Below are positions 1 through 64,000 of a stretch of 64,000 nucleotides of DNA, one piece after another. The stretch is from Solimonas flava DSM 18980 (GTDB lineage Bacteria; Pseudomonadota; Gammaproteobacteria; Nevskiales; Nevskiaceae). The DNA lies in assembly GCF_000426685.1 (NCBI RefSeq), contig NZ_AUFV01000003.1, positions 248,001 through 312,000 on the forward strand, written 5' to 3'. The translations under genes and the position numbers were made by a program. Positions within the stretch are counted from its first letter, which is position 1. Each line of letters starts with the position of its first letter. A model generated the notes under the pieces. The model ran no database searches. It saw nothing but the letters and a program-made list of their open reading frames with translations, and was not told the DNA's origin.

Positions 1-2462
1 CCGGGCACGTACGGGCGGATCTGCTCGGCGTAGGCGCGCACCCAGTCGCTCGACGCGATCACCGGGCCGGTCGTGCCTTCGAGGCATTCCTGCACGTAGC
101 TCTTCTTCGCCGGCTGCGTCGGATGCAGCAGGTTCCAGCGCTCGGCTTCGCGGCCCTCGCGCGCCAGCTCGGTGAAGCTCGGCACGCTCCAGATGTCGCT
201 GCTGACGCCCCATTCTTCCTTCAGCAGGTCGGCGGCGGCGATCACCTCGCGCAGGATGCAGCCGGAGCCGAGCAGCTGCACGTGCGCCTCGCCCGGCTGC
301 TCGTCCGCGCGCAGCCGGTACATGCCTTTGATGATGCCGGCCTCGGCGCCGGCCGGCAGCGCCGGGTGCGGATAGTTCTCGTTGTAGACCGACAGGTAGT
401 AGTAGACGTCGTGGTTGTCGACGTACATCTCCTGCATGCCGTGCTGGATGATGACGGCCAGCTCGTAGGCGAAGGCCGGATCGTAGGAGCGGCAGTTCGG
501 CACCGTCGCGCTGTAGACGTGCGAATGGCCGTCCTCGTGCTGCAGGCCTTCGCCGTTGAGCGTCGTGCGGCCGGCGGTCGCACCGAGCAGGAAGCCGCGC
601 GCACGCGCGTCGCCCGCCGCCCAGGCGAGATCGCCGATGCGCTGGAAGCCGAACATCGAATAGAAGATGTAGAACGGCAGCAGCGGCGTGCCGTGATTGG
701 CGTAGCTCGTCGCCGCGGCGAGCCACGAGGACATCGAGCCGGCCTCGGTGATGCCTTCCTCGAGGATCTGGCCCTTGATGTCTTCCTTGTAGAACGCGAG
801 CTGGTCGGCGTCCTCCGGCTTGTACTTCTGGCCGACGATCGAATAGATGCCGAGCGAGCGGAACATCGCCTCCATGCCGAAGGTGCGCGCCTCGTCCGGC
901 ACGATCGGCACGACCAGCTTGCCGATGTTCTTGTCGCGGCACAGCGTCTGCAGCATCTGCACGAAGGCCATCGTCGTGCTGATCTCGCGCTCGCCGGTGC
1001 CGGCGGTGATCTTGTCGAACGCCGCAAGCGGCGGAATCTCCAGCTGCACCCGCATCGGCCGCCGTGCCGGCAGCGAGCCGCCGAGTGCGGCGCGGCGCTG
1101 CTTCAGGTACTGGATCTCCGGCGAATCGTCGGCCGGCTTGTAGAACGGCGTCTCGGCGATCTTCTCGTCCGAGATCGGAATGCGGAAGCGGTCGCGGAAC
1201 GCGCGCAGCGCGTCCTCGCCCATCTTCTTCTGCTGGTGCGTGATGTTCTGGCCCTCGCCGGCCTCGCCCATGCCGTAGCCCTTGACGGTATGCGCGAGGA
1301 TCACCGTCGGCGAACCCTCGTGGCGGCTCGCCGCCGCGTAGGCGGCGTAGATCTTGTGCGGATCGTGGCCGCCGCGGTTGAGCCTTGCGATGTCCTCGTC
1401 GGACATGGTCTCGACCAGCCTGCGCAGCTCCGGGTATTTGCCGAAGAAGTTCTCGCGCGTGTACTTGCCGCCCTTGGCCTTGTAGCTCTGGTACTCGCCG
1501 TCGACTGTCTCGTTGAAGGCCTCGAGCAGCTTGCCCGAACGGTCCTGCGCGATCAGCGGGTCCCACAGCGAGCCCCACAGCAGCTTGATGACGTTCCAGC
1601 CGGCGCCGCGGAACGTACCTTCCAGCTCCTGCACGATCTTGCCGTTGCCGCGCACCGGACCGTCGAGGCGCTGCAGATTGCAGTTGACGACGAAGATCAG
1701 GTTGTCGAGCTTCTCGCGCGCGGCGATGTCGATCGCGCCCAGCGATTCCGGCTCGTCCATCTCGCCGTCGCCGCAGAAGCACCAGACCTTGCGCCCGGCG
1801 GCCCTGGCCAGACCGCGGTTCTCCAGATACTTCATCAGGCGCGCCTGATAGATCGCGGTGATCGGGCCGAGGCCCATGCTCACCGTCGGGAACTGCCAGA
1901 AGTCCGGCAGCAGCCACGGATGCGGATAGCTCGGCAGGCCCGGCTGCAAGGCTTCCATGCGGAAGCGCTTGAGCTGCGCCTCGCTGAGGCGGCCCTCGAG
2001 AAACGCGCGCGCGTAGATGCCCGGCGTGACGTGGCCCTGGATGTAGACGAGATCGGCGCCGTCCGGATGATCCGGACCCTTCCAGAAATGGTTGAAGCCG
2101 ACGTCGTACAGCGTCGCGCTCGACGCGAAGCTGGCGATGTGGCCGCCGATGCCCGAATGCTCGCGGTTGGCGTTGACGACCATCGCCATCGCGTTCCAGC
2201 GCACGATCGAACGGATGCGCCATTCGATCTCGTGATCGCCCGGCGAGCGCGCCTCGAGATGCGGCGGAATCGTATTGAGGTAGGCGGTGTTCGCCGAGAA
2301 CGGAATGAAGGCGCCGTTGCGACGCGCCTTCTCGACCAGCCGCTCCAGCAGGAAGTGGGCGCGCTCCGGACCCTCGCGATCGAGCACCGCGTCGAGCGCT
2401 TCGAGCCATTCGCGGCTTTCCTGCGGATCGATGTCCACGGACTTGTTGTTGTCGGTCTGCAT
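1..2462 (-). CDS. aceE: Pyruvate dehydrogenase E1 component (homodimeric type), 3' end outside window
   Basis: This is the thiamine-diphosphate-dependent E1 subunit that decarboxylates pyruvate and acetylates the E2 lipoyl domain of the cytosolic pyruvate dehydrogenase complex. Reading leftward from the ATG at 2462, the protein begins MQTDNNKSVDIDPQESREW, as AceE proteins do. The TPP-binding motif GDGEMDEPES falls near residue 230. About 820 codons are present and the family is near 885-890, so only the C-terminal tail is missing beyond the left edge. A GGAGCAACG ribosome-binding context precedes the ATG. aceF and lpd would be expected further left, which cannot be seen. The gene is divergent from a LysR-type regulator, with a palindrome between them. 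Identity is very secure. Confidence 0.96.
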   Translation of the reverse strand, partial: MQTDNNKSVDIDPQESREWLEALDAVLDREGPERAHFLLERLVEKARRNGAFIPFSANTAYLNTIPPHLEARSPGDHEIEWRIRSIVRWNAMAMVVNANREHSGIGGHIASFASSATLYDVGFNHFWKGPDHPDGADLVYIQGHVTPGIYARAFLEGRLSEAQLKRFRMEALQPGLPSYPHPWLLPDFWQFPTVSMGLGPITAIYQARLMKYLENRGLARAAGRKVWCFCGDGEMDEPESLGAIDIAAREKLDNLIFVVNCNLQRLDGPVRGNGKIVQELEGTFRGAGWNVIKLLWGSLWDPLIAQDRSGKLLEAFNETVDGEYQSYKAKGGKYTRENFFGKYPELRRLVETMSDEDIARLNRGGHDPHKIYAAYAAASRHEGSPTVILAHTVKGYGMGEAGEGQNITHQQKKMGEDALRAFRDRFRIPISDEKIAETPFYKPADDSPEIQYLKQRRAALGGSLPARRPMRVQLEIPPLAAFDKITAGTGEREISTTMAFVQMLQTLCRDKNIGKLVVPIVPDEARTFGMEAMFRSLGIYSIVGQKYKPEDADQLAFYKEDIKGQILEEGITEAGSMSSWLAAATSYANHGTPLLPFYIFYSMFGFQRIGDLAWAAGDARARGFLLGATAGRTTLNGEGLQHEDGHSHVYSATVPNCRSYDPAFAYELAVIIQHGMQEMYVDNHDVYYYLSVYNENYPHPALPAGAEAGIIKGMYRLRADEQPGEAHVQLLGSGCILREVIAAADLLKEEWGVSSDIWSVPSFTELAREGREAERWNLLHPTQPAKKSYVQECLEGTTGPVIASSDWVRAYAEQIRPYVP

Positions 2463-2551
2463 CGTTGCTCCTCCACCGTCTCGATCAGGCAATACCGGAT
2501 GACTGTAGACCGCGGCGTGGCGATACGTCCAATATATGAGAGATCGTCAAT

Positions 2552-2577
2552 CCATATTTAATACGTATTGCATATGG
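2552..2577. promoter_or_regulatory. Interrupted palindrome between aceE and the LysR gene (candidate operator)
   Basis: The 26 bases pair with their own reverse complement at 22 positions. A perfect AATACGTATT core (2560-2569) is flanked by CCATAT and ATATGG arms. The site overlaps the ATG of the LysR gene at 2574 and lies about 90 bases upstream of aceE, in an AT-rich stretch. Position and symmetry fit a regulator-binding site; binding by the adjacent LysR protein is inferred. Confidence 0.55.
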
Positions 2578-3494
2578 AACTCCGCCACCTGCGCTACTTC
2601 GTCGCGATCGCCGACGAAGGACATTTCACCCGCGCCGCCAAGGCGCTCGGCATCGGCCAGCCGCCGCTGTCGCAGCAGATCCAGCAGCTCGAACGCGAGC
2701 TCGGCACGCCGCTGTTCAAGCGCCTGCCGCGCGGCGTCGCGCTGACCGACGCCGGCCAGGCCTTCGCCGATGACGCGCGCCGCATCCTGCGCGAGGTCGA
2801 CAGCGCCTGCGAGCGGGCGCGTCGCGTCGCCAGCGGCGAACTCGGCCGCATTCGCGTCGGCATGATCAACTCGGCGCCGTTCCATCCTCTGATTCCGCAG
2901 GTGATCCGCGAGTTCCGCCGCCGCTACCCGAACGTCGCCTTTTCGCTCGAAGAGCGCACGACGCCCGGTCTGGTCGCCGCCGTGCGCAACGAGACGGTGG
3001 ACGTCGCCTTCGTGCGCCCGATCCACGGCAGCAGCGAAGGGCTCGGCATGGAGACGGTGGTCGACGAGGACCTGATGGTGGCGCTGCCGTCCGGTCACGC
3101 GCTCGCGCAGCGGCGCCACATTCCGCTGCTGGCGCTGTCGATCGAACCGTTCGTGCTGTTTTCGCGCACGGTCGGCGCCGGTCTGCACGACGAGATCGTC
3201 TCCGCCTGCCGCAAGGCCGGCTTCTCGCCGCGCGTCGTGCAGGAAGCCTCGCAGGTAACCTCGATCGTCAATCTCGTCGCCTCCGGCCTCGGCGTGTCGA
3301 TCGTGCCGGCGTCGATGCAGCACATGCATACCGAGGGCGTCGTGTTCCGGCCGATCCAGCGGCCGGTGCCGAAGGCGCGGCTGGCGCTGATCTATCGCCA
3401 CGCCGACGGCGAGGCGCCGCACATCGCACGCCTGCGCGAGCTGGTGCGCGAGTTGGCGGCGCCGGCGCCGCGGCGCCGCGCGCGCCGGGCATAA
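2574..3494 (+). CDS. LysR family transcriptional regulator
   Basis: This is a LysR-type regulator of 306 residues, the usual size. The N-terminal winged helix-turn-helix covers roughly residues 1-60 (MELRHLRYFVAIADEGHF, then QPPLSQQIQQLE). A periplasmic-binding-protein-like effector domain follows from about residue 90. It resembles the CatM/BenM branch, where aromatic or carboxylic acids are common effectors, but the ligand cannot be read here. I chose the ATG at 2574; an in-frame TTG two codons upstream is possible. The gene is divergent from aceE and 28 bases ahead of an acetyl-CoA hydrolase/transferase, so control of acetyl-CoA or acetate metabolism is a reasonable inference. Confidence 0.92.
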   Translation: MELRHLRYFVAIADEGHFTRAAKALGIGQPPLSQQIQQLERELGTPLFKRLPRGVALTDAGQAFADDARRILREVDSACERARRVASGELGRIRVGMINSAPFHPLIPQVIREFRRRYPNVAFSLEERTTPGLVAAVRNETVDVAFVRPIHGSSEGLGMETVVDEDLMVALPSGHALAQRRHIPLLALSIEPFVLFSRTVGAGLHDEIVSACRKAGFSPRVVQEASQVTSIVNLVASGLGVSIVPASMQHMHTEGVVFRPIQRPVPKARLALIYRHADGEAPHIARLRELVRELAAPAPRRRARRA

Positions 3495-3522
3495 TCGGCG
3501 GACCCGCAGACGAGGACTGCCG

Positions 3523-5688
3523 ATGCGCCGCGCCGCCGTGCCCCTGGACGATGTCGAAACCGCCGTCGACCACATCATCGAGCGCGTCGGCAAGCGCATC
3601 GTGTTCGGCATTCCGCTCGGGCTCGGCAAGCCGGTCGAGCTGACCAACGCGCTGTACCGGCGCGCGCAGCAGGATCCGACGCTGCAGCTGAAGATCTTCA
3701 CCGCGCTGTCGCTGGCCAGGCCCGCCGCGGCGCCGGGCCTCGAGCGCGCCTTCATGCAGCCGTTCGTCGAGCGCGTGTTCGCCGGCGTGCCGGAACTCGA
3801 CTACGTGCGCGACCAGCACGCGCGGCGCCTGCCGGCGAACGTCGAGATCTGCGAATTCTTCTTCCTGACCGGCGCGATGCTCGGCAACGCCGAAGCGCAG
3901 CGCGACTACATCAGCAGCAACTACACGCACGCGCCGCGCGACGTCTTCAACCAGGGCTGCAACGTCGTCGCGCAGATCGTCTGCCGGCGCGACACGGCAG
4001 ACGGGCCACGCTACTCGATGTCCTGCAATCCGGACACCGGGCCCGAGGTGATCCGTCTGCTCGAACAGAGCGGACGCCCGCACCTGGTGATCGGCGTCGT
4101 CAACCAGTCGCTGCCGTACTTCGGCCACGACGCCGAGCTGCCGCCGGAACGCTTCGACTATCTCGTCGAGCATCCGCGCTACACGACGCCGCTGTTCTCG
4201 ACGCCGAAGATGCCGGTTGCCAGCGCCGACTACGCGATCGGCCTGCAGGTCAGCACGCTGGTGCGCGACGGCGGCACGCTGCAGCTCGGCATCGGCAGCC
4301 TCGGCGACGCCATCGTCCACGCGCTGCAGCTGCGCCACGGCGACAACGCGCGCTACCGGCGCATCGTCGAGGACTTCGGCACGCTCGACCGCCACGGTGC
4401 GCTGGTGCACGAGACCGGCGGTCTGGAGCCGTTCGCACAAGGCGTCTACGGCGCCACCGAAATGTTCGTCGACGGCTTCTGGCATCTGCTGCGCGACGGC
4501 ATCCTCAAGCGCCGCGTCTACGATTTCTGGGCGCTGCAGCAGCTGGTCGACGAGGGCCGCTGCGATCCGCAGAAACTCGAAGCCTCGGTGCTCGACGCCT
4601 TCGACGCGCTCGGCGTGCGCGTGATCCGCACGCAGGACTTCGAGATCCTGCAGCACCACGGTTTCTTCAACGACGCGACGCGCTACGAGCGCGGCTACCT
4701 GATCGCCCCGGACGGCACGCGCGTGGTCGCCAACATCGCCGACCCGCAGGCGCGCGCCGTGATCGGCGCGCAATGCCTCGGCACGCGGCTGCGCCACGGC
4801 GTCGTCCTGCACGGCGGCTTCTTCCTCGGTCCGCGCGATTTCTACCAGGGTCTGCGCGACTTCGACGAGGACACGCGCGCGTCGATCTGCATGACCGGCG
4901 TCGACAAGATCAACCAGCTCGACCGCAATCCGCGCCTCTACCAGCTGCAGCGGCGGCACGCGCGCTTCGTCAACACCGGCATGATGGTGACGCTGTCCGG
5001 CAACTTCGTCGCCGACGGCCTCGACGATGGCCGCGTCGTGTCCGGCGTCGGCGGCCAGTACAACTTCGTCGCGCAGGCCCATCAGCTCGACGGCGGACGC
5101 TCGATCCTGATGCTGCGCGCGGTGCGCGACAACGGTGGCACGCCGTGCAGCAACGTGCTGTTCAACTACGGCCACACGACGATTCCGCGCCACCTGCGCG
5201 ACCTCGTCGTCACCGAGTACGGCATCGCCGACCTGCGCTCGCAGACCGACAACGCGGTGGCCAAGGCGCTGATCTGCATCGCCGACTCGCGCTTCCAGGA
5301 CGGCCTGCTCGCGCAGGCGCAGAAAGTCGGCAAGATCGAAGCCGGCTGGCGGGTTCCCGAGGCCTTCCGCCACAACACGCCCGAGACGCTGGAGGCGCGT
5401 CTCGCCGCGCATCGCAGCGCGACGGTGTTCCCGCTGTTTCCGTTCGGCAGCGACTTCGACGCCACCGAGCGTGCGCTGCTGCCGGCGCTCGGTCGCGTGC
5501 GCAGCCGCGCGGCGACGACGCCGAAATGGAAACTGCTGATGCAGCTGCTGCGCTTCGACGCCGGCGCGATCACGCCGGCGCTGCAGCCCTACCTCGAACG
5601 CCTGCAGCTGACGGCGCCGAAGCGCCTCGAAGACCGCGTCGCGCGCATGCTGGTCGTCGACGCGCTGCGCGAGCGCGGCCTCGGCTGA
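3523..5688 (+). CDS. Acetyl-CoA hydrolase/transferase family protein
   Basis: This 721-residue protein belongs to the acetyl-CoA hydrolase/CoA-transferase superfamily, which moves CoA between short acyl groups or hydrolyses acetyl-CoA. GIGSLGDAIVHAL near residue 255 and SGVGGQYNF near residue 507 mark the two halves of the fold. A C-terminal ITEYG-like segment appears as VVTEYGIADLR near residue 565. At 721 residues it is longer than classical enzymes of about 500 residues and matches the long proteobacterial subgroup. GAGGAC precedes the ATG. It probably shares a transcript with the LysR gene 28 bases upstream. The exact acyl donor and acceptor cannot be assigned. Confidence 0.85.
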   Translation: MRRAAVPLDDVETAVDHIIERVGKRIVFGIPLGLGKPVELTNALYRRAQQDPTLQLKIFTALSLARPAAAPGLERAFMQPFVERVFAGVPELDYVRDQHARRLPANVEICEFFFLTGAMLGNAEAQRDYISSNYTHAPRDVFNQGCNVVAQIVCRRDTADGPRYSMSCNPDTGPEVIRLLEQSGRPHLVIGVVNQSLPYFGHDAELPPERFDYLVEHPRYTTPLFSTPKMPVASADYAIGLQVSTLVRDGGTLQLGIGSLGDAIVHALQLRHGDNARYRRIVEDFGTLDRHGALVHETGGLEPFAQGVYGATEMFVDGFWHLLRDGILKRRVYDFWALQQLVDEGRCDPQKLEASVLDAFDALGVRVIRTQDFEILQHHGFFNDATRYERGYLIAPDGTRVVANIADPQARAVIGAQCLGTRLRHGVVLHGGFFLGPRDFYQGLRDFDEDTRASICMTGVDKINQLDRNPRLYQLQRRHARFVNTGMMVTLSGNFVADGLDDGRVVSGVGGQYNFVAQAHQLDGGRSILMLRAVRDNGGTPCSNVLFNYGHTTIPRHLRDLVVTEYGIADLRSQTDNAVAKALICIADSRFQDGLLAQAQKVGKIEAGWRVPEAFRHNTPETLEARLAAHRSATVFPLFPFGSDFDATERALLPALGRVRSRAATTPKWKLLMQLLRFDAGAITPALQPYLERLQLTAPKRLEDRVARMLVVDALRERGLG

Positions 5689-5725
5689 GCAGCGCCGCGT
5701 AGCAGCCGGCGCTGCGCGCGGCCCG

Positions 5726-6118
5726 CTAACCGCCGCTGCAGCGCCGCCAGGCCCAGCGTGCGGCGAGGCCGACCAGCAGCAGCCACAGCGCGACGATCGC
5801 CAGCGCCGCGACCCGGCTGGCCGGCAGACGACCGGCCGCGGCGGCGCGACGGCGCGCCGCGTCGAGCACCGCCGGCGGCGTCAGGCGCAGCACCAGCGCC
5901 AGGCCCAGCGGCACGATCAGCAGATCGTCGAGCAGTCCGAGCACCGGGATGAAGTCCGGAATCAGGTCGATCGGACTCAGCGCGTAGGCGACCACGGCGA
6001 GCGCGAGCAGGCGCGCGGCCCATGGCAGGCGCGGATCGCGCGCCGCGAAATAGGCGACACGCAGCTGCGCACGCAAATCGAGCGCCCAGCCGCGCAGCCC
6101 CTTCAGGAAGGCTTTCAT
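5726..6118 (-). CDS. DUF1232 (YkvA-like) membrane protein
   Basis: This small protein of 130 residues carries the DUF1232 signature [20 protein letters not shown] around residues 47-66. Hydrophobic helices lie on either side and at the C-terminus (residues about 105-125). The family is widespread and its function is not established; an inner-membrane location is inferred from the hydrophobic segments. It is convergent with the acetyl-CoA hydrolase gene, with 37 bases between stops. It runs in the same direction as the Nudix gene upstream, about 95 bases away. No strong Shine-Dalgarno sequence precedes the ATG at 6118. Confidence 0.85.
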
Positions 6119-6212
6119 CGCGCCAGCATACGGCGCGCAGAAGCGCTCGCCGCCTGATCCGGCGCCGGATGGAGCGCCTGCTCCGGCGACAAGCGGCGAG
6201 GGCTGCGCGGTC

Positions 6213-6749
6213 TCAGCCGCGCTTCGGCAGCGGCATTTCCTGCGGCTCGTAGCCGCGCCCGCGCAGCCAGTCGCGCAGCGCCAGGCCGGTCGCCGCCGGC
6301 CAGTACGCGGCGCGCTCGAACGCCACGTGCTTCCATTCGGCCAGCTCCTCGTTGAGCCGCACCGTGCCGCGCGCCGGCACGTGGAAGGCGATGATGAGCT
6401 GGTTCATGCGTTCGAAGCCGTAGTGGCCGATGAAGCTGGCGCCGAGCGGGGTGAGACCCAGCTCTTCCTCGACCTCGCGCTGCACGGCCTCGGCCGGAAT
6501 CTCGTTCTTTTCGAGAAAGCCGGTGACGAGCGCGAACATACCGGACGGCCAGGCGACGTTGCGCGCCAGCACGAGCTGCCCCTCGTGCTCGACGACGGCG
6601 GCGACGACCGGCGTCGGGTTGTCCCAGAAGATGAAGCCGCAGCCTTCGCTCCGGCAGACGCGGCGGTCGAAACCGCCGTGCGCCTCGGATTCGAGCGGCG
6701 CCGCGCAACGCGGGCAGTAGCGGTAGGTGGTCGCGTTCGGCGAAGTCAT
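6213..6749 (-). CDS. Nudix hydrolase with N-terminal zinc ribbon
   Basis: This 178-residue protein has a four-cysteine zinc ribbon (C12, C15, C32, C37) followed by a Nudix domain. The Nudix box runs from G77 to L99 with the REVEEELG catalytic core that binds divalent metal. The architecture is like the C-terminal half of NudC NADH pyrophosphatases, but shorter, so the substrate could be NAD(H), another dinucleotide or a nucleoside diphosphate derivative. Its ATG overlaps the stop of the upstream thioesterase-like gene by four bases (ATGA), so the two are translationally coupled at the end of the kdpD-kdpE string. Confidence 0.9.
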
Positions 6750-7204
6750 AGACGGGCGGCGTAGCGGGCCTGGGCGGTGAGAACGACGCGATCATCGCAC
6801 GACAGTTGCACGGCGACGTCGCAGCGCGCGCGTCGGCGCGTGCGCAGCGTCTCGACGAAATGCGGCCAGTCGTCGGGCCGCCGCGCCTCGGCGACGAACT
6901 CGCGGTCGGCCGGCAGCAGGTAGTCGCAATCGTAGTGCTGGATCACCAGCGAGGCGGCGAGCTGTTCGGCGGCGAGCGCGCGGTACAGCAGCGTCCAGCC
7001 GGCGACGATCGCGAGCGTCGCCAGGCTGCCGCCGAACACGGTGCCGTGCGGATTGCGGTTCGGCGCCAGCGGCGCGGCGACGCGCAGCGCCTGCGCGTCG
7101 GCCTGCAGCACGCGCAGCGCCATCGCCGCGGTCAGCGGAATCTGTTCGTGCAGAAAGCGGGTCAGGGCGTCGGCGCCGGGCGGCGGCGCGAGAGGTTCGG
7201 ACAT
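6746..7204 (-). CDS. YiiD_C-type hotdog thioesterase domain protein
   Basis: This 152-residue protein resembles the thioesterase-like domain found at the C-terminus of E. coli YiiD. The strongest signal is NPHGTVFGGSLATLAIVAGW, the hotdog helix segment typical of that family. Substrates are unknown. I chose the ATG at 7204 because it lies two bases after the kdpE stop; a longer in-frame reading would overlap kdpE. The 3' end overlaps the Nudix gene by four bases. Placement after kdpDE suggests co-transcription, though a role in potassium response is not shown. Confidence 0.82.
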   Translation of the reverse strand: MSEPLAPPPGADALTRFLHEQIPLTAAMALRVLQADAQALRVAAPLAPNRNPHGTVFGGSLATLAIVAGWTLLYRALAAEQLAASLVIQHYDCDYLLPADREFVAEARRPDDWPHFVETLRTRRRARCDVAVQLSCDDRVVLTAQARYAARL

Positions 7205-7206
7205 CG

Positions 7207-7917
7207 TCAGGACGGGATCGGCGGATCGGATTCGCGCAAACGATACCCGACGCCGGCCTCGGTCTGGATCAGCGCGCCCTGCGCGGCGTCGCGTTCGAGC
7301 TTCTGGCGCAGCTGGCGCACGTAGATGCGCAGGTACTGGACGTCGGTATCGGCCGCCTCGCCCCACACCGCCTTCATCAGATGCCGGTGCGTGAGCACCT
7401 TGCCGGCGTGCAGCACCAGCTGTTCGAGCAGCGCGTATTCCTTCGGCGACAGCTTGACTTCGGCGTCGCCGACCCACACCAGGCGCCGCACCAGATCGAC
7501 CTTGAGCGGGCCGCTGCGATACAGCGGCCGCGCGCCCTGGCGCTGCACGCGATGGCGCAGCGCGGCGCGCAGGCGCGCCATCAGCTCCTCGGTGCCGAAC
7601 GGCTTGGCGACGTAGTCGTCGGCGCCCTCGTCGAGCGCCTGCACCTTGGCGGCCTCGAAGTCGCGGCTCGACAGGATCAGCACCGGCAGATCGGAGGCTG
7701 CACGAATCTCGCGCAGCAGGTCGAGGCCGTCGCGGTCGGGCAGGCCGAGGTCGAGGATCAGCAGATCCGGCGCCTGTTCGCGCAGCAGCTGCAGCGCGCT
7801 GCGCGCGTCGCCGGCTTCGAGCACCTCGTAGTCCTGGGCGGCGAGCGTGGTGCGCAGCAGCTTGCGGATCGGCTTCTCGTCGTCGACGACGAGGATGCGC
7901 GCGGCGTGCAGGCTCAT
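7207..7917 (-). CDS. kdpE: KdpE, OmpR-family response regulator for potassium limitation
   Basis: KdpE activates kdpFABC after phosphorylation by KdpD. The 236-residue protein has a receiver domain with the acidic pair D12-D13, phospho-acceptor D56 in LLILDLGLPD, and the conserved lysine in AKPFG. An OmpR/PhoB winged-helix domain follows with the tail VQYLRIYVRQLRQKLE. Its start overlaps the kdpD stop by four bases, the usual coupled arrangement. The next gene downstream begins two bases after its stop. Confidence 0.95.
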   Translation of the reverse strand: MSLHAARILVVDDEKPIRKLLRTTLAAQDYEVLEAGDARSALQLLREQAPDLLILDLGLPDRDGLDLLREIRAASDLPVLILSSRDFEAAKVQALDEGADDYVAKPFGTEELMARLRAALRHRVQRQGARPLYRSGPLKVDLVRRLVWVGDAEVKLSPKEYALLEQLVLHAGKVLTHRHLMKAVWGEAADTDVQYLRIYVRQLRQKLERDAAQGALIQTEAGVGYRLRESDPPIPS

Positions 7918-10628
7918 GCCGGCACCGCCTTCACGGCGACGACCAGGCTGGCCGGGAACTCCACCTCGAACTCGGCGCCGCCGCCGTCGCGGCTGCGCAC
8001 GCGGATGCTGCCGCCCATCGCCTGCACGAAGCCGCGGCAGATCGTCAGGCCGAGGCCGGTGCCGGCGCGCTGGCGGTCGGCCTGCCGCACGCGATAGAAC
8101 ACGTCGAAGATGCGATCCTGCTCGGCCGCCGGCACGCCGGCGCCGCGGTCGCCGACCGACAGCGTCAGCGCATAGCGGTGCTGGCGGGCGGCGATCGTGA
8201 TCTCGCTGCCTTCCGGCGCGTACTTGGCGGCGTTGTCGAGCAGATTGACCAGCACCTGTTCGAGCAGCGCCGCATCGGCGAGCACGAACGGCAGATCGCG
8301 CGGCAGATCGACCACCAGCCGGTGCTGCGCGAGCAGCTTCTGCGTGCGCCGCACCGCGCCGGCGACGATGTCATGCAGATCGCAGGGCTCGCGCTTGGCC
8401 TGCAGCGCGCCGGCGTCGAGCTTGGTCATGTCAAGCAGGTTGGCGACGAAGCGGCTCATGCGCTCGGTCTCGTCCTGCGCCGTCGCCAGCAGCTCGTCGC
8501 GCGCCGCCTCGTCGTAGAGCGCGCCGTAGGAGCGCACGCTGGTGATCGCGCCGAGGATGCTGGCCAGCGGCGTACGCAGATCGTGCGACACCGAGGTCAG
8601 CAGCGCGGCGCGCATCTTCTCGGTCTCGGCCAGCATCTTCGCCTGGTCGACGTCCTTGGCCAGGCGGATGCGCTCGGTGCCGATCGCGACGAGATCGGCG
8701 AGCGCGTCGAGCAGGCGGCGCTGGCCGGCGCTGAGGCGCAGGCGCTCGTCGCCGCGCACACCGATCACGCCGACCGCCGCCTGCTCGGACAGCATCGGCA
8801 CGAACAGCCATCTGCCGCCGGGCAGCGTGTCGGCGCCGCGCCCGGCCGGCTGCGCCTTGTCGCGGCACCAGTTGGCGGCGGCCAGATCGGCCTCGTCGAG
8901 CACCGCCTGCGGCGACGAGGCGCCGCGCAGACGCAGGCCGTCCGGATCGGACGACAGCAGCACGGCCTCGACGCCGAGCATTTGCGCGATGCGCTTGGCA
9001 GCGATGCCCATCAGCTCGTCGAGCCGGCGCAGGCCGGCGATCTGGCGGCTGAACTGCAGCAGCTCGCCGTTGAGCATCGCCTGATCGCTGGCCAGCCGCG
9101 CCTGATCGCGGGCCTGCGCCGACAGACGGCTGGTGAACGCCGCGGTCAGCAGGAACGCGATCAGGGCCACGACGTTGGCCGGGTCGCCGATCGTGAAGGT
9201 GTAGAGCGGCGGCAGGAACAGGAAGTTGTAAAGCGTGGCGCTGGCCAGCGCGCAGACCAGGCCCGGCACCAGGCCGGAGCGCGTGGCGGCAAGAATCACC
9301 GCCGGCAGGAACACCATCGACACATTCGGCACGCTGAGCCAGCGGTCGACGACCAGCGCCAGCGCCGCGGCCAGGCCGGCATACAGCAGCGCATGGGCGT
9401 GGTCGGCGCCGGCGCCCCAGGACCAGCGCCGCTCGATCCGGCCGGCATCGCGCTGGCGCTGACGCTGCCGCACGTTCGGGGCGGCGGCGAGGACCTGCAC
9501 CGTGATGCCGTCGGCTTTGCGTACCAGCTCGCGGACCACCGAGCCATGCCGCCACTCGAAGAGCGCCGAGCGCTGCGATTTGCCGACGATCAGCTGCGTG
9601 ACGTTGTGCTCGCGCACCAGGCGCAGCACGGTGTCGGCAATGCCCATGCCGCCGGGCAGCGTCTGGGTGTCGGCACCGAGCTGTTCGGCAAGCCGCAGCG
9701 TGGCGGCGATCTGCGCGCGCTCGGCGTCGCCGAGCTGCAGGCTGCGTGCGGTTTCGAGATGCAGCGCGGTCCACGGCGCGTCGAGACGGTCGGCGACGCG
9801 CTTGGCGTGCCGCACCAGCGCCTCGCCGGCCGGCGATTCGTCGATGCAGACCAGCACGCGGTCACCGGCCGCCCAGACCTGCTCGACGCCGCGCGCGCGG
9901 CGCTGCTGCTGCAACTGCTCGTCGACGCTGTCGGCGGTGCGGCGCAGTGCCAGCTCGCGCAGCGCGGTCAGATTGGACGGCGTGAAGTAGTGCTGCAGCG
10001 CGCGTTCGCCGGCCTCGCCGCGATAGACCTTGCCTTCGCGCAGACGCTGCATCAGATCGGTCGGCGTGATATCGACGACCTCGATGTCGTGCGCCGCTTC
10101 GAGCACCGAGTCCGGTACCGTCTCGCGGACGCGCACATGCGTGATGCTGGCGACGATGTCGTTGAGGCTTTCGAGATGCTGGATGTTCAGCGTCGAGTAG
10201 ACGTCGATGCCGGCGTCGAGCAGTTCGACCACGTCCTGCCAGCGCTTCGGGTGCCGCGAGCCCGGCGCGTTGGTGTGCGCCAGTTCGTCGACCAGCGCCA
10301 GCTGCGGGTGGCGTGCGAGCAGCACGTCGAGATCCATCTCGTCGAGTTCGCGCTGCTGGTACGGCACGCGCCGCCGCGGCAGCACCTCCAGCCCTTCGAG
10401 CAGCGCCACCGTCTCGCTGCGGCCGTGCGTCTCGACGATGCCGGCGACTACGTCGACGCCCTCGGCGCGCTTGCGCCGGGCCGCCTGCAGCATCTCGTAG
10501 GTCTTGCCGACGCCGGGCGCGGCGCCGAGGAAGATCTTCAGCTTGCCGCGACCCTCCTGTTGCGCCTGCTGCAACAGCGCGTCGGGCGACGGCCGCGCGC
10601 CCTCAGACGCGGCCGGATCGGCGTTCAC
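7914..10628 (-). CDS. kdpD: KdpD, potassium-sensing histidine kinase
   Basis: KdpD is the membrane histidine kinase of the potassium-limitation system. In its 904 residues I see the N-terminal KdpD domain with Walker A GAAPGVGKT (residues 35-43). A universal-stress-like domain follows (about 250-375), then a four-helix membrane domain (about 400-500) and a GAF-like region. The HisKA segment SVSHDLRTPL has its histidine near residue 680. An HATPase domain follows with NLLDNAAKYAP and GTGLGL. Length matches the family. It starts 119 bases after kdpC and overlaps kdpE by four bases. Confidence 0.96.
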   Translation of the reverse strand: MNADPAASEGARPSPDALLQQAQQEGRGKLKIFLGAAPGVGKTYEMLQAARRKRAEGVDVVAGIVETHGRSETVALLEGLEVLPRRRVPYQQRELDEMDLDVLLARHPQLALVDELAHTNAPGSRHPKRWQDVVELLDAGIDVYSTLNIQHLESLNDIVASITHVRVRETVPDSVLEAAHDIEVVDITPTDLMQRLREGKVYRGEAGERALQHYFTPSNLTALRELALRRTADSVDEQLQQQRRARGVEQVWAAGDRVLVCIDESPAGEALVRHAKRVADRLDAPWTALHLETARSLQLGDAERAQIAATLRLAEQLGADTQTLPGGMGIADTVLRLVREHNVTQLIVGKSQRSALFEWRHGSVVRELVRKADGITVQVLAAAPNVRQRQRQRDAGRIERRWSWGAGADHAHALLYAGLAAALALVVDRWLSVPNVSMVFLPAVILAATRSGLVPGLVCALASATLYNFLFLPPLYTFTIGDPANVVALIAFLLTAAFTSRLSAQARDQARLASDQAMLNGELLQFSRQIAGLRRLDELMGIAAKRIAQMLGVEAVLLSSDPDGLRLRGASSPQAVLDEADLAAANWCRDKAQPAGRGADTLPGGRWLFVPMLSEQAAVGVIGVRGDERLRLSAGQRRLLDALADLVAIGTERIRLAKDVDQAKMLAETEKMRAALLTSVSHDLRTPLASILGAITSVRSYGALYDEAARDELLATAQDETERMSRFVANLLDMTKLDAGALQAKREPCDLHDIVAGAVRRTQKLLAQHRLVVDLPRDLPFVLADAALLEQVLVNLLDNAAKYAPEGSEITIAARQHRYALTLSVGDRGAGVPAAEQDRIFDVFYRVRQADRQRAGTGLGLTICRGFVQAMGGSIRVRSRDGGGAEFEVEFPASLVVAVKAVPA

Positions 10629-10747
10629 GGCAGGTTCCGTCGGCTAGAGGGCGGGTGCGGATCACGCGTGCAGTATGGCGCCGGCGGCGATGCGCCAAAA
10701 GGGCGGCCCGGCGCCGCCGGCCGCGGGGCCGGTCGCGGGCCGCAGGA
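10629..10747. other. kdpC-kdpD intergenic gap with no recognised signal
   Basis: These 119 bases separate the transporter genes from the sensor genes. They are very GC-rich with several short GGCC-type inverted repeats (about 10705-10745), but no run of T follows on the minus strand. I cannot tell whether they end one transcript or simply link the two halves. Confidence 0.3.
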
Positions 10748-11332
10748 TCACTCCCCCGACTTCGGCGCAGCGGCGGCATCCAGCGCCAGGTTCAGTTCGA
10801 GTACGTTGACGCGCGGCTCGCCGAGCAATCCCAGGGTGCGCCCCTCGACGTGCGCCGCGACCAGCGCGCGCAGCTTCGCCTCGTCGAGACCGCGCGCCCG
10901 GGCGACGCGCGGTACCTGGAACAGCGCGCCGTCCGGCGAGATGTGCGGGTCCAGCCCGCTGCCCGAGGCGGTGACGAGATCGGCCGGCACCGGCACACCC
11001 GGGTTCTCGGCCTGCAGCCTGGCCACATCGCCGGCGATGCGATCCTGCAGGGCCTGGCTCGACGGTCCGAGATTGCTGCCGCTGGATGAGCTGGCGTCGT
11101 AACCGGCGCTGCCCGCCGCCGACGGGCGGCCGTGGAAATAACGCTCGGCGCTGAAGTTCTGGCCAAGCAGGGCCGAGCCGACGAGCTGGCCGTCGCGTTC
11201 GAGCAGCGAGCCGTTCGCCTGCTCGCGGAACAGCAGCTGACCGAGGCCGGTGACGGCAAGCGGATAAGCGACGCCGGTCAGCAGCGTGAACAGCAGCAGC
11301 ATGACGAGCGCGGGACGCAGGACGGTTTTCAT
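10748..11332 (-). CDS. kdpC: KdpC, potassium-transporting ATPase subunit C
   Basis: KdpC stabilises the KdpFABC complex and takes part in nucleotide binding by KdpB. The 194-residue protein has one N-terminal membrane helix (about residues 6-30) and a periplasmic/soluble domain. That domain carries the family's segments [28 protein letters not shown] and [15 protein letters not shown]. The length is normal (about 190). It begins 12 bases after the kdpB stop and is part of the same leftward operon. Confidence 0.96.
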
Positions 11333-11344
11333 GGTCGTATTTCC

Positions 11345-13393
11345 TCAGACGAGGCCGATGGCATTGAGCGCGAGGTCGATCAGCTTGATGCCGATGAACG
11401 GCGCGACGAGGCCGCCGAGGCCGTAGATCGCCAGATTGCGCGCCAGCAGGCTGGCGGCCGGCGCCGGCCGGTACTTCACGCCGCGCAGCGCCAGCGGCAC
11501 CAGCAGCAGGATGATGAGGGCGTTGAAGATCGTCGCCGACAGGATCGCCGACTGCGGCGAACCGAGCTTCATGATGTTGAGCACCGCCAGCGGCGGATAG
11601 ATCGTCGCGAACATCGCCGGCAGGATCGCGAAGTACTTGGCGACGTCGTTCGACACCGAGAACGTGGTCAGCGCGCCGCGCGTGATCAGCAGCTGCTTGC
11701 CGATCGCGACGATCTCAATGAGCTTGGTCGGATCGGAATCGAGATCGACCATGTTGCCGGCCTCGCGCGCCGCCTGCGTGCCGGTCTGCATCGCCACGCC
11801 GACATCGGCCTGCGCCAGCGCCGGCGCGTCGTTGGTGCCGTCGCCGCACATCGCCACCAGCTTGCCCTGCGCCTGTTCGCTGCGGATCAGCGCCAGCTTG
11901 TCTTCCGGCTTGGCCTGCGCGAGGAAGTCGTCGACGCCGGCTTCGGCGGCGATCGCGGCGGCGGTCAGCGGATTGTCGCCGGTGATCATCACCGTCTTGA
12001 TGCCCATGCGGCGCAGTTCGGCGAAGCGGCTCCTGATGCCGTTCTTGACGATGTCCTTCAGATGCACGATGCCGAGCACGCGGCCGTCGCGCGCCACGGC
12101 CAGCGGCGTACCGCCGGCCTTGGCGACACGCTCGACGTCTTCGAGCACCGCCCCCGGCACCGGCTCGCCGTGGCCATGCGCCTTGATGTACTCGACGATC
12201 GCGTCGACCGCGCCTTTGCGGATCTCGCCGCCGTCGAGATCGACGCCGGACATGCGCGTCTGCGCGCTGAACGGCACGAAGCGCGCGTGCAGATCGGCGA
12301 CATCGCGCGCGCGGATGCCGAAGCGCTCCTTGGCCAATACGACGATCGAGCGCCCTTCCGGCGTCTCGTCGGCGAGGCTGGCGAGCTGTGCCGCCTCGGC
12401 GAGTTCGCGCGCCTCGATGCCCGGCGCCGGCAGGAAGTCGGCGGCCTGGCGATTGCCGAGCGTGATGGTGCCGGTCTTGTCGAGCAGCAGCGTGTCGACG
12501 TCGCCGGCGGCTTCGACGGCGCGGCCGGACATCGCCAGCACGTTGAAGCGCACCAGACGGTTCATGCCGGCGATGCCGATCGCCGACAGCAGCGCGCCGA
12601 TCGTCGTCGGGATCAGTGTCACGAACAGCGCGATCAGCACGATCACCGACACCTGGCCGCCGGCGTATGCGGCGAAGCTCGGGATGCTCGCGCAGGCGAG
12701 GATGAAGATCAGCGTCATGCCGGCGAGCAGCACGTTCAGCGCCAGCTCGTTCGGCGTCTTCTGCCGCGCCGCGCCCTCGACCAGCGCGATCATGCGGTCG
12801 AGGAAGCTGGAACCGGCGGCGGCGGTGATGCGGATCTTGATCCAGTCGGACAGCACGCGCGTGCCGCCGGTGACGGCCGAGCGGTCGCCGCCGGATTCGC
12901 GCACCACCGGTGCCGATTCGCCGGTGATCGCCGACTCGTCGACGGTCGCCACGCCCTCGACGACTTCGCCGTCGCCGGGAATGAATTCGCCGGCCTCCAC
13001 CCGCACCAGATCGTTGGCGCGCAGCTCGGTGGCCGAGACCCAGGTGAACGCGGCATCGCCGCCGTTGCGATTCAGGCGCCGCGCGCGGGTTTGCGTGCGC
13101 GTGTGCCGCAGCGCCGCCGCCTGCGCCTTGCCACGGCCTTCGGCGAGCGCCTCGGCGAAGTTGGCGAACAGCACCGTGAACCACAGCCAGACGATGATCT
13201 GTCCGGAGAACAGCAGCTGCGGCGCGCCGCCGACGGCATCGCGCACGAACAGCACGGTGGCGACGCAGGCGACGAGACCGGTCGTGAACATCACCGGGTT
13301 GCGGATCAGGCGGCGCGGATCGAGCTTGCGCGCGGCATCCACGAGCGCGCCGATCCACAAGCCGGAAGACGCGGAGGCTTGAACGGGTTTCAT
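11345..13393 (-). CDS. kdpB: KdpB, ATP-hydrolysing subunit of the Kdp potassium pump
   Basis: KdpB is the P-type ATPase subunit that energises potassium uptake through KdpA. The 682-residue protein has the phosphorylation motif DKTGT with D305, the actuator motif TGES near residue 160, and the hinge motif [10 protein letters not shown]. Membrane helices lie at both ends. I chose the ATG at 13393, preceded by AGGAATTCC, because the protein then begins with the family's usual N-terminus and has normal length. A much longer open frame runs upstream through kdpA but is not coding. It starts 32 bases after the kdpA stop. Confidence 0.97.
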
Positions 13394-13425
13394 GAAGGAA
13401 TTCCTGGTAGGCCGGGACACGGGCC

Positions 13426-15135
13426 TCAGTAGCGGCTGCCGGCGAGCATCGTCACGTGCTCGGCGATCGGGCCAAGGACCAGCGACGGCAGGAAGGTAAG
13501 ACCGCCGAAGACGAGGACGACGGCGACGACGAGCGCGACGAACAGACCGCCGTCGGTCGGCAGCGTGCCGGCCGAGGCGGGCACCTGCTTCTTGGCGGCA
13601 AGGCTGCCGGCGATCGCCAGCATCGGCACGATGATCGCGAAGCGGCCGATCAGCATCGCCAGGCCGAGCGTCACGTTGTAGAAGACCGAATTTGCGGAGA
13701 GGCCGGCGAACGCGCTGCCGTTGTTGGCGGCGGCCGAGCTGTAGGCGTAGAGCATTTCGGAGAAGCCGTGCGGGCCGGCATTGGCGAGCCCCTTGAGGCC
13801 GGCCGGCAGCACGCAGGCGATCGCCGTGAAGCCGAGGATCGCCAGCGGTGTGGCGAGCACCGCGAGCGAGGCGAGCTTGATCTCGCGCGCCTCGATCTTC
13901 TTGCCGACGTACTCCGGCGTGCGGCCGACCATCAGGCCCGCCATGAAGATCGCGATCAGCGCGTACAGCATCATGCCGTAGAAGCCGGCGCCGACGCCGC
14001 CGATGATGACCTCGCCGAGCATCATGTTGAGCAGCGGCACGGCGCCGCCGAGCGCGGTGAAGCTGTCGTGCATGGCATTGACGGCGCCGCACGACGCGGC
14101 CGTGGTGATCACCGCGAACAGCGCCGAGCTGGCGATGCCGAAGCGCGTCTCCTTGCCTTCGAGATTGCCGGTGGCCTGCACGGCGTCGAAATGCGCCAGC
14201 GCATTCGGCGCCGCGCTCTCCGCCCAGTACGCCGCGGCGACGCCGGCGATGAACAGCACCATCATCGCGCCGAGGATCGCGTGGCCCTGCCAGCGGTTGC
14301 CGACGGCGCGGCCGAACACGTCGGTCAGCGCGGCGCCGATCAGGAAGATCGCCAGCATCTCGACCAGATTGCTCAGCGGCGTCGGGTTCTCGAACGGATG
14401 CGAGGAATTGGCATTGAGGAAGCCGCCGCCGTTGGTGCCGAGCATCTTGATCGCTTCCTGCGAGGCGATCGGGCCCTGCGCGATCAGCTGTTTGGCGCCC
14501 TCCAGCGTCGTCGCCTCGGTGTAGGCGGCGAAGTTCTGCGGCACGCCCTGCCAGATCAGCACCACGGCGAACACCAGGCAGACCGGCAGCAGCAGGTACA
14601 GCGTGGCGCGCGTCAGATCGACCCAGGCGTTGCCGATCGCCTGCGCCGACTTGCGCGCGAAGCCGCGGATCAAGGCCAGCGCCAGCGCGATGCCGGTCGC
14701 CGCCGACAGGAAGTTCTGCACGGCGAGTCCGACCATTTGCGAGAAATAGCTCATCGTCGCTTCGCCGCCGTACGCCTGCCAGTTGGTGTTGGTCGTGAAG
14801 CTCATCGCCGTATTGAATGCGAGATCGGCAGGCAGATTCGGCAGCTGCTGCGGATTCAGCGGCAGCCACTGCTGCGTGCGCAGCATCGCGTACAGCAGCA
14901 CGAAGCCGAGCAGGTTGAAGACCAGCATGGCGATCGCGTAGGCGAGCCAGCCCTGCTCCTGCTTCGCATCGACGCCGGCCAGGCGATAGAAACCGCGCTC
15001 GACCGGGCCGAGCACCGGCGTGAGCAGCACCCGCTCGCCGGCGAACAGGCGATGCAGATAGCCGCCGAGCGGCCGCACGCTCAGCAGCAGCAGCGCGCAA
15101 TAGAAAAGAATTTGCAGCCAACCGTTGACGGTCAT
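13426..15135 (-). CDS. kdpA: KdpA, potassium channel-like subunit of the Kdp pump
   Basis: KdpA is the potassium-selective, channel-like membrane subunit. The 569-residue protein has about ten hydrophobic helices and the four selectivity-filter-type segments: [44 protein letters not shown] and [13 protein letters not shown]. Length is typical (about 557-570). GGGAG lies six bases before the ATG at 15135; a GTG one codon earlier is also possible. It follows kdpF with a 21-base gap. Confidence 0.97.
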
Positions 15136-15156
15136 CACAGGCTCCCGGGTCGGCGA

Positions 15157-15243
15157 TCAGAACTTCTCGGGACGTGCGAGCACGTAGACGAGGTAGACGA
15201 AGAGGAATGCGGCGACGCAGCCGCCGAGGATGTCATCGAGCAT
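15157..15243 (-). CDS. kdpF: KdpF, small stabilising subunit of the Kdp pump
   Basis: This is a 28-residue, single-helix peptide ([20 protein letters not shown], then VLARPEKF) located immediately before kdpA. E. coli KdpF is 29 residues, stabilises the KdpABC complex in the membrane and has the same layout, including the aromatic end. The stop lies 21 bases before the kdpA start. No strong Shine-Dalgarno sequence is visible, so it may be translated by coupling to the 27-residue peptide gene whose stop is 11 bases upstream. Confidence 0.88.
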
Positions 15244-15254
15244 GGCCGTGCGAC

Positions 15255-15338
15255 TCAGAGGTTCTGGCAGATGCGCACGTAGACGAGCATCAGCGCGAAG
15301 CCGATCACGCCCAGTCCGAGGAAGATGAAGTCGACCAT
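15255..15338 (-). CDS. 27-residue single-helix membrane peptide at the head of the kdp operon
   Basis: The predicted peptide starts MVDFIFLGLGVIGFALMLVY and ends VRICQNL. It is one hydrophobic helix with a short basic end. A strong AAGGAG sequence lies eight bases before its ATG, the best ribosome-binding site at the head of this operon, so it is likely to be translated. It precedes kdpF by 11 bases. Short membrane peptides next to kdpF occur in other Proteobacteria, from general memory, and no function is established. A related 37-residue peptide is encoded at 16903-17016. It could stabilise the Kdp complex, act in coupling translation, or be an independent micropeptide. Confidence 0.7.
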   Translation of the reverse strand: MVDFIFLGLGVIGFALMLVYVRICQNL

Positions 15339-15431
15339 GGGTCCGACTCCTTGAGTGGTCACCGCCCTTTGCGGCAGGCGCCATTGGAGCGCTTGAGCGC
15401 GTAGTAATTCGAGACGCCGGCGCGTCGCCGG

Positions 15432-15490
15432 GCATATAGAACGCATATAAATCCGCCGCGCGGCGCCGGATTCCTATGCCGCGCCTATGC
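15432..15490. promoter_or_regulatory. Four phased GCATA half-sites upstream of the kdp operon
   Basis: GCATA occurs at 15432-15436 and 15443-15447. Its reverse complement TATGC occurs at 15475-15479 and 15486-15490. Members of each pair are 11 bases apart, one helical turn, and the pairs face each other. The array lies about 95-150 bases upstream of the first kdp peptide gene and about 90 bases before the divergent acetyltransferase gene. It is a good candidate for a KdpE or other regulator site; the assignment is inferred. Confidence 0.5.
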
Positions 15491-15577
15491 CGGCGCGCAT
15501 CGTCCGATCTCGTTTTCCTACGTCCCGCAATCCTGTAATGCCGGGGCCGCGCTCGGCGGCGAGACCGGAGGTTTCGG

Positions 15578-16072
15578 GTGGACGCCCTGCAATACCGCTA
15601 CGCCAGCTTCGACGACTGCAAGGCCCTGGCCTGGCTGAATCTGCAACTGATACGGGACGGTGCCGATACCGGGCCGACCGACCCGGTCGAGTTGCGCCGG
15701 CGCTTCCAGCGCTGGCTCGGCTCGGGACGCTATCGGGCGGTGCTGTTCAGTGCCGCCGGCCATCTGCGCGCGTATGCGCTGTTCCGCGAGCACGCCGCGG
15801 AGATCTACCTGCGTCAATTCATGGTCCTGCCGAACGCGCGGCGCCACGGTGTCGGCCGCTCCGCGGTCGAACTGCTGCGGCGGCGGATCTGGCCGGCCGG
15901 CAAGCGCCTGACCGTCGAAGCGCTGACGGCCAACCCCGGCGGGCTCGCCTTCTGGCGCTCCGTCGGCTATCGCGACTACGCGATCACGCTCGAGATCGAC
16001 GTCGCGCAGCACCCGCCGGCGCACGACATTGCCCGTCACGGCGCCAGGGTCGTCCCGCTGCGCCCGGCGTGA
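15578..16072 (+). CDS. GNAT family N-acetyltransferase
   Basis: This 164-residue protein fits the GNAT acetyltransferase fold. The acetyl-CoA pyrophosphate-binding segment is ARRHGVGRSAVELLRRR at about residues 88-104. It is preceded by the beta-strand QFMVLPN, and AFWRSVGYRDYAITLEID forms the usual C-terminal splayed strands. It begins at a GTG at 15578 with GGAGG upstream. The substrate is unknown. It is divergent from the kdp operon and ends before a strong bidirectional terminator. Confidence 0.87.
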   Translation: MDALQYRYASFDDCKALAWLNLQLIRDGADTGPTDPVELRRRFQRWLGSGRYRAVLFSAAGHLRAYALFREHAAEIYLRQFMVLPNARRHGVGRSAVELLRRRIWPAGKRLTVEALTANPGGLAFWRSVGYRDYAITLEIDVAQHPPAHDIARHGARVVPLRPA

Positions 16073-16090
16073 ACGCGGGAATCCGCAGCA

Positions 16091-16118
16091 AAAAGGGCCG
16101 CATCGCTGCGGCCCTTTT
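16091..16118. terminator. Bidirectional intrinsic terminator
   Basis: A 12-base-pair perfect stem (AAAAGGGCCGCA with TGCGGCCCTTTT) and a TCGC loop lie between two convergent genes. Runs of A and T at the two ends give a U-tract in either direction. It can serve both the acetyltransferase gene and the TorF-like gene. Confidence 0.9.
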
Positions 16119-16139
16119 GCCTTACGCGGAACGAAGACG

Positions 16140-16847
16140 TCAGAGCTCGAACGTTTTCTTCAGGCCCACGACCACCTTTTCGTCGTCGTCGTGCAGATCA
16201 GTGCCGATCAATGCCAGCGAGAAGCTCAGGCCATCGTCCAGCGTCTTGGTCAGGGTCAGGCTGTAGTCGAGGTAATGGTCGGATGGCTCCGGATCGAAGG
16301 CCGCGACCACGAACGCGCGCGGGCCATCGCCGACGCTGTAGCCGACCTGCGGCGTCAGCGCCAGCGTATCGCCGAGCGGCAACGCATAGTTGGCCGTGAC
16401 GTAGAAGCCGTCCTCGTCGGTGCCAAAGTAGTCGCCGGTGTAGTAGGCCTTGGCCCCGAAGCGGCCGGCGCTCAGGCCGAGGTAGTACTCGATGGTGTCG
16501 AGCGAGGTATCGTCGCGGTAGTAGTAGAAGTAGGCGCCGACGTCGATCGTCACCGCCCCGAACGAATGCGTGCAGCCACCGTAGACGTCGATCTCGTCCG
16601 ACACCGTGCCCTGGCTGCCGGCGAAATCGGTGTTCGACGCCCAGGTGCCGATGTACAGGCCGCTGTCGTGCGCGTAGTCGATCCCGCCCTGGATCGCGGC
16701 GCCGTTCGATTGCTCGACACCGCGATACAGGTATTCGCTGAAGGCGCCGACATTGCCTGTGGCGGTGGATGCCGTGGCGGCGGCCGGCGCCGCCAGCGAG
16801 GCAGCCGCGATGAACGCCGCTGCCGGGAAGCTGGTAAGTAGATGCAT
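16140..16847 (-). CDS. TorF family putative porin
   Basis: This 235-residue outer-membrane protein has an N-terminal signal peptide (about residues 1-26, cut after an AAPAAATA-type site). The mature part starts GNVGAFSEYLYRGVEQSN, which matches the TorF/Gcw_chp family. Alternating aromatic strands and a C-terminal KKTFEL ending in a hydrophobic residue fit a small beta-barrel. A transport role is suggested for the family but no substrate can be given. I chose the ATG at 16847 because GAGG precedes it and it begins the signal peptide. A small membrane-peptide gene lies 55 bases upstream on the same strand. Confidence 0.85.
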   Translation of the reverse strand: MHLLTSFPAAAFIAAASLAAPAAATASTATGNVGAFSEYLYRGVEQSNGAAIQGGIDYAHDSGLYIGTWASNTDFAGSQGTVSDEIDVYGGCTHSFGAVTIDVGAYFYYYRDDTSLDTIEYYLGLSAGRFGAKAYYTGDYFGTDEDGFYVTANYALPLGDTLALTPQVGYSVGDGPRAFVVAAFDPEPSDHYLDYSLTLTKTLDDGLSFSLALIGTDLHDDDEKVVVGLKKTFEL

Positions 16848-16902
16848 GGAAAAACCTCGCGCGGATGGATGGCGCGATCGGAGACGGCGGTCTGGCCCGC
16901 CT

Positions 16903-17016
16903 TCAGGAGCGGGAGCGCCGGTACAACTGACGCTGGCGGCGGCTTTTGCTGCGGGCATAGAGCAACAGCAGCACCACACCGCTCACACCCAGGCCGAGAA
17001 AGAACAAGCTGCTCAT
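16903..17016 (-). CDS. 37-residue membrane peptide related to the kdp micropeptide
   Basis: The predicted peptide begins MSSLFFLGLGVSGVVLLLLY and ends with a very basic tail (ARSKSRRQRQLYRRSRS). Twelve of the first 22 positions match the 27-residue peptide at the head of the kdp operon, including FLGLGV and the Y-x-R after the helix. The ribosome-binding site is weak (GGA six bases before the ATG). The conservation with the kdp peptide is the main reason to call it. It precedes the TorF-like porin gene on the same strand. Function unknown. Confidence 0.5.
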   Translation of the reverse strand: MSSLFFLGLGVSGVVLLLLYARSKSRRQRQLYRRSRS

Positions 17017-17228
17017 GGCGAATCCGATACGCGGCCGCGGATGCGGCGTCGGTATTGGAATCGCGACGCCCGTAGGAATTCGAGGCTGGACGGCACGACG
17101 GCGCATAGGAAACCCGTATACGGCGTCGACCGGCCCAAAGACGGCGGAAGTCGTGCAGCACCGGGAGCGTTGTCCGCTCCGCGAAATGGAACGCCGGTGC
17201 CGCTCCGAACCGCGTCGGTTTATGCGGG

Positions 17229-18161
17229 TCAGGGCCGCATGCCGTCGATCATCGGCATGCGCTCGCGCATCAGCGCGAGGAAGCGGCGCAGGCGCGCCGG
17301 GTAGAAGCGGGCCTGCGGATAGACGAGGTAGACCGGCAGCGGCTGCGCCTCCCACTGCGGCGCGAGGCGGCGCAGCTCGCCGCGCGCGAGGTCGTCGGCG
17401 ACCAGCCAGGCCGAGACGATCGCCGCGCCGAGGCCGGCGAGCGCCGCGGTGCGCAGCGCGTACAGGCTGTCGGTGGCCAGGCGCGGGCGGATCGCGAAGC
17501 GCTCGCGGGCGCCGTCCTGCGGGCGGATCAGCGACACCTCGTCGCGATAGAAGGTGCGCAGCGCGAGCCAGGGCAGTGCGGCGAGCGCTTGTGGCGCCTC
17601 GGGCAGCGGGTTTTCGCCGAGCAGCGACGGCGCTGCGACGACGATGCGCGGCACTTCGGCGAGCCGCTGCGCGACGACCGCCGGATCGTCGACGGCGCCG
17701 ACGTGAATCGCACAGTCGACGCCATCGGCGATGAAATCCGGCTGACGATCATGCAGCAGCCACTCGACCGAGACGCGCGGATAGCGGCGCAGGTAGTCGG
17801 TCAGCGGCTCGATCAGCTGGCCCTGACCGAACGCGTGCGGCACGACCACGCGCAGCCGCCCGCCCGGCTCGTCCTGCGCGCCGCGCAGCTCGGTTTCGAG
17901 CGCTTCCCAGTCGTCGAGCAGGGCCTTGGCGCCGGCGTAGCAGCGCTCGCCGTCGGGCGTCATGCGCAGGCCGTGCGTCGAACGCTGCAGCAGACGCAGG
18001 CCGAGCGCGCGCTCCAGCGTCTGCAGGCGACGGCTGACCGTCGGCTGCGTGGTGCCGAGCTGCTCGGCGGCCGCCGACAGACTGCCGGCCTCGACGATGC
18101 GCACGAAGGTCTGCATCAGTTCGAGGCGGTCGGTTCCCGGCGTGTACGAAGCAACGGCCAT
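17229..18161 (-). CDS. LysR family transcriptional regulator
   Basis: This 310-residue LysR-type regulator has the winged helix-turn-helix at about residues 13-70 (LMQTFVRIVEAGSLSAAAEQ, then TQPTVSRRLQTLE). An effector domain follows with GVDCAIHVGAVDD, as in the CrgA/DsdC-like branch. The gene is divergent from an MFS transporter gene with 96 bases between starts, where a LysR-type T-N11-A palindrome is found. Control of the transporter is the likely role; the ligand is unknown. Confidence 0.93.
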   Translation of the reverse strand: MAVASYTPGTDRLELMQTFVRIVEAGSLSAAAEQLGTTQPTVSRRLQTLERALGLRLLQRSTHGLRMTPDGERCYAGAKALLDDWEALETELRGAQDEPGGRLRVVVPHAFGQGQLIEPLTDYLRRYPRVSVEWLLHDRQPDFIADGVDCAIHVGAVDDPAVVAQRLAEVPRIVVAAPSLLGENPLPEAPQALAALPWLALRTFYRDEVSLIRPQDGARERFAIRPRLATDSLYALRTAALAGLGAAIVSAWLVADDLARGELRRLAPQWEAQPLPVYLVYPQARFYPARLRRFLALMRERMPMIDGMRP

Positions 18162-18173
18162 GCGCGGAGCGTA

Positions 18174-18186
18174 TAGCAGATCTGCA
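18174..18186. promoter_or_regulatory. LysR-type T-N11-A operator candidate
   Basis: A perfect ten-base palindrome GCAGATCTGC (18176-18185) sits inside a T-N11-A motif (T at 18174, A at 18186), the general LysR recognition form. It lies 13 bases upstream of the LysR start and about 75 bases before the MFS start, which fits autoregulation and divergent control. Confidence 0.6.
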
Positions 18187-18257
18187 GAGGACGCGCCTAC
18201 CAGGCCGCCAGCCGCCTAAGGACAATGCGCACGTCGCTTCCAGACTGGAGCCGCTCG

Positions 18258-19475
18258 ATGTCTACCATTCAACCCATGCATGCAAACCTTTCTGCACCGA
18301 CCGCGAACCTTGCGCCTTCGCTGATCCTGCTGCTGGCCACCGCGGCCGGGCTCAGCGTCGCCTCGCTGTACTACAGCCAGCCGATGCTCGGCGTGCTCGG
18401 CGCCGATCTGCACAGCGACAGCCGGCTCGTCGGCCTGGTGCCGACTCTCACGCAACTCGGCTACGCGCTCGGCATCCTGCTGCTCGCACCGCTCGGCGAC
18501 CGCTACGACCGGCGCCGCATCATCGTCGCCAAGGCGGTGCTGCTGAGCTTCGCGCTGCTGCTCAGCGCAGCGGCGCCGGGCATCGGCTGGCTGCTGCCGG
18601 CGAGCCTCGCGGTCGGCCTGACGGCGACGCTCGCGCAGGACATCGTGCCGGCCGCCGCGACGCTGGCGCCCGACGCGCATCGCGGCAGGATCGTCGGCAC
18701 GGTGATGACCGGCCTGCTGCTCGGCATCCTGCTGTCGCGCGTGATCAGCGGCCTGCTCGCCGAGCATCTCGGCTGGCGCGCGGTCTATGTCCTCGCCGCG
18801 TTCAGCATCGCGGCGATCGGCGTCGCCGCCTGGCGCGGCCTGCCGCACTTCCGGCCGACCACACAGCTGCACTACGGCGCGCTGCTGCATTCGCTGCTGC
18901 GGCTGTGGCGCCAGCATCCGGCGCTGCGCCGCGCGGCCTGGTCGCAAGGGCTGCTGTCGCTCGGTTTCAGCGCCTTCTGGTCGACGCTCGCGATCATGCT
19001 GCACGCCCGCTTCCAGCTCGGCAGCGCGGCGGCCGGCGCCTTCGGCCTGGCCGGCGCCGCCGGCGCCCTGGCGGCGCCGCTCGCCGGCCGCCTCGCCGAC
19101 CGTTACGGGCCGGATCGCGTCGCGCGTCTCGGTGCCGGACTCGCGGCGCTGTCGTTCGCGGCGATGGCGGTCGGCCCGCTGCTGTCGATGCAGGCCCAGA
19201 TCGGCCTGATCGCGACGAGCGCGATCGGTTTCGACTTCGGCATCCAGGCCGCGCTGGTCGCGCATCAGACCATCGTCTACGGCCTCGACGCCGGCGCGCG
19301 CAGCCGCCTCAACGCGCTGCTGTTCACCGGCATGTTCGTCGGCATGGCCAGCGGCGCCGCGCTCGGCAGTCTGGCGCTCGCGCAATGGGGCTGGCCGGGC
19401 GTCGTCGCGGTCGCCACGAGCGGCGCGCTGGCAGCGCTCGCGGCACGTTCGATCGGCCGTCGCGAAGGCGACTGA
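18258..19475 (+). CDS. MFS transporter
   Basis: This 405-residue major facilitator protein has about twelve hydrophobic helices. SLYYSQPMLGVL lies in helix 1 and the loop 2-3 motif GDRYDRRRII at about residues 80-90. A second GRLADRYG motif follows in the C-terminal half. It is an inner-membrane, proton-driven exporter or importer of unknown substrate, in the branch of small-drug and sugar exporters that often pairs with a LysR gene. I chose the ATG at 18258, preceded by GGAG; an upstream in-frame ATG at 18225 would add eleven residues. Confidence 0.88.
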   Translation: MSTIQPMHANLSAPTANLAPSLILLLATAAGLSVASLYYSQPMLGVLGADLHSDSRLVGLVPTLTQLGYALGILLLAPLGDRYDRRRIIVAKAVLLSFALLLSAAAPGIGWLLPASLAVGLTATLAQDIVPAAATLAPDAHRGRIVGTVMTGLLLGILLSRVISGLLAEHLGWRAVYVLAAFSIAAIGVAAWRGLPHFRPTTQLHYGALLHSLLRLWRQHPALRRAAWSQGLLSLGFSAFWSTLAIMLHARFQLGSAAAGAFGLAGAAGALAAPLAGRLADRYGPDRVARLGAGLAALSFAAMAVGPLLSMQAQIGLIATSAIGFDFGIQAALVAHQTIVYGLDAGARSRLNALLFTGMFVGMASGAALGSLALAQWGWPGVVAVATSGALAALAARSIGRREGD

Positions 19476-19603
19476 GCCGCGTCACGCGGATTCACGGCGG
19501 CCGCTCCGGCAACGAAGCGGCCGCCGTCGCTTGTCCGACATTCAGGCAGAGCTGGCGAAGATCAGTCGGCGCGCGCCGCTGGCGCAGCGCGACACGGAGC
19601 GCC

Positions 19604-20950
19604 TCACTTGCCGATGCAGAAGCTCGCGAAGATACGCCCGAGCAGATCCTCGCTCGTGAAGCGCCCAGTGATCTCGCCGAGCGCTTCGTGCGCCAGGCGC
19701 AGGTCCTCGGCGGCGAGTTCGGGCATCGAGCGCTCGGACAGGCGCTGCGCAGCCTGCCGCAGATGCGCGGCGGCGCGGCGCAGCGCCTCGACGTGGCGCG
19801 TGCGCGCCGAGAACGCGCCTTCGCCGCCGGCGTGCAGGCCGGCGTGGCGGTGGATCGCGTCGATGAGGCTTTCGATGCCTTCACCGGTCGCCGCCGACAG
19901 ATGCAGTTCGTCCGCGCTCTCCGCACGCGTACCCAGCGTCGGGACCAGATCGCACTTGTTGTGCACGATCAGCCGCGGCAGCGACGGCGGCAGCGCTTCG
20001 AGCAGGCGCCGGTCCTCGGCACTGAGGCCGCTGCGCGCATCGACGATGAACAGCGCCAGCTCGGCCTGCTCCAGCGCGAGACGCGCACGGCGGATGCCTT
20101 CGCGTTCGACCGGATCGTCGGACTCGCGCAGGCCTGCGGTGTCGACCAGCGTCACCGGCAGACCGCGCAGATCGAGGTTCTCGCGCAGCACGTCGCGCGT
20201 GGTGCCGGCGATCTCGGTGACGATCGCGATGTCGGCGCCGGCCAGGCGATTGAGCAGCGTCGACTTGCCGACGTTCGGCCGGCCGGTCAGCGCCACGGTG
20301 TAGCCGTCGCGCAGGCGCCGGCCCTGCGCGGCCCGCGCCAGCAGCTCGTCGAGCGCGGCGCGCGCGGCTTCGAGCCTGGTGCCGAGCGCACCGTCGGCCA
20401 GCCAGTCGACGTCCTCATCGGAGAAGTCGAGCGCACCTTCGACGTACATGCGGATCTCGACGAGCTGCGCGGCGATCGCCTCGACGCGGCGCGAGAACTC
20501 GCCTTCGAGCGAGCGCTGCGCGGCGCGCGCCGCTTCGGCCGTCGCGGCATCGATCAGATCGGCGATCGCTTCGGCCTGGGCGAGATCGATGCGCTGATTC
20601 AGGAAGGCGCGTTCGGAGAACTCGCCCGGCCGCGCCAGGCGCGCACCGGCCGCGCAGGCGGCCTGCACGATCAGTTGCAGCGCGACCGGACTGCCGTGCG
20701 CCTGCAGCTCGACGACGTCCTCGCCGGTGAACGAGTGCGGTGCGGGGAAATGCAGCAGCAGGCCGCTGTCGAGCACGCTGCCGTCGGCGGCGCGGATGTG
20801 CCGCAACGCCGCCGTGCGCGGCGGCGGCAGCGGCGCGGCGAGCTGCGCGGCGATCGCGGCGGCCCGCGGACCGGACAGGCGCACGATGCCGACGCCGCCA
20901 CGACCGGGAGCGGTGGCGACGGCAACGATGGTGTCGTTCGGAATCGGCAT
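19604..20950 (-). CDS. mnmE: tRNA uridine-5-carboxymethylaminomethyl modification GTPase MnmE
   Basis: MnmE works with MnmG to modify the wobble uridine of certain tRNAs. The 448-residue protein has the N-terminal folate-binding domain, the helical domain and an inserted GTPase domain. GTPase motifs are GRPNVGKST near residue 222, DTAGLR and NKCD, and the characteristic C-terminus is FCIGK. It follows yidC by 75 bases in the conserved rpmH-rnpA-yidD-yidC-mnmE order. The usual neighbours mnmG, rsmG and parAB do not follow it in this window. Confidence 0.97.
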   Translation of the reverse strand: MPIPNDTIVAVATAPGRGGVGIVRLSGPRAAAIAAQLAAPLPPPRTAALRHIRAADGSVLDSGLLLHFPAPHSFTGEDVVELQAHGSPVALQLIVQAACAAGARLARPGEFSERAFLNQRIDLAQAEAIADLIDAATAEAARAAQRSLEGEFSRRVEAIAAQLVEIRMYVEGALDFSDEDVDWLADGALGTRLEAARAALDELLARAAQGRRLRDGYTVALTGRPNVGKSTLLNRLAGADIAIVTEIAGTTRDVLRENLDLRGLPVTLVDTAGLRESDDPVEREGIRRARLALEQAELALFIVDARSGLSAEDRRLLEALPPSLPRLIVHNKCDLVPTLGTRAESADELHLSAATGEGIESLIDAIHRHAGLHAGGEGAFSARTRHVEALRRAAAHLRQAAQRLSERSMPELAAEDLRLAHEALGEITGRFTSEDLLGRIFASFCIGK

Positions 20951-21025
20951 ACCGGCGAGTCTAGCGAGCCGGAGCGCCGCGGCATCGACCGCGCGCCGGT
21001 GCCGGCCGGCGCGCGGTCGGGCAGG

Positions 21026-22687
21026 CTAGCGCTTGAGGCCTTCGCCGGCGAGGCGCCGCGTGATGACCCACTGCTGGGCGATGCTGATCAGGCCGTTGAC
21101 GACCCAGTACAGCACGAGGCCGGACTGGAAGAACGCGAAGAACGCGGTCAGGCCGATCGGCATGATCTGCATGACGCGCTGCTGCGTCGGGTCCATCGCC
21201 GTGTTGCCCGACATCTTCTGCTGGATGAACATCGTGATGCCGTAGAGCACCGGCAGCACGTAGAACGGATCGGGCGCGGACAGGTCCTGCAGCCACAGCA
21301 TGAACGGCGCCTGGCGCAGCTCGACCGATTCGAGCAGCACCCAGTACAGGGAGATGAAGATCGGGAACTGCACGAGGATCGGCCAGCAGCCCGCGAGCGG
21401 GTTGAAGCCCTCCTTCTTGTACAGATCCATCATCGCCTTCTGCAGGCGTTCGCGGTCGTCGGCATAGCGCTCGCGGATGTCCTGGATCTTCGGGCCGAAG
21501 ACCTTCATCTTCGCCATCGAGCGGTACTGCGCCTCGGACAGCTTGTACAGCGCGAGCTTGACGACGATCGTCAGCAGGACGATCGCGACGCCCCAGTTGC
21601 CGGTCCAGGTGTGGAACAGCTTGAGCACCCAGAACATCGGCCGGGCGATCGCCTTGAGGATGCCGTAGTCCAGCGTCAGCTCGAAGCCCGGCGCCACATC
21701 GTCGACGCGGTCCTGCAGCTTCGGGCCGACATAGAGCTTGGTATCGAACCGGTGCTCGGCGCCGGCCGGCACGGCGACGCTGGCGCCGACCACCTGCGCA
21801 CGGTAACCGCCGGCCTCGCGCGGACGCGCGCTGTAGCGCAGCGTCTCGCCCGCCGGCGGCACGATGGCGGCGACGAAGTAGTGCTGCAGGATGGTGATCC
21901 AGCCGCCGGTCTGCTGCGTGTCGAAGCCGTCGGATGCCAGCTTGTCGAGCGCGGTCTTCTTGAACTTGTAGCTGTCGCTGCCCGGCTCCGACTGCTGATA
22001 GAAGCCGACACCGGTGAAGGTGTGCGCGAACTTGGGTTCGCCGTCGGGCTTGAACTCGTTGCGCACCAATCGCGCATACGGGCTGACCGTGAGCTCGGCG
22101 CCACTGCCGTTGCGGATCGTCTGGCTCAGCTCGATCTGGTAGCTGTCGCGGTGGAAGCGATAGGTCTTCTGCGCCTGCAGGCCGTCGGCGCCCTGATAGC
22201 TCAGGGTCACGTCGAGCGTGTCCTGGCCTTCGGCGAGCTGGTACTGGGCCTGCGCGCTGCTGAACGGCGTCTTGTCGGTGACCAGCGCCTTGTCGGAGCC
22301 GGCGAGGCCGCTTTGCAGCACGAACAGGCGGCCGTTGCGATCGTCGAGCAGCGACATCGGTTCGGGCTTGTTCTTGGCCGCCGGGTACTGGCGCAGTTCG
22401 AGACGACGCAGCTCGCCGCCGAGCGTAGAGATCTCGGCGATGTAGACGTCGGTTTCGACGCGGATGCGCTGCACGGGCGCCGCCGTCGACGCCGGCGCCG
22501 GCTCGTCGCCGGCCTCGGTCGCGGCCACCGTCGCCGCGCTGGGCGCCGCGGCATCAGCCGGCGCCGGTGCGGATTCATCCGCGACGGGCGACGGCTGGTG
22601 GTTGCCGTAGTCCTTCTGCCAGGCCTGGTAGAGGAAGAAAAGAACGACGCCGAGCAGCGCGATCAGGATAAAGCGACGGTTTTCCAT
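21026..22687 (-). CDS. yidC: Membrane protein insertase YidC
   Basis: YidC inserts and folds inner-membrane proteins with or without the Sec translocon. The 553-residue protein starts with the signal-anchor helix MENRRFILIALLGVVLFFLY. A large periplasmic domain follows (about residues 60-340), then five-helix conserved core segments such as GCWPILVQFPIFISLYWVL and QQKMSGN. It ends with the basic EGLKR. I chose the ATG at 22687 because it gives the standard N-terminus. The yidD stop lies five bases upstream. Confidence 0.97.
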   Translation of the reverse strand: MENRRFILIALLGVVLFFLYQAWQKDYGNHQPSPVADESAPAPADAAAPSAATVAATEAGDEPAPASTAAPVQRIRVETDVYIAEISTLGGELRRLELRQYPAAKNKPEPMSLLDDRNGRLFVLQSGLAGSDKALVTDKTPFSSAQAQYQLAEGQDTLDVTLSYQGADGLQAQKTYRFHRDSYQIELSQTIRNGSGAELTVSPYARLVRNEFKPDGEPKFAHTFTGVGFYQQSEPGSDSYKFKKTALDKLASDGFDTQQTGGWITILQHYFVAAIVPPAGETLRYSARPREAGGYRAQVVGASVAVPAGAEHRFDTKLYVGPKLQDRVDDVAPGFELTLDYGILKAIARPMFWVLKLFHTWTGNWGVAIVLLTIVVKLALYKLSEAQYRSMAKMKVFGPKIQDIRERYADDRERLQKAMMDLYKKEGFNPLAGCWPILVQFPIFISLYWVLLESVELRQAPFMLWLQDLSAPDPFYVLPVLYGITMFIQQKMSGNTAMDPTQQRVMQIMPIGLTAFFAFFQSGLVLYWVVNGLISIAQQWVITRRLAGEGLKR

Positions 22688-22691
22688 CGTT

Positions 22692-22988
22692 TCAGGCTTC
22701 GTGGTGAGCGGAACCGCAGGCGCAGGCACGGCGCCCCGGCGGTGGGGGCGGGACAGGATCGTATCCGCCGGCGTTGAGAGGATGACAGCGGCCGATGCGG
22801 CGCAAGGCGAGCCAGCCGCCGCGCAAGGGACCGTGCAGGCCGATCGCGTCGACCGCGTAGTGCGAGCAGCTCGGATAGAAGCGGCAGCGGGGGCCCAGCA
22901 ACGGGCTCAACAGCAGCTGATAGCCGCGGATCAGGACGATGGCGCAGCGGCCGACGAGACGACCGATGAAGCTGAGATACGGGTCCAC
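22692..22988 (-). CDS. yidD: YidD, membrane protein insertion efficiency factor
   Basis: This 98-residue protein carries the YidD signature [20 protein letters not shown] followed by SHYAVDAI and GGYDPVP. YidD is a membrane-associated helper of YidC-dependent insertion. The GTG start at 22988 lies inside rnpA, so the two reading frames overlap by 58 bases, a common arrangement at this locus. The C-terminal tail is proline-, cysteine- and histidine-rich. Confidence 0.94.
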
Positions 22989-23305
22989 AATCGCTCCAGG
23001 CTCTGGCGCAGCGGAGACTGGAGTATCCGGCTGCCGGGCTTGACGAGAATGACCAGATCGACACTCGGCAGTCGCGCCTGATGGAGGCGGAAGCTCTCGC
23101 GGACCTGACGCTTGACCCGGTTGCGATCGGTTGCCAGCGCAAGCGCTTTCTTCGAGACCGCCAGACCGAGTCGGGCGTGGCCGACCTTATTGACGGCGGC
23201 CACTGCCGTCAAACCCCGTTCGTGTACTCGGAACCCGCGCTCGAAGACAGCCTTGAATTCGGCGGGTTTCAGCAAGCGGGCGCGCCGCGGAAAGCGCGCC
23301 GTCAT
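22931..23305 (-). CDS. rnpA: Ribonuclease P protein component
   Basis: RnpA is the protein cofactor of ribonuclease P, which trims the 5' ends of tRNAs. In its 124 residues the RNR-type signature is [16 protein letters not shown], preceded by RLGLAVSKK. It starts 18 bases after the rpmH stop and overlaps yidD at its end. Length is typical (about 120). Confidence 0.96.
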
Positions 23306-23323
23306 TCGCGAAAACTCCGAGCC

Positions 23324-23461
23324 TTACGGAACGAGGCGCTTGCGACCCTTGGCGCGGCGGCGCGACAGCACCAGACGACCGCCCTTGGTCGCCATGCGGG
23401 CACGGAACCCGTGCGTGCGCTTGCGACGCAGCTTCTTCGGCTGATAAGTGCGCTTCGACAT
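23324..23461 (-). CDS. rpmH: Ribosomal protein bL34
   Basis: This 45-residue, highly basic protein begins [20 protein letters not shown] and ends [10 protein letters not shown], the bL34 signature. It is part of the 50S subunit near the exit of domain III of 23S rRNA. AGGTG lies just upstream of the ATG. It is the first gene of the rpmH-rnpA-yidD-yidC-mnmE transcript and is divergent from dnaA. Confidence 0.97.
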
Positions 23462-23500
23462 GAATCACCTAAACGGTTGGCAAACACAAAAAGGGCGCGG

Positions 23501-23529
23501 AGTGTACCGGCTGGCGGAAATGTGTTCAA
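23501..23529 (-). promoter_or_regulatory. Sigma-70 promoter for rpmH
   Basis: On the minus strand a -35 TTGAAC (23524-23529) and a -10 TACACT (23501-23506) are separated by 17 bases. The spacing and position, about 40 bases before the rpmH ATG, fit a housekeeping promoter. Confidence 0.7.
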
Positions 23530-23549
23530 GGCCACCGCTTGCGCAAAGC

Positions 23550-23558
23550 TGTGGATAA
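23550..23558 (-). promoter_or_regulatory. Consensus DnaA box upstream of dnaA
   Basis: The nine bases are the perfect DnaA box TTATCCACA read on the minus strand. The box lies in the rpmH-dnaA gap, 15 bases before a TATAAA sequence at 23573-23578 that could be the dnaA -10 element. It would therefore cover the -35 region, which fits DnaA autoregulation. Confidence 0.8.
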
Positions 23559-23654
23559 GTTGTGACCGAAACTATAAACTTCCGGTCCGGCGCCCGCGCG
23601 CGCTCCCACCGTTGCACGGTCGTGCCCACGACCGCGTCTCACACCCAAAAATCA

Positions 23655-24992
23655 ATGCAAGAAGAGGATCTCTGGGCGCAGTGCGTGCGCTGGCTGGAAG
23701 GTGAATTGCCGGACCGCGACATCCATACCTGGATTCGCCCGCTGCAACCCGTTTTCGTACGCGATCGCCTCACGCTGCTGGCGCCGAACCGCATGGTGCT
23801 CGAACGTGTCCGCCAGGACTTTCTCGAGCTGATCCGTCGCGGAATCAAGGTCAGCGGCGGCCGCGACATCAGCGAGGTCGAGATTGCTGTCGGCGCAGTC
23901 GATGCGCGCGCTGCGGCGAGCAGCGGTCCGGCCGGCGTCGAACCGGCACCCGCGGTCGAGGAACCGGCACCGCTGCCGTCCGGAAAGCTGAACCCGGACT
24001 ACACCTTCAAGAACTTCATCGAAGGCAAGTCGAACTCGCACGCGCGAGCGGCAGCCCAGCATGTCGTCGAGGAGCCGGGCGGCACCTACAACCCGCTGCT
24101 GATCTACGGCAGCTCCGGCCTCGGCAAGACGCACTTGATGCACGCGGTCGGCAACGCGCTGCAGGCTGACCGCCGTGCTCGCGTCGTCTATGTCGGCGCC
24201 GAGCAGTGGATGAACCAGTTCACGGCCGCCATCCGCCACGGCCGCATGGACGAGTTCAAGAACCTGTATCGCTCGATCGACGCGCTGCTGATCGACGACA
24301 TCCATTTCTTCGCGCACAAGGAACGGACCCAGGAAGAGTTCTTCCACACGTTCAACGCGCTGATCGACGGCCGCAAGCAGATCGTGCTGACGTCCGACCG
24401 CTATCCGAAGGACGTCGACGGCATCGACGACCGACTGAAATCGCGTTTCACGTGGGGGTTGTCGGTCGCGGTCGAGCCGCCGGATCTGGAGACGCGCGTC
24501 GCGATCCTGCTGGCCAAGGCCGACCAGAACAAGGTCGCGTTGCCCAAGGAAGTGGCACTGTTCGTCGCCCAGCGCGTGCGCTCGAACGTGCGCGAACTGG
24601 AGGGTGCGCTGCTGCGCCTGTCGGCCAGTTCCCGCCTGCGCGGCGAACCGCTGACCGTCGAATTCGCGCGCGCCACGCTCAAGGACATGCTGGCGGCCTA
24701 CGAGCGCATGGTGACGATCGACAACATCAAACGCACGGTGGCGGCGTACTACAACATCCGCGTCGCCGACCTGAACTCGCCACGCCGTACGCGCTCGCTG
24801 GCGCGGCCGCGTCAGGTGGCGATGGCGCTGGCCAAGGAACTGACGCAGCACTCGCTGCCCGAGATCGGCGAAGCCTTCGGCAAGGATCACACGACCGTGC
24901 TGCATGCCTGCCGCAAGATCGCCGAGCTGCGCGAAGAAGATGTGAAGTACCGGGAAGACTACGAAAACCTGCAACGGCAGCTCGGTTTTTGA
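23655..24992 (+). CDS. dnaA: Chromosomal replication initiator protein DnaA
   Basis: DnaA binds DnaA boxes and opens the origin. From the ATG at 23655 the protein has 445 residues. It starts MQEEDLWAQCVRWLEGELPD, the family's domain I. Walker A GSSGLGKTHL lies near residue 152, Walker B LLIDDIHF near 210, and the DNA-binding signature FGKDHTTVLHACRKI at the C-terminus. An in-frame GTG at 23562 would add 31 residues unlike the family and begins upstream of the likely -10, so I reject it. No clear Shine-Dalgarno sequence precedes the chosen ATG. Confidence 0.96.
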   Translation: MQEEDLWAQCVRWLEGELPDRDIHTWIRPLQPVFVRDRLTLLAPNRMVLERVRQDFLELIRRGIKVSGGRDISEVEIAVGAVDARAAASSGPAGVEPAPAVEEPAPLPSGKLNPDYTFKNFIEGKSNSHARAAAQHVVEEPGGTYNPLLIYGSSGLGKTHLMHAVGNALQADRRARVVYVGAEQWMNQFTAAIRHGRMDEFKNLYRSIDALLIDDIHFFAHKERTQEEFFHTFNALIDGRKQIVLTSDRYPKDVDGIDDRLKSRFTWGLSVAVEPPDLETRVAILLAKADQNKVALPKEVALFVAQRVRSNVRELEGALLRLSASSRLRGEPLTVEFARATLKDMLAAYERMVTIDNIKRTVAAYYNIRVADLNSPRRTRSLARPRQVAMALAKELTQHSLPEIGEAFGKDHTTVLHACRKIAELREEDVKYREDYENLQRQLGF

Positions 24993-25233
24993 CAAGCTGT
25001 GGGCCGGAACAGGGACGACTATGGGGGCACGGCTTGGTACAAGCTGTGGATAAAATCAGTCCAGATTTTATGCACAGGATCCAAGGGGGCTTCTTGGAGT
25101 ATGAACAGGTTCTGTAGTTCTGCTGTAAGTATTTAATTTTTATACATATAAATTAGATATCCACAGCACTGTCGCGAGTCTATTGTTGTTAGATTTGAAT
25201 TTGTTCGAAAGACAAGGGTGATGGGATAAGGCT
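24993..25233. other. Probable oriC in the dnaA-dnaN gap
   Basis: The 241-base gap holds a perfect DnaA box (25045-25053, minus strand) and two boxes with one mismatch (25068-25076 and 25157-25165, plus strand). An AT-rich run at about 25126-25160 could unwind. The surrounding DNA is GC-rich, so this stretch stands out. Position beside dnaA and next to the strand switch of housekeeping genes agrees with an origin; a second box cluster may lie before dnaA. Confidence 0.75.
25045..25053 (-). promoter_or_regulatory. Consensus DnaA box in oriC candidate
   Basis: The nine bases read TTATCCACA on the minus strand, an exact DnaA box. The near-match TTATGCACA (25068-25076) follows 14 bases later on the opposite strand. 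Confidence 0.85.
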
Positions 25234-26334
25234 ATGAAACTGCAAGTGGGGCGAAATGAATTGCTGTCGGCGCTGTCGGCGGTCATTGGCGTCGTCGAGC
25301 GCAGGCAGACCTTGCCGGTCCTGTCGAACTTCCTTCTGGAACTCAAAGATGACGAGCTGATCGTCACCGGCACCGATCTGGAGATCGAGCTGGAGGCCCG
25401 GGCTCGCGTGCAGAATCTGGCGCCGGGCCGGGCGACCGTCCCGGCCCGCAAGCTCTTCGATATCTGCCGTGGTCTGCCTGAAGGGGCCGAAATCAGCCTG
25501 GATGTCGGCAGCGACAAAGCCTTGCTCAAGTCCGGGCGCAGTCGTTACTCGCTGTCCTGCCTGAAGGCGGAAGAGTTTCCGGCGCTCGGCCGCGTCAGCG
25601 AAGGCAAGACGCTGAGCCTGCCGCGCCAGCAGCTGCGGGGCCTGATCGAGCGCACGCAGTTCGCGATGGCGCAACAGGATGTCCGTTACTACCTCAACGG
25701 CACCTTGCTTGAAGTCGACGCCAAGCGCGTCCGCGCGGTTGCCACCGACGGGCATCGTCTGGCGCTGAGCGAGATTGAAGTCGAGACCGGCGTGGGCGAG
25801 AAACTGCAGGTGATCGTGCCGCGCAAGGCGGTGCTGGAACTGCAGCGTCTGCTCGACGCAACCGAGGAGCCGGCGACGGTGAAGATCGGAGCGTCGCAGA
25901 TCGAAGTCGATCTGGACGTGGTGCGCCTGACGACGAAGCTGATCGATGGCCGCTTCCCGGACTACGAGCGGGTGGTGCCGGAATCGGGTGACAAGAAGCT
26001 GCAGGCCGACCGCGAAACCGTGAAGCGGGCGCTGGCCCGCACGGCGATCCTTTCGAACGAGAAGTTCCGCGGCGTGCGTCTGACGATCGAGGGCAGCAAG
26101 CTCAGCCTGCAGACGCACAATCCCGAGCACGAGGAGGCGGAGGAGGATCTCGAGGTCAGCTATGAAGGCGGCCCGATCGAGATCGGCTTCAACGTCAACT
26201 ATCTGCTCGATGCGCTCGGCGCACTGAACAGCGAGCAGTTCGTGATGGAGCTGAAGAACGCGGATTCGAGCGGATTGATACATGCCGCCGACAGTCTTGC
26301 GAGCAAGTACGTCGTCATGCCGATGCGACTCTGA
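25234..26334 (+). CDS. dnaN: DNA polymerase III beta sliding clamp
   Basis: DnaN is the ring-shaped processivity clamp of the replicative polymerase. The 366-residue protein matches the family length and has the three repeated clamp domains. It starts MKLQVGRNELLSALSAVIGV, contains RRQTLPVLSNFL and ATDGHRLAL, and ends SKYVVMPMRL. It follows the oriC candidate and is succeeded by recF after 30 bases. Confidence 0.98.
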   Translation: MKLQVGRNELLSALSAVIGVVERRQTLPVLSNFLLELKDDELIVTGTDLEIELEARARVQNLAPGRATVPARKLFDICRGLPEGAEISLDVGSDKALLKSGRSRYSLSCLKAEEFPALGRVSEGKTLSLPRQQLRGLIERTQFAMAQQDVRYYLNGTLLEVDAKRVRAVATDGHRLALSEIEVETGVGEKLQVIVPRKAVLELQRLLDATEEPATVKIGASQIEVDLDVVRLTTKLIDGRFPDYERVVPESGDKKLQADRETVKRALARTAILSNEKFRGVRLTIEGSKLSLQTHNPEHEEAEEDLEVSYEGGPIEIGFNVNYLLDALGALNSEQFVMELKNADSSGLIHAADSLASKYVVMPMRL

Positions 26335-26364
26335 GCCGCGGCACGGCGATCGACGTGGAGACCC

Positions 26365-27429
26365 ATGCGGCTCGCGCAGCTCAAGGCTGACAACTTCCGT
26401 TCGCTGCAAAGCCTGAGCCTGCTGATTCCCGGCAGGCTCAATTTGTTTGTGGGCGAGAATGCGGCCGGCAAGACGACGCTGCTGGAGTCGATCTACGTTC
26501 TCAATCGCGGACGTTCGTTTCGTGGCAGCAGTTCTCAGGAGTTGGCCGGGCGGGAGAGCCGGCAGTGGACGCTGTTCGGACGTTATGCGTCTGCGTCGTC
26601 CCTGGGGCACTCACTCGGCATGCGCTGGGACGGTCAGGGCCTCGAGACACGACTCGACGGGGCAGCGGCGACGACGCTGGACTTGTTGCGGCTATGTCCG
26701 ACGCAGATCCTCGAGCCGGGCATGCATCGCATCGTCCAGGATGGACCGACGTATCGGCGCAGCTTTATCGATTGGGGAGTGTTCCACGTGGAACACTCGT
26801 TTCTGGACGTCTGGCGCCGCTACCGCCGGGCGCTGCGGCAGCGAAACCAGCTGCTGCGTCAGCAGCGTGGAGAACGCGAGCTCGCGGCCTGGGAGCCGGA
26901 GCTGGCGGAGGCCGGCGAGCAGCTCGACGCGCTGCGCCGGCGGCACCTGGAACAGATCGCACCGCGTGCCACCGAGCGGATCGACGCGCTCATGCGTGAA
27001 GGCGAGTGGCACTTCGAGCTGCTGCGCGGCTGGCCGGCAGGCATAAGCTTGCGGGAAGCGCTGACCCAGCAGCGCAAGCGCGATCTGCAGTTCGGCACGA
27101 CCCTGAACGGTCCCCATCGTGCCGAGCTGCGCATCCGCGCCGATGATCGCGGGATCCGGCATCGCATCAGCCGCGGCCAGCAAAAGCTGTTGCTGGCGGC
27201 CTTGCTGCTCGCGCAGTGCGAGGAAGTTCACCGGCAGACCGGCATTGCGCCGATTCTATTAGTCGATGATGTTGCCGCCGAACTCGCGGAACCGTATCTG
27301 GACAATCTGCTGGGGGCGCTGGCGGCCTATGCCGGGCAGGTGTTCATGACGGCGTTCGAGCTGAATGCAGCGCTGAAGCGTCTCGATCCCGCCGTGTTCC
27401 ACGTGGAACATGGAACGGTGCGTTTCTGA
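26365..27429 (+). CDS. recF: DNA replication and repair protein RecF
   Basis: RecF is an SMC-like ATPase that helps load RecA at single-strand gaps. The 354-residue protein has Walker A GENAAGKTT near residue 29, the signature ISRGQQKLLLAALLLAQ, and Walker B ILLVDDVAAEL. Length is normal. Two perfect parS-type palindromes lie inside the gene; both are read as the hexapeptide VFHVEH, once in the middle and once at the C-terminus. It lies between dnaN and gyrB. Confidence 0.97.
   Translation: MRLAQLKADNFRSLQSLSLLIPGRLNLFVGENAAGKTTLLESIYVLNRGRSFRGSSSQELAGRESRQWTLFGRYASASSLGHSLGMRWDGQGLETRLDGAAATTLDLLRLCPTQILEPGMHRIVQDGPTYRRSFIDWGVFHVEHSFLDVWRRYRRALRQRNQLLRQQRGERELAAWEPELAEAGEQLDALRRRHLEQIAPRATERIDALMREGEWHFELLRGWPAGISLREALTQQRKRDLQFGTTLNGPHRAELRIRADDRGIRHRISRGQQKLLLAALLLAQCEEVHRQTGIAPILLVDDVAAELAEPYLDNLLGALAAYAGQVFMTAFELNAALKRLDPAVFHVEHGTVRF
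26780..26795. promoter_or_regulatory. parS: parS-type centromere site 1, inside recF
   Basis: The 16 bases TGTTCCACGTGGAACA form a perfect palindrome identical in its core to known ParB-binding parS sites of Proteobacteria, which have the consensus TGTTNCACGTGNAACA. The site lies about 1.7 kb from the oriC candidate, as expected for chromosome-segregation centromeres. It is read in recF as VFHVEH. Confidence 0.85.
27395..27410. promoter_or_regulatory. parS: parS-type centromere site 2, at the 3' end of recF
   Basis: A second exact copy of TGTTCCACGTGGAACA, 615 bases from the first. It also encodes VFHVEH, just before the RecF stop. Two identical 16-base palindromes this close cannot reasonably be chance. 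Confidence 0.85.
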
Positions 27430-27456
27430 CCCCATATTACAAGCCTATCCCCAAGC

Positions 27457-27465
27457 TTATGCACA
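27457..27465 (+). promoter_or_regulatory. DnaA box with one mismatch upstream of gyrB
   Basis: TTATGCACA lies in the 91-base recF-gyrB gap. CTATCCCCA, a weaker match, lies just before it. A TAAAAT sequence at 27488-27493 could be a gyrB -10 element. DnaA influence on gyrB is possible but unproven. Confidence 0.45.
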
Positions 27466-27490
27466 CAGGCGATGAGTGCCGGGGTGGTAA

Positions 27491-29989
<2,499 letters not shown>

Positions 29990-30015
29990 GCGAGCCTTTT
30001 GCCGGCGACGGTTTC

Positions 30016-30612
30016 TCAGTCGTCGCCGGCTTCGGCCAGGCGCTCGGCTTCGTTGAGATCGAGCCGCCGATAAGGCTTCCCGTCGTTCGGAGACAGGGGC
30101 GGCCGATTACGTTCGTCCGGCGAGAAAACGGCAATATCGATGCCGATGCCGTCCAGTTCGAGCCGTAACAGCGGCACCGGCACTTCACGCCCGTTCGCGT
30201 AACGATAGCGGCGCTCACCGTCGTCGAAGTCGATGCCGGTTTCCATGAGAAAGACATCGAGCATTTCGGCCTGATCGGCGAAGGCGTGCAGCTGCAAGCG
30301 ATGCGCGGCGGTCAGCGCACCGCTGACCACGGCACCGGTCAAACGCGGTTCGAAGCGCGCCAGCCGCCGCATCAGGCGCGGTGCCAGTGCGCGCATGCGG
30401 CGCAGGCGCTGGCGGTACGCTTCGCCGCCGAACAGGCGCAGATAATCGATAACCGCCGCCTCGACGCGGGCATTGTCCGGCAGTGGCGTGCGCGGTGGCA
30501 GCCCCAGCCGCTGCAGGGCCTTGAGCTTGGCGCCGTGATAGTCGGTCAGCGCTTCCTCGCACATGATGCGGGCCGCTTCCTCGGCGATCCCGCTGCGGTC
30601 CGGCCCGTTCAT
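30016..30612 (-). CDS. Conserved-looking hypothetical protein, 198 residues
   Basis: I do not recognise this family with certainty. The protein is mixed helical and charged. It begins MNGPDRSGIAEEAARIMCEE and its N-terminal half is rich in arginine and leucine. A middle segment reads GAVVSGALTAAHRLQLHAFA and a C-terminal part DGKPYRRLDLNEAERL. No signal peptide or membrane helix is visible. Its start is seven bases after the stop of mrcA on the same strand, so it is probably co-transcribed with the penicillin-binding protein gene, and it is convergent with gyrB. A nucleotidyltransferase-like fold is a weak guess only. Codon usage resembles the neighbours. Confidence 0.75.
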   Translation of the reverse strand: MNGPDRSGIAEEAARIMCEEALTDYHGAKLKALQRLGLPPRTPLPDNARVEAAVIDYLRLFGGEAYRQRLRRMRALAPRLMRRLARFEPRLTGAVVSGALTAAHRLQLHAFADQAEMLDVFLMETGIDFDDGERRYRYANGREVPVPLLRLELDGIGIDIAVFSPDERNRPPLSPNDGKPYRRLDLNEAERLAEAGDD

Positions 30613-30619
30613 GGTTTGC

Positions 30620-32989
30620 TCAGTAGAGGTCCTCGAGCCCGGCCTTGTTCGGATCGCGCTCGTCGCTGCTGTCCGCTTCGGGAATATGGTCCTGCTGCAC
30701 GGTTTCGAAGATCGCATCGCTGGCGCCGGCCCGGGCGAGCCTGCCGCTGCGCGGGTCGATACGCACCTCGACGAGCCCGGCGGGGCATGGCATGCGCTCC
30801 TCGGGTACGCCCTTGAGCGCGCTGCGCATGTAATCGATCCAGATCGGCAACGCGGCGCGGGCGCCGACTTCGCCGCGGCCGAGCGGCGTCGGCTGATCGA
30901 AGCCGACCCAGGCGATGCCGACCTGCGTCTTCTGGAAGCCATTGAACCAGGCGTCGGTCTCATCGTTGGTCGTGCCGGTCTTGCCGGCCAGATCGTTGCG
31001 GCCGAGCTCTCGCGTTTTCGCCGCGGTCCCGCGCACGGCGACGTCGTGCATCATGTCCGAGATCAGCCAGATGATCTGCGGCTCGATCGCGCGCGGCGCC
31101 AGATCGTCGGCCGCAGGCCCGGTATCGGCGCCGGCCTGTGCGGCGCTGTCGGCATCGGCCGCTTCGGCGAGACGCTGGTCGATGCAGGACGGACAGGCGC
31201 GCTTCGGGTGCGCCGCGAACAGCACCTGACCGTGCGCGTCGCGCACCTCGGCGATGAAGTAGGGATCGATCACGAAACCGCCGTTGGCGATCGTCGCGTA
31301 GCCGCGCGCCATTTCCAGCGGCGTGAACACGGCGCTGCCGAGCGCCATCGTCAGGTCATTCGGCAGTCGATCGGCGGGAATGCCGAAACGCGGCACGTAC
31401 TGTCGGGCGTAATCGATGCCGATCGCCTGCAGCAGGCGGATCGAGACCAGGTTGCGCGACTGCACCAGCGCTTCACGCAGACGCATCGGGCCCTGCAGAT
31501 CGCCCTCGAAATTCTCCGGACGCCAGCCGGCGCCTTCGGTGGCGCCGTCGAACACCACCGGCGCGTCGAGGAAGATCGACGCGGGCGTGAAACCGTAGGC
31601 GAGGCCCGCCGAGTAGAGGAACGGCTTGAAGCCCGAGCCGGCCTGGCGGCGGGCCTGGATCGCGCGGTTGAACTTGTTGGCATAGAAATCGAAGCCGCCG
31701 ACCAGCGCCTCGATGGCACCGTCCATCGGGTCCAGACCGACGAATGCAGCCTGCACGGCTGGCACTTCGGCGAGTCGCCAGCGCTCGCCGACGCGCCGCA
31801 CGCGCACGATGTCGCCGGGTTCGAGCGGTTTCCTGGCGAGGTTGGCCCAGGCGAAATCGGCCTTTTCCAGCGTGACGAGGCCGTCGCGCGTCAGCAGTTT
31901 GATTTCATCCGGCGCGAATGACACCACCGCAGCGGCGATCAGCCCCGCGACCGGCGGCCGCGCATCGAGCGCGCGACCGAGTTCGCCGCGGCCGCTCTCG
32001 CTCAGCACATCGGCCGGCAGGCGTGCCTCCGGGCCGCGCCAGCCGTGACGTTCGTCGTAGTCGAGCAGGGCCTTGCGCAGCGCCGCGTTGGCGGCGAGCT
32101 GCTTGTTCGAATCGATCGTCGTGACGACCGTGTAGCCCTTCGTATAAGCGTCCTCGCCATACTGCTCGACCAGTTGCGCGCGCGCCATTTCGGCGACGTA
32201 GGCGGCATCGAGTTCGACCTTGGCCTGATACGGATGCACGGTGACCGGCTCGGCGAGCGCCGCCTCGTAATCGAGGGCCGAGATGTAACCGAGATCGCGC
32301 ATGCGATGCAGCACGTAGTCGCGCCGTTCGCGGGCTCGCTGCGGATTGGCGACCGGATTGTCGCGCGACGGTGCCTTCGGCAGGCCGGCGATGACGGCAA
32401 TCTGCGACAGCGACAGCTCGCGAAGGTCCTTGCCGAAGTAGACCAGCGCCGCGGCACCGACGCCGTAGGCACGCTCGCCGAGGAAGATCTTGTTGAGATA
32501 GAGCTCGAGGATTTCCTGCTTCGACAGCTCATGCTCGATGCGTGTCGCCAGCACGATCTCCTTGAACTTGCGCGTGAAGGTGCGCTCGTTCGTCAGGAAC
32601 ACGTTGCGGGCCAGCTGCATCGTGATCGTGCTGCCGCCCTGCGCTTTCTCGCCGGAACTGGCGAGCTTGAACGCCGCGCGCGTCAGCCCCTGCCAGTCGA
32701 AGCCCGGGTGTTCGAAGAAGCGATCATCCTCGGCCGCAAGGAAGGCGTGGACGACGTTCTGCGGAATGTCCTGGTACTTGAGCAGCGCGCGCCGCTCGGC
32801 GCCGAACTCGCCGATCAGCTTGCCGTCGCGGCTGACCACGCGCAACGGAACGGCCAGCTGCAGCTGGCGCAGGCTGTCGACCGAAGGCAGGTCTCGACCG
32901 AAATACCGGGCGGCGCCCCAGACCGCGACGGCACCACCGAGCACCAGCGCCGCGAGGGCCAGCGTCGTCGCGAGTATCCACCGTTTCAT
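30620..32989 (-). CDS. mrcA: Penicillin-binding protein 1A (bifunctional peptidoglycan synthase)
   Basis: This class A penicillin-binding protein polymerises and cross-links peptidoglycan at the inner membrane. In its 789 residues I see an N-terminal anchor helix (about 6-30) and the glycosyltransferase motifs EDDRFFEHPGFDWQGL and GGSTITMQLARN. The transpeptidase motifs are SGFK (nucleophile serine), SRN and KTGTTN. An OB-like insertion lies between the domains. The gene is divergent from pilM, a classical gammaproteobacterial arrangement. Confidence 0.96.
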   Translation of the reverse strand: MKRWILATTLALAALVLGGAVAVWGAARYFGRDLPSVDSLRQLQLAVPLRVVSRDGKLIGEFGAERRALLKYQDIPQNVVHAFLAAEDDRFFEHPGFDWQGLTRAAFKLASSGEKAQGGSTITMQLARNVFLTNERTFTRKFKEIVLATRIEHELSKQEILELYLNKIFLGERAYGVGAAALVYFGKDLRELSLSQIAVIAGLPKAPSRDNPVANPQRARERRDYVLHRMRDLGYISALDYEAALAEPVTVHPYQAKVELDAAYVAEMARAQLVEQYGEDAYTKGYTVVTTIDSNKQLAANAALRKALLDYDERHGWRGPEARLPADVLSESGRGELGRALDARPPVAGLIAAAVVSFAPDEIKLLTRDGLVTLEKADFAWANLARKPLEPGDIVRVRRVGERWRLAEVPAVQAAFVGLDPMDGAIEALVGGFDFYANKFNRAIQARRQAGSGFKPFLYSAGLAYGFTPASIFLDAPVVFDGATEGAGWRPENFEGDLQGPMRLREALVQSRNLVSIRLLQAIGIDYARQYVPRFGIPADRLPNDLTMALGSAVFTPLEMARGYATIANGGFVIDPYFIAEVRDAHGQVLFAAHPKRACPSCIDQRLAEAADADSAAQAGADTGPAADDLAPRAIEPQIIWLISDMMHDVAVRGTAAKTRELGRNDLAGKTGTTNDETDAWFNGFQKTQVGIAWVGFDQPTPLGRGEVGARAALPIWIDYMRSALKGVPEERMPCPAGLVEVRIDPRSGRLARAGASDAIFETVQQDHIPEADSSDERDPNKAGLEDLY

Positions 32990-33081
32990 GCTTCACCTAA
33001 GGCCGCCAACGGGCCAGAACGCCCGCGCAGAGCGCGGCAATGTTTACTTAAGCTTCATAGAGTTGCCCGCAGAAGCTTGCG

Positions 33082-33109
33082 TTGCACCGGAAGAGCTTTC
33101 GGCTATAGT
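33082..33109 (+). promoter_or_regulatory. Candidate sigma-70 promoter of the pilMNOPQ operon
   Basis: TTGCAC (33082-33087) and TATAGT (33104-33109) are 16 bases apart in the mrcA-pilM divergent gap. The expected start of transcription is about 60 bases before the pilM ATG. Confidence 0.6.
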
Positions 33110-33176
33110 ACGGTGCCGGGCCGGAAAAGTGTTTCGGGCTCGCGGGGGAAAGTCAACGCGGGTGGTACGAGGCTTT

Positions 33177-34265
33177 ATGGCGATCAGACAATCGCTGTTT
33201 GGCGGGGGGGATCAGCACCTGATCGGCCTGGATATCAGTTCCAGCTCGGTGAAGTTGCTGGAACTGGCGCGTAAGGGAGAGCGGTTCCACGTCGAGACGT
33301 ACGCCGTGGAACCACTGCCGCCGAATGCCGTCTCCGACAAGCAGATCGCGGAACCCAAGCTGGTGGCGGAAGCCATCGGCCGAGCCGTCAATCGCGCCGG
33401 CACGCGCACGCGCCAGGCAGCCGTCGCCGTTTCCGGCGCCGCAGTGATCTCCAAGATCATCGAAATGCCGGCGTCGCTTTCCGACGATGAGATGGAAGAG
33501 CAGATCCGCGCCGAAGCGGATCAGTACATCCCGTATCCGATCGACGAGGTCAACGTCGATTTCGAAGTCGTCGGCAAGAATGCCAAGAACGTCGAGATGG
33601 TCGACGTCCTGCTCGCCGCCTGCCGCAAGGAACAGGTCGACCAGCGCTGCGCCGCCATCGAGCTCGCGGGCCTCAAGCCCAAGGTCGTCGACATCGAGAC
33701 CTATGCGCTCGAAAACGCCGCGCAGTTCCTCGAACACCAGATGCCCGACGGCGGCAGGGGCCGCACGATCGCGCTCGTCGACATCGGCGCCAACACCATG
33801 TCGGTGCTGATCCTGCACGATCGCCACACGATCTACACCCGCGATCAGGCTTTCGGCGGCCGCCAGCTCACCGAAGAAATCATGCGCCATTACGGCATGT
33901 CCTTCGAAGAAGCGACCAAGGCCAAGCGCGCCGGCAGCCTGCCGGAGGATTACGCCGCCGAGATCCTGCCGAACTTCATCGTCGACATGGCGATGCAGAT
34001 CGACCGCTCGCTGCAGTTCTTCTTCTCGGCCGTCACCCAGTACACGCAGATCGACCAGATCATCCTGGCCGGCGGCTGTGCGCAGATCGAAGGCATCGAC
34101 GCGCAGATCCAGGAGCGGCTGCAGATCCCGACGGTGATCGCCCGTCCGTTCGCGCAGATGAGCGTCGGCGCGCGCGCCAAGCCGGCCAATCTGGCGCGCG
34201 ACGAAGCGGCGCTGCTGATCGCCTGCGGCCTGGCCTTCCGTGCGTTCGACGAGCCGAAGAAATGA
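33177..34265 (+). CDS. pilM: Type IV pilus inner-membrane platform protein PilM
   Basis: PilM is an actin-like cytoplasmic ATP-binding protein that binds the N-terminus of PilN in the type IV pilus alignment complex. From the ATG at 33177 the protein has 362 residues. GLDISSSSVKLLEL near the N-terminus and VDIGANTMSVLILHD are the actin-fold phosphate loops. IILAGGCAQIEGID is the third. GAGG lies six bases before the ATG. The gene overlaps pilN by four bases and leads the operon. Confidence 0.96.
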   Translation: MAIRQSLFGGGDQHLIGLDISSSSVKLLELARKGERFHVETYAVEPLPPNAVSDKQIAEPKLVAEAIGRAVNRAGTRTRQAAVAVSGAAVISKIIEMPASLSDDEMEEQIRAEADQYIPYPIDEVNVDFEVVGKNAKNVEMVDVLLAACRKEQVDQRCAAIELAGLKPKVVDIETYALENAAQFLEHQMPDGGRGRTIALVDIGANTMSVLILHDRHTIYTRDQAFGGRQLTEEIMRHYGMSFEEATKAKRAGSLPEDYAAEILPNFIVDMAMQIDRSLQFFFSAVTQYTQIDQIILAGGCAQIEGIDAQIQERLQIPTVIARPFAQMSVGARAKPANLARDEAALLIACGLAFRAFDEPKK

Positions 34266-34849
34266 CGACCCGCATCAATCTGCTCGACTGGCGCAGGGAA
34301 CGCCGCGAACGCCGCAAGCGCGAGTTCGCCTCGATGATGGGCCTCGGCCTGATCGCCGCCGTCGCCGTGGTCGGCGCCGCCTACGCGGCGATGACCAGCG
34401 CGGTCGACAACCAGAGCCACCGCAACGATCGCCTGCGCGCCGAGATCCGCGAGATGGACCAGAAGATCACGGAGATCCAGGAGCTCGAGAAAGTCCGCAA
34501 CAACCTGCTGGCGCGCATGCGCGTCATCGAGGAACTGCAGGCCAATCGCGCTGCGACCGTGCATTTCTTCGACGAGATCGTCAACACGCTGCCGGAGGGC
34601 GTCAGCCTGACCGCGCTCAAGGAACAGGGTGACCAGGTCAAGATCGAGGGCATCGCCGATTCGAACGGCCGCATCTCGACCTACATGAAGAACCTCGATG
34701 CCTCGCCGTGGTTCGCCGATCCGCGGCTCGTCATCATCAAGAGCAGCGACAAGAATCGCCAGCGCAAGTCCGAATTCACGCTGGAAGTCAAAGCTCTCAA
34801 CCGTCCTGCCGATAAGACCAAAGCCGCCGATGCGGAGGTGAGCGAATGA
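34262..34849 (+). CDS. pilN: Type IV pilus protein PilN
   Basis: PilN is an inner-membrane protein that links PilM to PilO. The 195-residue protein starts MTTRINLLDWRRERRERRKR, the conserved cytoplasmic INLLPWR-type segment that PilM binds. One membrane helix follows (about residues 24-44), then a coiled coil and a periplasmic ferredoxin-like domain. Four-base overlaps join it to both pilM and pilO. Confidence 0.95.
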   Translation: MTTRINLLDWRRERRERRKREFASMMGLGLIAAVAVVGAAYAAMTSAVDNQSHRNDRLRAEIREMDQKITEIQELEKVRNNLLARMRVIEELQANRAATVHFFDEIVNTLPEGVSLTALKEQGDQVKIEGIADSNGRISTYMKNLDASPWFADPRLVIIKSSDKNRQRKSEFTLEVKALNRPADKTKAADAEVSE

Positions 34850-35496
34850 AGGCGCAGGACGTTTTGCGGCAGCTGCAGACGCTGGACGTCAACAATCCGG
34901 GCGCGTGGCCGATCTGGGCGCGTATCGGCGCCGCCGTGCTGCTGGCGATCGTGCTCAGCGCCGCCGGCATCTGGTTTCTGGTGCGACCGGTCAGCGAGGA
35001 ACTGGACGCCGCGCGTCAGCAGGAGCTGACGCTGCGCAGTGACTTCGAAGCCAAGCAGAAGAAGGTTGCTGGCCTCGACGCTTATCGCGAGCAGCTGGCG
35101 GAGATGGAGAAGTCCTTCGGAGCGATGCTCAAGCAGCTGCCGAGCAAGGCCGAAGTGGCCAATCTGCTCAATGACATCTCGCAGACGCGCATCGCCAGCA
35201 GCCTCGAGGAAGAGCTGTTCCAGCCCGAGAGCGAGATCCCGAAGGAGTTCTACGCCGAGATCCCGAACAAGATCGTCGTCGTCGGCGATTACCACGAGAT
35301 GGGCAACTTCGTCAGCGGCGTCGCCGCGCTGCCGCGCATCGTGACGATCGAGGACGTCGAGATCCGGCCGATCAACGCCAAGGCCGCGGGCGCCTCGACG
35401 CAGCTGCGCATGACGGCGACGGCCAAGACCTACCGCTATCTCGACGACGAGGAAATCGCCGTCCAGAAGAAGCCGGCGAAGGGGAAGAAGAAATGA
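34846..35496 (+). CDS. pilO: Type IV pilus protein PilO
   Basis: PilO pairs with PilN in the inner membrane. The 216-residue protein has one membrane helix at about residues 25-45 (IWARIGAAVLLAIVLSAAGI). A coiled-coil segment and a periplasmic ferredoxin-like domain follow, including FGAMLKQLPSKAEVANLLND. The C-terminus is lysine-rich. Its start overlaps the pilN stop and its stop overlaps the pilP start, both by four bases. Confidence 0.95.
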   Translation: MKAQDVLRQLQTLDVNNPGAWPIWARIGAAVLLAIVLSAAGIWFLVRPVSEELDAARQQELTLRSDFEAKQKKVAGLDAYREQLAEMEKSFGAMLKQLPSKAEVANLLNDISQTRIASSLEEELFQPESEIPKEFYAEIPNKIVVVGDYHEMGNFVSGVAALPRIVTIEDVEIRPINAKAAGASTQLRMTATAKTYRYLDDEEIAVQKKPAKGKKK

Positions 35497-36005
35497 GCCG
35501 CGCGCTTGCGTCATGTCTGCTCGTGGGCGGCTTGCTGGCGATGGCCGGCTGCGGCGGCGGCTCGTCCGATCTCGACCGCTACATCGCCGAGGTCAAGGCG
35601 CGCAAGACCAAGGACATCGAGCCGATTCCGCAGATCAAGCCGTACCAGCCGTTCGAGTACGTTGCCGATGAGCGTCGCGATCCGTTCGTGTTCGTCGAAC
35701 GCGCTGCCGAGAACGCCAACCCGACAGGCCCGCGACCCGATCTGCGGCGCAACAAGGAACCGCTCGAGGAGTTTCCGCTCGATGCGCTGCGCATGGTCGG
35801 CATCATCTCGACGCCGGCGGGCACCTATGCGCTCGTCAAGGCACCGGACGGTGTCGTGCACCGCGTGGCGGTCCACAACCACATGGGCCAGAACTACGGC
35901 GAGATCGTCCGCATCAGCGAATCAGAAGTGAGCCTGCTCGAACTCGTGCCGGATGGTTTCGGCGGTTGGACGCAGCGCCCGGCCAGCCTCGCGCTGAGCC
36001 AGTAA
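35493..36005 (+). CDS. pilP: Type IV pilus lipoprotein PilP
   Basis: PilP is the lipoprotein that connects PilNO to the secretin PilQ. The 170-residue protein has a lipoprotein signal with lipobox LAMAGC, the modified cysteine being near residue 20. An extended linker is followed by the beta domain with FPLDALRMVGIISTPAGTYA. It overlaps pilO by four bases and is followed by pilQ after 19 bases. Confidence 0.95.
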   Translation: MSRALASCLLVGGLLAMAGCGGGSSDLDRYIAEVKARKTKDIEPIPQIKPYQPFEYVADERRDPFVFVERAAENANPTGPRPDLRRNKEPLEEFPLDALRMVGIISTPAGTYALVKAPDGVVHRVAVHNHMGQNYGEIVRISESEVSLLELVPDGFGGWTQRPASLALSQ

Positions 36006-36024
36006 GGAAATCCAGGGAGTCGTC

Positions 36025-38106
36025 ATGCTGAAGCTCACCGCCCGGTGGTCCAAACAACTCGTCGGCCTGCTGCTGTTGTGCATCGCCGGCACGGCGCCGG
36101 CACAGGGCCCCGCCCGCCTGCTGCAAGGTCTCGACTACGCCGCCCAGCAGGGCGATCGCGTGCTGCTGACGCTGACGCTGTCCGACGTCGCACCGCAGCC
36201 GGCGGTGTTCACGGTCGACCAGCCGGCGCGCATCTCGATCGATCTGCCCGACACCGGGCTCGCGCTCGCCGATCACTATCGCAAGGTCGGAATCGGCAGC
36301 GTCTCGGCGGTGGCCGCGGTCGAGGCCGGCGGCCGCACCCGCATCGTCGTCGAGCTCGCGCAAAGCGCGCCGTACACACTGCGTGCCGACGGCAACAAGC
36401 TCTACGTCACGATCGACAACGCACAGCCGGCGTCCGGCACTGCGGCGGCGGCCACGCGCGTCGAGCCTGCCGGCGCCAGCAGCATCAGCAACATCGATTT
36501 CCGTCGCGGCGAACAGGGTGAAGGCCGCGTCGTCGTCAGTCTGAGCAACCCGCGCGCCGTCGTCGACGTGCGCGACGACGCCGGCAAGATCGTCGCCGTG
36601 TTCAAGAACACCAGCGTGCCCGACAAGCTGATGCGCCGGCTCGACGTGCTCGATTTCGCCACGCCGGTGAAGTACATCGACATCCGCCGCGACGGCGCCA
36701 GCACGATCGTCGCGATCACGCCGGTTGCCGGTATCAGCTTCGATCAGGCCGCCTACCAGTCGGCCGGCCAGTTCACCGTCGAGCTGCAGCCGCTGACCCA
36801 GGAGAAGATCGAGGCCCGCAAGCGCGACGAGCCGCAGTACAAGGGCGAGCGCATCTCGCTGTCGTTCCAGAGCATCGACGTGCGCGCGCTGCTGCAGATC
36901 ATCGCCGACGTGGCCGGTACCAACATGGTGATCAGCGACGCGGTCAAGGGCGACATCGCGATGCGCCTGCAGAACGTGCCCTGGGACCAGGCGCTCGACA
37001 TCATCCTGCGCAGCAAGGGCCTCGGCATGCGCCAGCAGGGCAACGTGATGATGGTGGCGCCGATCGACGAGATCGCGCAGCGCGAGAAGGCGGAGCTGGA
37101 GGCGCAGCGGCAGAAGACCGATCTGGCGCCGCTGCGCTCGGAGATCATCCAGGTCAACTACGCCAAGGCCTCGGACATGAAAGCGCTGCTCGGCTCCGAC
37201 AAGACCTCGCTGCTGACCGATCGCGGCCGCGTCACGGTCGACGAACGCACCAACACCCTGCTGGTGCTGGAGACGCGCGAGAAGATCGACGAGATCCGCG
37301 CGCTGGTCGCCAAGCTCGACATTCCGGTGCGCCAGGTGCTGATCGAATCGCGCATCGTCATCGCCAACGAGGACTTCGCGCGCGAGATCGGCACCAAGTT
37401 CGGCATCAGCTCGACCGGCACGATCGGCAATACGCGCATCGGCCAGAGCGGCAACAACACCGGCTCGCGCGATGCCGCCAACGGCACGACGCCGTCGGTC
37501 GACGATTCGTACATCGTCAATCTGCCGTCCGGGACGACGGGCGCGCCGTCGATCGGCTGGTCGATCCTCGGCACCGATTTCCAGGTCGATCTCGAACTGC
37601 AGGCGCTGCAGACCGAAGGTCGCGGCGAGGTCATTTCGTCGCCGCGCGTCGTCACCGCCAACGGCAAGCAGGCCGTCATCGAACAGGGCCAGGAAATCCC
37701 GTACCAGACCTCGAGCGGCAACGCCGGCACCAATACGCAGTTCAAGAAGGCCGTGCTGTCGCTGACGGTGTCGCCGCAGATCACGCCGGACAACCGCGTG
37801 ATCATGGACCTCAACGTGACGAGCGACAGCAAGGGTTCCGACGTCAACACCGGCACCGGCAACACGGCGCCGGCGATCGATACGCGCAAGCTCGATACCC
37901 AGGTGCTGATCCGCAGCGGCGACACGGTCGTGCTCGGTGGCGTGTTTCAGCGGACGGTGAACAGCAGCGCCTCCAAGGTGCCGCTGCTCGGCGACATCCC
38001 GCTGCTCGGTGTTCTGTTCCGCAACAGCAACAAGGAAGACGCCAAGCGCGAACTGCTGATCTTCGTGACGCCGAAGGTTCTGCAGGAAGGGCTCAAGGTC
38101 GAGTGA
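36025..38106 (+). CDS. pilQ: Type IV pilus secretin PilQ
   Basis: PilQ forms the outer-membrane channel through which the pilus passes. The 693-residue protein has a signal peptide (about 1-27), an AMIN domain, a second AMIN-like repeat and secretin N0/N1 domains. The C-terminal secretin domain has GEVISSPRVVTANGKQAVIE and the end signature VPLLGDIPLLGVLFRN. AMIN domains bind peptidoglycan. A perfect 15-base-pair terminator hairpin follows the stop. Confidence 0.97.
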   Translation: MLKLTARWSKQLVGLLLLCIAGTAPAQGPARLLQGLDYAAQQGDRVLLTLTLSDVAPQPAVFTVDQPARISIDLPDTGLALADHYRKVGIGSVSAVAAVEAGGRTRIVVELAQSAPYTLRADGNKLYVTIDNAQPASGTAAAATRVEPAGASSISNIDFRRGEQGEGRVVVSLSNPRAVVDVRDDAGKIVAVFKNTSVPDKLMRRLDVLDFATPVKYIDIRRDGASTIVAITPVAGISFDQAAYQSAGQFTVELQPLTQEKIEARKRDEPQYKGERISLSFQSIDVRALLQIIADVAGTNMVISDAVKGDIAMRLQNVPWDQALDIILRSKGLGMRQQGNVMMVAPIDEIAQREKAELEAQRQKTDLAPLRSEIIQVNYAKASDMKALLGSDKTSLLTDRGRVTVDERTNTLLVLETREKIDEIRALVAKLDIPVRQVLIESRIVIANEDFAREIGTKFGISSTGTIGNTRIGQSGNNTGSRDAANGTTPSVDDSYIVNLPSGTTGAPSIGWSILGTDFQVDLELQALQTEGRGEVISSPRVVTANGKQAVIEQGQEIPYQTSSGNAGTNTQFKKAVLSLTVSPQITPDNRVIMDLNVTSDSKGSDVNTGTGNTAPAIDTRKLDTQVLIRSGDTVVLGGVFQRTVNSSASKVPLLGDIPLLGVLFRNSNKEDAKRELLIFVTPKVLQEGLKVE

Positions 38107-38113
38107 GCGACAT

Positions 38114-38147
38114 CGCGAAACGGGGGCCGGAAGGCCCCCGTTTCGCG
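38114..38147 (+). terminator. Hairpin after pilQ
   Basis: A perfect 15-base-pair stem with a GGAA loop begins eight bases after the pilQ stop. The downstream end is TTTCGCG inside the stem rather than a pure U run. Termination, or mRNA end protection before aroK, are both possible. Confidence 0.75.
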
Positions 38148-38225
38148 TCGGCGCGCCGATTTACCGGATAATCACGAACCGGCGCTCCGGCGCCGACCGG
38201 TTCCGTCCGACGCCCCCGCTTCCGC

Positions 38226-38765
38226 ATGCGTATTGCCAGCTGCCGCAACATCTTTCTGGTCGGCCCGATGGGCGCCGGCAAGACCACGATCGGCCGGCGC
38301 CTTGCCGAGCTGCGCCAGCTGCATTTCGTCGACAGCGACCACGAGATCGAATCGCGCACCGGCGTCGACATCCCGTACATCTTCGAAAAGGAAGGCGAGG
38401 CCGGCTTTCGCCGCCGCGAAAAGCAGGTGATCGCCGATCTCGTGCTGCAGCAGGACATCGTGCTGTCGACCGGCGGCGGTGCGGTGCTCGATGCCGACAA
38501 TCGCCGCGCCCTCGCCGCGCACGGCTTCGTCGTCTACCTGCACGCCAGCGTCGAGCAGCAGCTCGCGCGTACCGCACGGGCCGACAACCGCCCGCTGCTG
38601 CAGCATGCGGCCGACCGCCGCGCGGTGCTGAGCCAGCTGCTGTCAGTGCGCGATCCGCTATACCGCGAGATCGCCGATCTGGTGCTGCCGACCGACGGGC
38701 GCAGCGCCAAGGGCCTCGTGCACGAGATCGTGCAGCAGCTCGATCGGGTTCCCGCACCCATTTGA
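38226..38765 (+). CDS. aroK: Shikimate kinase
   Basis: AroK phosphorylates shikimate at the 3-hydroxyl with ATP in aromatic amino acid synthesis. The 179-residue protein has Walker [16 protein letters not shown] (residues about 13-27), the shikimate-binding FVDSDHEIE and RRREKQ, and STGGGAV. The lid arginine is in the ADNRPLL segment. Length is typical. It lies after pilQ as in many gammaproteobacteria and is followed immediately by aroB. Confidence 0.96.
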
Positions 38766-38796
38766 TACGATGCGCGCCGCCGCCAGCCCCGCGAAC

Positions 38797-39888
38797 ATGG
38801 ACACTCTCGACGTCGAACTCGGCCCGCGCCGCTACCCCATTCACATCGGCGCCGGCCTGCTGCGCCAGACCGCGCTGTACGGCGAGGCCGCGCAGCGGCC
38901 GCTGCGTCTGATCACCGACGAGCATGTCGCCGCGCACTACCTGCCGGTCGTGCGCGAGACGCTGCGGCTCGATGAAGCGCAGGTGCTCGTGCTGCCGGCC
39001 GGCGAAGCGACCAAGACGCTGGCCAGCGTCGAACGTGTCATGGACTGGCTGCTGGCGACGCGGCTGCCGCGCGACGGCTGGCTGGTCGCGCTCGGTGGCG
39101 GCGTGGTCGGCGACCTCGCCGGCTTCTGCGCTTCCATCTACCAGCGCGGCGTCGACTTCATCCAGATCCCGACCACGCTGCTGGCGCAGGTCGATTCCTC
39201 GGTCGGCGGCAAGACCGGCGTCAATCACCCGCGCGGCAAGAACATGATCGGCGCGTTCCACCAGCCGCGGCTGGTGCTCGCCGACACCGACACGCTGAAG
39301 ACGCTGCCGCCGCGCGAACTCGGCGCCGGCCTCGCCGAAGTCATCAAGTACGGCATGCTCGGTGACGCCGCGTTCCTCGGCTGGCTCGAAGAAAATCTCG
39401 ATGCGCTGCGCCGTCTCGACGAGGCCGCGCTGCGCTACGCGATCCGCCGCAGCTGCGAAATGAAGGCGGCGATCGTCGCGCAGGACGAGCGCGAATCGCT
39501 GGCCGGCGGCGCCGGGCCGCGCGCGCTGCTCAATCTCGGCCACACCTTCGCGCACGCGATCGAGACCTACACGCACTACACCGAGTGGCTGCACGGCGAG
39601 GCGGTCGCCACCGGCCTGTGCATGGCCGCCGATCTGTCGGCGCGGCTCGGCTGGATCGGCGCCGACGACGCGCGGCGCTGCGAACAGCTGATCGCGCGCG
39701 CCGGCCTGCCGGTACGGCCGCCGGCCGGCATGCGCGCCGACGACTTCCGTGCGCTGATGAGCCTCGACAAGAAAGTCGCGAGCGGCAAGCTGCGTCTGAT
39801 CCTGTTGCGCCGGCTCGGCGAGGCGGTGGTCAGCGCCGACTTCGACCCGGCCGCGCTCGACGCGACGCTGGCGCAGTACAGCGCCTGA
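38797..39888 (+). CDS. aroB: 3-dehydroquinate synthase
   Basis: AroB converts DAHP to 3-dehydroquinate with NAD and a divalent metal. From the ATG at 38797 it has 363 residues and begins [18 protein letters not shown], the usual family start. An upstream in-frame ATG at 38770 would add nine residues. The motifs [11 protein letters not shown] and [20 protein letters not shown] are intact. The metal ligands are expected at the conserved glutamate in LAEVIKYG and the histidines in NLGHTFAHA and LHGEAVATG. dgt follows after four bases. Confidence 0.95.
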
Positions 39889-39892
39889 ACGC

Positions 39893-41047
39893 ATGCCGAC
39901 CGAGCTCGCGCCCTACGCTGCCGACGAGACGCGTTCGCGCGGCCGCCGGCACGATGAAGGCGGCTCCGGCCATCGCAGCCAGTACCAGCGCGATCGCGAC
40001 CGCATCATTCATTCGGCCGCGTTCCGTCGCCTCGAATACAAGACGCAGGTCTTCGTCAATCACGAGGGCGATCTGTTCCGCACGCGGCTGACGCATTCGG
40101 TCGAAGTCGCGCAGATCGCGCGCACGATCGCGCGCAGCCTGCGTCTGCACGAAGATCTGTGCGAGGCGGTGTCGCTCGCGCACGATCTCGGCCACACGCC
40201 GTTCGGCCATGCCGGCCAGGACGCGCTCGACGCCTGCATGAAGCCCTACGGCGGCTTCGAGCACAACGCGCAGTCCCTGCGCGTGGTCGACGAGCTCGAG
40301 GACAAGTACGCCGAATTCCGCGGCCTGAACCTGATGTTCGAGACGCGCGAGGGCATCCTCAAGCACTGCTCGAAGGCGCGCGCCGCGCAGCTCGGCGAGG
40401 TCGCCGAGCGCTTCCTGACCAACCGCCAGACCACGCTCGAAGCGCAGCTCGCCAATCGCGCCGACGAGATCGCGTACAACAACCACGACATCGACGACGG
40501 TCTGCGCGCGCGCCTGCTGACGATCGAGCAGCTGCGCAGCGTCTCGCTGTTCCGCCGCCACCACGACGAAGTGCTGGCGCGCTACGGCGCGATCACGCCG
40601 AAGCAGCAGCGGCACGAGACGACGCGACGCATCATCAACACCCTGGTCGTCGATCTGATCACGCATACGCAGCGCACGCTCGCCGAAGCGCGCATCGAAA
40701 CCCTCGACGACGTGCGCGCGCAGCCGCTGCCCTTGATCGGCTTCTCGCCGGCGGTTCGCGCCGAGAACGACGAGCTGAAGCGCTTTCTCTACGAACAGCT
40801 GTACCGCCACCATCAGGTCTACCGCATGATGGTGAAAGCCAAGCGCGTCATTCATGCGCTGTTCGAAGCCTTCATCGGCGATCCCAAGCTGCTGCCGCCG
40901 GATTTTCACGCCGAAGCGCGCCGCCTCGAGTCCGACGAAGGCGAGCACGGCCGTGCCCGCGTGGTCGCCGACTACATCGCCGGCATGACCGACCGCTACG
41001 CGCTCGACGAGCACGAGCGCCTGTTCGATCCGCGGCGCCTGCGCTGA
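39893..41047 (+). CDS. dgt: dGTPase-like HD-domain protein (dNTP triphosphohydrolase)
   Basis: This 384-residue protein belongs to the dGTPase family, which splits deoxynucleoside triphosphates into deoxynucleoside and triphosphate. Metal-binding HD motifs are visible as [15 protein letters not shown] and [35 protein letters not shown] at the N-terminus is also characteristic. It starts four bases after the aroB stop, so it is likely co-transcribed. The exact nucleotide preference cannot be read from sequence; the shorter family members are often annotated as dGTPase-like. Confidence 0.93.
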
Positions 41048-41250
41048 ACATCGGCGCAGCGTGCCGGCGCATCCTCGAAGCGCTGGAACGCGTCGCGGCC
41101 GCCGCGGCCGCCGCGATCGATGCGCTCGAAGTCGCAGGTGCTGTTCGAGCTTGCGCGGCTAGCGGTCGTGCGCGGACCGCAGCGCGGCGTTTCTCGACGG
41201 GTCGAATGCGAGCCTCACGACGTCGTACAAGCGACGCGTCGCGTGCTTCG
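41048..41250. other. Gap between dgt and the subtilase gene, no gene seen
   Basis: The 203 bases lie between convergent genes. They contain a GC-rich run of GCCGCGGCC-type repeats (about 41094-41116). Short open frames on both strands lack a plausible start and ribosome-binding site. No terminator with a U run is obvious. Confidence 0.4.
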
Positions 41251-43356
41251 TCAGGGCGATCGACGGCGCCGCATGAGCAGCGCGCGCCAGAGGCCGCCGC
41301 CGAGCAGCACCAACAGCGAGCCGAGCGTCCACGCGCCGCCGCCATCGTCGTCGTACCAGGCATCCCAGTACGCGTCGGTCGAGTTGCGGTAGCCGGTATA
41401 GCCGCCGGCGCTGGTATAGGCCTGCACCGTGTAGCTGCGCGCGCTGGCCTGGTCGTAATCGACGACGGTCAGAAAGTAAGTGCCCGGCTGCGGATCGCGG
41501 ATGTTGACGAACTCGTCGCCGCCGGGCGCGGCGCCGACCTGGGCGTCCGGCACGTCGTAGACGTACGGTCCCGAATCCGCCAGGCCGATGCTGTAGCCGG
41601 CCGGCTGGCCGTAGCCGACCAGCAGGTCGAGATCGTTGCTGCCCTGCACGCGCAGCGTCAGCGTGTCCTGGCCCTGCGGCAGTGCGTCCAGCGTGAAGGC
41701 GTAGGTGTGGAACTCGTCATAGGCATCACGGCCGATCGTCGCCTGCACCGGCACGCCGTTGGCGAGCGGGCCGAACGGCACCGAGGCGTGGCGCGTCGTT
41801 TCGTAGCCGCCGTCGTCGACCAGCTGAAGGTCGAAGTCGAGGCGCCGGTAAGCGCCGAGATCGGCCGGCACCGTCACCGCGAAGTCGGCGCTGCGCCGCT
41901 CGCCGGCGGCGAGGTCGCCGAACACGAGCGGCGTGTCGGCGACGACGGGCCCGCTGTCCGTCGACAGCACCCCGCGCACGTTGTGCGCCGCCTGCCACAG
42001 GTTCTCGATCGTCACGCGCACGACCGTCGTCTCGCCGGGATCGAGCGCGCCGTTGCCGTCGGGGTCGACCTGGAACGCGCGCAGCAGCAGCGCCGGCCGC
42101 GGCGCGAGATCGAGCGCTTTCGGCGCGTCGAGGCGGCCCGAAGCGGTGCGCGCGGCGACGCCGTCGCCGGCATCGGCGCCCTCGACGAGGCGGCCGATGA
42201 TTTCGCGGTAGTCGGCGTTCGGATGGACCATCCAGGTCAGTGCGGCGAGACCGGCGGCGTGTGCGGCGGCGAACGAGCTGCCGCTGACGCCGGGATCGAT
42301 CTGGTAGCCGCCGACGGTGGTGCTGGCGATCTGCAGGCCGGGGGCGGCGACCGGGACGCGGGTCGCGCCGTAGCTGCTGAAGCTGGCGATCTGGTCCTGG
42401 CGGTTGGTCGCGGCCACGGCCAGCACGTTCGGCAGATCGTAGTTCGCCGGGTATGAGAGCCGTGACTGGTCGAGATCGGCGTCCTCGTTGCCGGCGGCCG
42501 TGACCAGCAGGATGCCGGCGTTGCCGAGATCGGCGATCGCGTCGTGCTCGGCCTGCGAGTAGAACGGCGAGGCGAAGCCGGCGTTGATGATGCGCGCGCC
42601 GTGCGTGCGTGCGTAATCGAACGCGGCGATCTCGCTGGCGGTGTCGAAGTCGAACTGCAGCGGCATCAGGCCGACGTGCCAGGCGATGCCGGCGACGCCG
42701 ATGCCGTTGTCGCCGACCGCGCCGATAATGCCGGCGCTGAGCGTGCCGTGGACCTGCCAGGACGCATCCGGATTCGGATCGCTGTCGTTGTTGTCGAAGT
42801 CGTAGCCCGGCACCAGATTGGCGGCGAGATCCGGGTGATGGGTATCGACGCCGTCGTCGACGATCGCGACGATCACCGAGCCGTCGCCGGTGCGGTCGGC
42901 GCTGCCGTCGCCGTCGTGGTCCCAGGCCGTGCTCAGGCCGAGATCGGCGCCCGGCACGCCGGGGGCACCGCCATCGACCTGGTTCGGCTGGCCGCTGTTG
43001 AGCAGTGCCCACTGCTCGGCGAAGTACGGATCCGAAGGCTGCACCGCCTTGCGCCGCTTGAGATAGTTCGGCTCGGCGTAGGCGACCGCCGGGTCGGCGC
43101 GCAGCAGCGCCAGCGCGTCCTCGACACGCATCATCGACGGCAGTTGCAGGCTCTCGACGCGGTCGCCGCGCAGGCTGCGCTTGGCCTGCAGGCCGAGACT
43201 CTGCAGGCGGCCGCTGCCGGCGGCGGCGGCGGTCTTCCATCCGACGATCACTTCGTCACCGCGATAGTCCGGCGCGAGCGTGGACGGCGGGCGCGCGGCG
43301 TAAACCGAGGCGCTGCTGCCGGCGAGCAGCAGCGCGAACACCAGGCCTTGTTTCAT
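41251..43356 (-). CDS. Secreted S8 (subtilisin-like) peptidase with GlyGly-CTERM-like tail
   Basis: This 701-residue protein has a signal peptide (about 1-21) and an inhibitor-I9-like propeptide (about 32-100). The S8 catalytic domain follows, with D167 in VDDGVD, H203 in VHGT, the oxyanion asparagine in AAGN and S361 in GSSFAAAH. A CARDB-like beta domain comes next, then a PPC-type domain (about residues 545-650). It ends DDDGGG-AWTLGSLLVLLGGG-L, then a helix end and RRRR. Gly-rich, single helix, basic end is the GlyGly-CTERM pattern recognised by rhombosortase. GGGAG precedes the ATG at 43356. A rhombosortase gene is not in this window. Confidence 0.9.
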   Translation of the reverse strand: MKQGLVFALLLAGSSASVYAARPPSTLAPDYRGDEVIVGWKTAAAAGSGRLQSLGLQAKRSLRGDRVESLQLPSMMRVEDALALLRADPAVAYAEPNYLKRRKAVQPSDPYFAEQWALLNSGQPNQVDGGAPGVPGADLGLSTAWDHDGDGSADRTGDGSVIVAIVDDGVDTHHPDLAANLVPGYDFDNNDSDPNPDASWQVHGTLSAGIIGAVGDNGIGVAGIAWHVGLMPLQFDFDTASEIAAFDYARTHGARIINAGFASPFYSQAEHDAIADLGNAGILLVTAAGNEDADLDQSRLSYPANYDLPNVLAVAATNRQDQIASFSSYGATRVPVAAPGLQIASTTVGGYQIDPGVSGSSFAAAHAAGLAALTWMVHPNADYREIIGRLVEGADAGDGVAARTASGRLDAPKALDLAPRPALLLRAFQVDPDGNGALDPGETTVVRVTIENLWQAAHNVRGVLSTDSGPVVADTPLVFGDLAAGERRSADFAVTVPADLGAYRRLDFDLQLVDDGGYETTRHASVPFGPLANGVPVQATIGRDAYDEFHTYAFTLDALPQGQDTLTLRVQGSNDLDLLVGYGQPAGYSIGLADSGPYVYDVPDAQVGAAPGGDEFVNIRDPQPGTYFLTVVDYDQASARSYTVQAYTSAGGYTGYRNSTDAYWDAWYDDDGGGAWTLGSLLVLLGGGLWRALLMRRRRSP

Positions 43357-43457
43357 CGAGGACTCCCCTGTCGTCACGATCTGCGAGGCGTCCAGATTAC
43401 GGCGTGCGCCGGGCCTTGCGTGTTGCAGCGTGTATCGCCGCGTGACGCCGCCCGCCT

Positions 43458-43478
43458 GCCCGCGGCTGCGCCGCGGGC
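43458..43478 (-). terminator. GC hairpin between the YXWGXW gene and the subtilase gene
   Basis: A perfect nine-base-pair stem (GCCCGCGGC with GCCGCGGGC) with a TGC loop lies just after the YXWGXW gene stop on the minus strand. No U run follows, so termination strength is doubtful. Confidence 0.4.
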
Positions 43479-43485
43479 GTCGTCG

Positions 43486-44472
43486 TCAGTGCCCGTCCTG
43501 GCGATGCCCCGAATCCTGCGGTCGTGGCTGCATCGGGTTGCCATGCGGGCGTTGTGGCTCGCTGCGCGGCGTCTGCGGTCGCGGTGCGCTGTCCGGCTGG
43601 CGCGGCTGCGCGTCGCGCGAAGGCTCGCGCTGCTGGACCGGCGGCGGGAACGACCGCGTCGGCGCGGTCGTCGGCTGGCGCTGCGGCGTCTCGCGTCCGC
43701 GTTCGGGCTGCTCGTCACGCGGAGTCTGCGGCCGGCGCGTGTCGCCGCCGGACGGTTCCGGCCGCTGGTGGTTCTGCCCCGCGGCCGGCTCGCGCGGCAG
43801 TCCGCCGCCCTGGACCGGCCGGCCGCCGCGATCGGCCGGCACAGCCGGGTGCGGGTCGCGGCGCGCTTCGCTTTCGTGCCGGCGCTGCTCGGCGGTCGCC
43901 TCGACATGGGTCTGGCGGGCATAGGCTTCGTCATCGCGGTTCGGCCGCGCGCGCGTGCCGCCGTCGCCGCCGTTGAAGCTGACGCGGCCGGTCGTGACGC
44001 GGTCGAGATCGCCGTCGCGATAGACGTGGCGCACGCGGGTCACGTCGACGCGGTTGACGACCTGGTTGTAGTAGAAGACGTCGCCGCGCCAGTAACCGCC
44101 GTAGTAGCCGCTGCCCGGATAGCCGTAGCCATAGTTGATGCCGCCGTAGTAGCCGACGCGCGGGCCCCAGTAACCGGGCGTCCAGGTGTAGTAGCCCTCG
44201 CGCCAGACCCAGTAGCCCGGCGTCCACAGCATGCCGACCGGCGCCAGCACCCAGGCGCCGGGCACCCAGTAATAGGCGTCGCCGTTCCAGGCCCAGTAGC
44301 CGGGCGTCCACACGTAGCCGGGCCCCGGGCACCAGGGCTGCTCGTAAACCGGCAGCGGTGGCGGGCCGACGTTGACCGAGATGAAGACGGACGTGCCAGC
44401 CGTCGCGGCGCGCGGCGCGAACAGGACGGCCGCGAGCAGCAGGGCCAGGAAGCGAAGTCGGGAGGCGGTCAT
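43486..44472 (-). CDS. YXWGXW-repeat secreted protein with disordered tail
   Basis: This 328-residue protein has a signal peptide (about 1-26). Four tandem copies of a W-x-P-G-Y/A-W motif follow (for example VWTPGYWAW, YYWVPGAWV, LWTPGYWVW, TWTPGYWG; residues about 52-105). A Tyr/Gly-rich stretch and a long C-terminal tail rich in Arg, Gln, Pro and Asp complete it. The YXWGXW repeat family is secreted and its function is not established; envelope-associated roles have been suggested. I chose the ATG at 44472 with GAGGA seven bases upstream. It precedes the subtilase gene on the same strand. Confidence 0.82.
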   Translation of the reverse strand: MTASRLRFLALLLAAVLFAPRAATAGTSVFISVNVGPPPLPVYEQPWCPGPGYVWTPGYWAWNGDAYYWVPGAWVLAPVGMLWTPGYWVWREGYYTWTPGYWGPRVGYYGGINYGYGYPGSGYYGGYWRGDVFYYNQVVNRVDVTRVRHVYRDGDLDRVTTGRVSFNGGDGGTRARPNRDDEAYARQTHVEATAEQRRHESEARRDPHPAVPADRGGRPVQGGGLPREPAAGQNHQRPEPSGGDTRRPQTPRDEQPERGRETPQRQPTTAPTRSFPPPVQQREPSRDAQPRQPDSAPRPQTPRSEPQRPHGNPMQPRPQDSGHRQDGH

Positions 44473-44581
44473 GGCGCGGTCCTCGGAAGTGACCATCGCA
44501 CGCTATGACAGCGCACTGAATGGCCGATGAAGTACACGCCACAGCTTTACGCGCTTCGCCGCCCCGGCGCACTGATGCCGC

Positions 44582-45001
44582 TCAAGGTCGGAACCAGTCC
44601 TCGACGCGCAGGCCGGCGAGGCCGGCGAAGGCGCTGGCGCTGCGCGTCACCAGCGCCAGCTCATGGGTCGCGGCGATCGCCGCCAGCTGGCCGTCGAGCG
44701 AGGACCAGCCGCGGCGCGCGCGTTCGCGTTCGTTGCGCGCCAGCCACAGCGCCGACTCGCCGTCGAACGGCAGCGTCGTCGGCCCGGAGGCCAGCAGCTC
44801 GGTCGCGAAGGCCTGCAGCTGCTGGCGCCGCTCGCCGTCGTGCATCAGTTCGAGGCCGCGCAGCAGCGCGTAGCTGGCCGGCGCGGCGATCGCGCACAGC
44901 GCCTGGCGCTGTTCGAACAGCGTGAAGACGCGGCGGTTGCCGTTCGGCCGCGTCAGCTCGGCCAGCACCGGCAGGTCGAGCAGATAGGCGAGCTTGGCCA
45001 T
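44582..45001 (-). CDS. PIN-domain (VapC-like) toxin, possibly inactive
   Basis: This 139-residue protein aligns with VapC-type PIN ribonucleases, which use four acidic residues to bind metal and cut RNA. D9 (YLLDLPVLAEL) and D103 (SSLDGQLAAIAAT) are present. The usual Glu in the x-E-L-L-x-G helix appears as Ala (A45 in YALLRG), and the last acidic residue of the TxNxxDF segment is Ala (TRSASAF). It is therefore degenerate or uses other residues. It starts ten bases after the antitoxin stop, the standard toxin-antitoxin layout. Confidence 0.8.
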   Translation of the reverse strand: MAKLAYLLDLPVLAELTRPNGNRRVFTLFEQRQALCAIAAPASYALLRGLELMHDGERRQQLQAFATELLASGPTTLPFDGESALWLARNERERARRGWSSLDGQLAAIAATHELALVTRSASAFAGLAGLRVEDWFRP

Positions 45002-45011
45002 GCGCGGGTGC

Positions 45012-45272
45012 TCAGATGTCGCGCCAGCGCTCGAGCTCGGCGGCGCTGATGCCCTCGATGCCGGCCGGCAGCTGCTCGCGCCAGTTGCGGGCCCAGGCGG
45101 CGAAGTCGACGGCCGCGGCGGCGGCCGCGCGCAGGCGCGCGTATTCGGCTTCCGAGAGCAGGACCGCGACCGGCTGGCCGCGCCGCGTGACCTGCACCGG
45201 CTGGCCTTCCTCGGCCTCGTACAGCAGCTCGGTCAGGCGGTTCTTGGCATCGGCGATGGAGACGGCTTTCAT
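45012..45272 (-). CDS. Phd/YefM family antitoxin
   Basis: This 86-residue protein has the Phd/YefM DNA-binding fold, with SIADAKNRLTELLYEAEEG and VTRRGQPVAVLLSEAEY over residues 5-45. A C-terminal amphipathic region would bind the toxin. Such proteins repress their own operon and neutralise the paired toxin. The ATG at 45272 follows a promoter region containing phased ATGGC repeats. It is divergent from gltB. Confidence 0.88.
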   Translation of the reverse strand: MKAVSIADAKNRLTELLYEAEEGQPVQVTRRGQPVAVLLSEAEYARLRAAAAAAVDFAAWARNWREQLPAGIEGISAAELERWRDI

Positions 45273-45299
45273 GGGCGGCCCTGCGCGTGCACTCGGCAG

Positions 45300-45327
45300 A
45301 TGGCTATTTAGATGGCCATTTTATGGC
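45300..45327. promoter_or_regulatory. Phased ATGGC repeats upstream of the antitoxin gene
   Basis: ATGGC occurs at 45300-45304, 45312-45316 and 45323-45327, 11-12 bases apart. The central GGCCAT/ATGGCC pairing makes inverted contacts possible. The repeats lie 28-55 bases upstream of the antitoxin start and overlap TAAAAT- and CTAAAT-like -10 sequences on the minus strand. Binding by the antitoxin is inferred. Confidence 0.5.
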
Positions 45328-45488
45328 CCGGCAAGTGATTGATTCAAATGGGCACAATTCCTGCTGCCGGTTTCCTCCCGGGTTTTCGCTTGCGAGCGGG
45401 GCCGGCGCTCCTTATGGTCCGCTCCCCCGCAACCGTTTGCGGACCGCCGGCGTGCGTGCGCGCCGGACTTCATCCAGGAGCAAGCCTT

Positions 45489-51438
<5,950 letters not shown>

Positions 51439-51488
51439 GGACGCCGCGGTCCGAAAGCGCGCCGCGGCCCACGTCGCCGCCGATGGCG

Positions 51489-51590
51489 GCGGGCATCGAT
51501 GACGGGGTCCGCGGCCCGGGCCTCGTCGTCACCGCCGTCACGTCAGGCCGCGAAGCCGCCGAAGGCATCCTCGACGGTTTGAGGGGCTGG
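51489..51590 (+). pseudogene. Decayed copy of the 3' end of gltD
   Basis: The region repeats the gltD tail at an offset of 152 bases: 51521-51574 matches 51369-51422 at 49 of 54 positions, including a 30-base identical run. A weaker match (16 of 20) extends upstream. The copy is in another frame relative to gltD and reads VRGPGLVVTAVTSGREAAEG against [20 protein letters not shown]. Nothing else of gltD is repeated. It looks like a remnant duplication or of a second gltD-like gene; it probably makes no protein. Confidence 0.7.
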
Positions 51591-51602
51591 GGTCGTCGGG
51601 AG

Positions 51603-51630
51603 AAAACGCCGCGCACTGCGCGGCGTTTTT
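51603..51630. terminator. Bidirectional intrinsic terminator after gltBD
   Basis: A perfect 12-base-pair stem (AAAACGCCGCGC with GCGCGGCGTTTT) with an ACT loop is followed by an extra T on the plus strand. It lies between gltD and the convergent PAP2 gene and could serve both. Confidence 0.88.
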
Positions 51631-51650
51631 CGTTGGCGACGGTTCGGTTC

Positions 51651-52244
51651 TCAGCTCGCGTGCGAGCAGAACGGCAGGCCGGTCGCGAAGCGGCGGCCGA
51701 GTTCGCGCAGCCAGCCTTCGAAGCTGGGATGCCAGTCGAATGCGTGCAGGGTCGCGGCGATCGCGAACGCCAGCAGGGCCGCGGCGAGGTACGGGAAACG
51801 GCGCGTGCCGGCCGGGCCGCGCAGCGCGGCGAACGTGGCCAGCGCGCCGCCGCCGAGCAGCAAACCGAACACGATCTCGATCGGCGTGTGCGCGCCGAGC
51901 GCGTAGCGCGACCAGGCGATCGCCGCGATTGCCGCGACGCCGAGCAGCGTCAGCAGTCCGCGCCGCCACGCGCTGCCGTCGCGCACCGCGCACAAGGTGA
52001 TGCCGCCGTACACGAACAGGCTGAAGCCGGCATGCCCGCTGGGGCTGTGCAGGGCCCAGCCCGGCAGCGGGCAGGCGAGGAAATAACCCTTGAGCAGCGA
52101 GATCGTGCCGACGCAGAGCAGCAGCGCGCCGGACCAGGCGAGCGCGGCGCGCCGGCTGCCCGCGCGCGCGAGCCACAGCGCGACCAGCAGCGCCAGCAGC
52201 GACAGGACGGCGGCGTTGCCGAATTCGGTGAGGCGCTCGAGCAT
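51651..52244 (-). CDS. PAP2-family membrane phosphatase
   Basis: This 197-residue protein has about six hydrophobic helices. PAP2 motif 2 (PSGHAGFS, catalytic histidine) and motif 3 (SRYALGAHTPIEI, with the nucleophilic histidine) are clear. In motif 3 the final acidic residue is Glu rather than the usual Asp. Motif 1 is partial (KGYFLACPLP lacks the arginine). Members dephosphorylate lipid phosphates such as undecaprenyl or phosphatidylglycerol phosphate. Substrate is not determined here, and the missing arginine makes activity less certain. Confidence 0.82.
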   Translation of the reverse strand: MLERLTEFGNAAVLSLLALLVALWLARAGSRRAALAWSGALLLCVGTISLLKGYFLACPLPGWALHSPSGHAGFSLFVYGGITLCAVRDGSAWRRGLLTLLGVAAIAAIAWSRYALGAHTPIEIVFGLLLGGGALATFAALRGPAGTRRFPYLAAALLAFAIAATLHAFDWHPSFEGWLRELGRRFATGLPFCSHAS

Positions 52245-52313
52245 GCGTGCAACACGTGGCGGAGAAGGTCTTGCAGTGTGCAGGATGCGCGCCAGCTCGC
52301 ACCATGCGCCGCC

Positions 52314-52994
52314 TCACGCAAGCGGGTCTGCCGCTGCCCTCTCCGGGCCGGCGCCATAGCGGCGGCGCAGCCGCCAGCCGATCACCACCGCCGTCGCCAG
52401 CGGACCGAACCAGGCCAGCATCTGCGCCGACCCAGCGTATGCGGGCAGCAGGCGCCCGAGGCCGATACCGAGGAAGGCGATATGCGTCGCCACGCCGGCG
52501 CCGAGCATGCCGCTGTAATGCGCATGCAGCCACCAGCGCGGCTGTTCGCCGCGCGCCGCCGCACGCAGCATCTGCACGCCGGCGTACAGGCCGACGGCGG
52601 AGAAGCCGGACAGCAGCACGGCGCCGCGCTGCAGCCCGTACGCGAGCAGCGCCACGGCGGCGGCGAGGTTGAGCCAGGCGAGCGCGCGATGCCAGGGCCC
52701 GTGGTAGCGGCGCCAGTCGCCGCGCCAGCGGATCGCCAGCCAGGCGTTCAGACAGGCGGTCGCGGTGATCAGGAACAGGTACAGCATGAAGACGCCGAAC
52801 GCGACATCGCCGGCGGCGAGGCGCAGCAGCGCCATCGGCAGCGCCGTGGCGCCGATGCCGATCATCGCCAGCAGGAAGGTGCGGCCGGCGAGGCGGTGCG
52901 TCGTGCCCCCCTTGCGCGCGAGGCCGGCGCTCCAGAACGAGAGCAGGGCGAGGCCGCCGATCACGGCGTGGACGGCGAGCAGGAACGCGTACAT
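52314..52994 (-). CDS. Multi-helix membrane protein, DUF2306-like
   Basis: This 226-residue protein has about seven hydrophobic helices. The pattern HAVIGGLALLSFWSAGLARKG, shown here only in part as KGGTTHRLAGRTFL, then HRALAWLN and HAHYSGMLGAGVATH, resembles predicted membrane proteins of the DUF2306 type. Histidines lie in the helices, as in heme-binding membrane proteins. It has no known function. It is divergent from the histidine kinase gene, so regulation by that system is plausible. Family assignment is moderate. Confidence 0.6.
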   Translation of the reverse strand: MYAFLLAVHAVIGGLALLSFWSAGLARKGGTTHRLAGRTFLLAMIGIGATALPMALLRLAAGDVAFGVFMLYLFLITATACLNAWLAIRWRGDWRRYHGPWHRALAWLNLAAAVALLAYGLQRGAVLLSGFSAVGLYAGVQMLRAAARGEQPRWWLHAHYSGMLGAGVATHIAFLGIGLGRLLPAYAGSAQMLAWFGPLATAVVIGWRLRRRYGAGPERAAADPLA

Positions 52995-53051
52995 GGGGAA
53001 CTCCGGCTGAGGACGAGGCCAGTGTCGCGATGCCGCGGCGCGCGCGGCAGA

Positions 53052-53088
53052 TGACGAATGTCAGGCGCCGGGGGTGACAAAACTCACC
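53052..53088. promoter_or_regulatory. Two inverted repeats before the histidine kinase gene
   Basis: TGAC-GAAT-GTCA (53052-53063) and GGTGA-CAAAAC-TCACC (53073-53088) lie in the gap between the divergent membrane-protein and kinase genes. They are candidate sites for the paired LuxR-type regulator or another factor. Confidence 0.45.
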
Positions 53089-53124
53089 TTCCGCCGCGCC
53101 GCGCGCCGATGCGACACTGCGCCC

Positions 53125-54288
53125 ATGCGCGAGCGCTCCCCGATCCATCCGACTGCGTTCCGCGGCGCGCTGTCGCCGCTCAACGTCGCCGCCTACCTGA
53201 CCTGGGCCGTGCTCGCGTGGAGCGCGGCGCATGCCTTCGTGCGCAGCGGCCGCGCGCTCGACGCGCAGGTCCTGCTCGGCGCCGCCGGTTCGCTGGCGGT
53301 GCTGGCGCTGTTCGTCTGGCGCGATCGCAGCGGCGCCTCCGGCGCCGCCCGCGCGGTGCGTCAGCAGCGCCTGATCGTCGCCCAGATTCCCTGCGCGCTG
53401 CTCGCCTGCTGGGGCCTGCGCGACGGCCTGCAGCCGATTCTGCTGGTGCTGGTCGCCGCGCAGCTCGCCGCCGTGCGGGGGCCGCGCGCCATCGTCGCCT
53501 GGCTGCTGCCGGCCAATCTCGCGCTCGGCGTGATTCTGGCGATGCGCTACGGCTGGCGTGTCGACGTGGCGATCTCGCTGGCGGCGATGGCCGGCTTCCA
53601 GGCTTTCGCCGCGCTGTGCGCCGGCTATGCCGCGGCCGCCGAGCGCGCGCGCGACGCCGCGCTGCAGGCGCAGGCGCAGCTGCAGGCGGCGCAGGTCCTG
53701 CTCGCCGAGGGCGCGCGCGGCGACGAGCGCCTGCGCCTGTCGCGCGAGCTGCACGACGTCGCCGGCCACAAGCTGACGGCGCTGAAGCTGCATCTGGCGC
53801 TGGCGGTGCGCCATCACGCCGGCGACGAAACGCTGCAGCTGTGCCGCCAGCTCGCCGACGAGCTGCTGCAGGAAGTGCGCGCGGTGGTCGGCACGCTGCG
53901 CCGCGACGAGGGCATCGACCTGCGCAGCGCGATCGCCGCGCTGGCGCTGCCGCTGGCCGGCGCCGGGCCGCGCATCGAGCTGCGTCTCGACGAGCAGGTC
54001 CACGTCGCCGATCTGCAGCGCGCGCAGACGCTGCTGCGCTGCGCGCAGGAAGGCCTGACCAACGCGCTGCGCCACAGCGGCGCGCGGCGCGTGCGCATCG
54101 GTCTGCGCGACGACGCCGGCGGGCTCGAACTGTGCGTCGAGGACGACGGCCGCGGCCCCGGCGACGCCGCGCCGGGCCACGGGCTGACCGGCATGCGCGA
54201 ACGGCTCGCGGCGCTCGGCGGCCGGCTCGACTTCGGCCCCGCCGCGTCCGGCGGCACGCTGCTGCGCGTGCGGGTGCCGCCGCCATGA
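53125..54288 (+). CDS. Sensor histidine kinase, HisKA_3 type
   Basis: This membrane histidine kinase of 387 residues has an N-terminal six-helix membrane region (about residues 15-165). A short coiled coil follows, then a dimerisation/phospho-acceptor domain with H210 in LSRELHDVAGHKLT. A C-terminal ATPase domain has CAQEGLTNALRHSGA and GHGLTGMRERL. This is the NarL-family, DesK-like type. The signal is unknown. I chose the ATG at 53125; an upstream in-frame ATG at 53074 would run into inverted repeats and adds residues unlike the family. Its stop overlaps the response regulator start (ATGA). Confidence 0.92.
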   Translation: MRERSPIHPTAFRGALSPLNVAAYLTWAVLAWSAAHAFVRSGRALDAQVLLGAAGSLAVLALFVWRDRSGASGAARAVRQQRLIVAQIPCALLACWGLRDGLQPILLVLVAAQLAAVRGPRAIVAWLLPANLALGVILAMRYGWRVDVAISLAAMAGFQAFAALCAGYAAAAERARDAALQAQAQLQAAQVLLAEGARGDERLRLSRELHDVAGHKLTALKLHLALAVRHHAGDETLQLCRQLADELLQEVRAVVGTLRRDEGIDLRSAIAALALPLAGAGPRIELRLDEQVHVADLQRAQTLLRCAQEGLTNALRHSGARRVRIGLRDDAGGLELCVEDDGRGPGDAAPGHGLTGMRERLAALGGRLDFGPAASGGTLLRVRVPPP

Positions 54289-54923
54289 GGCGCCTGCGCG
54301 TCGCGCTCGGCGACGATCAGGCCCTGGTGCTGAGCGGCCTGGCGGCGCTGCTGCAGGAACTCGGCGGCATCGACATCGTCGTGCAGGCGCGCGACGGCGC
54401 CGAGCTGCTGCAGGCCTTGCAGCGCGAAGCGGCCGGGCACGGCGGCGTCGATGTCGTCGTCACCGATGTGCGCATGCCGCGCCACTCCGGCATCGAGGTC
54501 GTGCGTGCCTTGCGCGCGCGCGGCGACTACACGCCGGTGCTGCTGCTGACGACCTTCGACGAGCCGGCGCTGCTGCAGGGCGCGCGCGCCGCCGGCGCAC
54601 AGGGTTTCATGCTCAAGGACGCCGCGCCCGAGGAACTGCAGCGGGCGATCGAACGCCTCGCCGCCGGCGACACGCTGCTCGCGCCGGTCAGCACGGCCGG
54701 CCTGCCGCTGGCGGCCAGCGACGCGGCGCCGGCGCGTCTGACCGGGCGCGAGATCGCCGTGCTGCGGCTGGTCGCCGGCGGCTACTCGAACAAGGAGATC
54801 GGCCGCGCGCTCGGCATTTCCGACGGTACCGTGCGCAATCACCTGAGCGAGATCCTCGCGCGCCTCGACGCGCGCGATCGCACGCATGCGGTGATGAAGG
54901 CACTGGCGGCGCGGCTGATCTGA
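54285..54923 (+). CDS. LuxR-type (NarL/FixJ) response regulator
   Basis: This 212-residue protein has a receiver domain with acidic pair D10-D11, phospho-acceptor D61 in VVVTDVRMPR and the conserved lysine in GFMLKDA. A C-terminal LuxR helix-turn-helix follows (LTGREIAVLRLVAGGYSNKE, then IGRALGISDGTVRNHLS). Its ATG overlaps the kinase stop by four bases, so the two are coupled. Targets are unknown; the divergent membrane-protein gene is a candidate. Confidence 0.93.
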   Translation: MRRLRVALGDDQALVLSGLAALLQELGGIDIVVQARDGAELLQALQREAAGHGGVDVVVTDVRMPRHSGIEVVRALRARGDYTPVLLLTTFDEPALLQGARAAGAQGFMLKDAAPEELQRAIERLAAGDTLLAPVSTAGLPLAASDAAPARLTGREIAVLRLVAGGYSNKEIGRALGISDGTVRNHLSEILARLDARDRTHAVMKALAARLI

Positions 54924-54944
54924 GCCGCGCCGGCGCGGCGGCGC

Positions 54945-56033
54945 TCAGACGCCGATGCGCGCCAGGGCCTCGGCGATCAGACGATGCGTCAGCACCTCGG
55001 CGTCGACGCCGGTCGCGAGCGCGCGGCTCAGCGCCGCCGCCTGCCCGGACCACAGCGGCTGGAAGTCGCCGCTGCCGGCGGCCTCGGCTTTGGCGCGCAG
55101 CGGCGCGAGCGCGGCGCCGGCGAGCGGGAACGCCGGCGCATCGGCGCTGAGCGGGCCGAGCTCGCGCATCAGGCGGTTCATCAGGCTGCGCGCCGGCCGG
55201 CCGCTGAAGACATTGGTCAGCGCCGTGCCGTCGTCGCGCGCGCCGGCCAGCGCGGCGCGGTGCACGGCGGCGACATGAGCCTGCGGCGTGTAGAGATACG
55301 CGGTGCCGATCTGCACGGCCGCCGCGCCGAGCGCGAACGCGGCGGCGATGCCGCGCGCGTCGCCGATGCCGCCGGCGGCGATCACCGGCACCGCGACTGC
55401 ATCGACGATCTGCGGCAGCAGCGCGAACAGGCCCGGCTGCGTGGCGACGTCGTCGCACAGGAACAGGCCGCGATGGCCGCCGGCCTCGGCGCCCTGCGCG
55501 ATCACCGCGTCGACGCCGCGCGCCGCCAGCCAGCGCGCCTCGGCGACGGTGGTCGCCGAGGCCAGCACCGTCGCACCGGCGGCGCGCACGCGCGCCAGCA
55601 GCGTCGCCTCCGGCAAGCCGAAGTGGAAGCTGACCGCGGACGGCCGCAGCGCCTCGACCAGCGCGCAGGCCTCGGCGTCGAACGGCCGGCGGCTGGCGCC
55701 GGCCGCCGCGTCCGGATCGGCGCCGAGCTCGGCGTAATACGGCTGCAGCCGCGCTCGCCAGCGCGCGAGCGCCGCAGTGTCGTCCGGCGGCGGCGTGTGG
55801 CAGAAGAAGTTGAGATTCAGCGGCGCGTCCGGCAGCGCCGCGCGAAAGCGCGCGACTTCGTCGCCGATCTGCGCGGCCGACAGCATCGCGCATGGAATTG
55901 AGCCGAGCGCGCCGGCACGCGCGACGGCGAGCGCCAGCGCCGCGCCCTGCGCGCCGGCCATCGGCGCCTGGATCAGCGGATGCTCGATGCGCAGCAGCGT
56001 CGCGGCGCGACGCTCGGGCCAGTGTCGGTGCAT
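54945..56033 (-). CDS. Nitronate monooxygenase-like flavoprotein
   Basis: This 362-residue TIM-barrel flavoprotein belongs to the nitronate monooxygenase/2-nitropropane dioxygenase family. It starts with HPLIQAPMAGAQGAALALA, then GVDAVIAQGAEAGGHRG and VIAAGGIGDARGIAAAFALG, the FMN phosphate-binding segments. Members oxidise alkyl nitronates or act as enoyl reductases; the substrate is not fixed by sequence. It is convergent with the two-component genes and its start lies 15 bases downstream of the CGNR gene stop on the same strand, so co-transcription is likely. Confidence 0.87.
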   Translation of the reverse strand: MHRHWPERRAATLLRIEHPLIQAPMAGAQGAALALAVARAGALGSIPCAMLSAAQIGDEVARFRAALPDAPLNLNFFCHTPPPDDTAALARWRARLQPYYAELGADPDAAAGASRRPFDAEACALVEALRPSAVSFHFGLPEATLLARVRAAGATVLASATTVAEARWLAARGVDAVIAQGAEAGGHRGLFLCDDVATQPGLFALLPQIVDAVAVPVIAAGGIGDARGIAAAFALGAAAVQIGTAYLYTPQAHVAAVHRAALAGARDDGTALTNVFSGRPARSLMNRLMRELGPLSADAPAFPLAGAALAPLRAKAEAAGSGDFQPLWSGQAAALSRALATGVDAEVLTHRLIAEALARIGV

Positions 56034-56048
56034 GCGCGGGCTCCCGGC

Positions 56049-56654
56049 TCAGGCCTGCTGGCGGCGGCGGAACTCGGCGACCTTATGGCGGTTGCCGCAG
56101 ACCGCCATGCTGCACCAGCGCCGCTTGTGCGACTTGGTGCGGTCGTAGAACCAGAGGATGCAGTCCGGGTGCTCGCAGCGGCGCACGAGCGCGAAGTCGC
56201 CCTCGACCAGCAGCTCGGCGGCCTGCTCGGCGAGCGGCGCGAGCCGCGCGCGCGGCGCCGTGCTGGCATAGGTCCAGACCAGGTGCGGCGCCGCGCCGCG
56301 GGCCCAGGCGAGCTGCGCGTAACTGCTCGCCTCGCGCAGGAATTCGTTGAGCACCGCCGGATCGCCGCGGCGGCCGGCCTTGCGCTGCTCGACCAGCGCG
56401 CGCACCGCCTCGCGCAGCCGGCGCGCCTCGGCGAGCAGCTCGCCGCGCGCATAGCGGGCCGTGCCGCCGCTGGCGCCGGCGCCGTAGCCGGCCTGCTCCA
56501 GCCAGCGCTCGACATCGGCGTCGCTCTGCCAGAAATCGACGGTCACGCCCTCGGGCCGCGCGACCGTGTTCAGCAGATCGAGCGCCGGATGGTCGCCGAC
56601 GAAATAGGGCTGATGGCCGCTGGGCGGGGGAGGCAGGGACGACGGGACCGGCAT
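56049..56654 (-). CDS. CGNR zinc-finger (ABATE domain) protein, putative regulator
   Basis: This 201-residue protein has an N-terminal ABATE-type domain, beginning near FVGDHPALDLLNTVARPEG. A C-terminal zinc finger with CEHPDC and CSMAVCGNRHKVAEFRRRQ carries the name-giving CGNR motif. Such proteins are taken as DNA-binding regulators, often of stress or hydrolase genes. I chose the ATG at 56654 because GGAG precedes it; an upstream in-frame start exists. The gene is divergent from an alpha/beta hydrolase gene across a region with repeated ACAAGTTACAA boxes. Confidence 0.88.
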   Translation of the reverse strand: MPVPSSLPPPPSGHQPYFVGDHPALDLLNTVARPEGVTVDFWQSDADVERWLEQAGYGAGASGGTARYARGELLAEARRLREAVRALVEQRKAGRRGDPAVLNEFLREASSYAQLAWARGAAPHLVWTYASTAPRARLAPLAEQAAELLVEGDFALVRRCEHPDCILWFYDRTKSHKRRWCSMAVCGNRHKVAEFRRRQQA

Positions 56655-56675
56655 GACGTTTCTCCGATGGCGCAC

Positions 56676-56684
56676 TGTAACCTG
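56676..56684 (-). promoter_or_regulatory. Partial copy of the ACAAGTTACA box near the CGNR start
   Basis: TGTAACCTG matches TGTAACTTG, the reverse complement of the box, at eight of nine positions. It lies 22 bases upstream of the CGNR ATG. Confidence 0.4.
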
Positions 56685-56695
56685 CAATGTGGCTA

Positions 56696-56723
56696 TTGAC
56701 AAGTTACAAAACCCCGCTACTCT
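56696..56723 (+). promoter_or_regulatory. Promoter of the alpha/beta hydrolase operon with overlapping operator box
   Basis: TTGACA (56696-56701) and TACTCT (56718-56723) are 16 bases apart. The box ACAAGTTACAA (56699-56709) overlaps the -35 element. Occupancy of the box would be expected to affect transcription of the hydrolase gene. Confidence 0.6.
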
Positions 56724-56754
56724 GGGCGCCGCAGTAACCGCTAAAACGCATTTA

Positions 56755-56765
56755 ACAAGTTACAA
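56755..56765 (+). promoter_or_regulatory. Second ACAAGTTACAA box
   Basis: An exact second copy of the 11-base box lies 56 bases from the first and 14 bases before the hydrolase ATG. Two exact copies plus one partial copy in one gap point to a specific regulator site. Confidence 0.6.
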
Positions 56766-56778
56766 CGGAGCCCGTTCC

Positions 56779-57675
56779 ATGCCTGCCGACAGCGTCGCCG
56801 CCGAGTCCGCCGCAGTGTCCGTCCACCATCGCCATGTCGACGCCGACGGCGTGCGCGTCTTCTATCGCGAGGCCGGCCCGGCCGACGCGCCGGTCGTGCT
56901 GCTGCTGCACGGCTTTCCCAGCTCCTCGCACATGTTCCGCGGGCTGATTCCGTTCCTGGCGCGGCACTACCGCGTGATCGCGCCGGACCTACCGGGCTTC
57001 GGCTTCACCGAAGTGCCGGCGGTGCGCGGCTACGTCTATACGTTCGAGGCGCTGGCGCGGACCGTCGACGCCTTCACCGCGGCGCTCGGGCTGCGCCGCT
57101 ACGCGCTCTATGTCTTCGATTACGGCGCGCCGACCGGCTACCGCCTCGCGCTCGCCCATCCCGAGCGCGTCAGCGCGATCGTGTCGCAGAACGGCAACGC
57201 TTACCTCGACGGTCTCGGCGACGCCTGGGAGCCGATCCGGCGCTACTGGGCCGAACCGAGCGCGGCGCATCGCGAGGGCCTGCGCGAGATCCTGTCGCTG
57301 GCCGGCACGCGCTGGCAGTACGAGCACGGCGTGCCGGACGCGAGCCTGATCGCGCCGGAGGCCTATGGGCTCGACGCGCTGCTGATGCAGCGGCCGGGCA
57401 ATGCCGAGATCCAGCTCGATCTGTTCCTCGACTACGCCAGCAATCTGGCGCTGTACCCGGCGTTCCAGCAGTACTTCCGCGACACGCAGGTGCCGCTGCT
57501 GGCGATCTGGGGCCGCCACGACCCGTTCTTCGTGCCGGCCGGCGCCGAGGCCTATCGCCGCGACAACCGCAACGCCGTGGTCGAGCTGCTCGACACCGGC
57601 CACTTCGCGCTCGAAACGCATGCCGCGCACATCGCCGCGCGCATCCGCGCCGTGCTCGGCGCCGCGATCGTCTGA
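56779..57675 (+). CDS. Alpha/beta hydrolase (haloalkane dehalogenase/epoxide hydrolase type)
   Basis: This 298-residue alpha/beta hydrolase has the oxyanion segment LLLHGFPSS (about residues 41-49). The nucleophile position is D114 in VFDYGAPTG and the catalytic histidine H275 is in LDTGHFALE. An Asp nucleophile places it with haloalkane dehalogenases and epoxide hydrolases rather than Ser esterases. The true substrate is unknown. GGAG precedes the ATG. An AhpD-like gene follows after 41 bases; both may be controlled by the divergent CGNR protein. Confidence 0.88.
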   Translation: MPADSVAAESAAVSVHHRHVDADGVRVFYREAGPADAPVVLLLHGFPSSSHMFRGLIPFLARHYRVIAPDLPGFGFTEVPAVRGYVYTFEALARTVDAFTAALGLRRYALYVFDYGAPTGYRLALAHPERVSAIVSQNGNAYLDGLGDAWEPIRRYWAEPSAAHREGLREILSLAGTRWQYEHGVPDASLIAPEAYGLDALLMQRPGNAEIQLDLFLDYASNLALYPAFQQYFRDTQVPLLAIWGRHDPFFVPAGAEAYRRDNRNAVVELLDTGHFALETHAAHIAARIRAVLGAAIV

Positions 57676-57716
57676 ATCCCGATTGCCGTTCCCCCCGAAG
57701 CAAAAGGAGCATTGCC

Positions 57717-58253
57717 ATGAGCCGTCTCACCATCAGCCCCGTCGCCCAGGCCGCCGGCGACACCGCCGAGCTGTACGCCGGCCTGCAGCGCGCGATCGGC
57801 AAGGTGCCGAACCTGTACGCGACGATCGGCACGCACGCGCCGCTGGTGCTCGCGCAGGTGCTGCAGAACGGCGCCGCGCTGAAGCGCGCGTCGCTGACAC
57901 CGCGCGAGCAGGAAGCGATCAATCTGGCGATCAGCGAGGCGACCGGCTGCGACTACTGCATCGCCGCGCACACGCTCGCCGCCAAACGCGCCGGCTACAG
58001 CGACGCGCAGGCGCGCGCGCTGCGCAGCGGCGCCTACGCCGACGACGCCCGCATCGACGCGCTGATCCGCTTCGCGCTGCGCCTGCTGCGCGAGCGCGGC
58101 ACGCTGGCCGCCGAGCACGTCGAGGCGCTGCGCGCCGCCGGCTACACGGACCGCCAGCTGGTCGAAATCCCGCAGGCCGTCGCCGCGATCCTGTTCACGA
58201 ACATGGTCAACCGCATCAACGACACGACGCTGGACTTTCCGGTGCCGGCCTGA
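57717..58253 (+). CDS. Carboxymuconolactone decarboxylase/AhpD-like protein
   Basis: This 178-residue all-helical protein has the AhpD redox motif C78-D-Y-C81-I-A-A-H85. Such proteins act as peroxidases or thiol reductants (AhpD) or as decarboxylases in aromatic breakdown. The presence of both cysteines and the histidine favours redox activity. AGGAG precedes the ATG. It lies 41 bases after the alpha/beta hydrolase gene, probably in one transcript. Confidence 0.87.
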   Translation: MSRLTISPVAQAAGDTAELYAGLQRAIGKVPNLYATIGTHAPLVLAQVLQNGAALKRASLTPREQEAINLAISEATGCDYCIAAHTLAAKRAGYSDAQARALRSGAYADDARIDALIRFALRLLRERGTLAAEHVEALRAAGYTDRQLVEIPQAVAAILFTNMVNRINDTTLDFPVPA

Positions 58254-58347
58254 CGGTGCGCGCGTGGCCCGCCGGCGGACGGGCCACGCCCCGCGCGGCG
58301 ACGCGCTGGGCTACGATGCGGCCCCCGCGCCCTGCCCGCACGCCTCC

Positions 58348-59007
58348 ATGTCCGAAATCCTGCTGAATCCGAACGAGGCGCGCGTCGTCGCCTCGCTCGT
58401 CGAGAAGTCGCTGACGACGCCGCAGTACTACCCGATGACGGTCAACGCCATCATGCTGGCCGCCAACCAGAAGAGCTCGCGCAGTCCGGTGATGCAGCTC
58501 AGCGAGGGCGAGATCGGCAACGCGCTGAACCAGCTCGAGGAGCTCAAGCTGGTCGGCCGCGACAGCTTCAGCGGCCGCGCCCAGAAGTGGCGCCACCAGT
58601 TCCTGCACCAGATGCTGCTCAAGCCGCAGACCCAGGCGGTGCTGGTGACGCTGATGCTGCGCGGCCCGCAGACCATCGCCGAGCTGCGCGCCAACGCGTC
58701 CGGCCTCAACGGCCCGGGCGACGACGACGGCGTGCGCGCCGCGCTCGACGACCTCGCCGACCGTGCCCATCCATTGGTGATGCAGCTGCCGCGCGCGTCG
58801 GGCCAGTCGGCGGTGCGCTATGCGCATCTTCTGTGCGGCGCCGACGCGGTGCCGGCACCGGAAGCGGGCGCGGCAGCGCCCGAACGGCGCGCCGAGCCGG
58901 GCCGGATGGCCGCGCTGGAGGCCCGCATCGAAGCACTCGAAGCGCGGATTGCCGAGCTCGAACAACAGCTTGGCGTCAGCCCGCCGACCGCGGGCAGCGC
59001 CGGCTGA
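58348..59007 (+). CDS. yceH: YceH family (UPF0502/DUF480) protein
   Basis: This 219-residue protein matches YceH: it starts LNPNEARVVASLVEKSLTTP, followed by YYPMTVNAIMLAANQKSSR and SFSGRAQKWRHQF. The fold is two winged-helix domains, suggesting DNA or RNA binding, but its role is not established. A Glu/Ala/Arg-rich C-terminal coiled coil (about residues 185-208) follows. I chose the ATG at 58348 because it begins the conserved part; the longer open frame upstream is not supported. Confidence 0.92.
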   Translation: MSEILLNPNEARVVASLVEKSLTTPQYYPMTVNAIMLAANQKSSRSPVMQLSEGEIGNALNQLEELKLVGRDSFSGRAQKWRHQFLHQMLLKPQTQAVLVTLMLRGPQTIAELRANASGLNGPGDDDGVRAALDDLADRAHPLVMQLPRASGQSAVRYAHLLCGADAVPAPEAGAAAPERRAEPGRMAALEARIEALEARIAELEQQLGVSPPTAGSAG

Positions 59008-59048
59008 AGACCGCGGCCGCCGCCCGGCGGCCTGTGTCCAGATGTCAA

Positions 59049-59070
59049 ACGCGCTGGCAGAGCGCGTGCG
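59049..59070 (+). promoter_or_regulatory. Inverted repeat and sigma-54-like element upstream of eutB
   Basis: ACGCGCT-GGCAG-AGCGCGT (59049-59067) is a perfect inverted repeat. It also contains GG (59056-59057) and GC (59068-59069) ten bases apart, the spacing of a -24/-12 sigma-54 promoter. The two readings compete and neither is proven. Confidence 0.35.
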
Positions 59071-59117
59071 TATGAACGGCTGTCGTCCCCGCGCGGGACT
59101 CGCTTTGCGATCCGTTC

Positions 59118-60509
59118 ATGGCGCTGTACCAGACCCGCATCGGTACCCGTGGCTACCGCTTCGACGATCTGAAGGCGGTGCTGGCCTGCGCGTCGCCGCG
59201 CCGCTCCGGCGACGAGCTGGCGGGCCTGGCCGCCGACAACGACGAGCAGCGCGTCGCCGCGCGCCGCGTACTCGCCGAGCTGCCGCTGCGCCACTTCCTC
59301 GACGAAGCGCTGGTGCCGTACGAGGACGACGAAGTCACGCGGCTGATCGTCGACACCCACGACACCGCCGCCTTCGCGCCGGTCGCCGATCTGACGGTCG
59401 GTGAATTCCGCGACTGGCTGCTGTCGTACGACGCGACCGGCGCGGCGCTCGGCGCGCTGGCGCCGGGCCTGACGCCGGAAATGGTCGCCGCGGTCAGCAA
59501 GCTGATGCGCAACCAGGACCTGATCGCGGTCGCCGCCAAGTGCCGCGTCGTCACCGCGTTTCGCACCACGCTCGGCCTGCCCGGCCGGCTCGGCTCGCGC
59601 CTGCAGCCGAACCATCCGACCGACGACCCGATGGGCATCGCCGCCTCGACGCTCGACGGCCTGCTGTTCGGCATCGGCGACGCGGTGATCGGCATCAACC
59701 CGGCGAGCGATTCGGTGCCGGACACCATTCGCCTGCTCGACATGCTCGACGAGCTGCGCCAGCGCTTCGAGATTCCGACGCAGTCCTGCGTGCTTGCGCA
59801 CGTCACCACCAGCCTGCGCGCGATCGAGCGCGGCGCGCCGCTCGATCTCGTGTTCCAGTCGATCGCCGGCAGCGAAGCGGCCAACCGCGGCTTCGGCATC
59901 GACCTCGCCGTGCTGCGCGAAGGCCTGGCCGCGGCGCGCTCGCTGAAGCGCGGCACGGTCGGCGACAACGTCATGTATTTCGAGACCGGCCAGGGTTCGG
60001 CGCTGTCGGCCGACGCCCATCACGGTGTCGACCAGCAGACCATGGAAGTGCGCGCTTACGCGGTGGCGCGCGCCTTCGAGCCGCTGCTGGTCAACACGGT
60101 GGTCGGCTTCATCGGTCCGGAATATCTCTACGACGCCAAGCAGATCATCCGCGCCGGCCTCGAGGACCACTGCTGCGGCAAGCTGCTCGGCCTGCCGATG
60201 GGTGTCGACGTCTGCTACACCAACCACGCCGAAGCCGATCAGGACGACATGGACACGCTGATGACGCTGCTGGCGACGGCCGGCGTCAACTTCGTGATCG
60301 CCGTCCCCGGCGCCGACGACGTGATGCTCAGCTACCAGAGCCTGTCGTATCACGATGTCCTGGGCCTTCGGCATCTCACCGCGCGCCGGCCGGCGCCGGA
60401 GTTCGAAGCCTGGCTGGCCCGCATCGGCCTGCTCGACGCGAACGGCGCGCTGCCGCCGCCGGCGCGCGACGCGCGCGCGCTGCGCCAGCTGCTGGCGCTG
60501 AACGGCTGA
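59118..60509 (+). CDS. eutB: Ethanolamine ammonia-lyase large subunit
   Basis: EutB is the catalytic subunit of the adenosylcobalamin-dependent lyase that turns ethanolamine into acetaldehyde and ammonia. The 463-residue protein has LPGRLGSRLQPNHPTDD, YFETGQGSALSADAHHGVDQ and GVDVCYTNHAEADQDD, all typical of the family. Length is normal (about 453-465). It is followed by eutC after eight bases and then a permease gene. No genes for a protein shell or for aldehyde handling lie nearby. Confidence 0.97.
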   Translation: MALYQTRIGTRGYRFDDLKAVLACASPRRSGDELAGLAADNDEQRVAARRVLAELPLRHFLDEALVPYEDDEVTRLIVDTHDTAAFAPVADLTVGEFRDWLLSYDATGAALGALAPGLTPEMVAAVSKLMRNQDLIAVAAKCRVVTAFRTTLGLPGRLGSRLQPNHPTDDPMGIAASTLDGLLFGIGDAVIGINPASDSVPDTIRLLDMLDELRQRFEIPTQSCVLAHVTTSLRAIERGAPLDLVFQSIAGSEAANRGFGIDLAVLREGLAAARSLKRGTVGDNVMYFETGQGSALSADAHHGVDQQTMEVRAYAVARAFEPLLVNTVVGFIGPEYLYDAKQIIRAGLEDHCCGKLLGLPMGVDVCYTNHAEADQDDMDTLMTLLATAGVNFVIAVPGADDVMLSYQSLSYHDVLGLRHLTARRPAPEFEAWLARIGLLDANGALPPPARDARALRQLLALNG

Positions 60510-60517
60510 CAGGCGCG

Positions 60518-61351
60518 ATGAACGAACTGCCGCCCGACCCGTCGCCCGACGATCCGCGCCAGGACCCGTTCGCGCGCTGGCGCACGGCGACGCGCGCGCG
60601 CATCGGCCTCGGCCGCGCCGGCGACGCCTTGCCGACCGCGGCGCTGCTCGATTTCCAGGCGGCGCACAGCCGCGCCCGCGACGCCGTGCACGGCCGCGTC
60701 GATTTCGACGCCATCGCCGCGCAGCTCGCCGGCACGTTCGCGGCGCCGCCGCTGCGCGTGCGCTCGCGCGCCGCCGACCGCGCCGTCTACCTGCGCCGTC
60801 CGGATCTCGGCCGCCGCGTGCACGCCGACGATCTTCCGCAGCTGCAGGCTGCGGCCGCCGGCGGCGCGGGTTTCGAGCTGGCGTTCGTGGTCGCCGACGG
60901 CCTGTCGGCGGCCGCCGTCAACGCGCACGCCGCGCCGCTGCTCGCGCAGCTCGCGCCGCGGCTCGCCGGCTGGCGGCTGGCGCCGGTGGTGCTCGCCAGC
61001 CAGGCACGCGTCGCGCTCGGCGACGAGGTCGCCGAGGCGCTCGGCGCGCGCCTGGTCGCGGTGCTGATCGGCGAGCGTCCGGGCCTGTCGGTCGCCGACA
61101 GCCTCGGCATTTACCTGACCTACGCGCCGCGCGTCGGCTGCCTCGACGCCGCGCGCAACTGCATCTCGAACATCCATGCCGACGGGCTCGGCTACGCGCG
61201 CGCCGCCGACACGCTGTGCTGGCTGCTCGACGAGGCACGGCGCCTGCGCCTGACCGGCGTCGCGCTCAAGCTCGACGCGCCGCCGGCATCACTGGGCAAC
61301 AGCGGTACATCCATCACCTCTGGGGACATTGGGAGCAGCAGTCATGAGTGA
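60518..61351 (+). CDS. eutC: Ethanolamine ammonia-lyase small subunit
   Basis: EutC is the small subunit that completes the B12 site with EutB. The 277-residue protein has ALLDFQAAHSRARDAV near residue 43 and VADGLSAAAVNAHAAPLL. IGERPGLSVADSLGIYLTYA and RVGCLDAARNCISNIHADGL follow. Its C-terminal codons overlap the start of the permease gene by eight bases, so translation is coupled. Confidence 0.96.
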   Translation: MNELPPDPSPDDPRQDPFARWRTATRARIGLGRAGDALPTAALLDFQAAHSRARDAVHGRVDFDAIAAQLAGTFAAPPLRVRSRAADRAVYLRRPDLGRRVHADDLPQLQAAAAGGAGFELAFVVADGLSAAAVNAHAAPLLAQLAPRLAGWRLAPVVLASQARVALGDEVAEALGARLVAVLIGERPGLSVADSLGIYLTYAPRVGCLDAARNCISNIHADGLGYARAADTLCWLLDEARRLRLTGVALKLDAPPASLGNSGTSITSGDIGSSSHE

Positions 61352-62744
61352 AGAAACCAAGCCGGCGCTCAAGAAGAGCCTGAGCGGCTGGCATCTGTGG
61401 GGCATCGCCGTCGGCCTCGTCATTTCCGGCGAATACTTCGGCTGGAGCTACGGCTGGGCCTCGGCCGGCACGCTCGGCTTCCTGGTCACGACGGCGCTGG
61501 TCGCCGTGATGTACGCGACCTTCATCTTCAGCTTCACCGAGCTGACCACGGCGATCCCGCACGCCGGCGGACCGTTCGCGTACAGCTACCGCGCGTTCGG
61601 GCCGTTCGGCGGCTTCATCGCCGGCTTCGCGACGCTGATCGAGTTCGTGTTCGCGCCGCCGGCGATCGCGCTGTCGATCGGCGCCTATCTCAACGTGCAG
61701 TTTCCGGCGCTCGATCCGAAGCTGGCCGCGGTCGGCGCGTACCTGATCTTCATGACGCTCAACATCGCCGGCGTCACCATCGCCGCGACCTTCGAGCTGT
61801 GCGTGACGCTGCTGGCGATCTTCGAGCTGCTGGTGTTCATGGGCGTGGTCTCGCCCGGCTTCTCGTGGAGCAATTTCACCGCCAACGGCTGGGCCGGTGC
61901 GTCGACGTTCTCGGGCGCGGCGATCGGCGGCATCTTCGCGGCGATCCCGTTCGCGATCTGGTTCTTCCTCGCGATCGAGGGCGCGGCGATGGCCGCCGAG
62001 GAAACCAAGGAGCCGAAGAAGGTCATCCCGAAGGCCTACGTCGGCGGCATCCTGACGCTGGTGGTGCTGGCGTTCGGCGTGATGTTCTTCGCCGGGGGCG
62101 TCGGCGACTGGTCGAAGCTGTCGAACATCAACGATCCGCTGCCGCAGGCGATGAAGATCGTCGTCGGCGAATCGAGCGGCTGGCTGCACATGCTGGTGTG
62201 GATCGGCCTGTTCGGCCTGATCGCCTCGTTCCACGGCATCATCATGGGCTACTCGCGGCAGATCTTCGCGATGGCGCGCGCCGGCTACCTGCCGGGCTTC
62301 TTCGCCACCGTGCACCCGAAGCGCAAGACGCCGCACTGGGCGATCCTCGCCGGCGGCGTGATCGGCATCCTGGCGATCTTCTCGGATACGTTCATCCAGA
62401 TCGGCGGCCAGCCGCTGACGGCGAACATCGTCACCATGTCGGTGTTCGGCGCGATCCTGCTCTACATCGTCTCGATGCTGAGCCTGTTCAAGCTGCGCCG
62501 CTCCGAGGCGACGCTGGAGCGGCCGTTCAGGGCGCCGTTCTATCCGGTCTTTCCGGCGATCGCGCTGGGCCTCGCCGTCGTGTTCCTGGCGACGATGATC
62601 TACTTCAACCAGGTCGTCTTCCTGCTGTTCCTCGGCCTGTTCGCGATCAGCCTCGTGTTCTACTTCCTCAGCAAGAACGCGCGCGCCGAAGCGCTGCAGG
62701 CCGACGCCATGCTGAGTGCCGCGCCGGGGCCGGCGCAGGGCTGA
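61344..62744 (+). CDS. Ethanolamine permease (APC family)
   Basis: This 466-residue protein of the amino acid-polyamine-organocation family has about twelve membrane helices. It opens with LSGWHLWGIAVGLVISGEYF, and AEETKEPKKVIPKAY lies between helices 6 and 7, matching ethanolamine permeases (EatA/EutP type). It imports ethanolamine with protons, feeding the EutBC lyase. I chose the ATG at 61344 preceded by GGGAG; a TTG five codons earlier is possible. It overlaps eutC by eight bases. Confidence 0.93.
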   Translation: MSEETKPALKKSLSGWHLWGIAVGLVISGEYFGWSYGWASAGTLGFLVTTALVAVMYATFIFSFTELTTAIPHAGGPFAYSYRAFGPFGGFIAGFATLIEFVFAPPAIALSIGAYLNVQFPALDPKLAAVGAYLIFMTLNIAGVTIAATFELCVTLLAIFELLVFMGVVSPGFSWSNFTANGWAGASTFSGAAIGGIFAAIPFAIWFFLAIEGAAMAAEETKEPKKVIPKAYVGGILTLVVLAFGVMFFAGGVGDWSKLSNINDPLPQAMKIVVGESSGWLHMLVWIGLFGLIASFHGIIMGYSRQIFAMARAGYLPGFFATVHPKRKTPHWAILAGGVIGILAIFSDTFIQIGGQPLTANIVTMSVFGAILLYIVSMLSLFKLRRSEATLERPFRAPFYPVFPAIALGLAVVFLATMIYFNQVVFLLFLGLFAISLVFYFLSKNARAEALQADAMLSAAPGPAQG

Positions 62745-62765
62745 ATCGGGCGCTCCCCGGCCGCT

Positions 62766-62780
62766 GGGTGAAACTCACCC
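62766..62780. promoter_or_regulatory. GGGTGA-AAC-TCACCC inverted repeat between permease and AraC genes
   Basis: The six-base arms are perfect complements. A related repeat, GGTGA-CAAAAC-TCACC, precedes the histidine kinase gene at 53073-53088. Function not known. Confidence 0.35.
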
Positions 62781-62797
62781 GCGGCCGCCGCTGCCGG

Positions 62798-62814
62798 CTT
62801 GCACGCTTCTTGCT
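62798..62814 (+). promoter_or_regulatory. Sigma-54-like element upstream of the AraC gene
   Basis: CTTGCACGCTTCTTGCT aligns with the sigma-54 consensus YTGGCACGRNNNTTGCW at most positions. The -24 GG is TG, a weakness. It would start a transcript across the terminator hairpin at 62855 into the AraC gene. Confidence 0.35.
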
Positions 62815-62854
62815 GAATGCAAGACGGTTGCTCGGGGAGTGCTGTAGCGGTATC

Positions 62855-62885
62855 GGGGCCGCGACGGGGGTCGCGGCCCCATTTT
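62855..62885 (+). terminator. Terminator of the eut operon
   Basis: GGGGCCGCGAC, a GGGG loop and GTCGCGGCCCC form an 11-base-pair stem followed by ATTTT. It lies between the permease and AraC-type genes. It can end the eutBC-permease transcript or, less likely, attenuate the AraC gene. Confidence 0.75.
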
Positions 62886-62898
62886 GCGAGGTGGGCCG

Positions 62899-63939
62899 AT
62901 GCCGATCGCCCGGACTGTGGACGCCGCGCCGCCGCGGCACGTGCTGGCTGCCGCCGCGAGCGGCGTGACGCGTTTCATCGCCGCCGAGGGCGGCGATGCC
63001 GAGCGCGTGCTCGAACGCGCCGGCGTGCCCGCCGAGCGCATCGCCGATCCGCTGCTGCCGCTCGATCTCGGCGCCTACTGCGCGATGATGGAGCTGGCCG
63101 CCGCCGATACCGGCGACGCCAATTTCGGTCTGCGCTTCGGCCAGCAGTTCGAGCCCGAGCAGCTCGGCCTGATCGGCCATATCGCGCTCGCCGCGCCGAC
63201 GCTCGGCGCCGCGCTCGACGCCTTCGCCGGGTTGTTCCCGTTCCACCAGCAGGTCACCGAAACGTGCTTTGCGCGCAACGGCGACACGCTGCGCCTCGAA
63301 TACCGCATTCTCGACGGCCGCATCGTCGAGCGCCGCCAGGATGCCGAGCTGACGATGGGCATGTTCGCCAACGTGCTGCGCCGCTGTCTGGGCCGCGACT
63401 GGGCGCCGGACGAGGTGCAGTTCGAGCATCCGCAGCCGGGCGACACCCGCGAACACCGCCAGGCCTTCGCCGCGCCGGCGCGCTTCGGTCAGCGCAGCAA
63501 CGCGCTGCTGTTCCGCTGCCGCGATCTCGAGCGACCGATGCCGGGCCGTGATCCGGCCGCCTTCGTCGCGCTGCGCGAGGAACTGCGCCGCGTCGCCGGC
63601 AGCACCGGCGCGCTGGGCTTCATCGACCGCGTGCGCGGCGAAGTGCGCTCGCGGCTGTCCAGCGGCTATCCGCATGTCGACCAGATCGCCGCGGCCCTTG
63701 GCCTCGCGCGCTGGACCCTGCAGCGCCGCCTCGCCGAGCACGGCTGCAGCTATGCCGGGCTGGTCGAGGACGTGCGCCGCGAGCTGGCGACGCGCTATCT
63801 CGCCGAACGCCATCTGCCGGTCGGCGACATCGCCGGCCTGCTCGGCTATTCCGAACTCAGCGCCTTCACGCGCGCCTTCCTGCGCTGGTTCGGTGTGGCG
63901 CCGACGCAGGCGCGCCGCCGGCAGGACGCACCGCTGTAG
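62899..63939 (+). CDS. AraC family transcriptional regulator (OruR/ArgR-like)
   Basis: This 346-residue protein has the N-terminal arabinose-binding-like domain of the OruR/VirF group (residues about 20-220). A C-terminal AraC double helix-turn-helix follows (VDQIAAALGLARWTLQRRLA and IAGLLGYSELSAFTRAFLRW). GAGG lies before the ATG at 62899. Following the ethanolamine genes, it is a candidate activator of that operon, but the effector and target are not shown. The gene is complete; its stop is 61 bases before the right edge. Confidence 0.9.
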   Translation: MPIARTVDAAPPRHVLAAAASGVTRFIAAEGGDAERVLERAGVPAERIADPLLPLDLGAYCAMMELAAADTGDANFGLRFGQQFEPEQLGLIGHIALAAPTLGAALDAFAGLFPFHQQVTETCFARNGDTLRLEYRILDGRIVERRQDAELTMGMFANVLRRCLGRDWAPDEVQFEHPQPGDTREHRQAFAAPARFGQRSNALLFRCRDLERPMPGRDPAAFVALREELRRVAGSTGALGFIDRVRGEVRSRLSSGYPHVDQIAAALGLARWTLQRRLAEHGCSYAGLVEDVRRELATRYLAERHLPVGDIAGLLGYSELSAFTRAFLRWFGVAPTQARRRQDAPL

Positions 63940-64000
63940 GCCAGCGCTTCGAATCGCCGGCGAGCGCTCCGGAACCGGCCGATCCTGCTGCGTGGCCGGA

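Follow-up and report, generated by a model that had tools for sequence, protein, structure and literature searches.

The recF gene of this Solimonas carries two identical palindromes which, judging from their sequence and company, we predict with high confidence to be the chromosomal centromere (parS) of the organism. Both lie in the window (the whole 64-kb stretch of DNA that was analysed) and both are perfect 16-bp copies of TGTTCCACGTGGAACA, site A at 26780..26795 and site B at 27395..27410 (strandless features, 615 bp apart from start to start). Their host (26365..27429, + strand, 354 aa; TIGR00611, 327 bits, cut-off 172) translates each of them as VFHVEH, at residues 139-144 and, near the C-terminus, at residues 344-349 of 354. 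The initial annotation had given the two exact palindromes at these coordinates, their in-frame reading in RecF and their match to ParB-binding parS, and all three statements held. The 16-mer is identical to parS2/parS3 of Pseudomonas aeruginosa, described as the sites of highest ParB affinity in that species, parS1 differing at the last base only (PMC4368675). In a comparison with the parS consensus, taken as TGTTCCACGTGGAACA (the published form being TGTTCCACGTGGAACM; PMC5098823), both copies showed 0 mismatches over the 16-bp palindrome.

A chance origin of the palindromes was rejected on the basis of shuffling and base composition. Allowing up to 3 mismatches, TGTTCCACGTGGAACA has 2 matches in all in the window, both exact, against a chance mean of 0.12 (none of 100 shuffles reached 2), and the number of exact copies expected from the base composition of the window is 0.0003. 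The whole draft genome (4,460,203 bases in 27 contigs) holds exactly two exact copies, both in recF, and no copy at 1 mismatch; weaker matches occur at two places with 2 mismatches and at nine with 3. A control pattern (the 16-mer reversed, thus of the same letters) matched 9 places at up to 3 mismatches genome-wide, and therefore only the two exact copies stand out. The 16-mer is, then, not scattered over the genome; a random scatter would have spoken against the original proposal.

The neighbourhood of the sites is that of a replication origin. Upstream of recF are dnaA (23562..24992, + strand; TIGR00362, 546 bits) and dnaN (25234..26334, + strand; TIGR00663, 347 bits), and the gap between them (24993..25233, strandless) is the oriC candidate, with DnaA boxes at 25045 (exact) and at 25068 and 25157 (1 mismatch each). 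Further boxes fall outside this gap at 23550 (exact) and 27457 (1 mismatch), and gyrB follows recF (27521..29989, + strand; TIGR01059, 957 bits). Measured from the gap, the two sites are about 1.6-2.4 kb away, in agreement with the distance of less than 2.5 kb claimed earlier, and thus belong to the origin region; at this distance they would be copied early. By analogy with studied systems, a ParB dimer supplied by the distant parAB operon would load as a CTP-bound clamp at each palindrome and slide over the surrounding DNA, with ParA moving the two freshly copied origins apart.

The predicted partner proteins are encoded elsewhere. A genome search placed parB on contig C9, in one cluster with rsmG and a ParA-family gene, the window being part of contig C3. 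The parB product matches TIGR00180 with 185.5 bits and the adjoining rsmG scores 126.9 bits; the neighbour of parB matches ParA-family models, the best (NF041546) with 116.7 bits, under that model's cut-off of 180. ParA- and ParB-family genes are thus present, and the ParB contact residues are of the parS type: R173 and G201, which separate parS-type ParB from the Q173 and R201 of Noc (PMC7383237), are both found, together with N178, which is common to Noc as well. Position 162 is H, as in 61 of 67 comparison ParBs, and position 204 is K, as in 4 of the 67.

The block mnmE-mnmG-rsmG-parAB is usual in many bacteria. As was claimed at the outset, the window contains mnmE (19604-20950, minus strand, 462 bits) but not parAB, and since rsmG, parA and parB share another contig, the block appears to be split. 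Since ParB works in trans, this separation is no obstacle to function. The distance from parB to the sites is at least about 313 kb, as computed from contig ends and assuming one circular chromosome. In ten Nevskiaceae genomes with both on one contig, the recF site is 182-674 kb from the best ParB match; across Gammaproteobacteria the median is 19 kb in 67 genomes, with at least 180 kb in only 4 of the 67. These distances were read by hand, and the requirement for a shared contig favours short ones in draft genomes; G164 (contig size not seen) and G226 (a weak match without a ParB-type motif) were left out, and for relatives the best-scoring match was taken as the parAB-linked ParB, its parA neighbour being assumed. 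It appears that in Nevskiaceae parAB came to lie hundreds of kilobases off while the centromere stayed in recF. Our literature search found no published account of this remote parAB, and the analysis points to Nevskiaceae as a family with an apparently remote parAB and a recF-resident centromere.

To place the Solimonas pair in its class, a RecF model was searched in 177 genomes, of which 145 passed the cut-off and 32 did not; leaving aside our own genome and three split genes (G135, G199, G203), 141 recF genes were analysed. At up to 2 mismatches from TGTTYCACGTGRAACA, 106 of them have two sites, 27 have one and 8 have none, so that 133 of the 141 carry at least one. The spacing of the two sites is narrow (median 621 bp; 599-669 bp in 105 of the 106 genes and 465 in the remaining one), and 65 exact copies were observed in these genes against a maximum of 0 for shuffled palindromes. 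Overall, most of the class sample retains a pair of such candidate sites, recognized by sequence, in recF. Within Nevskiales and below, Solimonas included, 61/61 genomes carry one or more copies with no more than 1 mismatch and 56/61 carry two or more, counted anywhere in the genome. Outside the class, 20 recF genes from other classes of Pseudomonadota (drawn from 68 same-phylum genomes, nearly one per family) showed no parS-like match within 2 mismatches. A ParB-family match over the cut-off occurs in 142 of the 145 class genomes, albeit the model also matches the control genome of E. coli, and therefore a match by itself is weak evidence for a chromosomal ParB. We found no published account of a class-wide pair of sites in recF; this does not establish priority, as a key 2007 survey (Livny) was outside the literature covered.

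One reading frame is common to 366 of the 368 sites in 221 recF genes (the named set described below included), the exceptions being L262 and L247. In L262 an exact parS lies in the site-2 region in a different reading frame, and thus the DNA stayed while the peptide changed. Among the 27 one-site genes, 8 have a further site (up to 2 mismatches) within 160 bp downstream of the stop codon. The locus L131 is cut off by a contig end close to its 3' end, which makes its missing second site uninformative. The named set comprises 80 loci gathered partly by means of a peptide pattern that overlaps site 1, and serves for examples only: at least two matches were found in 50 loci (in L067 the second is outside recF), one in 28 and none in 2, and the 30 loci with fewer than two are 28 from Vibrio, 1 from Photobacterium and 1 from Paraferrimonas.

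Could the 16-mers have nothing to do with segregation and merely follow from a conserved VFHVEH peptide and the usual choice of codons? The peptide is indeed widespread: 118 of the 141 genes have FHV[EK] at site 1 and 111 have it at site 2. It is absent from both places in all 8 zero-site genes, so that the peptide goes with the site. In the 20 outgroup RecFs, F-x-V is often seen at site 2, with FHVE in 0/20 at site 1 and 1/20 (L316) at site 2, and the peptide was therefore partly preadapted; in Vibrio it is kept without a perfect palindrome. Codon choice at this peptide in relatives, the comparison that the initial annotation had called for, speaks strongly for the palindrome. With expected counts drawn from the other codons of the same recF genes, 219 of 229 FHV[EK] peptides are written with the three parS codons together, against 16.8 expected. 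Taken singly, H is CAC in 224/229 (expected 100.8), V is GTG in 224/229 (76.6), E is GAA in 182/182 (94.5) and K is AAA in 47/47 (28.5). The three-codon usage holds in genomes of low (80/87), middle (76/77) and high GC (63/65), and at a GC of 60% or more GAA is used at the sites in 60/60 cases against 37% elsewhere in the same genes. The one site in the other reading frame and those just past the stop codon likewise argue against an explanation from the peptide. On the codon test we reject the peptide alone as a sufficient account, and give it almost no credence. As far as sequence comparison goes, selection is shown to act on the DNA of these codons, beyond the RecF peptide alone, and the codon usage, together with the paired changes of the core described below, is the DNA-level selection expected of a chromosomal parS.

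The other alternatives grant the sites a function of a different kind. A different DNA-binding protein might recognize them, such as the second ParB homologue of this genome (L012), in which case the canonical ParB would act at other sites. This homologue, encoded beside folE, has R173 and G201, and two or more ParB matches are present in 32 of 33 Nevskiaceae genomes searched. On the other hand, the Solimonas genome offers the canonical ParB no other parS-like site within 1 mismatch, and 109 of the 145 class genomes searched have a single ParB match; we consider this possibility very unlikely. The main role might also be control of the dnaA-dnaN-recF-gyrB operon through ParB spreading, with segregation secondary. 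An excess of ParB is reported to lower expression of most of the genes PA0003-PA0015 in P. aeruginosa, and its authors suggest that ParB at recF parS1/parS2 interferes with the replication operon; the same report has it, however, that at native ParB levels the genes adjacent to parS1/parS2 are not regulated (PMC5521831), and a single oriC-proximal parS is described as enough for segregation (PMC4368675, PMC5098823). A primarily regulatory role is in our judgement improbable, and a centromere remains the preferred reading.

As a kind, parS in recF is already known from P. aeruginosa, where parS1 and parS2 lie inside this gene (PMC5521831, PMC3909081); the claim that a coding sequence doubles as a centromere is upheld for the Solimonas RecF, and it had this precedent. 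The likeness extends to the operon, the palindrome (parS1 having one terminal mismatch) and the position near oriC (PMC4368675, PMC5521831, PMC3909081, PMC5098823). The P. aeruginosa sites are bound by ParB, as those of Solimonas are predicted to be. P. aeruginosa also has two further strong sites, the intergenic parS3 and parS4, and its parAB is about 7 kb from oriC; in Solimonas there are two in recF only, with parAB at the far greater distance given above. Mutation of the P. aeruginosa sites (silent where intragenic) is reported to lower the affinity for ParB in vitro by 2- to 10-fold at nearly every site tested, and mutated parS1, parS2 and parS3 lost their effect in an in-vivo test (PMC4368675). 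A site with 2 mismatches did not restore segregation in vivo (PMC5098823), and loss of parS in this species is described as disturbing segregation or raising the number of anucleate cells (PMC4368675, PMC5098823).

In Xanthomonas citri a 16-bp palindrome is also found near the origin, in this case the one-mismatch site TGTTCCACGTGGAACG at the 3' end of dnaN (PMC3937727), and a screen of random parS insertion in Caulobacter gave one unexplained hot spot that covered recF and gyrB (PMC5815017). Chromosomal parS sites in general differ in number, spacing and host gene from the Solimonas arrangement, in which a single gene holds two sites, spaced about 0.6 kb, at fixed codons. Noc-binding sites (NBS) are a related kind of site bound by a related protein, Noc having Q173 and R201 (PMC7383237). 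An identity of the palindromes as NBS was rejected, as the Solimonas ParB and the second homologue both have R173 and G201.

The evolution of the pair can be followed in genes whose palindrome core has changed. Among the 106 two-site genes, the core is altered at both sites in 6, at a single site in 3 and at neither in 97 (Fisher p about 1.1e-7). The six both-changed genes come from six families and carry differing changes. In these loci, L245 (G143), L154 (G082), L185 (G207), L203 (G220), L216 (G063) and L260 (G088), the altered cores are the same or similar inside each pair (CATATG, CACATG, CACGTA, CATGTG and others). They possibly constitute a set of natural shifts in ParB specificity. In 4 of the 6 genomes residues 170-173 of ParB are other than G-[K/R]-S-R, against 7 of the 67 comparison ParBs (p=0.004 for a motif chosen post hoc, with a comparison set in which the site is changed or missing in at least 3 genomes). 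Of the four variant motifs, three are also seen in comparison genomes, and several of the substitutions are shared with genomes whose sites are canonical, for example G157, G179 and G122. The association of ParB contact residues with changed cores is thus only suggestive.

Loss of the pair was followed mainly in 70 loci with longer flanks, since the upstream flanks are about 120-180 bp in 110 of the 141 genes; as these loci were picked so as to cover every zero-site and every one-site gene, they form a biased sample. A simple rule by which recF without dnaN upstream has no site was discarded, as its support (the dnaN end missed by a crude regex in 6/8 zero-site genes vs 20/133 genes with sites, p=0.0005) is unreliable with short flanks. 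In four of the 70 loci neither dnaN nor gyrB was found in the roughly 3 kb around recF. One of them, L289, has a single imperfect site; the other three, L264, L266 and L267, are without any, L266 and L267 being from one genus, with weak ParB matches. In G191, the genome of L264, parS lies 18-25 kb from parB and about 0.95-1 Mb from recF. G213 has neither a ParB match nor a site within 1 mismatch in the genome, whereas ParB and the two sites are all present in G084, of the same genus. E. coli, the family of which is said to be without chromosomal par genes (PMC4368675), shows CFHNEP and MFTVEK in its RecF where the two sites would be, with a 3-mismatch relic at site 2 only. These few cases suggest that the pair was lost where recF left the origin or ParB was gone; exceptions stand against a strict rule. 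Five genomes with a ParB match have a recF without a site (G102, G119, G200, G108 and G230, with 0, 2, 1, 2 and 1 places within 1 mismatch elsewhere, respectively), and in the first three recF is still beside dnaN. Conversely, G172 and G173, drafts that are 90% and 95% complete, keep a site without a ParB match.

Vibrio and Photobacterium (28 and 1 loci; L044-L091) all keep FHVEH at site 2 with CAT for CAC (29/29) and have lost the site-1 peptide; L073 and L077 also have GTC for GTG at site 2. The peptide can therefore outlive a perfect parS, and site 2 of these genera may be a relic or an altered, weak site.

Taken together, these data lead us to propose, as a probable though less secure reading than the centromere assignment itself, that recF of this class has been a dual-coded centromere in two parts since ancestral times. 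Near the base of the class, two parS sites spaced about 0.62 kb would have become fixed in it; the need of the DNA would have frozen the codons and dictated two F-H-V-E/K segments of RecF, these relaxing where recF left the origin or ParB was lost. The presence of two sites, and their narrow spacing, may have a function as well. Being kept in most of the class sample, a protein-coding centromere of this kind provides a natural test of DNA-level selection shaping a protein, and recF sequences would let the loss, movement and change of specificity of a centromere be read off.

Among closer relatives, the RecF of this Solimonas is 94% identical to that of S. variicoloris. The second ParB homologue (L012:1477-2277, match at C7:69130-69651; 266 aa; TIGR00180, 155 bits) keeps R173 and G201. 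No ParA-like ORF was seen beside it by eye in the 3.5-kb locus, and six loci showed no common palindrome near it that could be its own target. The adjacent folE gene is found next to this homologue also in 3 of the 5 relatives checked.
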